A program made the translations under genes and the position numbers. Positions 1-39,416 of a DNA stretch of 39,416 nucleotides are shown here, in pieces. Below the pieces are notes generated by a model, which saw only the letters and a list, made by a program, of their open reading frames with translations, was not told the DNA's origin and ran no database searches. Origin of the DNA: Clostridiales bacterium (GTDB lineage: Bacteria; Bacillota; Sulfobacillia; CADDZV01); contig CADDZV010000010.1 in the NCBI GenBank assembly GCA_902812875.1, positions 1-39,416 on the forward strand, given 5' to 3'. Positions within the stretch are counted from its first letter, which is position 1; each line of letters opens with the position of its first letter.

Positions 1-350
1 TCCATCCACCGGGGCGATATCCTGGCCAGGAAAATGGCCCCCGCCAAGCCAAGGCCGCCGCCCAGTACCAAAGCGAGAAGGCTGGCAGCCATCGTCCCGG
101 CCACCAACACAACAATGCCAAGCTGGCCCGGCGGGCTCCAGCGGAGGCCGCCAAAAAACTCGCGGGGCGAAACTTCGGCAAAAACGCCCAGCCCCTCACG
201 GGCAAGGTAAGCCGCAATGACGAGCACCGCCAGTGCTGCCAGAACAGCACTGGCGGCAAACAACGAGGCCGTCACGCGATCCCACAGCTGATGCCAGTTG
301 GCACCCTTGGCCGACCTGCCAGCCCCGCTGCTAAACCTCCGTGCGAGCAC
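1..350 (-). CDS. pstC: Phosphate ABC transporter permease PstC (N-terminal part, cut by window edge)
   Basis: Only the first ~116 codons are in the window; the gene runs off the left edge. The translation from a GTG at 350 begins VLARRFSSG, has a basic N-terminus, a hydrophobic segment at about residues 28-47 (SLFAASAVLAALAVLVIAAY), then the stretch REGLGVFAEVSPREFFGG typical of the periplasmic loop after the first helix of PstC, and a second helix at about 77-100. PstC is one of the two inner-membrane permeases of the high-affinity PstSCAB phosphate importer. The start is chosen because AGGAGGT lies 11 nt upstream; it begins 5 nt after the pstS stop, so the two are co-transcribed. Family assignment rests on position after pstS plus the local sequence; PstA is less likely because it normally follows PstC. 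Confidence 0.85.
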   Translation of the reverse strand, partial: MLARRFSSGAGRSAKGANWHQLWDRVTASLFAASAVLAALAVLVIAAYLAREGLGVFAEVSPREFFGGLRWSPPGQLGIVVLVAGTMAASLLALVLGGGLGLAGAIFLARISPRWM

Positions 351-355
351 CGGAC

Positions 356-1216
356 CTATTTACCTCCTACCGCACTCACCGGCAAGAACCCCGCCTTGGC
401 GACGCTCTTGTTCTGAAAATCCGCACTCATGATGTACTCGAGGAAAGCGGCGGTAGCCCCCGTGGGCTCTCCCTTCGTGTACATATGTTCGTAGGCAAAT
501 ATCGGGTAGCTGCCGTTGGCCACGTTCTCCGGGCTGTACGCCACCCCGTTGTACTTGAGTGCCTTCACGGAGCTATCGAGGTAGGCAGCATCGATGTATC
601 CGATCGCACCAGGCGTCTGGCGGATGGCCTGCCGCACGTCACCGTTGGAATTCAAGATGGTCGCCTTGTCAGTAAAATGGGCACCGTGCAGCACGATCGC
701 CGTGATGGTCGCCCGCGAACCGGACGACATTGCCCTGTGGATGATAGCAATGGGCTTGTCCGGCCCGCCGACTTCCTTCCAGTTAGTGATCTTACCAGTG
801 AATATGTCGGCCGCCTGCTGCGGGGTAAGGTTGTCGATGGTGACGTCCGGGTTCACCACGATGAGAAACGGAGCCACCGCCACCTGGTGGTCAACCAGGC
901 CCGCGCTCGCGTAGTCGCTGGGTGCAGCCACATCAGAATCGCCGATGTTGACGCTCCCGGCGGCTACCTGCTGCAGGCCGGTGAACGAGCCGCCGCCGGA
1001 CACCACGACGTTCACATTCGGATGAAGGTTCATGAAGTCTTCGGCGGCCTGTTGGACAAGAGGCAATAGCGCCGTTGATCCGGAGACGGTGACGGTACCG
1101 CTCAGTGTGTCCGCCGACCTGGCTGGGCCGCAGCCCGCCGCCGCGACCACAACCGCCGCAACCAATACCGCGAACAGGCTGAATACCAGTCGTCTGGATG
1201 CCTTTGCATTCCGCAC
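356..1216 (-). CDS. pstS: Phosphate-binding lipoprotein PstS
   Basis: A 286-residue extracytoplasmic phosphate-binding protein of the Pst importer. The N-terminus is a lipoprotein signal: basic MRNAKASRR, a hydrophobic core, and a lipobox AAGC with the modified Cys at residue 29. The mature part carries classic PstS elements: SGSTALLPL (phosphate-binding loop 1), SGGGSFTG, then NIGDSDV, VVNP, TGKITNWKEVGG and the MSSGSRATI loop, which supplies main-chain and Ser contacts to phosphate. Length is normal for the short Gram-positive type. It is first of a pst operon, with pstC 5 nt downstream. A Pho-box-like direct repeat at 1295-1312 suggests PhoP control under phosphate limitation. Assignment is secure from motifs and context. 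Confidence 0.95.
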   Translation of the reverse strand: MRNAKASRRLVFSLFAVLVAAVVVAAAGCGPARSADTLSGTVTVSGSTALLPLVQQAAEDFMNLHPNVNVVVSGGGSFTGLQQVAAGSVNIGDSDVAAPSDYASAGLVDHQVAVAPFLIVVNPDVTIDNLTPQQAADIFTGKITNWKEVGGPDKPIAIIHRAMSSGSRATITAIVLHGAHFTDKATILNSNGDVRQAIRQTPGAIGYIDAAYLDSSVKALKYNGVAYSPENVANGSYPIFAYEHMYTKGEPTGATAAFLEYIMSADFQNKSVAKAGFLPVSAVGGK

Positions 1217-1549
1217 CTTCGTACGCCTCCCGCAGCTCAGATTTGTCTGCCGGTATTACGATAACCGTTCTGCGTAAAGGCACGAGCGCGGCCACGTTAA
1301 GTTTCGGTTAAGGAACCTTGATGGCCGGTACGGACCAGTGCCGTCTGGTCCGGGCTATTCCCCGCCGGCACCGGCGATTCGTCCGGCCCGATCAGTACAC
1401 GCCGGCCAACAGTTTGCATTTCCGACTTATGCCTTGGAATGAGGCCGTATAGTCGGCCTAGCATACTCATGGGGCCGCATTACGTAAACCTGCCGCCTCA
1501 AAAGTATGAAATCCACACTTTTCAACGTGCGCTTTGAGCACGGTTTCAC
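1217..1549. other. Intergenic region between ahbC and pstS with three inverted repeats
   Basis: This 333-bp gap holds the end of the haem operon and the pstS promoter. Besides the Pho-box-like repeat it has three inverted repeats: AAAAGT/ACTTTT at 1501-1506 and 1518-1523 (11-nt loop; on the minus strand the 3' arm ends in a short T run, so a weak terminator for the haem operon is possible), AGGCCG/CGGCCT at 1442-1447 and 1454-1459, and a perfect 8-bp CGGACCAG/CTGGTCCG at 1331-1338 and 1345-1352. The last two lack T tracts. No credible open reading frame was seen here. Confidence 0.4.
1295..1312 (-). promoter_or_regulatory. Pho-box-like direct repeat upstream of pstS
   Basis: On the minus strand the sequence reads CTTAACCGAAACTTAACG: two CTTAAC(C/G) units with an 11-bp period. 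This matches the spacing and TTAACA-like hexamers of PhoP boxes known from Bacillus. It lies about 80 bp upstream of the pstS start, as expected for phosphate-starvation control. No cognate phoPR is in the window; function is inferred. Confidence 0.55.
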
Positions 1550-2770
1550 TCAATCGCCGGCGACGCCCGCACCCGCGGCCGGCTGTCGCGGCGCAAGCGG
1601 CGACGAGGCGATTTCCTCATCCGTAAGGTAGCAGGCGGGATCGGACGCCCAATAATCGCCGGTGGCAGCTTCCGCTCGCACGCGAAGGTTGCCGTTGCAC
1701 ACTGGGAGCCATTGGCAGGTGGCACACCGCCCATGCAGAAGCTCCTTCCGCCGGCGCAGGTCCGCCAGCAAAGGTACGTCGGACCGCCAGATTTCCGAGA
1801 ATGGCTTCTCGCGAATATTGCCGACGGTGTGGTTCATCGAGAACTGGTCGGGATGTACGTTGCCCGTAAAGTCCACATCGGCGATGGCGATCCCCGAGCG
1901 GTTGCCGCCGTTGCGGCGCACCAGCTCGAGGATGCGCGGCGCCCGCTCCGGCATGTGCTCCTTGGCCCACAGGTAGGCATAGATAGGATCGGCGTGGTTG
2001 TCCACCGTCAGGATTTCTTTGGTCATGCCCCGCTCGTGCCAGTCGATCGTCCGCCGGATCAAAAGATCCAGGGCGGCACGGGTTTCGGCCCGACCCAGGT
2101 CATCGCCCATGATGCCGCGGCCGCGCCCGCTGTAGGCCAGATGATAAAAACACGCCCGGTCGATGTGTTCTTTTTCGATCACGTCCAGGATGCCGGGCAG
2201 GGACTCGTAGTTGTGCCGGTTGAGCGTGAACCGTAGCCCCGCCCGCTGGCCGGCATCCACACAGTTGCGTATGCCGCGGAGGGCACGTTCGAATGCCCCG
2301 GGCTGGCCGCGGAAATAGTCGTTTACCTCACCGATGCCATCGAGGCTGATGCCCACATAGCTGACCCCGTACTGCTGGAACTTTTTTGCCACGTCCGGCG
2401 TGATCAAGGTGCCGTTGGTGGAGATCGTCACCCGCAGCCCCAGCCGCTGCGCCTCCGCCAGCAGGTCGAAAAAATCCCGCCGCATGAGGGGCTCGCCACC
2501 GGAGATCAAAAGCGCAGGCACGTGGAAGCCCGCCAAATCCTGCAAAAAGGCCACGGCCTCCTCCGTGGTCAGCTCCCCCGCGTAATGCACGGAATCCGAA
2601 TCCGAATAGCAGTGGATGCAATGGAGGTTACAGGTGCGGGTAATATTCCAGACCACCACTGGCCCGTGGCCAGCCGTGGTACCGTGCCGCTGGGCATGGG
2701 CATCCTCGGTGTAACGGATGCTGTCGCCGAAATATTCGGTCTCGCAGAACAGCTTGGTCAGACTGTTCAT
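1550..2770 (-). CDS. ahbC: Radical SAM haem-biosynthesis protein, AhbC/NirJ1 type
   Basis: A 406-residue radical SAM enzyme. The SAM-binding 4Fe-4S motif is CNLHCIHC at residues 47-54 (CxxxCxxC), followed by the SGGEP motif and ISLDG. A Cys-rich C-terminal SPASM/Twitch-like region (CATCQWLPVC, then a further Cys in DPACYLTDEE) would bind an auxiliary cluster. The N-terminal LFCETEYFGDSIRY stretch resembles NirJ1/AhbC proteins of Clostridia. AhbC removes two acetate side chains from 12,18-didecarboxysirohaem to give Fe-coproporphyrin III in the sirohaem-dependent route to haem. The gene is the last of the hem operon and its start overlaps the rex stop by 4 bp. AhbA/B and AhbD are not in the window. 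The alternative is haem d1 NirJ or another SPASM protein; operon context favours AhbC. Confidence 0.72.
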   Translation of the reverse strand: MNSLTKLFCETEYFGDSIRYTEDAHAQRHGTTAGHGPVVVWNITRTCNLHCIHCYSDSDSVHYAGELTTEEAVAFLQDLAGFHVPALLISGGEPLMRRDFFDLLAEAQRLGLRVTISTNGTLITPDVAKKFQQYGVSYVGISLDGIGEVNDYFRGQPGAFERALRGIRNCVDAGQRAGLRFTLNRHNYESLPGILDVIEKEHIDRACFYHLAYSGRGRGIMGDDLGRAETRAALDLLIRRTIDWHERGMTKEILTVDNHADPIYAYLWAKEHMPERAPRILELVRRNGGNRSGIAIADVDFTGNVHPDQFSMNHTVGNIREKPFSEIWRSDVPLLADLRRRKELLHGRCATCQWLPVCNGNLRVRAEAATGDYWASDPACYLTDEEIASSPLAPRQPAAGAGVAGD

Positions 2771-3495
2771 GCCGTTCCCTCCCCTTCTTCCCCGGCCGTC
2801 CCCTCGCGGACCGCGACTGCCTGGGTGGCTGGCTGTGGCAAGTAAAATGCTAGCTGCTCCATTTCCAAGGCAACGTCGGAATAGTGCAAGCGCACGTCCG
2901 GCGGCACCTTGAGTTTAACCGGAGCAAAATTAAGAATTGCTTTGATCCCGGCCCGCACTATGGTATCGGCCACCGCCTGGGCCGCACTGGCCGGAACCGT
3001 GATGATGGCCATCGCTGCCTGCATCTCCGCTACCACCTGCCCGAGCTCCTCCACCGGCCTGATCTCCACTTTGTTTTCGACGCGGCGGCCGATCTTGGCC
3101 GGGTCGTTGTCAAAGATGGCAACCAGCCGGAACGGATAGTTCCGCTCCCGCGCAAAGCGGCGGAGGTTATAACGCGAGATGGCTACCCCGAGGTCGCCGG
3201 CACCCACCAACACGATGTTGATGGCACGGTTGACGTGCAGGATGTCCCGCAACTCCTCGCGGAGATAATCGATGTCATAGCCGACGCCCTGCTTGCCAAA
3301 CTCTCCGAACACTGCCAAATCTTTCCGTACCTGCGGCGGGCTGATACCGGCCAGTTCGCCAAGCTCCTTCGACGATATGTAAGGCCGGTCTTTGGCATCG
3401 ATATCCTGCAGTATGCGGAGGTACAGGACCAGCCGCCTTACCACCACGTCCGGGACAGTGCCCCTGACGGCGGCGGCGTCGCGCCGTCTGCTCAT
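2767..3495 (-). CDS. rex: Redox-sensing transcriptional repressor Rex
   Basis: A 242-residue Rex protein, the NADH/NAD+-responsive repressor of fermentation and respiration genes. Residues ~18-85 form the winged helix (VRRLVLYLRIL, ISSKELGELAGISPPQVRKD, FGEFGKQGVGYD); the Rossmann domain starts with VGAGDLGVAI, and the domain-swap C-terminal helix ends near ALEMEQLAFYL. All hallmark segments are intact. Its ATG overlaps the hemB TGA (ATGA) and its stop overlaps the ahbC start by 4 bp, so it is translationally coupled inside the haem operon. The C-terminal tail after PQPATQ is low-complexity. Rex would sense NADH and could control fixABCX or other respiratory genes; a half-site-like element lies upstream of fixA. 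Confidence 0.96.
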   Translation of the reverse strand: MSRRRDAAAVRGTVPDVVVRRLVLYLRILQDIDAKDRPYISSKELGELAGISPPQVRKDLAVFGEFGKQGVGYDIDYLREELRDILHVNRAINIVLVGAGDLGVAISRYNLRRFARERNYPFRLVAIFDNDPAKIGRRVENKVEIRPVEELGQVVAEMQAAMAIITVPASAAQAVADTIVRAGIKAILNFAPVKLKVPPDVRLHYSDVALEMEQLAFYLPQPATQAVAVREGTAGEEGEGTA

Positions 3496-4475
3496 AGGTC
3501 ACCTCGCCGCAGCCATTCTGCGGCGTCAACGGCATGGTAGGTGATGATGAGGTCGGCACCGGCACGTTTTATGCCCGTAAGGATCTCGCCCACCACCGCC
3601 CGCTCGTCCACCCAGCCGGTCGCGGCCGCCGCCTTGACCATGGCGTACTCTCCGCTCACGTTGTAAGCGGCCAGCGGCACCTCGAAGCGGTCCCGCACTT
3701 CCCTGATGACATCAAGGTAAGCAAGGGCCGGCTTTACCATGACGACGTCCGCCCCTTCCTCGATGTCCAGGGTCACCTCGCGGATGGCTTGCCGGCGGCT
3801 GGCCGGATCCATCTGGTAGGTCCGCCGGTCACCAAACTGGGGAGCCGAGTGGGCGGCTTCGCGGAAAGGTCCATAAAATGCGGAAGCGTATTTGGCCGAG
3901 TAGGCCATAATGACAGTCTCCGAGAAGCCCTCGCTGTCCAGGGCTTTGCGGATCGCCCTCACCCGCCCGTCCATCATGTCGGACGGAGCCACCACATCGG
4001 CCCCGGCCCGGGCGTGTGACAAAGCCACATCCGCCAAAACCTCCAGGGTACTGTCGTTGTCTATCTTGCCATCGACCACCAGGCCGCAGTGCCCGTGGTC
4101 CGTGTAGCCGCATAGACAGACATCGGTCATGACTACCAGGTCCGGGAACTGTGCCTTCAAGGCCCGGATGGCTGTTTGCACGATGCCCTCGTCGTCCCAG
4201 GCTTCGTGGGCCTCTGGGTCCTTGTGCGCAGCCACGCCGAAAAGAAGCACCGCCTTGATACCGGCCTCGGTGGCCTTGCCGACTTCTTCGAGGAGGGTGT
4301 CCGTAGAAAGATGGTAGACACCCGGCATGGCTTCGATGGGTTCGCGCACGCCGTGCCCGTGCACCACGAACAACGGGTAGATGAAGTCCGCCGGGTCGAT
4401 AACGGTCTCGCGGAGCATCTCACGCCAGGCTCGGGTGGTCCGGAGCCGGCGCAGGCGCACAGTCGGAAAGCCCAT
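3492..4475 (-). CDS. hemB: Porphobilinogen synthase (delta-aminolevulinate dehydratase)
   Basis: HemB, 327 residues, condenses two 5-aminolevulinate molecules to porphobilinogen in the cytosol. The zinc-binding cysteine signature is present as DVCLCGYTDHGHCG (C120, C122, C130), so this is the Zn-dependent form, not the Mg-type with Asp replacements. Both active-site lysines are seen, in SAKYAS (about residue 200) and VMVKPALAYLD (about 252). The ATG at 4475 has AGGAGG 9 nt upstream. It follows cobA-hemD by 33 nt and overlaps rex by 4 bp, within the tetrapyrrole operon. Assignment is secure. Confidence 0.97.
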   Translation of the reverse strand: MGFPTVRLRRLRTTRAWREMLRETVIDPADFIYPLFVVHGHGVREPIEAMPGVYHLSTDTLLEEVGKATEAGIKAVLLFGVAAHKDPEAHEAWDDEGIVQTAIRALKAQFPDLVVMTDVCLCGYTDHGHCGLVVDGKIDNDSTLEVLADVALSHARAGADVVAPSDMMDGRVRAIRKALDSEGFSETVIMAYSAKYASAFYGPFREAAHSAPQFGDRRTYQMDPASRRQAIREVTLDIEEGADVVMVKPALAYLDVIREVRDRFEVPLAAYNVSGEYAMVKAAAATGWVDERAVVGEILTGIKRAGADLIITYHAVDAAEWLRRGDL

Positions 4476-4508
4476 ATGCCCATACCTCCTATACGACGCC
4501 AGTTCTCG

Positions 4509-6080
4509 TTACCGCGGGCTATCTTCGTGGGTCGCAAGCCGCCTTCCTGCCCGCGTGGACCAGTGCTCGCCCAGGGCCTCCACCAACGCCTGGATGGTGG
4601 CACGCGCGGGCATGACGTCCACGCGCAGACCGGACTGCGTGACACTGGCCGCCGTGACCGGGCCGATGGCGGCCACCACCACCCTCGCCATCCAACGGGC
4701 CAGTTCCGCCCGGCTGACGCCGGCCTGGTCCAGTGCAGAAAGAAAGCCAGTCACAGTCGACCCGCTGGTAAACGTAATGGCGTCAACTTCGCCATCTCGC
4801 AACATTTCCGCCAGGACGGCACCGTCCCGGGCATTGGGTAACGTCTGATAAACTCCGGCCTCGTCCACCTGCCAGCCCGCCGCTTTGAGCGTGTCGGCAA
4901 GCTCCCGCGAGGCCGTGGCCGCCCGCAACAAAAGGGCCCGCCTCGGCACGTCGGTGCTGGCCACGAGAGCCTGTCCCAGATTGCTGGTATCGTACGTACC
5001 CGGCAGGAGGTCGGCCCGCAAACCAAAGCGCCCCAAGGCATCACCGGTGCCAGGCCCCACGGCGGCGATCCGCGGGCCCGCCAAGGCCCGGACGTCGCGT
5101 CCAGTCTCCAAAAGCCGGTTTACCACGAACTCCACTCCGTTGGCGCTGGTAAATACTAGCCAGTCGTAGCGGCCTACCACCGCCAGGCGGTTGTCCAAAG
5201 GCCCCCAGTCGGCCGGGGGCACGATCTCGATGGTGGGGAAAGGCCATGCTTCCCCGCCCCTGGCCTCGATCGCCCGTTCCATGGCGCCCGCCTGCCGGGT
5301 GGCCCGGGTGACCACCACCCGGCAGCCAAAAAGCGGCAGCTTCTCTACCCAAGCCAGCTCGGCACGCAGTGACACTACCTCACCGACCACCAATAGGCCG
5401 GGCGGTACCAAGCCTTCGGCCTTGGCAATTGCGGCTATGTTGTCCACGGTCCCGGCCACCGCCCGCTGCCGGGCGGTGGTACCCCACTGGATCACGGCTG
5501 CGGGCGTGCTGCCAGGCCACTCCGCGGCACGTAAACGCTCACAGATCTCTGGCAGCGTTTCCATACCCATAAAAAAAACGGCGGTATCCACAGATCCGGC
5601 TGCCGGCACTGGGATATCGCGCTCCCCCGCCCGGCGGTGTCCAGTGAAAAACCCCACAGAAGAGGCGATGCCACGGTGCGTGACCGGAATGCCAGCATAA
5701 CCGGGCACAGCGGCTCCGGCACTGACGCCCGGTACCACCACAAAAGGAATCCCGGCTGCTGCCAACGCGAGGGCCTCCTCGCCGCCGCGGCCGAAGACAA
5801 AGGGGTCGCCCCCTTTCAGGCGCACCACCACACCGCCTTGCCTCGCCTTTGACACCAGAAGCTGGTTGATTTCTTCCTGTTCGAGCGTATGTCTGGAGGC
5901 CGACTTGCCCGCATTGATAAGCTCCGCGCCCGGCCGGCAGTACCGCAAAAGCCCGGGATTGGCCAGGTGGTCATATACCACCACGTCGGCTTCCTGCAAT
6001 AGCTCGCGCCCTTTGACCGTGATCAGTCCAGGCTCGCCCGGACCCGCTCCCACGAGATAGACAGTACCTACCGCCGGCAT
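4509..6080 (-). CDS. cobA-hemD: Fused uroporphyrinogen-III C-methyltransferase / uroporphyrinogen-III synthase
   Basis: A 523-residue two-domain enzyme. Residues ~1-245 are a SUMT/CobA methylase: VYLVGAGPGEPGLIT at the N-terminus, YDHL, VVVRLKGGDPFVFGRGGEE, and VVPGVSAG, which bind SAM and uroporphyrinogen III to make precorrin-2. Residues ~250-510 are HemD (uroporphyrinogen-III synthase), starting at FGCRVVVTRA, with TSANGVEF and TFTSGSTV as the usual substrate-cleft segments. The fusion therefore makes uroporphyrinogen III and then methylates it, channelling flux to precorrin-2, and fits with the SirC domain encoded just upstream. CobA-HemD fusions are well known in Gram-positive bacteria. 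ATG at 6080 follows GGGGTGA; hemB lies 33 nt downstream. Confidence 0.96.
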   Translation of the reverse strand: MPAVGTVYLVGAGPGEPGLITVKGRELLQEADVVVYDHLANPGLLRYCRPGAELINAGKSASRHTLEQEEINQLLVSKARQGGVVVRLKGGDPFVFGRGGEEALALAAAGIPFVVVPGVSAGAAVPGYAGIPVTHRGIASSVGFFTGHRRAGERDIPVPAAGSVDTAVFFMGMETLPEICERLRAAEWPGSTPAAVIQWGTTARQRAVAGTVDNIAAIAKAEGLVPPGLLVVGEVVSLRAELAWVEKLPLFGCRVVVTRATRQAGAMERAIEARGGEAWPFPTIEIVPPADWGPLDNRLAVVGRYDWLVFTSANGVEFVVNRLLETGRDVRALAGPRIAAVGPGTGDALGRFGLRADLLPGTYDTSNLGQALVASTDVPRRALLLRAATASRELADTLKAAGWQVDEAGVYQTLPNARDGAVLAEMLRDGEVDAITFTSGSTVTGFLSALDQAGVSRAELARWMARVVVAAIGPVTAASVTQSGLRVDVMPARATIQALVEALGEHWSTRAGRRLATHEDSPR

Positions 6081-6104
6081 CGCGTCACCCCAACCGCATA
6101 AAGG

Positions 6105-7667
6105 TCAATCCTGGCCGGTTTTGTCCGCCTGGCGCGCCGTCGCGGCCAGGACCACGTCCGCCCCCGCAGCGCGCAAGCGGGTGGCCAGAAGCTCCCCGAC
6201 CAAGCGCGGCTTGACGGCGTCCCCCGTAGCCTCGGCCCTGATGACTGCATTGCCATCCGGGCTGGCCACCAGGCCTTGCAGGTAGAGCTCATTGTCGTTT
6301 ACAGAACCGTAAACCCCCAGAGGCAGGCTGCAACCGCCACCCAGGGCAGAAAGGCACGCCCGCTCGGCCTCTACAGCCGTGCGTGTTGGCAGGTCGTCAA
6401 CCGCCGACAAAAGCGTCTCCCACCCTGCCCGGGCTTCGATGGCCACGGCGCCTTGGCCGGGGGCTGGCACAAAATCACGCAGCGGAAGCCATTCGGTGAT
6501 GCGGTCCTGCCAGCCAAGGCGCACGAGCGCCGCCCCCGCCAGCACCACGGCATCCACCTCACCGGCCGCCAATTTGCGGAGCCGCGTGTCCACGTTCCCC
6601 CGCAGCTCCACCACCACCAGATCCGGGCGTACAGATTTGATCTCAGCACGGCGCCGCACCGAGCTGGTGCCTACACGTGCCCCGGCCGGCAGTGCGCCAA
6701 GCCCTTTCCCGTCCCGGCTCACGAGGACATCGCGCGGGTCGTCCCGCGGCAGTACCGCCGCGAGGCAAAGTCCCGCCGGCAGCTCCACCGGCAGATCCTT
6801 GAGGCTGTGGACAGCCAGATCAACCTCACCCGCCAGAAGGGCGTTTTCGATCTCGCGCACGAAAATCCCGGTGGTATCAAAACGGGCCCCGCGGTCGCCG
6901 GTGGTTTTGATCACGACGGTCTCGGTGCCGGTGCCGATGCCGTGTGCCGCCAGCACCCGGGCCGCCGTTTCAGCCTGAGCCAAAGCCAGGGTGCTGCCGC
7001 GCGTGCCCAACCGCAGACGCCCGTACCGCCCAAGCAGCATGGCCAGCTTCTCCTCAAATCCCGCCGGCCCGCGGGAGCGCAAGGCAGCGAGGACTTCGTC
7101 ATCGGCCAAAGCGGCAAAAACCCGCCGCCGGTCGCCGGGATCGGGCACCGACCCCTTCACCAGCGGACGGACGGCGGCCAGCCGGGTGGCCCATTCCCCG
7201 TATTCCGCCCCGAACTGTTGTCCGAGCTGATCGCGCACACGTTGGCCCAGCGACGGACTCGCACCCCCGGTGAGAACAGCAATCTGAAACTGACCACGTG
7301 ACAGCACGGCCGGAAAGATGAAATCAGAGCGGGAAGCATCGTCTACCACATTGACGAGTACACCACGGTTGCGGGCTTCCTCGCCGACCTGCTGGTTGAC
7401 TTTTTCGTCATCGGCCGCCGCAACCACTAGGAAAACCCCCGAAAGATCTGCGGGGCTAAATGTCTTCTCCAAAAGCAAAAACTTGCCGCCGGCGTCTTTA
7501 AACTCATCGGAAAAATGCGGGCTGACCACCTTGACGACGGCCCCAGCGGCCAAAAGATCCTGTGCCTTCCGCCAGCCCACCTGCCCGCCGCCCACCACCA
7601 GACAAAGCTTGCCGCTCACATCCAATCCGACCGGCAGGTAGGTTCCGGAGGGCTCTGTGCTATTCAC
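6105..7667 (-). CDS. sirC-hemC: Fused precorrin-2 dehydrogenase/sirohydrochlorin ferrochelatase-like domain + hydroxymethylbilane synthase
   Basis: A single 520-codon frame with two enzymes. Residues ~10-205 are a CysG-N/Met8-like domain: VVGGGQVGWRK (NAD site, ~24-34), VVAAADD, and VNVVDDASRSDFIFP, with the conserved Asp region for precorrin-2 oxidation and Fe chelation. Residues ~210-520 are HemC: LRLGTRGSTLALAQAE, VHSLKDLP (catalytic Asp), RGNVDTRL, PAPGQGA, and LGGGCSLPLG, whose Cys holds the dipyrromethane cofactor. The start is the GTG at 7667 because GGAGG lies 6 nt upstream; the open frame extends further upstream but only through hemA antiphase sequence. It overlaps the hemA stop by 8 bp. 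An in-frame ATG at 7040 with GAGGAG 9 nt upstream could also yield a free 311-residue HemC, the normal length. Domain calls are secure; the fusion is the unusual feature. Confidence 0.93.
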   Translation of the reverse strand: MNSTEPSGTYLPVGLDVSGKLCLVVGGGQVGWRKAQDLLAAGAVVKVVSPHFSDEFKDAGGKFLLLEKTFSPADLSGVFLVVAAADDEKVNQQVGEEARNRGVLVNVVDDASRSDFIFPAVLSRGQFQIAVLTGGASPSLGQRVRDQLGQQFGAEYGEWATRLAAVRPLVKGSVPDPGDRRRVFAALADDEVLAALRSRGPAGFEEKLAMLLGRYGRLRLGTRGSTLALAQAETAARVLAAHGIGTGTETVVIKTTGDRGARFDTTGIFVREIENALLAGEVDLAVHSLKDLPVELPAGLCLAAVLPRDDPRDVLVSRDGKGLGALPAGARVGTSSVRRRAEIKSVRPDLVVVELRGNVDTRLRKLAAGEVDAVVLAGAALVRLGWQDRITEWLPLRDFVPAPGQGAVAIEARAGWETLLSAVDDLPTRTAVEAERACLSALGGGCSLPLGVYGSVNDNELYLQGLVASPDGNAVIRAEATGDAVKPRLVGELLATRLRAAGADVVLAATARQADKTGQD

Positions 7668-9012
7668 TGTATCCCTCCGCCGTGCCGGCGACGCTCTGCG
7701 GCCGCGTGCCACCCGCGGCGGGAGCCGGGCTGCGGTGGGTCGCCTCGGCAAAAACGTCGTCCAGGTTGAACAGATCCTTCGCCAAAAGAAGCCCCTCTTC
7801 TGCGTGCTCGCCACAGGCCAACTGCTTGATGGCCTTTACCGGGTCGTGCAGGAGCTTTTGGACAATGCCCCTGCTAAGAGCTTGGATGATTTCCTCTTCC
7901 CGGGGGCTTACCGGCCCGAGCCGCCGCAGGGCACGTTCCACCTCGGCCTGGCGGACGGCTTCGGCACGCGCGTACAAGGTCTTGATGAGGGGAATGGCCT
8001 GCAGTTCTTTGAACCAGGCGGAAAAAGAAGCTACTTCCTGTTCGATCAAGGCCTCGGCCGCTGACACCGCCGCCTCGCGTTCCCTGAGGTTGCTGGCCAC
8101 GACATTCTGGAGGTCGTCAATGTCGTAAAGAAACACGCCCGGCAACTTGCCGGCCGCGGGATCGATGTTGCGCGGCACCGCAATGTCCACCATGAAAAGC
8201 GGACGGCCGCGGCGGGCGGGCATGACGGCCCGCACCATGGCTTCGGTAATGACCGGTGCCGTTGAACTGATTGAGGCGATGACCACATCGGTCTGGCCGA
8301 GGTACGTAGGCAGATCCGCGAGGTCTACGGGCAGGCCGCCAAGCATCGCAGCCACTTCTTCTGCTCGGGCAAGGGTGCGGTTCGCCACCAGAAGCCGGGC
8401 AGGCTTTTGCTCGGCAAAATACTGGGCCGCAAGCGTGCCCATCTTGCCGGCGCCGAGCACCAACACCGTGCGCCCGGCAAAACCGTCATAGATTTTGCGG
8501 GCCAGCGCCACCGCGGCATACGAGACCGAAACTGCGTTGTGGCTGATGCTGGTCTCGGTCCGCACCAGCTTGCCGATCCGCAGTGCCCGCTCCCACAATG
8601 CATTCATGACCTTGCCGGTGGCACCAGCACGTTTTGCTTCCAGATAAGCGTCTTTTACCTGGCCGAGGATCTGGGTCTCCCCCAATATCATGGAGTCCAG
8701 CCCAGAGGCAACGCGGAAGAGATGACGGGCCGTGCGCTCGCCGGTGCGGACGAAAAGATGCTGGGAAAGCTCCGCCGCACCGAGCCCGGCCTGGTTGGCC
8801 AGATATCCGGTTAACGCGTCGACGGTGTTGTCCCGCTCGGTGGCAGCGTAAATTTCAGTCCGGTTGCAAGTGGAAAGGATGACGCACTCGTCGACGCCCG
8901 GCAAATCTAGCACCCGCCGGTGGACGATGAGATCGCGGGGATCGATCGCGAGGCGTTCGCGAATTTCTACCGGAGCGGTTTTGTGACTCAGGCCTACCAG
9001 CAAAACCTCCAC
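7660..9012 (-). CDS. hemA: Glutamyl-tRNA reductase
   Basis: HemA, 450 residues, reduces Glu-tRNA(Glu) to glutamate-1-semialdehyde, the first committed step of C5 tetrapyrrole synthesis. The N-terminus has VGLSHKTAPVEIRERL, the catalytic cysteine is C49 in ILSTCNRTEIYA, then SGLDSMILGETQILGQVKDAY, and the NADPH site VLVLGAGKMGTLAA near residue 185; the C-terminal dimerisation helix follows. It is the first gene of the haem operon; hemL is not in the window. The GTG start at 9012 is supported by GGGAGG 9 nt upstream. The C-terminus ends at 7660, overlapping the start of the sirC-hemC fusion. Confidence 0.97.
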   Translation of the reverse strand: MEVLLVGLSHKTAPVEIRERLAIDPRDLIVHRRVLDLPGVDECVILSTCNRTEIYAATERDNTVDALTGYLANQAGLGAAELSQHLFVRTGERTARHLFRVASGLDSMILGETQILGQVKDAYLEAKRAGATGKVMNALWERALRIGKLVRTETSISHNAVSVSYAAVALARKIYDGFAGRTVLVLGAGKMGTLAAQYFAEQKPARLLVANRTLARAEEVAAMLGGLPVDLADLPTYLGQTDVVIASISSTAPVITEAMVRAVMPARRGRPLFMVDIAVPRNIDPAAGKLPGVFLYDIDDLQNVVASNLREREAAVSAAEALIEQEVASFSAWFKELQAIPLIKTLYARAEAVRQAEVERALRRLGPVSPREEEIIQALSRGIVQKLLHDPVKAIKQLACGEHAEEGLLLAKDLFNLDDVFAEATHRSPAPAAGGTRPQSVAGTAEGYSE

Positions 9013-9098
9013 TAGTTGCGGCCTCCCGGCACAGCTTCCGAAGGGCTCTGGGGCCTACACTGATGCTAGCCTTTTCAAGCCCTCATTCACATACATCA

Positions 9099-9107
9099 AT
9101 AATAGCA
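9099..9107 (-). promoter_or_regulatory. Candidate extended -10 promoter of the haem operon
   Basis: The minus strand reads TGCTATTAT, an extended -10 element, about 87 bp upstream of the hemA GTG. The -35 region at the usual distance is poor, which is tolerated with an extended -10. Just upstream lie two near-identical units, CCGGTACTGT (9124-9133) and CCGGTTACTGT (9141-9151) on the plus strand, with a 17-bp period, that could be an operator. This is a weak call; no Rex box was recognised here. Confidence 0.35.
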
Positions 9108-9202
9108 TTTTGAAGCTGGCAATCCGGTACTGTGGATGTGCCGGTTACTGTCAAAAGCCGTAGTACCATCGGGCGCCGTTTCTAAATGCAAGTAAGGTAA
9201 AG

Positions 9203-9976
9203 TCAGGCTTTGTCGCCGGCCAACGGTTTTTCGCCCCAGTGCACCGCCACAATGCCACCCGTCAAGTAACGGAAACCCACGTTGGCCAGACCCTCGACCC
9301 GCATGACCTCGGCCAGTGCCGGTGCACCGGGAAATCCCTTGAGTGACGTGGCAAGCCAAGCATAGGGAGTCATGCCGCCAGGCTTTCCCCAAGTGCGCTC
9401 CGCCACCCGGCCGACCCAAGGCACGACATGGAAGAAATAGAATTCGTAAGGCAACGCCAAGAAGGGGTTCACCGGCTGCGAGAGCTCGAGGGTGGTCACA
9501 CGCCCGCCCGGCCTTGTTACTCTTACCATTTCCCGGATGGCCTGCGCGAGGTCAGCAAAGTTGCGCAGGGCAAAGCCGCTCATGACCAGGTCAAATTCCC
9601 CATCGGCGAAGGGCATGTGTAACGCGTTGCCTTCTACGAATTGCACCCGCCGCCCCTCCGGCCGCCGGTCCGCCTTCTCCCGGGCCACTGCCAGCATTCC
9701 TTGCGACAGGTCAAGACCCACCACCTCGCCCCGGTCGCCCATGAGCCTTGCGACTGCGAACGACAGCTCCCCGGTCCCGCAGGCCACATCCAGCACGCGC
9801 ATGCCGGGCCGCACGCCGAGGCTCTGGACGAAAAACCGCTCCCAGCGCCGGAACACGCCGGCTGTAATGATGAGGTTCATGCGGTCATACGGGCGCGCGA
9901 TCGCATCGAACACGTCCCGCACATAATTCTCCTTGCCCCGTCCCCCGAAGGGATCAGCCTCTTTCGTGGTACCCAC
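9203..9976 (-). CDS. menG: Demethylmenaquinone methyltransferase (MenG/UbiE family)
   Basis: A 257-residue class I SAM methyltransferase. Family markers are VFDAIARPYDRMNLI at the N-terminus, motif I LDVACGTGELSFA (~residues 62-74), VVGLDLSQGML, and SGFALRNFAD with the conserved NF region. MenG adds the C-2 methyl of the naphthoquinone ring, the last step of menaquinone synthesis. The listed GTG at 9976 abuts a G-run; an internal GTG at 9922 with AAGGAG 6 nt upstream is a serious alternative (239 residues). The gene lies 23 nt after tetR, so the two are one operon, preceded by the operator-like palindrome at 10604-10618. The UbiE ubiquinone role is unlikely in this lineage. Confidence 0.9.
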   Translation of the reverse strand: MGTTKEADPFGGRGKENYVRDVFDAIARPYDRMNLIITAGVFRRWERFFVQSLGVRPGMRVLDVACGTGELSFAVARLMGDRGEVVGLDLSQGMLAVAREKADRRPEGRRVQFVEGNALHMPFADGEFDLVMSGFALRNFADLAQAIREMVRVTRPGGRVTTLELSQPVNPFLALPYEFYFFHVVPWVGRVAERTWGKPGGMTPYAWLATSLKGFPGAPALAEVMRVEGLANVGFRYLTGGIVAVHWGEKPLAGDKA

Positions 9977-9999
9977 CCCCCGATTGCAAACTGCCGTCT

Positions 10000-10581
10000 C
10001 TAGCCCCGCAGACCGTTGATGATAAAACGGGCCAAGTCAGGTACGACTTTTTCGAGCTCTTTTGGCCGCCCGCTTTCCAGCCAGTGCACCACCACCTCGT
10101 TGATGGCACCAAGCCAGGCATAAGCCATCACCTCGGTATCGATGGCAGGAATATCCTTTTCCGCCACGGCCCTGTCAAGGTAAGACTGGATGAGGGCGGC
10201 AAACCGGGCGTAGATCTCCCGCCGCTTGTTTTCGAAAGCCGGGTTCAGCCCCACCGCCTCCACCAGCATGATCTTGCTCAAGGCCCGGTCGCGCCCGAAG
10301 GCGCGCGCTCCCGCTTCGATTGCGGCCTCCACCTTGGCCATGGCACCCGACGCCTGGGAAACAGCTCCGGCAATGGCACTGGCAAGACTGGTGGCGAAAT
10401 CCTCGACGATGGCCAAAAACAGGCCTTCTTTGTTGGGAAAATAGAAATAAAAGGCACCTTTGGAGCTGCCGGCCGCGGCCACGATGTCGTCCACGGTGGT
10501 ACCGTTGTAGCCACGTTCCGCAAAGACCTCGATGGCAGCCTGGATGATCCGTTCCCGCAATGGAATTCCTGGTGAGTTCAT
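10000..10581 (-). CDS. TetR-family transcriptional regulator, proposed menaquinone-pathway regulator
   Basis: A 193-residue TetR/AcrR regulator. The N-terminal HTH (residues ~8-55) is canonical: RERIIQAAIEVFAERGYNGTTVDDIVAAAGSSKGAFYFYFPNKEGLF. The C-terminal ligand domain (~60-190) is helical and resembles the FadR/YsiA type in general layout only, so the ligand cannot be told from sequence. ATG at 10581 has AGGAG 6 nt upstream. It is co-transcribed with menG (23-nt gap). Its own promoter carries the near-palindrome GACTGACGCGTCGGT, which is repeated identically in front of the ubiD-ubiA-ABC operon at 35265, so it probably represses both and itself. The signal could be a quinone, an acyl-CoA or a naphthoate intermediate. 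Family is certain; the regulon is inference. Confidence 0.88.
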   Translation of the reverse strand: MNSPGIPLRERIIQAAIEVFAERGYNGTTVDDIVAAAGSSKGAFYFYFPNKEGLFLAIVEDFATSLASAIAGAVSQASGAMAKVEAAIEAGARAFGRDRALSKIMLVEAVGLNPAFENKRREIYARFAALIQSYLDRAVAEKDIPAIDTEVMAYAWLGAINEVVVHWLESGRPKELEKVVPDLARFIINGLRG

Positions 10582-10593
10582 CGCCTACTCCTT

Positions 10594-10618
10594 TTGACTG
10601 ATTGACTGACGCGTCGGT
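10594..10618. promoter_or_regulatory. TetR operator in the tetR-menG promoter
   Basis: The plus strand at 10604-10618 is GACTGACGCGTCGGT, an imperfect palindrome centred on CG|CG. It is flanked by a tandem perfect 8-bp repeat TTGACTGA x2 at 10594-10609 that adds a further half-site and reaches to the tetR ribosome binding site. The element sits just downstream of the candidate -10, where a repressor would block transcription. The same 15-mer occurs at 35265-35279. Confidence 0.7.
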
Positions 10619-10629
10619 TTACGGTCCCC

Positions 10630-10660
10630 ACTATATCACAGACACCGGGCAGCCGGTCAA
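10630..10660 (-). promoter_or_regulatory. Candidate promoter of tetR-menG
   Basis: On the minus strand TTGACC (10655-10660) lies upstream of GATATA (10632-10637, 17-bp spacer) overlapping TATAGT (10630-10635, 19-bp spacer). The start point would fall just before the operator palindrome. The -35 lies in the 3' arm of the hairpin behind the patatin gene. Confidence 0.5.
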
Positions 10661-10682
10661 AGGCCAAGTCCAGGTGACCGGC
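10652..10682 (-). terminator. Hairpin after the patatin-like gene
   Basis: GCCGGTCA (10652-10659) pairs with TGACCGGC (10675-10682): an 8-bp stem with a 15-nt loop immediately after the patatin stop codon. There is no clear T tract, so intrinsic termination is uncertain. Confidence 0.35.
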
Positions 10683-12215
10683 CTAGACCAAACGGCCCGA
10701 CAAGCCGCGGATACGCTTCCAAACTTGGGCACCGGCCAGGGCCAGTCCGCGCACCACGATCCACAGGCACTGGACCTTGGTACGCCAGCTGACCTGGGCA
10801 AGGCCGCGCGGCGGATCGCCCGGCCACGCCGCGTTGGACTCGTAAGTGATCCCGTGTTCCTGCAGCCAGCGGTTCATGTACCAGCGACCAAGCATGAAAT
10901 CGTGCTCGCGGAAGCGCCGCTCGAGAAAGCCGCCAAAGTGGCCAAAGAATATGCCTGCCAGTTCGTTGGCAGGATCGGCTGGTGAAACCCGGCTGGCCTC
11001 GAAGGCCTCTTTGCTTTCCAATCCCGCCGCCATGTCCACGAGGAGCCGCATCACCGCAAGCGACTCCATCATCTTGCTTCCTTGGTTTTGCACGGACGGC
11101 AGCGACATGGCCACCCGCCGCCGGCTGCGGACCAAAGCCTGGCTGACCCAGGTCTGTACGTCGATCCCCGCTGTCCGGGCAGCGCGGGCCCCAACGGCAG
11201 CAAGCCGCGGCTGGAGTTCGTCGTAAAACAACTGTGCGGCCTCCGGACCCGCAGCCGCCAGGGCCCGTGCCATCGCCTTGGTGAGTTCGTCTGCAATCGC
11301 CAGCCGGTCATTCACGCGCACGAAATTGACAAAATCCTCGTAGAGGCTGTCGTGGCGAAAGGCGGTCGCGAAGGCCGCGACCCCCACATCAACCATGTCG
11401 TAAGAAGACGGGTGCGGCTTTGGCGGTCGCAACTCCGGGGGGTCGGGCTCGATGAGCACGAAAGTATGTGGAGCGACTGGCCCCCCGGGCGGTGCCAGGT
11501 CGAGCACAGCGTCGACCGCAAGGCCGAAGGGCCGGTTATTGATCACGCCTCCGTCGTAGTACGTGAGCGTCACCTCGCCATTTTCGCTCCCGGTGTCCTG
11601 GATGACGAAGTCCTCCGGCTTCCGCGTCATTGGCACCGGCGGCAAAGCGACTGGGAACGCCCCCGAGGCGATGGCTGCCTTTTTGATGCGGTCCCACAGC
11701 TCCGGGTCGTAAGACTGCGGCGCCAGCCGGAAGGTCATGGCATCGGCGTAACTCCACACCGGCAGGCGGCTCTTGTCGCGCCGGGTTACGTAGTACTGGG
11801 CTCCCTCGATGCTCGTGAGCGTCACCACCAGCCGGATGGGCCACGTAACAGCGGGCGCCCCCGGACTCGAGCCCGGTGGAACGAACACCTGGTCGGCCAG
11901 CTCCTGCACCGCCCGCCCGGACAAAAGCGAATTTCCGCGCCACGTCTCCTGGCCGCGCGGCATCAGGCGATCCAGGCTGGCCAAGTCCACCCACGCCGTA
12001 TACAGGCTCTGGGGGTCGGTGCCCGTCTGCAGACAATACGCCGCCTGGCTTGCGGTCATCGCTCCCGCGGAGCTTCCTACCAGCACGTCTATCCGCAGGG
12101 CATTTTGGCCCGATCGCAGCCCCGCCTGTTCGGCCAACACGAGCTCGTAGACCGCACCGGCCTCGAAGGCCCCGAGGCTCACAGCTCCTGACAGGACCAC
12201 TGCCAAGTTCAGCAT
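10683..12215 (-). CDS. Patatin-like phospholipase/acyl hydrolase
   Basis: A 510-residue patatin-fold serine hydrolase. The oxyanion-hole loop is LSGAVSLGAFEAGAVYEL at residues 8-25, the nucleophile elbow is VGSSAGAMTA with Ser49 in the GxSxG motif, and the catalytic-dyad Asp is in YYDGGVINNRPFG near residue 220. This is a Ser-Asp dyad lipid acyl hydrolase; no signal peptide, so cytosolic or membrane-peripheral. The C-terminal half (250-510) is not recognised beyond being part of long bacterial patatin-like proteins. It is divergent from the plus-strand PHP gene and upstream of tetR. ATG at 12215 follows GGTGGGAG. Substrate cannot be inferred. Confidence 0.88.
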   Translation of the reverse strand: MLNLAVVLSGAVSLGAFEAGAVYELVLAEQAGLRSGQNALRIDVLVGSSAGAMTASQAAYCLQTGTDPQSLYTAWVDLASLDRLMPRGQETWRGNSLLSGRAVQELADQVFVPPGSSPGAPAVTWPIRLVVTLTSIEGAQYYVTRRDKSRLPVWSYADAMTFRLAPQSYDPELWDRIKKAAIASGAFPVALPPVPMTRKPEDFVIQDTGSENGEVTLTYYDGGVINNRPFGLAVDAVLDLAPPGGPVAPHTFVLIEPDPPELRPPKPHPSSYDMVDVGVAAFATAFRHDSLYEDFVNFVRVNDRLAIADELTKAMARALAAAGPEAAQLFYDELQPRLAAVGARAARTAGIDVQTWVSQALVRSRRRVAMSLPSVQNQGSKMMESLAVMRLLVDMAAGLESKEAFEASRVSPADPANELAGIFFGHFGGFLERRFREHDFMLGRWYMNRWLQEHGITYESNAAWPGDPPRGLAQVSWRTKVQCLWIVVRGLALAGAQVWKRIRGLSGRLV

Positions 12216-12277
12216 AGTCTCCCACCTTTTCGCTTCTAGTTATCCAAGTGCATAATCTTTGGGAAGGGGTGCTCACC

Positions 12278-13321
12278 GTGTACGAATATCAAGGTGTCAT
12301 TCACGTACATACACGCTATTCCGACGGCAACCGCGTTGCCACGGCCGTCATCCAAGCGGCAATGGACGCTGACCTCGATTTTCTTGTCATCACCGACCAC
12401 AACTCGCTCGGAGCACGGGAGGCGGGTCTGGAAGGGTGGCACGGCCATACCCTGGTCATCGTGGGGGAAGAAATCACGCCGCCGGGTAACGCAAACCACT
12501 TCCTGGCACTGGCCACCGGGAGCCACATTCCGGAAACCATGGCACCCGAGGACTACGCCCCGGCGGTGCAAGGACACGGCGGCATCGGGTTCATTGCTCA
12601 TCCTGACGACGTGGCCAAGCCGTTTTTGCACCTGGATGCGTATCCGTGGACAGCCTGGAATACGTCCGGATACGACGGGTTCGAGATCTGGAACTACACC
12701 ACCGACTGGGCCAGCCGCGACTATAACCTATGGCAATTCATCCGTGCCCTTTGTTTTCCGCTCGAATGGATACAGGGTCCCCCGGCGGAAACCTTGCACC
12801 GCTGGGATCGCATGAACAAAGAAGCCACGACCCTTTTGGCCGGCATCGTCGGTGCCGATGCCCACGGCTACGGCTACACATACAAGCGAATGTTCCGGCA
12901 TGTGCGCAATCATGTCTGGCTAGAGAAGCCTCTTTCCGGCCGCGATCCCGTCGAAGATACCCAAGCGATCCTGAAGGCGATCGCCCGCGGCCGCCTGTTC
13001 GGAGCCCTGGACGGTTGGAAGCCGGCCGCTGGTTTGTCGTTCACGGCCACGGCCGGCGATACCACCTTCCTGCCCGGCGACATCCTCGCCGGCAGCGGCA
13101 CCGTGCAGTTCACGTGCCGGCTCCCACATCCCGCCGCGATAACCCTTCTGCGTGACGGTGACGTGGTGGCACGCCAAGAAGGCACCACTCTTACCTATAT
13201 CACCGATTCCCCGGGCGTATATCGGGTCGAAGTGTACGGCCGTTACCATGGACGCGTTATCCCTTGGATCTTCACCAATCCCATCCGCCTGGACAATGGA
13301 AGCATGGATGGAAACATGTGA
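12278..13321 (+). CDS. PHP-domain metallohydrolase, CehA/McbA-like
   Basis: A ~347-residue PHP phosphoesterase-type protein. Metal ligands are visible in HVHTRYSDG, VITDHNSLG, EEIT, FIAHPDD, and DAHGYGYTY, which match the PHP motifs in order. After ~residue 255 a beta-rich domain (FLPGDILAGSGTVQF, ITLLRDGDVV, PGVYRVEVYG) resembles the C-terminal module of CehA/McbA-type hydrolases. The family includes carbaryl hydrolases and generic phosphoesterases; the substrate is unknown. GTG at 12278 is chosen because GGAAGGGG lies about 8 nt upstream; an in-frame GTG at 12248 would add 10 residues. It has no signal peptide. It stands alone between the divergent patatin gene and the FMN riboswitch. Confidence 0.82.
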   Translation: MYEYQGVIHVHTRYSDGNRVATAVIQAAMDADLDFLVITDHNSLGAREAGLEGWHGHTLVIVGEEITPPGNANHFLALATGSHIPETMAPEDYAPAVQGHGGIGFIAHPDDVAKPFLHLDAYPWTAWNTSGYDGFEIWNYTTDWASRDYNLWQFIRALCFPLEWIQGPPAETLHRWDRMNKEATTLLAGIVGADAHGYGYTYKRMFRHVRNHVWLEKPLSGRDPVEDTQAILKAIARGRLFGALDGWKPAAGLSFTATAGDTTFLPGDILAGSGTVQFTCRLPHPAAITLLRDGDVVARQEGTTLTYITDSPGVYRVEVYGRYHGRVIPWIFTNPIRLDNGSMDGNM

Positions 13322-13335
13322 CTGACAAAAAGCTG

Positions 13336-13365
13336 TTGCCGGCCGCAACCCCACGGACGTATACT
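13336..13365 (+). promoter_or_regulatory. Candidate promoter of the FMN riboswitch-ribU transcript
   Basis: TTGCCG (13336-13341) and TATACT (13360-13365) are separated by 18 bp, about 45 bp before the first helix of the riboswitch, and lie just after the PHP stop codon. Confidence 0.5.
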
Positions 13366-13410
13366 GCCGGTGGCGTCAAGCGCTTGACCAACCTAAAACA
13401 GCATACAAGC

Positions 13411-13596
13411 AACCTTCCTGCGGGGCAGGGTGAAATTCCCTACCGGCGGTAAATGTGGGGCCATGAGGCCCTCCAAAGCCCGCTAACCGCGGCGGCAAGT
13501 TTGCGGTGCCGGCCAGGCACCCCAAGCGTGCTGCGGCGGCCGATCCGGTGCGAATCCGGAGCCGACGGTCACAGTCCGGATGGGAGCAAGGAAGGC
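13411..13596 (+). ncRNA. FMN riboswitch (RFN element)
   Basis: The conserved RFN core is plain: GGGCAGGGTGAAATTCCC followed by TACCGGCGGTAA, then AGCCCGC, then GATCCGGTGCGAATCCGG, AGCCGACGGTCACAGTCC, and GGATGGGAG. Helix P1 closes through CCTTCCT (13413-13419) pairing with AGGAAGG (13589-13595). The element has a long variable arm between about 13450 and 13545. FMN binding would reduce expression of the downstream ribU. It is the only gene-control RNA recognised in the window. Confidence 0.95.
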
Positions 13597-13709
13597 CTTT
13601 TGCGTGGCTCTGCCCGGCGTCAGCATGGTCATGCCGGTTGTGCAGCCTCCATAAGTGCGCCTTCACCTGCCCGCGCCATCCAATCGTGGTGCGGGCATCA
13701 ATGTTCCTG

Positions 13710-13744
13710 CCTCCCCGGGGAAGGCCAATCTGGTAACCGGGAGG
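13710..13744 (+). promoter_or_regulatory. Shine-Dalgarno sequestering hairpin of ribU
   Basis: CCTCCCCGG (from 13710) can pair, with one bulged C, with CCGGGAGG (13737-13744), which contains the ribU ribosome binding site. There is no T tract downstream, so the FMN riboswitch probably acts on translation rather than termination. The mechanism is inferred. Confidence 0.55.
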
Positions 13745-13753
13745 TATGTAGGA

Positions 13754-14371
13754 TTGAGTTCGTCCGCCACCAAAATCTCAACCAAGCTCATGCTACGCCT
13801 GGCACTGCTTTCTGCCATGGCCTTTGTGCTGATGCTGTTCGAAGTACAACTGACGCCCGTGTTTCCGTTCTTGCCGGGTTTTCTCAAATACGACGCTGGT
13901 GAGCTGCCCGTCTTGATCGCCGGCTCGGCTTTCGGCCCCTGGCCGGGCGTCATGGTCGAAGTCCTGAAGAATCTTCTGTTTTTGGCTTCCGGGAAGAGCA
14001 GCGCCGGACTGGTGGGCGTGAGTGCCAACCTCTTGGCCGGCATTGCCCTGGTCGTGCCACAAGGATATCTTTACCGCCGCTTGCAGGGTCACCTGACGCC
14101 GGCAGGACGGCTTGCCGTCTCGCTGGCGGGCGGTGTCGTGGCCACCACCGTGGTGATGGGCGTGGCCAACTATTACGTTTTTCTTCCCTTGTGGGGCATC
14201 CCGGCCGCCCAGACCGGCAGCATGACCATGTCAGCCATTGTGCCGTTCAACCTGATCAAGGGTGTGCTCACCGGTATTTTGGCGATGGTCATCTACCCAC
14301 GCGTGGCCTTCAGCCTTGGGGACCCGTTCCGGGACGAAACCAGCAGGACGCCGCCGGTGCGGGCAGAATAA
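13754..14371 (+). CDS. ribU: Riboflavin ECF transporter substrate-binding subunit RibU
   Basis: A 205-residue membrane S-component of an energy-coupling-factor transporter. It has about six hydrophobic segments, beginning LMLRLALLSAMAFVLMLFEV, and the RibU pattern FLKYDAGELPVLIAGSAFGPWPG with KNLLFLASGKSS and the conserved NYYVFLP loop. It binds riboflavin (or FMN) at the membrane and needs the EcfA/A'/T module, which is not in the window. TTG at 13754 is chosen as start because GGGAGG lies 9 nt upstream and the upstream frame lies in the riboswitch leader. The FMN riboswitch immediately upstream supports riboflavin as substrate. Confidence 0.93.
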   Translation: MSSSATKISTKLMLRLALLSAMAFVLMLFEVQLTPVFPFLPGFLKYDAGELPVLIAGSAFGPWPGVMVEVLKNLLFLASGKSSAGLVGVSANLLAGIALVVPQGYLYRRLQGHLTPAGRLAVSLAGGVVATTVVMGVANYYVFLPLWGIPAAQTGSMTMSAIVPFNLIKGVLTGILAMVIYPRVAFSLGDPFRDETSRTPPVRAE

Positions 14372-14380
14372 CGAAAAAGG

Positions 14381-14408
14381 CGGGGCGGTGTCCCGCGGCA
14401 CCGCCCCG
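14381..14408 (+). terminator. GC-rich hairpin after ribU
   Basis: CGGGGCGGTG (14381-14390) pairs perfectly with CACCGCCCCG (14399-14408), a 10-bp stem with an 8-nt loop. It lies 9 nt after the ribU stop. The plus-strand 3' flank is AAAACTC rather than T-rich; the minus strand does have CCTTTTTCG after it. It is a likely transcription boundary, of uncertain type. Confidence 0.55.
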
Positions 14409-14471
14409 AAAACTCTCGGGCGCCCTTCGGCCATTCTGAGTAACGCCCAGTCCGCGAAAGGAAGTGCACTC

Positions 14472-16100
14472 TTGTACCCATTCGATTTCAGCCAGCCCTA
14501 CCCGTCACGCCGTAGCCCGGTCATGGCCCGCCGCGGCATGGTCGCCACCAGCCACCCCCTGGCCGCCCAGGCGGGCCTCCAAATGCTCGTCCAAGGCGGC
14601 AATGCGGTGGACGCGATCGTCGCCACCGCCGCGGCTCTTACCGTCGTGGAACCGACCTCCAACGGCCTCGGCAGCGATGCGTTCGCCCTGGTCTGGCACC
14701 AGGGTCGCCTGTACGGGCTGAACGCGTCTGGCCGCGCCCCCATGGCCCTGACGGCCGACCTGGTGCGCGGTCTTGGCTATACCAGCATGCCGGCGGACGG
14801 CTGGCTGCCGGTGACCGTGCCCGGCGCCGTTTCGGCCTGGGCCGAGCTCCTGCACCGGTTTGGCTCGATGCCCATGACAGAAGTGCTGAAACCAGCCATA
14901 ACTTACGCCGAAGAGGGATACCCCGTACCGCCCGTAATCGCTGGTTACTGGCGGGCGGCAGAAATGCGCTTTGCCCGGCCGGAGGCCGGCCCGGCGGAAA
15001 AGCGCCTGGCGGAAGACTTCCGCAAGGCCTTCCTGCCGGAGGGCCGGGCACCGCGTCCCGGCGAGGTTTTCCGTTTTCCCGAACAGGTGGAATCCCTGCG
15101 GATCATCGCCGAATCGGACGGCGAGGCCTTCTATCGCGGAGCGCTGGCGGACGCGATCGCACGTTACGCGGCGGAGACCGGCGGCTATATCGCCCGCGAA
15201 GACCTGGCTGCCCACCGGCCCGAGTGGGTTGAGCCCATCAGCACCAACTACCGCGGCTACGATGTCTGGGAGATCCCGCCCAACGGCCAAGGCCTTGCGG
15301 CCCTGATCGCCCTCAACATCCTGGAGGGCTACGACATTGCGTCGCTCAAGCACCTGTCGGCGCCCCAAGTGCACCTCGTGATCGAGGCCCTGCGGCTGGC
15401 CTTCGCGGACGCCCATGCGTATATTGCCGACCCGGCCGCCGTGCCGGTGCCAACGTTTGCGTTGCTGGAAAAGTCGTACGCGGCGGAACGCCGCAGCCTG
15501 ATCGCGCCCGGCCGGGCCATGACCCCGCCCCCGCCGGGGTTGGGCCACAGCGATACGGTGTACCTGTGCGCCGCCGACGGCAACGGCACAATGGTCTCCT
15601 ACATCCAGTCGAACTTCCGCGGCTTCGGGGCAGGCATCGTTGTCCCGGGAACCGGCATCTCCCTCCAGGATCGCGGCAACGGTTTCAGCCTGGAGCCAGG
15701 CCACCCAAACGAACTGGCCCCCGGCAAACGGCCGTACCACACCATCATCCCGTCCTTCCTCACGAAAGACGGCGTACCACTGGCGGCATACGGGGTCATG
15801 GGCGGTGACATGCAGCCGCAGGGCCATGTACAGGTGGTGCTCGGTATAGTCGACTACCATCTCAACCCGCAGGCGGCGATCGACGCTGCCCGTGTGCACG
15901 TGGCTGAGGACGGGGCCGTCGAACTGGAGCCGGGCTTTGCCCCCGAAGTGGCACAGGAACTGGCGGCGTACGGGCACCAGGTGCGTAATCAGCACCCGAT
16001 GTGGTTCGGGGGCGGACAGATGATCTGGCGCGATCCGGAGACCGGAGTGCTGGTAGGGGCCTCGGAACCGCGTAAGGACGGACAGGCGGTGGGATGGTAA
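14472..16100 (+). CDS. Gamma-glutamyltransferase-family Ntn-hydrolase (cytosolic, oxamate-amidohydrolase-like)
   Basis: A 542-residue member of the gamma-glutamyltranspeptidase superfamily, which self-cleaves before a catalytic Thr. The N-terminal part has MVATSHPLAAQAGLQML and QGGNAVDAIVATAAAL, then GLGSDAFALV; the cleavage site is GHSDTVYLCA near residue 360, with the Thr as the new N-terminus of the small subunit; MGGDMQPQGHVQVV follows. The DTVYL form and absence of a signal peptide separate it from secreted glutathione hydrolases and resemble the HpxW/oxamate amidohydrolase-like subfamily. The substrate is not certain. TTG at 14472 is chosen because AAAGGAAG precedes it by 7 nt. Its stop overlaps the next gene by 7 bp. 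Confidence 0.85.
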   Translation: MYPFDFSQPYPSRRSPVMARRGMVATSHPLAAQAGLQMLVQGGNAVDAIVATAAALTVVEPTSNGLGSDAFALVWHQGRLYGLNASGRAPMALTADLVRGLGYTSMPADGWLPVTVPGAVSAWAELLHRFGSMPMTEVLKPAITYAEEGYPVPPVIAGYWRAAEMRFARPEAGPAEKRLAEDFRKAFLPEGRAPRPGEVFRFPEQVESLRIIAESDGEAFYRGALADAIARYAAETGGYIAREDLAAHRPEWVEPISTNYRGYDVWEIPPNGQGLAALIALNILEGYDIASLKHLSAPQVHLVIEALRLAFADAHAYIADPAAVPVPTFALLEKSYAAERRSLIAPGRAMTPPPPGLGHSDTVYLCAADGNGTMVSYIQSNFRGFGAGIVVPGTGISLQDRGNGFSLEPGHPNELAPGKRPYHTIIPSFLTKDGVPLAAYGVMGGDMQPQGHVQVVLGIVDYHLNPQAAIDAARVHVAEDGAVELEPGFAPEVAQELAAYGHQVRNQHPMWFGGGQMIWRDPETGVLVGASEPRKDGQAVGW

Positions 16101-17449
16101 AGGACACCATCACGCTTGACATCACGGACTTGAACCACGAGGGTGACGGCACGGGCCGGCACGGCGGCCTGGTGGTCTTTGTCCCCGGGGCCATCCCCGG
16201 GGACCGCGTGAAAGCAACCATCGTCGAAGAGAAGTCACGCTTCGCCCGTGCCCGGCTGGAAGAAACGCTGGTGCCGTCACCCGACCGCGTGGTCCCGCCC
16301 TGCCCTGTGCACATCCGGTGCGGCGGCTGCCAGCTGCAGCACATGGACTACCGTGCTCAGTTGCGGGTGAAACAAGAGCTCGTATCAAACGCCCTGCGGC
16401 GCGTCGGTGGTCTGGACACAGTGCCGGTGCTCCCCACTATTGGGGCCGCCGATCCCTGGCATTACCGCAACAAGGCCCAGTTCCCCATCGGCGCTGCCAA
16501 CGGTGCCCGGCGGCGCATAGTCGGCGGCCTTTACGCCCGCGGCACGCACGAAATCATCGACTTCAACGACTGTCTCATCCAGCACCCGGTCAACAACGCC
16601 ATTCTCGCCACCGCCAAGGACCTCATAGCCCGCTACGGTATACCGCCGTATGACGAGCGGACCGGCACAGGCGTGGTACGCCATGTGCTCGCCCGCGTGA
16701 CAAGCGGCACGGGCCAGGCGATGGCCGTGCTGGTGACCAACGGCCCCGGCCTGCCGCGCGCCCGCGAACTGGCCCGCGACCTGATGGCGGCAGTCCCGAC
16801 TGTCAAAAGCGTCCAGCAGAATATCAACCCGCACCGCACAAACGTGATCCTGGGCGATACCACGCGCCTTTTGGCCGGCGACCCTTACATTATCGACACC
16901 ATCGGCGATCTCCGCTTCCGCATCTCGCCGCGTTCGTTCTTCCAGGTGAATCCCGCCCAGACCGTGCGACTGTACCAGCAGGCCTTGGCGTACGCTGAAC
17001 TCCAGCCGGGGGATACAGTATTGGATGCCTTCTGCGGCACCGGTACGATCACGCTTTTCCTCGCCCGGCACGCCGGCCGCGCGATCGGCATCGAGGAGGT
17101 ACGCGAGGCCGTTGCCGACGCCCGTGCGAACGCTGTTCTAAACCACATCGAAAACGTCGAGTTTATGACCGGCAAGGTGGAAGAGGAACTCCCGCGCCTG
17201 GCCGCGTCGGGGTCCCGGCCGGATGTGATCGTAGTCGATCCGCCCCGGGCGGGCGTGGACCGCCGCGCTCTGGAAGCCATGTCCGCCATGGGCCCTCGCC
17301 GCCTGGTTTACATTTCGTGCCACCCCGCCACGCTGGCCCGGGACCTGGCGGTGCTGGCCACCGCTGGCTACCGCACCGCTGAAGTCCAGCCGGTAGACAT
17401 GTTCCCGCATACCCGTCACATTGAAGCAGTGGCACTCCTGGTGCGGTAA
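16094..17449 (+). CDS. rlmD: 23S rRNA (uracil-C5)-methyltransferase, RlmD/RumA family
   Basis: A 451-residue TrmA/RlmD-type RNA m5U methyltransferase. Residues ~1-60 form a TRAM domain (LDITDLNHEGDGTGR). A 4Fe-4S cluster is indicated by CPVHIRCGGCQLQH (~residues 70-85) plus a fourth Cys in FNDCLIQ. The catalytic domain has the SAM motif VLDAFCGTGTITLFLA, VVDPPRAGVD, the nucleophile Cys in YISCHPATLARDL, and the base Glu in HIEAVALLV at the C-terminus. In Gram-positive bacteria this family modifies U747/U1939-type sites, so the exact target is inferred. ATG at 16094 overlaps the GGT stop, so translation is coupled. It converges with the gene on the minus strand at 17469. Confidence 0.9.
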   Translation: MVKDTITLDITDLNHEGDGTGRHGGLVVFVPGAIPGDRVKATIVEEKSRFARARLEETLVPSPDRVVPPCPVHIRCGGCQLQHMDYRAQLRVKQELVSNALRRVGGLDTVPVLPTIGAADPWHYRNKAQFPIGAANGARRRIVGGLYARGTHEIIDFNDCLIQHPVNNAILATAKDLIARYGIPPYDERTGTGVVRHVLARVTSGTGQAMAVLVTNGPGLPRARELARDLMAAVPTVKSVQQNINPHRTNVILGDTTRLLAGDPYIIDTIGDLRFRISPRSFFQVNPAQTVRLYQQALAYAELQPGDTVLDAFCGTGTITLFLARHAGRAIGIEEVREAVADARANAVLNHIENVEFMTGKVEEELPRLAASGSRPDVIVVDPPRAGVDRRALEAMSAMGPRRLVYISCHPATLARDLAVLATAGYRTAEVQPVDMFPHTRHIEAVALLVR

Positions 17450-17468
17450 CCGTGTCTATAGTTCCGGC

Positions 17469-18608
17469 CTACTTGGGTATACGCTGCAGGCCATAACGGT
17501 GCCCAGCCTGGATTTGCCAAACGTCCACGTAGAGTTGCCCGTGCTCGAATCCGAGCCGCGCCGCGGGTGCACGCAGCTGCGATTCCGTGGTTATTCCGTC
17601 CGGCAGGGGTTCGAGGTGATGAACCCAGAGGTGGTCGCCGTACGCAATCGCCAGCGCACTGGCATCTGGTGACCAGGCCATGCGGCCGGTGGCGTTGGCA
17701 ATGGTCTGCCGTACGGATCCGTCGAAAGCGGTGATCACCACGGCCGGGGGGTTAGGATCGCGGTCACGATATATTGAGGAAGCGGAAACATACGCAACGT
17801 ACCTGCCGTCCGGCGATACGAGCGGCCACAGAGCGGCGTCCGCAAATTGGCTCACCACGTCAGTATTGGGGTCGTAGACCATGATCGCGGGTTTTTCTGT
17901 ACGTGCCATGTCAAAGTACAGTTTGCCATCTGCACCCCAGGACACCCCACTCAGGGGTGATCCTGTGGGCTCAGTGGTGGTATACTCGAACACCTTTCGG
18001 AAGGAGTCGCTGGCCAAGTCATAGACGAGCGTGGTGAGGAGTACTTGCTTACGCTCAAGGTCGTCTTTTTTCCCCACGATACCGATCTTGGTCTTGTCAG
18101 AATTGATAGCATAACCAAAAAGGTTATCCAGGGGAACCTGGAGATCTTTCACCGACCCGCTCACCACGTTCACCAGCGTGAGCCTGAGCGCCTGCCCGGG
18201 TGGTGCCAGGGCTGCCACTGCCGTATCCGCGGACAACCACTGTACCGGACTATCAAGAATGGACACGCCGGAAGCTTCTCCCTCGGGACCAAACAGGCCT
18301 TCCCAGCCCACGATTTCCTGGCGGGACTTGCCGGGAATCCTAAAAAAGACTCTGTAGAAGATTTCGCCGGTGATGGTCGGTTGGTCCGCCCCTTCGAACT
18401 CGACGGCGCCGGCTCCACTTGGCGAGGGGAAGTCCACCACATAGGCCGGTGGCTGGCCTGGCGTTGCCGGCGATGCATATGCCGGTGGATTGACTGGCCC
18501 GGGCGCTATTACATCAGGACTGCGGCGAAACCACACTGCGAAGACGGCGGCGGCCGCTGCCAGTACGCTTATCCCGACGACAAACCCTATAATCAAGTTT
18601 CGCTTCAC
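17469..18608 (-). CDS. Membrane-anchored WD40/TolB-like beta-propeller protein
   Basis: A 379-residue protein of unknown function. It begins with KRNLIIGFVVGISVLAAAA and related residues, one N-terminal transmembrane segment (~3-27), followed by a Pro-rich linker (PPAYASPATPGQPPAY) and an extracytoplasmic domain. That domain has TolB/propeller-like repeats: INSDKTKIGIVGK, WGADGKLYFDM, VSPDGRYVAYVS and WSPDASALAIAYG. GTG at 18608 is chosen because GGAGG lies 8 nt upstream; the frame upstream is the leader of the preceding gene. It follows the frameshifted Tyr-rich gene closely and was probably co-transcribed with it. Such propellers may bind a ligand or partner at the cell surface; no specific function can be given. 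Confidence 0.65.
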   Translation of the reverse strand: MKRNLIIGFVVGISVLAAAAAVFAVWFRRSPDVIAPGPVNPPAYASPATPGQPPAYVVDFPSPSGAGAVEFEGADQPTITGEIFYRVFFRIPGKSRQEIVGWEGLFGPEGEASGVSILDSPVQWLSADTAVAALAPPGQALRLTLVNVVSGSVKDLQVPLDNLFGYAINSDKTKIGIVGKKDDLERKQVLLTTLVYDLASDSFRKVFEYTTTEPTGSPLSGVSWGADGKLYFDMARTEKPAIMVYDPNTDVVSQFADAALWPLVSPDGRYVAYVSASSIYRDRDPNPPAVVITAFDGSVRQTIANATGRMAWSPDASALAIAYGDHLWVHHLEPLPDGITTESQLRAPAARLGFEHGQLYVDVWQIQAGHRYGLQRIPK

Positions 18609-18622
18609 AGGGGTCACCTCCA

Positions 18623-19188
18623 TCAACGATAGAGAATCATTGCAGGCGCGTACACGATTGCACCTGCATAGAAACCGACTACCTGTGATCCGGGCTGATA
18701 TCCCGCTGTCGACCACATGTAGCTTACCGTGTACTGATAATAACTTTGTCCGTACAGGTACACCCGCGGAATGCAATAGTTTACACCAAAAACGGCTTCA
18801 TCCGGGAAGGGTTGAAGTTGATCAGTGTCCATATAGCCGTACGTATAGACGTAACCCGGATAGTTGTACATATCCGAGCCTTGAACCACCTGCACGCCCG
18901 ATATCGCCGGCTGATTATCGGGAGCCAGCGAACGTAACCAGTACGGAGTACCTCCGGCGCTCCCTTTAAGAGCGCCTTCCAGGCTTGATGTTCCGGAGGC
19001 GGTCGAAAGAGCGAGAAAGCGTGATGTCCCCTCGATGGGTTCTGAGCAGCGTAGGATCCCAATAGGTATCCTCCGTTCACCTGAGCAGCCGCAGGTTTGG
19101 GCAACCCTTTCGCTATTGCGTGTGCGGCGCCGGAAGAGCCCAGAGTAGCTGAAAGTAGCAGAAACAGGACCGCCGATAATCGTCTCAC
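18623..19188 (-). pseudogene. Frameshifted exported Tyr-rich protein (single-base indel)
   Basis: The first part, from GTG at 19188 (GGAGGG upstream), encodes a signal peptide (MRRLSAVLFLLLSATLGSSG then AAHA) and continues to NGGYLLGSYAAQNPSRG. The same frame then becomes Arg-rich nonsense, while the next frame gives a coherent protein through 18623: FLALSTASGTSSLEGALKG, GTPYWLRSLAPDNQPAISG, and a Tyr-rich tail with YNYPGYVYTYGY. Adding one G to the four-G run at 19028-19031 joins the two into one ~189-residue exported protein. This is either a true frameshift mutation or a homopolymer sequencing error. The protein is not recognised; the tail is unusually rich in Tyr, Val and Gly. It lies directly upstream of the propeller gene. 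Confidence 0.62.
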
Positions 19189-19467
19189 CGTCGTTCCCTC
19201 CTCTGCAAGGTGCTTCAGCTCATTCAGCTATTTGCTTCGTGAGGTCAAATTCCTACCCATTTTATACCTAAATACCCACAAACTTTTTCGACAGGAAATC
19301 TGACGGGATGCCAGGTGGCAGCCATTAACCCTGCACACGGAATCACGAGCGGAGCTGGGATGAGAAGCGAATTCCCGGCGGGGGTGCAATCATGAATGTG
19401 AAGCGGTCGATTTGGAGCCGTACGTTGCGAGTAAAATTTGTGGGAGGGATGACGGGCACGGCCTTTG

Positions 19468-20847
19468 TCACACCGGCTCAAACCGCGCCGTGAAATGCCG
19501 CAGAAGCGGCGGCTCGTACGTGAACCGCACCCCGCGTACCTCCTCCCGCCGTGCAAGCACCCGCGCCGCCGCGTCGGCCACCACGTCCATGTGCCGGTCC
19601 GTGTACACCCGGCGGGGGATGGCCAGCCGCACCATATCCAGTTCCGGGTATACGTTTTCCCCCGTCGCCGGGTCGCGTCCGGCCAGTACCGTACCAACTT
19701 CCACGGTGCGGATGCCCGCCTCCAGGTACAGCTCGCCGGTCAAAGCCCACGCCGGGAACTGGTCGCGTGGGATGTGCGGCAAAAAGCGCCGGGCGTCGAT
19801 GTATACGCCGTGGCCCCCGGGCGGTTCGATGATGGGCACGCCGGCCTCTTTGAGCCGCTGGCCGAGGTAGGCCACCTGCCCGACGCGATAAGCCAGGTAG
19901 CCCTCGTCCGCCGCCTCGTAAAGCCCGCGGGCCATGGCCTCCAGATCGCGGCCCGCCAGACCGCCATAGGTCGGGAAGCCCTCGAACAGCACCGCCCATA
20001 CGGTGGCCTGCCGGTAGAGCTCCCCGTCCCGCAAGGCCAAAAACCCGCCAATGTTCATGAGGGCATCCTTTTTGCCGCTCATGGTGATGCCATCCGCCGT
20101 ATCCATCATTTCACGGATGATCTGCCGGATGGATTTGTCCTGGTAGCCGGGTTCGCGTTTTTTGATGAAATATGCGTTTTCCGCCACCCGGCAGGCATCG
20201 ATGAAAAACGGAAGCCCGTACCGGTCCGCGATCTTTCGTATACCACGCAGGTTCGCCAGGCTGACAGGCTGGCCGCCGGCCGAGTTGTTGGTAACCGTGG
20301 CCATGATCATGGCAATCCGGTCACGCCCGTGGGTGCGGATAAACTCGTCCAGCCGGTCCAGGTCCATGTTGCCCTTGAACGGGCTTTGGTCAGTGGGTAC
20401 CAAAGCCTCCGGCACCGGCAGGTCGACGGCGATGCCGTTTTTGTGCTGCACATGGGCCTTCGTGGTGTCGAAGTGCATGTTGTTGATGACAAACTGGCCG
20501 GGCTTCACCATGACGGTGAATAGAATGTTCTCGGCCGCCCGGCCCTGGTGGGTGGGGATCACCAGCGAGAAGCCGAAGAGGTCCGCCACCGCTTCTTGCA
20601 AGTGGTAGAAACTGCGGCTTCCCGCGTAAGCTTCGTCGCCTTGCATGATCCCTGCCCACTGCCAGTCCGACATGGCCGCAGTGCCGCTGTCTGTGAGGAG
20701 GTCAATGTACACGTCCTCGCTGCGAAGCAAAAACGTGTTGTAGCCCGCCTCCCGGAGCTTCTGTTCCCGCTCAGCCCGGCTTATACGCCGTATGGGCTCC
20801 ACGACCTTGATCCGGAAGGGTTCTGCCTGCGACCAGTCGTCCTCCAT
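19468..20847 (-). CDS. tnaA: Tryptophanase-like PLP beta-eliminating lyase
   Basis: A 459-residue PLP enzyme of the tryptophanase/tyrosine phenol-lyase family. The cofactor Lys is in TMSGKKDALMNIGG, and AGSRSFYHLQ, PTHQGRAAENILF, NNMHFDTT and VTNNSAGGQP are conserved active-site regions. The C-terminal RTVEVGTVLAGRD has Val where tyrosine phenol-lyase has the substrate-selecting Arg (SMERG), and LLRHFTARF matches tryptophanase, so tryptophan to indole, pyruvate and ammonia is favoured, though other features (PRRVYT) are shared with TPL. The ATG at 20847 shares one base with the sucD TAA and is preceded by GGAAAGAGG; the open frame extends 48 nt further into sucD. It is the last gene of the TCA-type operon and appears translationally coupled to sucD. 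Confidence 0.85.
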   Translation of the reverse strand: MEDDWSQAEPFRIKVVEPIRRISRAEREQKLREAGYNTFLLRSEDVYIDLLTDSGTAAMSDWQWAGIMQGDEAYAGSRSFYHLQEAVADLFGFSLVIPTHQGRAAENILFTVMVKPGQFVINNMHFDTTKAHVQHKNGIAVDLPVPEALVPTDQSPFKGNMDLDRLDEFIRTHGRDRIAMIMATVTNNSAGGQPVSLANLRGIRKIADRYGLPFFIDACRVAENAYFIKKREPGYQDKSIRQIIREMMDTADGITMSGKKDALMNIGGFLALRDGELYRQATVWAVLFEGFPTYGGLAGRDLEAMARGLYEAADEGYLAYRVGQVAYLGQRLKEAGVPIIEPPGGHGVYIDARRFLPHIPRDQFPAWALTGELYLEAGIRTVEVGTVLAGRDPATGENVYPELDMVRLAIPRRVYTDRHMDVVADAAARVLARREEVRGVRFTYEPPLLRHFTARFEPV

Positions 20848-21722
20848 TACCTCTTTCCCCCCAACGCCTTCCGCAGAAGATCCGGTACCTCCCACGGCAG
20901 CTTGGCCACGAGCGCACCAGCCGCCTCCAGGGCCTGCACCTTGCTTTCGAAGGTGCCACGTCCCCGCTCGATGATGGCGCCGGCATGCCCCATACGCTTT
21001 CCCGGCGGGGCCGCCCGGCCAGCCAAAAACGCCACTACCGGCTTTTGCATGCCCTTGATGAATTCTGCCGCCTCCTCCTCCGCGGTACCGCCGATTTCGC
21101 CTACCAGCGTCACCGCTTCGGTCTCGGCGTCGCGCTCGAACATCTTCAGCACATCGATGAACGTAAGCCCTACGACGCGGTCGCCGCCCATGCCGACCAC
21201 CGTGGATTCACCGAAACCAGCGTTGGAGATGGCCGCCGTGATTTCGTAACTCAAGGTACCGCTGCGAGCCACCACACCCACGTGCCCGGGCTTGAAGATC
21301 ACGTTTGGCGGAATGCCGATCTTGCACTTGCCCGGCGAGCAGATGCCGTACGTGTTCGGGCCGATGACCGTGACCCCGCGTTCGCCAGCGTACGCCACAA
21401 TGGCCATCGCGTCCTGAACCGGCACGTGCTCCGTGACGATCACCAGGGTCTTGATCCCGCTGCCGATGGCCTCAAAGGCCGCGTCCCGCACACCCGGGGC
21501 CGGTACGAATATGACGGAGGCGTTGGCACCGTGCTTGTCTACGGCCTCCTGCACCGTGTCGTATACCGGCACCCCGTGCACCTCGGCGCCGCCGCGCCCG
21601 GGCGTGACACCGGCCACCACCCGCGTTCCGTAATCGAGCATCTGGCGAGTGTGAAAGTTCCCCTGGTTACCGGTAATGCCCTGGACCACGAGTTTGGTCT
21701 TCTCGTCTACGATAATGGCCAT
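20847..21722 (-). CDS. sucD: Succinate-CoA ligase, alpha subunit
   Basis: A 291-residue SucD. It has the CoA-binding fold start [41 protein letters not shown], and the phosphohistidine region [10 protein letters not shown]. With SucC it interconverts succinyl-CoA and succinate with NDP phosphorylation. The ATG at 21722 follows the sucC TGA by 1 nt and the stop overlaps the tnaA start, so it is translationally coupled on both sides. Length is standard and all motifs are intact. Confidence 0.96.
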
Positions 21723-21723
21723 A

Positions 21724-22845
21724 TCAGGATCTCCCCTCCCCCGCCAGTTCCACTACTTTCCTGGCTGCCTCGCCCATGTCGCGGTAGGCAGTGAGCCCGT
21801 GCTCCTGCAGGATTTGCAGCCCCTCTTTCTCGTTTGTGCCCACGAGGCGGATGACCACCGGCACCGGGAATCCGCCCATCTTTTCCTGCACCTGCACGAG
21901 GGCGTTGGCCACGTCATCGCAGCGCGTGATGCCACCGAAGATGTTGATCAGCATGGCCTTGGGATTGGTGGAGAGGAGCACCTCGATGGCCCTGGCGGTG
22001 GGTTCGACGGCCGCCCCGCCACCGGCGTCGAGGAAGTTAGCCGGCCGCCCGCCATAATACTGCAAGACGTCCAGCGTCGCCATCGTAATGCCAGCCCCGT
22101 TGGCCATGACCGCAATGTCGCCGTCCAGCTGCACAAACGCGAGGCCAAGCTCGTGCACCCGCCGTTCGAGCGGCGTGCCTTCCTCCACGCGTGGCAAATC
22201 CTGGTGCCGGAAAAGGCTGTCATCATCGACGTTCAGCCTCGCATCGGCCGCGATCACGTTCTCGCCAGATATGACGAGCGGGTTCGATTCGATGAGCTCG
22301 GCGTCATAAGCCCGGAAAAGCTTGTACATCTTCTGCAATATGTCTGCCAGTTGGCTGCCAATTTTCCCACCGAGGCCAAGCCGCCTGGCCACCTGCCACC
22401 CGTGGTACGGCAATAGCCCCCACACGATGTCCACCGGTAGGCGCACGATCGATTTCTCCGGCACGTCCTCGATGTTGATGCCGCCCTCGGCGGTGGCAAT
22501 GACCACCGGCCGCTTCAGGGCCTTATCGATCGTGATGCCGAGGTAAAGCTCCTTGTCGATGGAGAGCTTTTCTTCCACCAACACCTTTTCCACCCGCAGG
22601 TCGCGAATCTCGGACCCGAGGAGTTCACTGGCCCGGGCCGCCGCCTCCGCAGGCGTATCGGCGAACTTGATGCCGCCCGCCTTTCCCCGGGCCCCCGCCA
22701 AGATCTGCGATTTGATCGCCACGGGACGGCCGAGTTCACGGGCGATGGCCTCCGCCTCCTCCGGGGTGCTGGCGACCCGGCCCTGGGGGATACGGATGCC
22801 CGCCGACGCAAACGTGCTTTTCGCCATATACTCGTATAACTTCAA
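21724..22845 (-). CDS. sucC: Succinate-CoA ligase, beta subunit (ATP-grasp)
   Basis: A 373-residue SucC. The N-terminus [15 protein letters not shown] is the conserved beginning of the ATP-grasp domain, with [14 protein letters not shown] (nucleotide region), [10 protein letters not shown], and the C-terminal [13 protein letters not shown] loop that contacts the alpha subunit. The start is taken as TTG at 22845, because GGGGGGAG lies just upstream and homologues begin at this point; the open frame extends 39 nt further. It is co-directional with malic enzyme, from which it is separated by a 94-nt gap with an 11-bp hairpin, and is followed by sucD. Confidence 0.95.
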
Positions 22846-22867
22846 ATAGCTCCCCCCTTCCAACATT

Positions 22868-22897
22868 CGGGGCCGCGGGCTCACCGCCGCGGCCCCG
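22868..22897 (-). terminator. Strong hairpin between malic enzyme and sucC
   Basis: CGGGGCCGCGG (22868-22878) pairs with CCGCGGCCCCG (22887-22897), an 11-bp GC stem with an 8-nt loop. It lies between the malic enzyme stop and the sucC start. No T tract follows on the minus strand, so it may be a processing or attenuation structure rather than a full stop. Confidence 0.45.
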
Positions 22898-22939
22898 TAA
22901 CATTTCTAGGTATTGACCGCTTAACCTGCTATGACAGAC

Positions 22940-24220
22940 CTACACCCCACCGATGGGCGGCACGCTGCGGATACGCTCCACCAGGCGCCGTGTCCGCTCG
23001 GCGACGATCTCCGGATCCACCACCAGCCGGGCCGCACCCGTCACAACCGCCGTGCCAGCCACCGCGGCCGCGACCGCCGGGGCCACGCGTGGATCGAACG
23101 CAGTCGGAATCACGTAGTCCGGACGGAGCTCGCTGTCCGAAACCAATGACGCGATCGCCCTTGCCGCCGCCAGTTTCATCTCTTCGTTGATTTCCTTCGC
23201 CCGCACGTCCAAGGCACCGCGGAAGATACCCGGGAAGGCCAGGACGTTGTTGATCTGGTTCGGGAAATCCGACCGGCCCGTGCACACCACTTTGGCACCG
23301 GCTGCCTGGGCGTCGTCCGGGAAGATCTCTGGCGTCGGGTTGGCCATGGCCATGACAATGCCGTCCTTGTTCATGCTGGCCACCATATCGTGTGTGAACG
23401 CACCAGCCGCCGACAGGCCGATGAGCACATCCGCACCGCGGGCCGCTGCCGCCAGGTCGCCCTTGATGCCCTCGGGGTTGCTCATGCGAGCAATCTCCTC
23501 TTTCCACGGGTTCATGCCGACTTGCCGGCCCTCGTAGATGGCCCCCTTGGTGTCGCACAGGACGACATTTTTGACCCCGACCATCATGAGCAGCTTGGCC
23601 GTGGCGATGCCGGAGGCACCCGCTCCGTTCACGACGACCTTGATCTTGTCAATATCCTTGCCCACGATCTTGAGAGCATTCAAAAGCCCGGCAGTGCTCA
23701 CGATGGCAGTGGCATGCTGGTCATCGTGCATGACCGGGATCTGCAGCTGCGACTTGAGTCCCTGTTCGATCTCGAAGCAACGCGGAGCGGAGATATCCTC
23801 CATGTTGATACCGCCAAACGACGGCTCGAGAGCCTTGCCGATACCGATGATCTCCTGCGGGTCGCGGGCGCGGATCACGATGGGGAAGGCGTCCACACCG
23901 CCGAAATACTTGAACAGCACCGACTTGCCTTCCATGACCGGCAGGCCGGCTTCGGGACCAATGTCACCAAGCCCCAGCACCGCCGAACCGTCCGACAACA
24001 CCGCGATGGTGTTGCCCTTCGACGTGTATTCGTACACGGCCTCGAGATCCTTCTCGATCACCTTGCACGGCTCCGCGACGCCCGGCGTGTACGCGAGCGA
24101 CAGATCGTCCGCATCCCGCAGGGGCACTTTGCTGATGATTTCGGTCTTGCCGCGGTGCTCCTTGTGCATGAGCAACGCACGTTCCCGCAGGGTGCGCACT
24201 GCTTCTTCACTTAAGGCCAT
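22940..24220 (-). CDS. NAD-dependent malic enzyme (malate to pyruvate)
   Basis: A 426-residue short-type malic enzyme. It shows LAYTPGVAEPC, VLSDGSAVLGLGDIG, the Glu-Asp metal region (NMEDISAPRCFEIE), VMHDDQHATAIV, and the NAD site VVNGAGASGIATAKLL. It decarboxylates malate to pyruvate and CO2, in the cytosol. Fumarase and malate dehydrogenase lie just upstream, so it gives an exit from the C4 acids. ATG at 24220 is chosen because AAAGGAG lies 9 nt upstream; the open frame extends 30 nt more. NAD rather than NADP use is typical of this length but not proven here. Confidence 0.92.
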   Translation of the reverse strand: MALSEEAVRTLRERALLMHKEHRGKTEIISKVPLRDADDLSLAYTPGVAEPCKVIEKDLEAVYEYTSKGNTIAVLSDGSAVLGLGDIGPEAGLPVMEGKSVLFKYFGGVDAFPIVIRARDPQEIIGIGKALEPSFGGINMEDISAPRCFEIEQGLKSQLQIPVMHDDQHATAIVSTAGLLNALKIVGKDIDKIKVVVNGAGASGIATAKLLMMVGVKNVVLCDTKGAIYEGRQVGMNPWKEEIARMSNPEGIKGDLAAAARGADVLIGLSAAGAFTHDMVASMNKDGIVMAMANPTPEIFPDDAQAAGAKVVCTGRSDFPNQINNVLAFPGIFRGALDVRAKEINEEMKLAAARAIASLVSDSELRPDYVIPTAFDPRVAPAVAAAVAGTAVVTGAARLVVDPEIVAERTRRLVERIRSVPPIGGV

Positions 24221-24249
24221 GCTAACTTCTCCTTTTCGGAAAGATTTCA

Positions 24250-24276
24250 CGGCCGGCCCGTGTCAGGTGCCGGCCG
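24250..24276 (-). other. Intercistronic hairpin between fumarase beta and malic enzyme
   Basis: CGGCCGG (24250-24256) pairs with CCGGCCG (24270-24276), a 7-bp stem with a 13-nt loop in the 60-nt gap before the malic enzyme start. There is no T tract; it could tune differential expression in the operon. Confidence 0.35.
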
Positions 24277-24280
24277 CCAT

Positions 24281-24844
24281 CTATGGCAACTCAATAGTTC
24301 GATACTTGGCCGTACCTTCCTCGTAAGCGTCGGCGCCGTAGATGTCGTTCACCACGATGGCGGGGAAATTCTCTACGCGCAACCGCCGGACCGCCTCTGT
24401 GCCGAGGTCCTCCCACGCCACTAGCTCAACCTCGCGTATGCTGCGGGCAATGAGAGCACCGGCCCCTCCCACGGCGGCCATGTATACGGCCTTGTAGGTT
24501 TTGATAGCTTCCTTGACCTCCCGCGACCGCAACCCCTTGCCGATCATGCCCTTCAGCCCTGCCGCCAGGAGGGCAGGCGTGAACTTGTCCATGCGCCCGC
24601 TGGTGGTCGGGCCGGCAGAACCAATCACCCGGCCTGGCTTGGCCGGCGCCGGGCCCACGTAGTAAATCACTTGGCCCACGATGTCAAAAGGCAGCGGTTT
24701 GCCTTCGGAAAGTAGCTCAAACATGCGCTGGTGGGCAGAGTCTCTGGCCGTATACACATACCCGGTGAGATAGACCCGGTCGCCGGCACGAAGCGCGGCC
24801 ACGGCTTCGTCATTAAGAGGCGTCGTCAGGTAATGCTCTTTCAT
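24281..24844 (-). CDS. Class I fumarase, beta subunit (C-terminal domain)
   Basis: A 187-residue beta subunit of the heterodimeric 4Fe-4S fumarase (FumB-like/TtdB-like). It has GDRVYLTGYVYTARDSAHQRM, YYVGPAPAKPG, GPTTSGRMDKFTP and GKGLRSREV, which form the swivel domain that completes the active site. The class also includes L(+)-tartrate dehydratase, but the neighbouring malate dehydrogenase and malic enzyme favour fumarate hydration to malate. ATG at 24844 overlaps the alpha stop (ATGA), so the two subunits are made together. Length is normal. Confidence 0.9.
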   Translation of the reverse strand: MKEHYLTTPLNDEAVAALRAGDRVYLTGYVYTARDSAHQRMFELLSEGKPLPFDIVGQVIYYVGPAPAKPGRVIGSAGPTTSGRMDKFTPALLAAGLKGMIGKGLRSREVKEAIKTYKAVYMAAVGGAGALIARSIREVELVAWEDLGTEAVRRLRVENFPAIVVNDIYGADAYEEGTAKYRTIELP

Positions 24845-25704
24845 ATTACCGCCTCCTTGTGCCGCGCCGCATGGCACTGGATGTTCACCGCGACCGGGAA
24901 GGAGGCAATGTGACGCGGCGCCACTTCTACCGCACACCACAGGGCAGTGACCTTGCCCCCGAGGCCCATCGGACCGATGCCCAACTGGTTAATCTTCCCG
25001 AGCAGCTCTTTTTCAAGGTCTGCAATCTCCGGCAGGGCGTTGTACTGGCCCACCGGCCGCAGGAGAGCCTTTTTGGCCAAGTACGCCACATGCTCAAAGT
25101 TCCCGCCAATGCCCACGCCCACAATTACGGGCGGGCAAGGGTTGGAACCACCCTTGGACACTGTCTCCAGCACGAACCGGCGTACACCATCGAGCCCGTC
25201 CGCAGGCACCATCATCTTCAGGGCGGACATGTTCTCGCTGCCGCCGCCCTTTGGGGCCACCACGATGTGGATCTTGTCTCCAGGCACAATGTTGAGGTGC
25301 AGGATCGCCGGCGTATTATCGTTGGTGTTCTTGCCCCTGACGGGTGGAAAAACCACCGACTTCCGCAGGTAGCCTTCCGTGTAGCCTTTACGCACCCCCT
25401 CGTTGACCGCCTCCCGCAAGTCGCCCCCCACGAGGTGCACGTCCTGGCCGATATCGATAAAAACGACGGCCAAGCCCGTGTCCTGGCAGATAGGTGCCTG
25501 CTCGGTGCGGGCGATCTGTTGGTTTTCCAGGATTTCGTCCAGGATAGCCTGTCCGGTGGCCGACTCCTCAGCCTGCCGGCCGGATTGTAACGCGGCCAGG
25601 ACATCCTCCGGCAAGAAGTAGTTGGCTTCTTGGGAGAGCCTGGCGATCGTCTCGGAGATTTCGCTGACGTTAACTTCCCGCAAGGTCTTCGCCTCGCTTG
25701 TCAC
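24841..25704 (-). CDS. Class I fumarase, alpha subunit (4Fe-4S)
   Basis: A 287-residue alpha subunit of iron-sulfur fumarase. Three cysteines likely binding the 4Fe-4S cluster are visible: [27 protein letters not shown] and TALWCAVEV. The end is conserved ([13 protein letters not shown]). It hydrates fumarate to malate together with the beta subunit and is oxygen-sensitive, consistent with anaerobic life. GTG at 25704 overlaps the mdh TGA. It sits between mdh and fumarase beta in a TCA-type operon; tartrate dehydratase is a less likely alternative. Confidence 0.92.
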
Positions 25705-26633
25705 AGGCCCAGTTTAAGCGTGGGGCCGCGCACGGCCTCGGCGGATATATCAAAGGCCTTCTTTTCCTCCGGCGTAAGGTCAAGTTCGATGACCTTCTCG
25801 ACGCCGTTGGCACCAATGATCGCCGGCACGCCCATGAAAATGCCGCTCTGGCCGTACTCCCCTTCCAGGTAGGCGGCCACCGGCAGGATCCGCTTCTCGT
25901 CGTGCAGCACGGCCTTCACCATGGTAGCGATCGAGGCACCCGGAGCATACCACGCGCTCGTCCCGAGGAGATCGACGATCTCGCCGCCGCCCTTGCGGGT
26001 GCGCTCCACAATCTGGTCAATGGTCTCCTTGGGCAGAAGCTTTTCGATCGGGATGCCGCCGGCGTACGAGTAGCGGACGAGCGGGACCATCGTATCCCCG
26101 TGCCCGCCCAGCACGAAGGCAGACGTATCTTCCACGGAAATCCCCAGGGCCTGGGCGATGAACAGGCGGAAACGGGTGGAATCGAGCACCCCGGAAAGTC
26201 CCATGACGCGGTTCTTCGGGAACCCGGAGTTCTTCAAGGCCACGTAGCACATGACGTCGAGAGGGTTCGTTACCACGATGATGACGGCATCGGGAGAATA
26301 CTTGACTGCTTCCCGGGTCACTGCCCCCACGATCCCGGAGTTGACGTTCACGAGGTCATCCCGGCTCATTCCTGGTTTGCGGGCCGAACCGGCCGTGATG
26401 ACGATGACATCCGAGCCGGCGCTGGGAGCGTAATCATTGGTTCCAGTGATCTTGCTGTTGATGCCTTCCACCGGGTTAAGCTCCATGAGGTCCAGCGCCT
26501 TGCCCTGGGGAAGCCCCTGAATCACATCGACTAGTACCACATCGCCGAGTTCCTTGGCGGCCACGTATTGGGCCACGGTCGCCCCTACCGCCCCGGCACC
26601 TACAACAGTGATCTTGGGACGCTTGACCGGCAT
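25701..26633 (-). CDS. mdh: Malate dehydrogenase (LDH-like type)
   Basis: A 310-residue NAD-dependent malate dehydrogenase of the LDH-like family. It has the NAD motif [39 protein letters not shown] with the substrate-binding Arg in this mobile loop, VVTNPLDVM, and the catalytic His in [10 protein letters not shown]. In the mobile loop Arg rather than Gln favours malate over lactate. The ATG at 26633 is chosen because GGGGGC lies about 8 nt upstream; the open frame extends to 26675. It overlaps the fumarase alpha start by 4 bp and lies 52 nt after fixX. Confidence 0.95.
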
Positions 26634-26685
26634 ATCACGATGCCCCCTTCGGTTATGGATAATTTGAAACGGCACTTACCCGGGA

Positions 26686-26982
26686 CTAACCGTATTTGTA
26701 GCTGACGCCAAAGCCGCCCCGCGGGTACCGCCAGGAGATGTTCCCGGGCGGGCAGCCGATGCGGCAAGCACCGCACTCCACGCAGCCTTCGTAACTCACC
26801 GTGATGCGGTTGTCTTCCCATTCGTACACGTGCGCCGGGCAGAAAGTGGTGCACGGCTTGGTCTCGCAGTCCAGGCACACCTGGGGATCCTTGATTACCA
26901 GGTGGGACTCCTTGTCCGCCTTGAACCGTATGAGATACAGCCTGTCTTCTATCGTCATCCTGGGGATAGTGGCCGCAGCCAT
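26686..26982 (-). CDS. fixX: Ferredoxin-like protein FixX
   Basis: A 98-residue ferredoxin-like protein. It has CLDCETKPCTTFCP and the cluster motif CVECGACRIGCP, with eight Cys in all, and the VYEWEDNRITVSYEGC segment typical of FixX. FixX transfers electrons within the FixABCX complex between the ETF-QO part (FixC) and a partner. It is 13 nt after fixC, with GAGGAG upstream. The C-terminal tail YPRGGFGVSYKYG is also characteristic of the family. Confidence 0.95.
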   Translation of the reverse strand: MAAATIPRMTIEDRLYLIRFKADKESHLVIKDPQVCLDCETKPCTTFCPAHVYEWEDNRITVSYEGCVECGACRIGCPPGNISWRYPRGGFGVSYKYG

Positions 26983-26995
26983 GAACTCAACTCCT

Positions 26996-28294
26996 CTATT
27001 TCATGTTCTTGTACAAACCGTAAAAGTCCCGGCCAATCCTCCACAGCGACCGCTTTTGCTTCACCCGGTCCATAATGCGGCGGATCTTTTCGCGCTTGGA
27101 CGCCCCGTCTACGAGGAAAAACTCGTGCAGGGCCATGTCCGCGAGCTCAGGATAAAGCGAAAGGAAATGCTGGTTGTGCTCGAGGTATTTGGTCGTGTTA
27201 CGGAACTGGTGCAAGTCCTGCAACACAAACGACTTCTCGAGACGACGCTGGTATTCGCTCAGGGTATTCACCGAGAAGTCGTTGCGGTCTTTGGCCAGCT
27301 TGGCCACCTCGCCGGCGATCCGTCCGGACTCCATAGCCATGTTGGAACCTTCCCGGGTAAGAGCGTTTACCATCTGGGCCGCGTCGCCGCAGATCATGAA
27401 GCCATTGCCATAGAGCGGCGGCATCGCGTCCACACCGCCCTCGGGAATGAGGTGGGCCATATACTCTTTGGTCTCGCCGCCCTTGAGTAGGGCCGCTACC
27501 ATGGGGTGGCTCTTGAATTCGTCCAGGAGATCATACGGGTGCAAACCGGACTTGACCAGGTCGGCCAGCATCACGCCCAGTCCCACGGACAGCGATTCGT
27601 TGTTAGTGTAGACAAAGGCGTTGCCCACCATGCCGTTGGTCACCTGGCCAAAGAACTCATAGGTGACACCCTGCCCGGATTCGATGTTGAACCGGTCTTC
27701 GATGACTTCCTTCGGCAGGGCGATGATCTCTTTCACCGCCAGGGCGACCTGGTCGGGCTTCCATTCGGGGTGGAAACCGGCCTGCTTCGCCAAAAGCGAG
27801 TTCACACCGTCTGCAATGATGACCACGTCCGCATACAGATCACCCTCTTCGCGGTCCGTGCGGATACCGATGACCTTACCGTTTTCGCGGATGAGCTCGC
27901 GCGCCACGGTCTCCGTGATGATAAAGGCCCCCGCGGCTTCCGCCTGCTCGGCGAACCATTTGTCAAACTTGGCCCGCAGCACGGTGAAGTTGTTGGGAGG
28001 ATCATTGGCGTACTGGGGATTGCGGTAACCGATCGAGACGGCACTTTCGCCGTGGACAAGGAAATATCGCTGCTCGATGATGCGGCGCTCGAGGGGGGCG
28101 TTCTTCCAGAACTCGGGGATCAAGGAAGACATCATGTCCGCGTAAAGAACACCGCCCATGACGTTTTTGGCCCCCGGGTAGTCTCCCCGCTCGACCACTA
28201 CCACATCGAGCCCAGCCTTCGCCGCCGTAAGGGCGGCCGCCGTACCGGCTGGACCTGCACCTACCACAATGACGTCAAACTTCTCCTCTGCCAA
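26996..28294 (-). CDS. fixC: Electron-transfer flavoprotein:quinone oxidoreductase FixC
   Basis: A 432-residue FAD-dependent ETF-quinone oxidoreductase of the FixC group. FAD-binding motifs are VVGAGPAGTAAALTAAKAG at the N-terminus, VVVERGDYPGAKN, and GDAAQMVNALTREGSNMAME near residue 300. It passes electrons from FixAB to menaquinone and participates in flavin-based electron bifurcation that reduces ferredoxin from NADH. The TTG start at 28294 has GGAGG 8 nt upstream. It lies 28 nt after fixB and before fixX. The matching menaquinone genes are nearby. Confidence 0.95.
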   Translation of the reverse strand: MAEEKFDVIVVGAGPAGTAAALTAAKAGLDVVVVERGDYPGAKNVMGGVLYADMMSSLIPEFWKNAPLERRIIEQRYFLVHGESAVSIGYRNPQYANDPPNNFTVLRAKFDKWFAEQAEAAGAFIITETVARELIRENGKVIGIRTDREEGDLYADVVIIADGVNSLLAKQAGFHPEWKPDQVALAVKEIIALPKEVIEDRFNIESGQGVTYEFFGQVTNGMVGNAFVYTNNESLSVGLGVMLADLVKSGLHPYDLLDEFKSHPMVAALLKGGETKEYMAHLIPEGGVDAMPPLYGNGFMICGDAAQMVNALTREGSNMAMESGRIAGEVAKLAKDRNDFSVNTLSEYQRRLEKSFVLQDLHQFRNTTKYLEHNQHFLSLYPELADMALHEFFLVDGASKREKIRRIMDRVKQKRSLWRIGRDFYGLYKNMK

Positions 28295-28322
28295 GCCTCG
28301 GGCCTCCTCTCGGACCCTTGTA

Positions 28323-29414
28323 CTATTCTCCTGCCGCGGCGCCGCGGTCCTGCGCCCCGGTTTGTGCTTTTAAGGCCCCGACGAGCTCTGCCGCCGTGGG
28401 CTTGCGGTTGCCGAAAATCTGGCGGAAAGCCTTGGTCAACGCCGGCACGACTTCAAAAAGGTCCCCCACAATGCCGTAGTCTGCCACTTTGAAGATGGGA
28501 GCATTGGGATCCCGGTTAATGGCCACGATCACATCGGACGTTTGCATACCGGCCAAATGCTGGATGGCCCCCGAGATGCCTACGGCAAAATAAATCTTGG
28601 GGCGCACGGTGGTGCCGGTCTGACCCACCTGCCGTTCCCGCGGCATCCATCCGGCGTCCACAGCCGCCCGGGACGCCCCGACCGTGCCGCCCAGCACCTC
28701 CGCCAGTTCCTCCAGGATGCGGAAATTCTCCGGCCCGCCCATGCCGCGGCCGCCGGACACGATGATGTCCGCGTCTTCGAGACGGATGCGGGTACCGGTC
28801 GCCGGGATAAATTCCACCAGCTTGGCCTTGATCTCCTCTTCACCGAAGGAGGGGGCTTCTTCCACGATGTCTCCCTGCCGCGCCGGGTCAGGTTTGGGCA
28901 GCTCGAATACCCGCGGCCGCACAGTGGCCATTTGCGGGCGCCGCGTCTTGCAGAGAATGGTGGCCATCTGCTTGCCGTTGAATGCAGGCCGCGTGGCCAA
29001 AAGAAGCCGCTGCGAGACATCCACGTCCAGCACCGTGCAGTCCGCCGTGAGACCAGTCTTGAGGGTCGTCGCCACGGAACCGGCCAGGTCGCGGCCGAGG
29101 TTGGTGGCGCCGATCAGCACAATTTCCGGATGATGCCGCTCGATGAGCTCGGTGAGGGCACGGGCATAAGGTTCTGTGCGGTACTCGGCCAGCACTTCCG
29201 CGTCGACCAGGTACACGAGGTCGGCCCCGTAGGTGATGGCCTCTTGGGCAATGTGCCGGACCTGGTGGCCCAGCACCACGGCGACAAGCTGCGTCTGCAG
29301 CGCGTCGGCCAGCTGCCGACCGCGGCCCATGAGCTCCCACGCCACGCGATTCGGCTTGCCACGCCGCTGCTCAACGAACACCCACAACCCGCGCGCTTCT
29401 TCTTGTTCGGCCAT
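28323..29414 (-). CDS. fixB: Electron transfer flavoprotein alpha subunit FixB
   Basis: A 363-residue ETF alpha subunit of the Fix group. The N-terminal domain has [12 protein letters not shown] and [16 protein letters not shown]; the C-terminal FAD domain has [35 protein letters not shown], and [12 protein letters not shown], all conserved for FAD binding. Together with FixA it forms the bifurcating electron transfer flavoprotein that takes electrons from NADH. Its ATG overlaps the fixA stop by one base, so both are translationally coupled. Confidence 0.95.
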
Positions 29415-30232
29415 TACCCCAACCTCCCCGCGAACACATCCAGGTGGCTGAGTTTCTCAGCCAAGGCGGCCGCCTGTGCGGCCACATCACCTTCGAACAG
29501 CTGCAGGTGCCGGTCTGGGGGCGAAGGCACGAAGCTCTTGGATACCACGGTTGGCGAGCCCTTCAAGCCGCACTGGTTCGGGTCCGCTCCAATCGTGTCT
29601 TTCGTCCACACCTCAATCTCCTGCCGCGCCGCCCGCAGCAAATCAGGCATGGTCGCGTAACGCACTTCGTTGATTTCTTTTTCGACCGTCAAAAGGGCGG
29701 GCAGCTTCGTGCGGACGACCTCGATACCGTCTTCCACGACGCGGCGGACTTGGATCTCACCCTTCTCCGGGTCGATCTCATCCACCTTGATGACGTAGGT
29801 GAGCTGCTCGAAGCCAAGCCGCCGCGCGACACCCGGCCCTACCTGGCCGGTGTCGCCATCGATAGCCTGGCGGCCGCAGAAGACCAGGTCGACCGGTTCT
29901 GTCTCCATGATCTTCTGAATCGTCGTCGCCAGGGCGTAAGACGTGGCCAAGGTATCGGCGCCGGCAAAGGCACGGTCCGTGAGGAGGATGGCTCGATCGG
30001 CGCCAAACGACAGGCATTTTCGCAGGGCTTCTTTGGCCTGGGGAGGACCCATGGTGATGACCGTAACCTTGCCGCCGAGGCGTTCACGCCAGCGCACGGC
30101 TTCTTCTACCGCGTTGGCGTCGTAGGGGTTGAGAATGGAGGGAACCCCGGCACGAATCATGGTGTTGGTCTTGGGGTCGATCCGTACCTCGGTGGTGTCG
30201 GGGACTTGCTTGATCAGAACAACTGCATGCAC
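29414..30232 (-). CDS. fixA: Electron transfer flavoprotein beta subunit FixA
   Basis: A 272-residue ETF beta subunit. It has VVLIKQVPDTTEVRI at the N-terminus, NPYDANAVEEAVRW, VTVITMGPPQAKEALR, and FCGRQAIDGDTGQVGPGVA, typical of AMP/FAD-binding FixA. GTG at 30232 is chosen because GGGGGG lies 8 nt upstream and homologues start at this residue; the longer open frame is promoter and leader. It opens the fixABCX-mdh-fum-mae-suc-tna gene run. A consensus promoter lies 50-80 bp upstream. Confidence 0.95.
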   Translation of the reverse strand: MHAVVLIKQVPDTTEVRIDPKTNTMIRAGVPSILNPYDANAVEEAVRWRERLGGKVTVITMGPPQAKEALRKCLSFGADRAILLTDRAFAGADTLATSYALATTIQKIMETEPVDLVFCGRQAIDGDTGQVGPGVARRLGFEQLTYVIKVDEIDPEKGEIQVRRVVEDGIEVVRTKLPALLTVEKEINEVRYATMPDLLRAARQEIEVWTKDTIGADPNQCGLKGSPTVVSKSFVPSPPDRHLQLFEGDVAAQAAALAEKLSHLDVFAGRLG

Positions 30233-30281
30233 AAGATCTGCCCCCCGCGTTTTGCTCCGAAATTCACAAACACCACGGGAA

Positions 30282-30310
30282 ATTATATGCAGCGACCGGT
30301 TTGCTGTCAA
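30282..30310 (-). promoter_or_regulatory. Consensus sigma-A promoter of the fix-TCA operon
   Basis: On the minus strand the sequence has TTGACA (30305-30310), a 17-bp spacer, and TATAAT (30282-30287), i.e. both hexamers are perfect. Downstream, at 30263-30270, TTTGTGAA resembles one half of a Rex box (TTGTGAA-N4-TTCACAA), but the second half is poor. Confidence 0.8.
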
Positions 30311-30352
30311 AATGCGTGGACTCTATTTGGCCGTACAGTCGCGGGCGATTTC

Positions 30353-31129
30353 TCAGAGATGCCGCCATGGGCAGGCACTGGTCTCGACAAAGTCCAATAT
30401 TACATACAGTACAAGTCCCAGAAGTCCCATACCAATAATCCCGCCAAAAAGGTCTTTGTAAGCCAGGCGCGACCAGGCGTCAATGAGATAGTAGCCGATG
30501 CCACGTTCAGTCACAAACGTTTCGGTGAGAAACAATACTGACACCGCGGTTCCTACGCTGATCCGTAGCGCGGTGAAGATATCGGGGAGCGAACCGGGGA
30601 TGATGACATGCCGGTATATATCCCATTCGCTTGCTCCCAGGGAGCGCACCGAATCCACTAGCTGGCTCGGAACGGCCCGGGCGGCATCCCGCGCCGACAC
30701 GAGGATCTGGAAAAACACGATGATGCCGATCAAAAAAACCTTGGAAAGGTCCCCAACGCCGAGGATGATAATGACAACCGGCAAAAATGCCACCTTTGGC
30801 AGTGGATAAAGTATGTATAGGAGCGGGGCCAATAGCCTGTCCAGGGCCGGCTGACGGCCGAGCCACAGTCCGAGCGGTACGCCGAGCACAAACGCCCACC
30901 CAATGGACAACAAGACCCGCATCGTGCTGACTGCCAGGTGGGTTGCCATCCCGTGCCGGAAGGCGGTGAAAAACGACCACACCGCCGGCAGCGGGGGGGG
31001 AAGTGCCGGGCTGTGGACGGCCCAGGACAAAAGCTGCCACCCGCCTCCCAATACCGCGGCGGCCACCGCGAACGGAATCAACCCATCTACTAACGCGGGC
31101 TTGCGCTTGGCTGTCATGGCAAGACTCAC
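30353..31129 (-). CDS. ABC importer permease, NitT/TauT family
   Basis: A 258-residue binding-protein-dependent permease with about six transmembrane helices. The EAA-type loop is seen in LVDSVRSLGASEWDIYRHVIIPGS (EAA motif form), which couples to the ATPase. It belongs to the SsuC/TauC/NrtB group. It is the last gene of the ubiD-ubiA-ABC operon. GTG at 31129 is used; an ATG 12 nt in is also possible. The imported molecule is unknown; neither the binding protein nor operon contents point to sulfonates. Confidence 0.88.
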   Translation of the reverse strand: MSLAMTAKRKPALVDGLIPFAVAAAVLGGGWQLLSWAVHSPALPPPLPAVWSFFTAFRHGMATHLAVSTMRVLLSIGWAFVLGVPLGLWLGRQPALDRLLAPLLYILYPLPKVAFLPVVIIILGVGDLSKVFLIGIIVFFQILVSARDAARAVPSQLVDSVRSLGASEWDIYRHVIIPGSLPDIFTALRISVGTAVSVLFLTETFVTERGIGYYLIDAWSRLAYKDLFGGIIGMGLLGLVLYVILDFVETSACPWRHL

Positions 31130-31141
31130 CGCTCTTTCAAT

Positions 31142-31912
31142 TCATCCGGCTTGCGCCCGTGTGTGGCCGTTCTGCTCATAAAAAAGCTGCCGTACAGCCG
31201 AACAGCGTTGGTGGAAGACCGGGTGTTGCCTGTAGGCGTCCATGGTCATTTCCGGATTGTCGATGAATGCCACCGGCCGGCCGGGCCGCGGCGACATCAC
31301 CAGTATGTGACGTCCAAGAAACACCGCTTCCTCGATGCTGTGCGTCACGAGTACCATGGTCAGGCCGTCATGCTGCCAGATCTGCCGCACAAGGTCCTGC
31401 ATGTTCTCCCTGGTGAGGGCATCGAGCGCAGAAAAAGGCTCGTCCATCAGCAGCACGTCCGGTGCGGTCGCCAGCGACCTGGCAATGGCCACGCGCTGCC
31501 GCTGCCCCCCGGAAAGCGCGGCCGGAAAGGCCCGGCGGAACTCCCACAGGCCCATGGTTTCCAGCACCGTGCGCGTGCGGCGGGCCACCTCGTCCGGCGG
31601 ATAGTGCCGCAGCTGCAGGCCCAGTGCCACGTTGTCCCACACCCGCTTCCATGGCAAAAGGCCGTAGTCTTGCAGGATGAGGCTCGTGGCCGCCCGGCCG
31701 CGACGGGGGTCTTGGCCCCCGACCTCAACGCTCCCGGCCGTGGGCGCCAAAAGCCCCGCCAGGACGTACATGAGTGTCGTCTTGCCGCAGCCGGACGGCC
31801 CGATGATGCACAAGGAGTCTCCCCGGTCAAGCTCAAAACTTACCCGGTCCAGTGCTGCCACGGGCCGATCCTCTTGCCGGTAAACCACCGAGAGGTCGTG
31901 CACCCGAATCAT
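31142..31912 (-). CDS. ABC importer ATPase, NitT/TauT family
   Basis: A 256-residue nucleotide-binding subunit. The Walker A is GPSGCGKTT, Q-loop LILQDYGLLPW, signature LSGGQRQRVAIARS, Walker B VLLMDEPFSALD, and the switch His in LVTHS. It energises the NitT/TauT-type importer encoded on either side. ATG at 31912 is chosen because MIRVHDLSVVY is where homologues begin; the frame is open 72 nt upstream, into the preceding gene. It is 16 nt downstream of the binding-protein gene and upstream of the permease. Confidence 0.9.
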   Translation of the reverse strand: MIRVHDLSVVYRQEDRPVAALDRVSFELDRGDSLCIIGPSGCGKTTLMYVLAGLLAPTAGSVEVGGQDPRRGRAATSLILQDYGLLPWKRVWDNVALGLQLRHYPPDEVARRTRTVLETMGLWEFRRAFPAALSGGQRQRVAIARSLATAPDVLLMDEPFSALDALTRENMQDLVRQIWQHDGLTMVLVTHSIEEAVFLGRHILVMSPRPGRPVAFIDNPEMTMDAYRQHPVFHQRCSAVRQLFYEQNGHTRAQAG

Positions 31913-31928
31913 GGCGTTGGTTTCCGCG

Positions 31929-32888
31929 TCATTTGGTTGCAAACTCCGTGTCCACCAGCGTGTCGTAGGTGATGGCATTACCAATCAGCCCACGCCCCCG
32001 CATCCATTCCAACACCGGGTTCACCATGTCCGGTGTCGGCGGAGCGGCCTCAGGATATTGCTCTACCTGGTAGGTATTTGCCAGCTCAGCGGGCAGGGCC
32101 CCTTTGTCAACCAGGAGCGAGCGGTACGCGTTGGGATCACGGTTGATATCCTGTACCGCCTGGTTGTAGGCCCGGAGCATCCGCACGATCGCTTCTTTCT
32201 TGTTGGCAATCGCGTCGGCGCGTACCAGCACGATGGTCTGCGACAGGTTTTCGCCGTGCGTGTCGTCAATGACCAAATGTGCACCCTGCATCTGTGCCAG
32301 CGTTGCCACCGGGTCTGGCAGGGCTGCTGCCTGGACCTGCCCAGACATGAGGGCCTGCAACCGTTCCGGGATGGCGGCAATCAGCGTGGTGGCGATGTCC
32401 TGCGTACCGAACCCCTGGGACCGCAAAAGCCGATCCACGACGTAGTCCATGAGCGAATTGCGGGAAATGGCGATCGGCACGCCCTTGAGCTGGCTCACCG
32501 TGGTGATATTCGACTTCGGACTCGAGAGAATCGCAACCCGCCCCTGTGCGGGCGTGGCCCCGAGCACGACCGAGATAATCTTCACATCAAGCCCGCTCTG
32601 GGCCAGCTGGGCAGCGGCAACGATATCGCCCATGTAGCCGTCGATGGCCCCCGCTTGCAAAGCCGCATCGCGTTCCACCGCCGACCGGTAGGTCTGGAGG
32701 TTTACCGTTACACCTTGTTGCTGGAAATACCCTTTCTCGGCCGCCACATAAAACGGAAGCGAATCCTCTACCGGCAAAAGGCCAATGTTCAACGGCGTCG
32801 TGACCACCGCCTGGCGTCCGCATGCCGCCACTGCCACGGCCATTCCCAGGACCAACAAAATAACTACTGCCAGTTTTTTGCTTTTCAC
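31929..32888 (-). CDS. ABC importer substrate-binding lipoprotein (NMT1/ThiY-like fold)
   Basis: A 319-residue lipoprotein. The signal sequence is MKSKKLAVVILLVLGMAVAV with a VAAC lipobox. The mature domain (LNIGLLPVEDSLPFYVAAEK, then GYFQQQGVTVNL) belongs to the NMT1/SsuA-like binding proteins; it has the usual GAIDGYMGD and LMSGQVQAAALPDP segments. GTG at 32888 follows GGGGGG by 7 nt. It lies 22 nt after the UbiA-type prenyltransferase gene and before its own ATPase and permease, so it belongs to the menaquinone operon. The ligand is unknown; a hydroxybenzoate/naphthoate-type precursor is a hypothesis. Confidence 0.87.
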   Translation of the reverse strand: MKSKKLAVVILLVLGMAVAVAACGRQAVVTTPLNIGLLPVEDSLPFYVAAEKGYFQQQGVTVNLQTYRSAVERDAALQAGAIDGYMGDIVAAAQLAQSGLDVKIISVVLGATPAQGRVAILSSPKSNITTVSQLKGVPIAISRNSLMDYVVDRLLRSQGFGTQDIATTLIAAIPERLQALMSGQVQAAALPDPVATLAQMQGAHLVIDDTHGENLSQTIVLVRADAIANKKEAIVRMLRAYNQAVQDINRDPNAYRSLLVDKGALPAELANTYQVEQYPEAAPPTPDMVNPVLEWMRGRGLIGNAITYDTLVDTEFATK

Positions 32889-32910
32889 ACCGCATCCCCC
32901 CTAGGCGATT

Positions 32911-33771
32911 TCAATGCACCAACACGTCAAGAAGCGTGCCGGCGAACATTACCACGCTGATCCAGCCGTTCATATCGAAGAAAGCCCGGTTTACACGGGA
33001 AAGGTCGTCCGGACTGACCAGACGATGCTCGCTCCACAATAGCCAGGCCGCAGCCGCGAGACCAAGCCCGTAGAACCACCCAAGCCCAAGCCACCAGTAC
33101 AGCGAAACAAACAAAAGCAGCACCACCGCGTGCACCGCACGTGCCAGCGTAAGGGTGGCTTTTACTCCGAACCGGGCCGGAAAGGAGTACACGCCGTGCT
33201 GGCGATCAAAGTCGATGTCCATCAAGGCATAAAGAAGGTCGAACCCGCCGATCCACAGGCCGACCGCCACTCCGAGTATGACCGCCGGCAGATCCAGCCG
33301 CCCCCGCGCGGCGATCCACCCGCCCATCGGACCAAACGACTGTGCCAGGCCCAAAAAGGCATGGCACGCCCAAGTGAAACGTTTGGTGTAGGGGTAGATC
33401 ACAAAAGCCGCCACCGGAATAGGCGAAAGGTAAAGAGCCAGCCGGTTCAGCCCGGCTGCGGCCAACGCCAGGACAACCGTCGAGACAACGGCGAGGCCCA
33501 CCGCCTGCCCAAGTTTCACTTTGCCAGTCACCAGGGACCTGTCCCTGGTGCGCGGGTTGAGGGCATCGAGCTGCCGGTCAACGATGCGGTTGATCGACAT
33601 GGCGCTGGTACGGGCCGCGAACGCGGCAATGGTGACCAGCACCATCACCCGCCATCCGGGCAGCCCACCGGCCGCAAGGATTGCACCCATGTACACGAAA
33701 GGCAGGGCAAAGATGCTGTGCTCCCATCGCACGAATTCACCCAATGTGCGAAGAGACCCCAAGCCTTTCAC
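32911..33771 (-). CDS. mqnP: UbiA-family polyprenyltransferase (probable MqnP of the futalosine route)
   Basis: A 286-residue integral membrane prenyltransferase. The two Asp-rich motifs of the UbiA superfamily are present: NRIVDRQLDALNPRTRDR (motif 1, ~residues 62-79) and DLLYALMDIDFDRQHG (motif 2), with about eight or nine hydrophobic segments. It attaches a polyprenyl chain to an aromatic acceptor. With the adjacent UbiD gene and menG elsewhere in the window this fits MqnP, which prenylates dihydroxy-6-naphthoate; MenA or a 4-hydroxybenzoate prenyltransferase are alternatives. GTG at 33771 is selected because AGGGGAAG precedes it; an ATG 15 nt upstream is possible. Confidence 0.82.
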   Translation of the reverse strand: MKGLGSLRTLGEFVRWEHSIFALPFVYMGAILAAGGLPGWRVMVLVTIAAFAARTSAMSINRIVDRQLDALNPRTRDRSLVTGKVKLGQAVGLAVVSTVVLALAAAGLNRLALYLSPIPVAAFVIYPYTKRFTWACHAFLGLAQSFGPMGGWIAARGRLDLPAVILGVAVGLWIGGFDLLYALMDIDFDRQHGVYSFPARFGVKATLTLARAVHAVVLLLFVSLYWWLGLGWFYGLGLAAAAWLLWSEHRLVSPDDLSRVNRAFFDMNGWISVVMFAGTLLDVLVH

Positions 33772-33802
33772 CCGCCTTCCCCTCATCTCCCTGCCGAAAA
33801 CA

Positions 33803-35251
33803 CTAGCTGCGGAACCCGTATTCCTGCCACCGCCGGTCGACCAGCGCCTTGATTTCGGGCGGCATGACGATGTCGTCCGGCCATACCCGCGTGTGACCTT
33901 CCTCGGGCAGTTTGCGGGTAGCATCTATACCCATCTTCCCGCCGAAGTGGGCCCGCGGCGAAGCATGGTCCAGATCATCCAGGGGCCCCTCAACAATAAC
34001 CACATCCCTGGCCGCATCGATGTTGTTGGTTACCCGCCAGATCACTTCATCCATGTCGTGTACGTTTACGTCTTTGTCCACTACCACAATGTGCTTGGCG
34101 TTTGCCATCTGGCCCATACCCCACAGGGCGTACATGGTCTGCCGGGCTTGGCCCGGGTAGTGCTTAGCGATGCTTACGATGACGAGGTTATGGAACACAC
34201 CGGCAGGCGGCATACTGATATCGACGACATCGGGTACCAGCATCTGGATCAAAGGCAAAAACAGGCGTTCCGTTACTTTTCCGAGATAGGCGTCCTCCTT
34301 GATCGGCCGGCCGACTACCGTGGCCGGGTAGATCGGGTCCCGGCGCCGGGTGATGGCCGTGACATGAAATACCGGATACAGATCGGCCAGGGAGTAATAA
34401 CCCGTGTGATCGCCAAACGGTCCTTCCATCCGCAGCTCATCTACGTCTACATACCCCTCGAGTACAAACTCGGCATGAGCGGGCACTTCCACGTCCACGG
34501 TTTTGGCCCGCACAAGCTCGACCGGCGCCCGCCGCAGAAAACCGGCCAGAATAAACTCATCGATGTCGCGGGGCAGCGGCGCCGTGGCGGCATATATCGT
34601 CGCGGGGTCCGCACCCAGGGCCACTGCCACCGGCAGCCGGCGCTCACCCTGGTTTTTCGCCGCGATCTGGTGATACCGGCCGCCCTTGTGCAAGTGCCAG
34701 TGCATGCCGGCCGTTTTGCCGTCAAAAACCTGCATGCGATACATGCCGAGATTCCGCCGCCCGGTGGCCGGGTCGCGCGTGCATACCAGCGGCAGCGTGA
34801 TGAACGGCCCGCCGTCCTGCGGCCACGTCGTCAGCACCGGCAGCTTGGTGAGATCGGGATCGTTGTCCACCACCTCCTGGCAAGGGGCATCGTGTACAAG
34901 TTTGGGGAAGTACGACGACAGCTCGGCGAGCTTGGGCAGGGCTCGCAGTTTGTCCCAGAAACCACCCACCTCGGGCGGCTGGATGAGGGTTCGCAGCGTC
35001 TGGCCGACCCGGTCCGGGTCGTCGAGCCCGAGGGCGAAGTTCGTGCGGGCCTGGGTGCCAAAAAGGTTCATGGCCACCGGAAACTGCGAGCCTTTTACGT
35101 TGGTAAAAAGAAGGGCCGGACCGCCGCGAGCTACCATGCGGTCGGCAATCTCCGCCATCTCCAGGTACGGATCAACCGGCACCGTCACCCGTTGCAGCTC
35201 GCCCCGCGCTTCCAGGGCACGCAGGTACTCATGCAAGTCGCGAAAAGCCAT
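33803..35251 (-). CDS. mqnL: UbiD-family prenylated-FMN decarboxylase (probable MqnL)
   Basis: A 482-residue UbiD-family (de)carboxylase. It has the conserved GMHWHLHKGGRYHQI prFMN-binding region, LAGFLRRAPVEL, and the catalytic-motif segment RMEGPFGDHTGYY with the active-site Glu, plus KEDAYLGKVTERLFLPL. It needs prenylated FMN made by a UbiX-type enzyme, which is not in the window. With UbiA next to it (31-nt gap) the best fit is 1,4-dihydroxy-6-naphthoate decarboxylase or its prenylated equivalent in menaquinone synthesis. ATG at 35251 has GGAGG 8 nt upstream. The promoter carries the shared TetR operator at 35265-35279 overlapping the region just downstream of the -10. Confidence 0.83.
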   Translation of the reverse strand: MAFRDLHEYLRALEARGELQRVTVPVDPYLEMAEIADRMVARGGPALLFTNVKGSQFPVAMNLFGTQARTNFALGLDDPDRVGQTLRTLIQPPEVGGFWDKLRALPKLAELSSYFPKLVHDAPCQEVVDNDPDLTKLPVLTTWPQDGGPFITLPLVCTRDPATGRRNLGMYRMQVFDGKTAGMHWHLHKGGRYHQIAAKNQGERRLPVAVALGADPATIYAATAPLPRDIDEFILAGFLRRAPVELVRAKTVDVEVPAHAEFVLEGYVDVDELRMEGPFGDHTGYYSLADLYPVFHVTAITRRRDPIYPATVVGRPIKEDAYLGKVTERLFLPLIQMLVPDVVDISMPPAGVFHNLVIVSIAKHYPGQARQTMYALWGMGQMANAKHIVVVDKDVNVHDMDEVIWRVTNNIDAARDVVIVEGPLDDLDHASPRAHFGGKMGIDATRKLPEEGHTRVWPDDIVMPPEIKALVDRRWQEYGFRS

Positions 35252-35264
35252 TCTGCTCGCCTCC

Positions 35265-35279
35265 GACTGACGCGTCGGT
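35265..35279. promoter_or_regulatory. TetR operator in the mqnL-mqnP-ABC promoter
   Basis: GACTGACGCGTCGGT is identical over 15 bp to the element at 10604-10618 in front of tetR-menG. With the next base it forms a 16-bp palindrome with one mismatch in eight pairs, GACTGACG|CGTCGGTC. It lies between the -10 box and the ribosome binding site, so bound protein would block transcription. Confidence 0.72.
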
Positions 35280-35282
35280 CTA

Positions 35283-35288
35283 ATTATA
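35283..35288 (-). promoter_or_regulatory. -10 box of the mqnL operon
   Basis: The minus strand reads TATAAT in an A+T-rich patch (TTTTTTTATAATTAG) that stands out in GC-rich surroundings. A -35-like TGGATT lies 17 bp upstream at 35306-35311. The repressor palindrome begins 3 nt downstream of the -10. Confidence 0.65.
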
Positions 35289-35333
35289 AAAAAAGCACAG
35301 GCACAAATCCACTCTTCCCCACCAAGCAATTCG

Positions 35334-35618
35334 CTAGCCCCTGGTGCCGATGAAGACCAACAAAACCCCGGCCAGAATGACCAAAAGCCGGTACCATGGC
35401 ATCTGGTCCGCCAAATGCACAAGGCCGATGGCGCTGACCGTTATGAAAAGAATGGGACCGAAAAGGCCAAGGGCCGCATTAATACGCAAGGCCTGCGCCA
35501 CCGTGCGCCACCGCAACATCAAAAGGGCCGCCGTGACCTCCACAGACGCCGACAAAAAGCGCAAAAGCACCATGCTTGCAAGGACCTTGAATTCGGACAC
35601 CCGGTACCACCCCCGCAC
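35334..35618 (-). CDS. YqhV-family small membrane protein (DUF2619-like)
   Basis: A short hydrophobic protein (94 residues from GTG at 35618, or 88 from GTG at 35600). It has three predicted membrane segments, with LRFLSASVEVTAALLMLRW and QALRINAALGLFGPILFITVSAIG, which resemble YqhV of Bacillus. No role is known. The shorter form has GGGGGTGG upstream; the choice of start is open. It follows the polysaccharide deacetylase gene and lies 82 nt before mqnL. It is a Gram-positive lineage marker rather than a functional clue. Confidence 0.65.
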   Translation of the reverse strand: MRGWYRVSEFKVLASMVLLRFLSASVEVTAALLMLRWRTVAQALRINAALGLFGPILFITVSAIGLVHLADQMPWYRLLVILAGVLLVFIGTRG

Positions 35619-35621
35619 CGT

Positions 35622-36353
35622 CTACTTGCCGCCGGCTGACAAAAGAGTGGAAACCGTGACCAGTTGAAAGTTGCGGCTGCGGAGGTCGTCAATGATGCCC
35701 CCCAAAACCTGTTGCATGGCAGGCGATCCCCAGCAGCGGTCGTGCATCAGGATGATGTCACCCGGCGAGACATTCTTCCTGATGGCATCGCGGATGGCAG
35801 GAGTGCAGGAACGCCAGTCACTCGTGTCCAGGCTCCAGAGGATGACCTCGGACCCTTGTGCCCGCACCACGGCCACCATGTTTTCGTCGTACCGCCGCGG
35901 CGGACGGAACAATACCGGTACCCGTCCGGTTACCCGGGCGATGGCGGCCGCCCCTTTCTGCACCTCGTCGATGATTACCGCTTTGTTGCCGTTGAGATTG
36001 GTCAAAAGCCGGTGGGAATAGCTGTGATTTCCGATCTCGTGGCCGTTTGCCTGGATGGAGCGGACCAGGTCAGGGTACATCTCCACTTGTTCGCCGATCA
36101 GGAAAAACGTCGCCGGCACGTGATGGTTGCGCAGGACAGCAAGCACCGCTTCCGTAGCGTGGGGGTCTGGTCCGTCGTCAAAGGTGAGGGCTACCAGTGG
36201 CAACTCGGTCTCGACATACCGGACGGCACCGTAGACCTTGGCCTCCCAACGGGCCTGGGCTGGCAAGGCCAGACTGCCCGGCACCAGGATGACGCCCAGC
36301 AAAAAAATACTCGTGACGAGCCAAAAAACGCCCCGGCGGTCGACGCCTGCCAT
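35622..36353 (-). CDS. Polysaccharide deacetylase (NodB-like), exported
   Basis: A 243-residue NodB-homology-domain protein. The N-terminus is a signal anchor (VFWLVTSIFLLGVILVPGSL). Catalytic motifs are TFDDGP (metal-binding Asp pair), HEIGNHSYSH (metal His), RPPR, and the downstream SLDTSDW and IILMHD. Such enzymes deacetylate peptidoglycan or chitin-like polymers outside the cell; the family also includes sporulation-associated PdaA/PdaB-like proteins. ATG at 36353 is chosen because GGGGGG precedes it by 7 nt. It lies 54 nt downstream of ccdA. The substrate is not determined by sequence. Confidence 0.9.
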   Translation of the reverse strand: MAGVDRRGVFWLVTSIFLLGVILVPGSLALPAQARWEAKVYGAVRYVETELPLVALTFDDGPDPHATEAVLAVLRNHHVPATFFLIGEQVEMYPDLVRSIQANGHEIGNHSYSHRLLTNLNGNKAVIIDEVQKGAAAIARVTGRVPVLFRPPRRYDENMVAVVRAQGSEVILWSLDTSDWRSCTPAIRDAIRKNVSPGDIILMHDRCWGSPAMQQVLGGIIDDLRSRNFQLVTVSTLLSAGGK

Positions 36354-36407
36354 GCCCAATCCCCCCGCAGCGGAAATCGCAAATATATATGCGCGGCGGG
36401 GCTTTTC

Positions 36408-37115
36408 CTACGAAAAGAGGGTGGTGATCCGACTGAAAAGGTTGAAATAGACCAGAAGCCCGAGGGCGATGAGGAGCAAGCCCGTGATTACCCGCAAGCG
36501 GTCGGCGTAGCGGGCCAGGGTCATCACCCGCCGCCGGAACGCCGTCAGAAATACCGCAGCAAGGACAAACGGTACCCCAAGTCCCAAGGAATAGGCTCCC
36601 AGAAGCGCCACCGCTTTGGCTGCGGTGGCAAAGGACTGGGCCAAGACCAGGATAGAGGCCAAGGCCGGCCCGGCGCACGGCGTCCAGGCTACCCCAAAGA
36701 CGATACCGAACATAAATGAAACCAACACGTTCGCCCGGTCGCCCGGGTCATACTGGAACCGGGCTTCGCGCCCGGTCAAAAATGAAAGCGGCAGCCACCC
36801 GGCCGTGGCCAGACCCATTGCTACCACAAAGACGCCGCCCAGTCGCCGGACAAGCGGCATATACCCGGACAAGACACTGCCGGCAGCGCCTACGGCCATG
36901 CCCATCAGGATGAACATGCTGGAAAATCCGAGCACAAACGAAAGAGCATTCACCACCAGCCGCAGCCGGCTGCGACCAGCCAGCTCACCGGAAACACCGG
37001 TATCACCAGCCAGAAAGGCTATGTACGCCGGGATAAGAGGCAAGACGCAAGGGGAAGCAAACGAGGCCAACCCCGCTATGAATGCCACGCCCACTGCCAC
37101 AATGGTGCCAGCCAA
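36408..37115 (-). CDS. ccdA: CcdA-type cytochrome c biogenesis thiol-disulfide transporter
   Basis: A 235-residue membrane protein of the CcdA/DsbD-transmembrane family with six predicted helices. The two redox cysteines are in SFASPCVLPL and WTPCAGP. It shuttles reducing power across the membrane to extracytoplasmic thioredoxins for cytochrome c maturation or sporulation. TTG at 37115 is chosen because GGAGG lies 8 nt upstream; the open frame extends 39 nt more. No thioredoxin-fold partner is adjacent, and haem genes are 28 kb away. The deacetylase follows. Confidence 0.9.
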   Translation of the reverse strand: MAGTIVAVGVAFIAGLASFASPCVLPLIPAYIAFLAGDTGVSGELAGRSRLRLVVNALSFVLGFSSMFILMGMAVGAAGSVLSGYMPLVRRLGGVFVVAMGLATAGWLPLSFLTGREARFQYDPGDRANVLVSFMFGIVFGVAWTPCAGPALASILVLAQSFATAAKAVALLGAYSLGLGVPFVLAAVFLTAFRRRVMTLARYADRLRVITGLLLIALGLLVYFNLFSRITTLFS

Positions 37116-37226
37116 GATATCGGCCTCCGCGCCTAGGTGGTCACAGGGAGCCAACCATTACACCCTGGTGCCATAACACGACCATTGTACAGCAGGCTCA
37201 TAAACCAGCGGGATCGGGACGTCACA

Positions 37227-38300
37227 TTAACTTGCGGTCGTCATGGACGGTAGTGCTTCCGCCTCACCCAGCAGCATGAGACGCGATTCCAGGTCGTCCT
37301 GGCTGATGAGACCTTTGTCCCAAAGGTCCCGGAGGCTATCGGCCATGCCCAGCATGCCGTAGCGGCTGCCGCTATGAATCGCCGCGTCCACTTGGTCAAT
37401 ACGTCCTTCCCGGAGAAGGGCCCTGACCGCCGGCGTGTTCACCAGCACGTCGACCGCTACGACCCGCCCGGGCTGGTCCTGCCGCGGTACGAGCTGCTGG
37501 GCCACCACCCCCACGAGGGTGGAGGAAATCTGGATGCGCACGGGGTCCTGCCTGTGCGGCGGAAACTGCTCAATGAGTTTTCGGATCGCGTGCGAGGCGG
37601 TGTTGGCATAAAAGCCGGCCAGCACGAGCTGGCGGGTTTCAGCAGCCACTAGTACGTCGGAAATCACGTCCGGATCGGAAAGCTCGCTGAGCATGATCAC
37701 GTCTGGGTCTTCGCGCAACGCTGCCCGCAGGGCAGCGGAAAAGGTCGCAACGTCAAGCCCGACTTCGCGCTGGTTGACGAGACTGCGTTTGTGCTTGTGC
37801 AGGTATTCGATCGGCGCCTCCAGGGTAAGAATGTGTACCGCCCGCTCCTCGTTGATCCGGTCGACGAGGCTCGCCAGGGTGGTGGAGCGGCCGCTGCCCG
37901 ACGGCCCCGCGACAATCACCAGGCCGCGCGGCGCCTGGGCAAACGTCCCCAGGACAGCCGGCAGCCGCAGTTCCTCCAGGGTGGGGATGACGGACGGCAA
38001 GACCCGCACCACAATGCCCACGCTGCCCCGCTGACGAAAGCCATGGACGCGGAATCTGCCTGCGCCGGGAATACTGTAGGTAAAATCGATGTCTCCTGCA
38101 TTGGCAAAGCGTTCACGTTGGGAAGGATTCATCAGGGCATCGAGAAGGGCGGCGGCTTCCGTCGGGGTGATTTTCTCGTCCCCTGCCCTGGCGAGCACAC
38201 CGTCCACGCGGACAAGCGGGGTGGCCCCCACGGTGACGTGCAGGTCGGAAGCTCCGCTGGAAGCGGCAAATTTGAGAAGTGCCTCCGCCTGATAAGGCAA
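37227..38300 (-). CDS. Degenerate PilT-like secretion ATPase
   Basis: A 357-residue PilT/GspE-superfamily protein. Overall layout matches PilT: N-terminal ASDLHVTVGATPLVRVDG, then a RecA-like domain. However the Walker A is GPSGSGRSTT with Arg at residue 138 where Lys is expected; the Walker B/Asp-box region is EDPDVIMLSELSD rather than the usual EMRD; and the His-box is AAETRQLVLAGFYANTA, without the GHL...LHTN residues. FPPHRQDPVRIQ and QQLVPRQD are kept. It may have lost ATPase activity or serve as a regulator. TTG at 38300 is chosen as start because GGGGG lies 7 nt upstream. It follows the GGDEF gene by 58 nt. No pilin genes are present. Confidence 0.83.
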   Translation of the reverse strand: MPYQAEALLKFAASSGASDLHVTVGATPLVRVDGVLARAGDEKITPTEAAALLDALMNPSQRERFANAGDIDFTYSIPGAGRFRVHGFRQRGSVGIVVRVLPSVIPTLEELRLPAVLGTFAQAPRGLVIVAGPSGSGRSTTLASLVDRINEERAVHILTLEAPIEYLHKHKRSLVNQREVGLDVATFSAALRAALREDPDVIMLSELSDPDVISDVLVAAETRQLVLAGFYANTASHAIRKLIEQFPPHRQDPVRIQISSTLVGVVAQQLVPRQDQPGRVVAVDVLVNTPAVRALLREGRIDQVDAAIHSGSRYGMLGMADSLRDLWDKGLISQDDLESRLMLLGEAEALPSMTTAS

Positions 38301-38303
38301 AAC

Positions 38304-38339
38304 GACACCCCCAACAGTTGAACTACGTTTAGGGGTATC
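38304..38339 (-). promoter_or_regulatory. Hairpin masking the PilT-like ribosome binding site
   Basis: On the minus strand GATACCCC pairs with GGGGTGTC (one G-U pair, 8 bp) around a 20-nt loop. The 3' arm holds the G run that serves as ribosome binding site for the TTG at 38300. This could couple translation to the upstream gene. Structure predicted by eye. Confidence 0.45.
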
Positions 38340-38358
38340 GTCAAATGCCCAAAAAACT

Positions 38359-39416
38359 TTAGGACGAGCTGTACACCCGCACGACAGACCCGCCATCTTT
38401 TTTGCCCTGGTACATGGCGGCATCTGCCCGCTGCCACAGTTCCTCGAAACTGTCGGCATCTGCCGGGAAAGAGGCCACTCCCATGCTGGCCGACAGCCGC
38501 ACCGCCATGTCGCCGTAAGGCCCGAACGTCCGCTCCAGAATGGCAGCCTCAAGCCTGGCTCCCAAGGCGGCTGCCCCCTCGCGGGCAGTGCCGCGGCATA
38601 TGATGGCAAACTCGTCACCGCCCACGCGGGCCGCGGTGTCAGACCGACGTACGTGCTCGCGGACCAGCCCGGCAAATTCGGCCAGTACCCGGTCGCCCGT
38701 CTGGTGGCCGAGGCGGTCGTTGACGTGCTTGAAGTTGTCAAGATCGATCATCAGGAGGGAAACCGGCTCCGGCACCAGCCTGGCAGCCTCAATGGCCTCC
38801 TGCAGGTATTTCTTGAAATAGCGGTAGTTCACAAGGCCCGTGAGACCGTCGGTCATGGCCATTGCCCGCGTCTCCCCAAACAGGCGGGCATTGTCGAGAG
38901 CTATGGCCACGAGATCAGCCAGTGACACAAGAAGGGCGACGTCCTCGCCCGTAAACGTTTGATCCCGGCTTTCGATGTTGATTACCCCGGCGACATCGCC
39001 GCGGAGGTACACTGGCACCGCCACCTCTGCCCGTGCCCCCGGCAGGCCGGGGATATAGGCCGGGTTGTGGGTGACATCGTTTTCGACCACCGGCTGCCCG
39101 GTCTTGGCCGCCAGGCCGGTGATGCCTTGTCCGAAAGCGATGCGCATGCCCAGTGCGTCCTGGTAGCCCTGCGCTGCCCGCACCACGAGATACCCTTCGT
39201 CGTCCACCAACAAGATGGCGAAATATGGGTAGTTGAATGTGCGCTCGAGAACATCGCCCAGCCGGCTCAAAATGTTGTCGATATCGAGGGTGGACGATAG
39301 AATCTGGGCCGCCTCATACAGCGCCTGCAGCCGCCGTTCCGTTACCTGGGCGCGGCGTTCGACGCGGTCTGCCCACAGGATAAGGGCAGCAAGATCGGCC
39401 ACATCCTGGCACATAG
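38359..39416 (-). CDS. GAF-GGDEF diguanylate cyclase (5' end at or beyond the window edge)
   Basis: At least 351 residues. A GAF domain (~25-180: LYEAAQILSSTLDIDNIL, FGQGITGLAAKTG, VPVYLRGDVAGVINIES) precedes a GGDEF domain (~185-345). The active site is the canonical RVGGDEFAII, and a RRSD five residues upstream fits the RxxD inhibitory site, so c-di-GMP product inhibition is likely. Also typical are MTDGLTGLVNYRYF and MIDLDNFKHVND. An ATG at 39414 is the first visible codon, so the true start may lie outside. It is upstream of the degenerate PilT-like gene and may share its transcript. The GAF ligand is unknown. Confidence 0.92.
   Translation of the reverse strand, partial: MCQDVADLAALILWADRVERRAQVTERRLQALYEAAQILSSTLDIDNILSRLGDVLERTFNYPYFAILLVDDEGYLVVRAAQGYQDALGMRIAFGQGITGLAAKTGQPVVENDVTHNPAYIPGLPGARAEVAVPVYLRGDVAGVINIESRDQTFTGEDVALLVSLADLVAIALDNARLFGETRAMAMTDGLTGLVNYRYFKKYLQEAIEAARLVPEPVSLLMIDLDNFKHVNDRLGHQTGDRVLAEFAGLVREHVRRSDTAARVGGDEFAIICRGTAREGAAALGARLEAAILERTFGPYGDMAVRLSASMGVASFPADADSFEELWQRADAAMYQGKKDGGSVVRVYSSS

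Follow-up and report, generated by a model that had tools for sequence, protein, structure and literature searches.

The window, a whole contig (C10) of 39,416 nucleotides from a Clostridiales bacterium, encodes a protein that by sequence and fold belongs to the PilT family and that is best filed, on its sequence, as a conserved, hydrolysis-impaired PilT living without a pilus. We lean toward the view that it forms a PilT-derived, non-cycling ring that outlived the type IVa pilus in a scaffold or regulatory role, tied to cyclic di-GMP (c-di-GMP) output and possibly docked on a Tad system. The features concerned are as follows.

37227..38300, minus strand: pilT-like gene, 357 amino acids; TTG start at 38300, stop codon at 37227-37229
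37878..37907, minus strand: Walker A segment GPSGSGRSTT; K136R, Arg codon at 37887-37889
37803..37826, minus strand: Asp box TLEAPIEY; Asp to Ala at 37815-37817, both Glu residues retained
37674..37703, minus strand: Walker B segment DVIMLSELSD; G203S and R206S (37677-37679), E204 retained
37605..37634, minus strand: His box RQLVLAGFYA; H222Q and H229Y
37407..37430, minus strand: AVRALLRE, counterpart of the AIRNLIRE motif; frame retained, Asn gone
38359..39414, minus strand: GAF-GGDEF diguanylate cyclase gene, ending 58 bp upstream of the pilT-like gene on the same strand
36408..37154, minus strand: next gene downstream of the pilT-like gene, not counted as part of the system; its product is presumably a CcdA-like membrane protein

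A PilT-family protein with altered catalytic motifs

The TTG start is preceded by a GGGGG(T) stretch, and a listed open reading frame of 504 amino acids is the same frame extended upstream into the cyclase gene, nothing more. In profile searches, the protein passed the PilT/PilU family model TIGR01420 (388.6 bits against a cut-off of 319.1) and scored 26 bits against the TadA/CpaF model TIGR03819, for which the cut-off is 373. Its best sequence matches among solved structures are also PilTs, with about 44% identity to 5fl3. An AlphaFold model has a pLDDT of 94.1, and its top PDB matches are PilTs at TM scores of about 0.8 to 0.9, a result favored by an input alignment made up of PilT relatives. 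An earlier note, written from the DNA letters of the window, had stated that overall fold and length are kept, which agrees with these findings.

We numbered K136, R206, and H229 as in papers on Vibrio and Pseudomonas PilT; the first His-box histidine is taken as H222. In the alignment, the usual PilT Walker B stretch DVILVGEMRD reads DVIMLSELSD in the window protein, and the usual His box GHLVLATLHT reads RQLVLAGFYA. The same note had reported a Walker A lysine replaced by arginine, a changed His box, and a changed arginine in the EMRD segment. The alignments place all three, as K136R, H222Q with H229Y, and R206S, and add a point absent from the note, the retention of E204. R206 and H229 are named in the accessible parts of PMC6762196 and PMC12607626, respectively, and the AIRNLIRE motif in those of PMC4471445.

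Compared with an active PilT motor, the protein has no K136, no R206, and no His-box pair, and it has E204. Judged by its motifs, it falls short of an active PilT motor on several counts. The P-loop glycines are intact along with the Walker B glutamate E204; given that both the P-loop frame and this glutamate are retained, weak hydrolysis is possible. RecA-type proteins in which the Walker A lysine is changed to arginine, such as RecA K72R and Rad51 K133R, often bind ATP without turnover.

Lysine occupies position 136 in 113 of 114 relatives in the alignment and in 83 of 88 rows of a class-wide set that includes the window protein, and all five exceptions in the latter are arginine; the substitution is therefore attributable neither to chance nor to a local error. 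The note had proposed seeking the substitution in relatives, and the search found it in four other families. Sequencing or frame error was considered and ruled out by the several coordinated changes and the four other Arg-type genes.

Outside the motifs, most changes are conservative. The window protein keeps 53 of the 67 positions that reach 95% conservation or more across 66 reference PilTs (defined as the rows outside an 18-row tree group described below). A count of altered conserved positions (8 among 27 motif positions, 6 among 40 others) gave no clear excess in the motifs, so the argument rests instead on a pattern shared by 12 rows of the class-wide set.

Pilus genes in the source genome

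The source assembly (1.85 Mb, 88 contigs, 96.2% complete) encodes one PilT. Neither a PilB-grade match nor a T4a PilC was detected in this 96%-complete assembly, and PilM fell below the cut-off. The only other T2SSE proteins above the cut-off are TadA-like (C2 and C13), and the T2SSF matches (C2 and C38) are Tad-like in score. The note had described a lack of pilus neighbors; across the genome, PilB, T4a PilC, and PilM were likewise not detected. Because the assembly is 96% complete, a PilB could lie elsewhere in the organism, and the protein could in principle serve a type IVa pilus as an accessory, with the genes for that pilus in the 4% that the assembly misses, in keeping with the fragmentation into 88 contigs. 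We consider this very unlikely, since PilB, T4a PilC, and PilM each went undetected, though PilB and PilC adjoin pilT in most relatives, and nine other genomes whose PilT has lost catalytic residues also have no PilB-grade match.

Distribution of altered PilTs in the class

Of 154 genomes searched in the class, 79 gave matches at 1e-60, and the aligned set of 88 rows comprises the window protein and 87 PilTs extracted from loci of the class. We called a row broken when it is without the standard residue at K136, E204, R206, or H229. Twelve of the 88 rows are broken. All twelve belong to the 27 loci without PilB or PilC, and none to the 59 loci where the stretch examined includes PilB or PilC, as scored by manual reading with some loci ending at contig edges; the remaining 2 of the 88 rows lie at contig edges and were set aside. 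Fisher's test gives a p value of 1.1e-7 for this association, a figure that ignores kinship, and a sign test over independent pairs on supported branches was not significant, with three pairs only.

Arginine at position 136 occurs in five rows (the window, G040, G053, G027, and G013) with five different family codes, and no second PilT appears in any of these genomes at 1e-60. Ten of the 12 broken genes sit in genomes without a PilB-grade match; the remaining two are from G038 and G119, where a separate PilB exists. PilM-like partial matches above the cut-off (32 to 60 bits, compared with PilM scores of 124 to 172 bits in G038, G067, and G028) occur in four genomes with broken PilTs (G027, G013, G118, and G072), so full loss of pilus parts is best shown for the window genome.

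We also searched 398 genomes of the phylum, among which G040, G053, and G027 are not included, for the Walker A arginine, using the DNA pattern for GPxGSGRSTT with CGN arginine codons. It matched in three genomes, and only the window's own match was recognized as a PilT. The pattern misses AGA and AGG codons and variants without the proline and so does not cover all variants. The other matches are at G042:C1:787255 (L124), 13 kb from the PilT of that genome, and on G452:C1 (L122 and L125).

A separate family, f5 (L128-L130 and L173-L177), has PilTs with glutamine in place of the first His-box histidine (H222). Its loci carry a PilC-like gene about 2.1 kb upstream of pilT and have no PilB match in the stretch examined; the 2-kb gap upstream of pilT could hold a diverged PilB.

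Repeated loss of catalytic residues

A single origin of all 12 broken PilTs was rejected in a one-clade test (p-AU 2.8e-140), which argues that catalytic residues were lost more than once. One clear separate loss is seen in G063, whose gene, next to a GGDEF gene, is 80% identical to an intact gene of the same family in a pilus locus of G007 and has lost H229. For the five K136R rows, a single origin was not rejected (p-AU 0.889), on long branches and with a warning from the tree program that the pairing of the window row with L126 may be false; on this tree, the five may form one clade. The branch of the window protein is long, at about 1.0 change per site. In a quick tree, a group of 18 rows with modest support (89) holds nine broken rows (the broken set minus L012, L015, and L182), L015, and eight further rows, all eight from loci without PilB or PilC.

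Retained residues and selection

Several positions are unchanged in every one of the 12 broken rows. In the P-loop these are Gly130, Gly135, and the final Thr; elsewhere they are the two Asp-box glutamates, the N-domain arginines at alignment positions 83, 85, 92, and 100, the loop Q-R-E, and Q269. The catalytic residues are kept far less often, H229 in 1 of the 12 rows, R206 in 5, and E204 and K136 in 7 each (the other five having arginine at 136). What persists, then, is the floor of the pocket together with the parts that face the neighboring subunit in PilT; what disappears is the machinery of hydrolysis.

Four degenerate genes of family f38, 65 to 71% identical to one another, gave dN/dS values of 0.22 to 0.32 in six pairs by a simple counting method (dS about 0.8 to 1.0), and three canonical control clades (f24, f36, and f23) gave 0.14 to 0.28 in 12 pairs. 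The degenerate clade thus shows signs of purifying selection, like working PilTs. Three f38 loci (L183, L184, and L185) have pilT alone between two shikimate genes, in the order aroE-pilT-aroC, and two related loci (L190 and L208) have aroE-pilB-pilT-pilC...aroC, a comparison that suggests that the pilus operon disappeared and pilT stayed. The closest relative of the window gene that we found is about 50% identical, and in the absence of a close orthologue, selection on the window gene was judged by retained residues only.

These data bear on whether the gene is an evolutionary relic that has been decaying since the pilus was lost and has no present function. The undetected pilus partners, the missing catalytic residues, and the long branch are what a relic would show. 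The 357-codon frame is open, however, and the retention of most highly conserved positions and the conservative character of the non-motif changes speak against a relic, as do purifying selection on the degenerate f38 clade across four genera and the fact that the 12 broken rows retain identical positions without forming one clade. The fast PilTs from pilus loci L160, L172, and L163, with branches of 0.9 to 1.2, keep all four residues. We regard a relic as unlikely.

The cyclase neighbor and c-di-GMP genes near pilus-free PilTs

The gene 58 bp upstream encodes a GAF-GGDEF cyclase whose GGDEF motif is intact and which also carries an RRSD I-site-like motif, in line with the note's statement that the pilT-like gene follows a diguanylate cyclase. 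The 5' end of this gene falls at the contig end, and the gene may be incomplete. Profile searches of the whole 1.85-Mb genome returned just two GGDEF matches.

A GGDEF or HD-GYP gene lies within 1.5 kb of 9 of the 27 PilTs in loci without PilB or PilC (the window, G063, G035:C4, G051:C328, G105, G047, G093, G108, and G004) and of 1 of the 59 in pilus loci (G084). The last seven of the nine form one tree group, and the nine therefore amount to about three instances. Such a gene was found in none of 64 named PilT control loci; these are the loci, out of 80, flanked on each side by 1.5 kb or more (16 were dropped for short flanks), and 12 of the 64 are also without PilB or PilC in view. Apart from the window, eight of these pilus-free loci adjoin c-di-GMP genes; seven of their PilTs are intact at K136, E204, R206, and H229, and one has lost only H229. 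No c-di-GMP gene lies within 1.5 kb of pilT in the degenerate f38 loci or in the four K136R loci besides the window's, with little upstream flank available for scoring in L166 and L167. An observation at greater distance is a 1,381-amino-acid protein (L126, 169-4311) that combines several GAF domains with HD-GYP and GGDEF; its gene precedes the Arg-type pilT of G027 by 4.6 kb.

The note had suggested a possible tie to c-di-GMP. This tie has comparative support, though from only about three tree-level instances, and is probable for the window protein. Direct binding of c-di-GMP is less likely, given that a Pfam search of the protein returned T2SSE and a sub-threshold AAA_16 only, with no MshEN c-di-GMP-binding domain. 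No c-di-GMP riboswitch was found near the pilT-like and cyclase genes at the Rfam gathering threshold. Across the window, Rfam matched only an FMN riboswitch aptamer (13412-13596, plus strand, 90 bits).

Alternatively, the cyclase may be adjacent by chance, with the protein having a pilus-free role unrelated to c-di-GMP. We think this somewhat improbable: the small number of tree groups with c-di-GMP neighbors and the several degenerate loci without one are compatible with chance, but one of the only two GGDEF genes in the genome lies beside pilT on the same strand, and the control loci have no such neighbor.

Tad operons near pilus-free PilTs

Tad operons lie 5 to 8 kb downstream of pilus-free pilT genes in five loci (G053, G038:C57, G014, G035:C3, and G059:C196). 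They also occur close to intact PilB-PilT pairs in one family. Among side observations, family f4 (L136, L151, L162, L165, and L186) has Tad operons 5 to 6 kb downstream of pilT, with PilB directly upstream of pilT in four of five loci (L136 begins at a contig edge) and PilC not adjacent. Loci L168 and L169 carry pilT, a prepilin peptidase, and an M20-like peptidase in one stretch, which in L169 continues with a DegS/DegU pair and then TadE, TadG, RcpC, CpaE, and TadA. No Tad genes were found on the window's contig.

A working but unusual ATPase for retraction or regulation of a Tad pilus, in which arginine replaces the lysine and E204 still supports ATP hydrolysis, would suit the TadA and TadB/C genes retained in the source genome, the five loci with downstream Tad operons, and the Tad set on L169. 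We judge it improbable, as R206S and changes at H229 are each reported to cripple PilT (in the accessible portions of PMC6762196 and PMC12607626), the window's contig has no Tad genes, and Tad-type PF00482 matches are widespread in the class, being present in 19/19 and 25/25 chosen genomes. We had considered a Tad link as the main reading and demoted it to a rival because Tad operons also stand near intact PilB-PilT pairs.

Discussion

The preferred reading is a ring that outlasted its pilus. A lineage would have lost the type IVa pilus and retained the PilT subunit, and the hydrolysis machinery (the Walker A lysine, the arginine next to Walker B, and both His-box histidines) would then have been lost. 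The P-loop backbone, Asp-box glutamates, N-terminal-domain arginines, and conserved QRE loop would have stayed, giving a static or slowly cycling ring of the hexamer type that is probably nucleotide bound. Coexpressed with the GAF-GGDEF enzyme, this ring could act as a scaffold or adapter that feeds c-di-GMP output, and it may dock on the platform of the genome's remaining Tad pilus. The cyclase would be the likeliest functional partner of the window protein, and the Tad platform a possible dock; any c-di-GMP link would run through the neighboring cyclase.

The sequence basis consists of the residue losses, the undetected pilus partners, the retention pattern, the selection on one degenerate clade, and the gene neighborhoods, from which we infer ring formation, nucleotide binding without turnover, a scaffold role, and the c-di-GMP and Tad links. 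That PilT was kept after pilus loss, with catalysis repeatedly lost and the pocket floor and ring loop preserved, points to a function without hydrolysis. The note had envisaged an inactive ATPase reused as a regulator rather than a motor. The second half is supported: motor features are lost, PilB, PilC, and PilM were not found, other pilus-free relatives show the same loss, and one clade is under apparent purifying selection, all of which suggest that the protein is not a retraction motor in the ordinary sense. The regulator half stands as a proposal.

More tentatively, the pilus-free PilT branch with Lys-to-Arg P-loops in five families of one bacterial class could be a signaling ring, holding nucleotide but not cycling, that connects c-di-GMP enzymes, and perhaps Tad pilus platforms, in bacteria whose type IVa pilus has been lost. 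If so, PilT outlives its machine, turning repeatedly from motor to regulator. The shares of motor and scaffold in the role of PilT become directly testable in natural proteins, and a PilT match in an annotation does not imply a retractable pilus.

The accessible parts of PMC4471445 reflect the general view that PilT serves type IVa pili exclusively, and a literature search, mostly short of full text and covering few subscription journals, found no naturally inactive pilus-free PilT.

Comparison with known systems

The window protein resembles the PilT retraction ATPase (TIGR01420; PDB 5fl3, 5zfq, 6ojx, and 2ewv) in length, domain order, and fold (TM about 0.9), and in its P-loop glycines, Asp-box and Walker B glutamates, and N-domain arginines. 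It differs from canonical PilT in K136R, R206S, H222Q, H229Y, the altered AIRNLIRE motif, and the absence of detected PilB and PilC.

Among T2SSE-family ATPases, MshE and PilB are regulated by c-di-GMP. The window protein shares with them the family and a putative c-di-GMP connection, but it is without the N-terminal MshEN domain. PilU is likewise a PilT paralogue that depends on partners; according to the accessible text of PMC6762196, it differs in having intact Walker motifs and in being without the AIRNLIRE motif.

The closest functional parallels are ATPase-impaired PilTs. As far as the available sections of these papers describe, PilU-driven retraction in Vibrio cholerae persists when PilT carries K136A or E204A but not when PilT is deleted (PMC6821130 and PMC6762196); R206S is a natural PilT defect (PMC6762196), and H229A PilT retains little function (PMC12607626). 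The contrast between the K136A and E204A variants and the deletion indicates that a catalytically impaired PilT can serve as a link, joining another ATPase to the pilus machine (PMC6762196 and PMC6821130, within the same sections). The V. cholerae variants sit inside a complete pilus, whereas in the window protein the defect is fixed and the pilus was not found.
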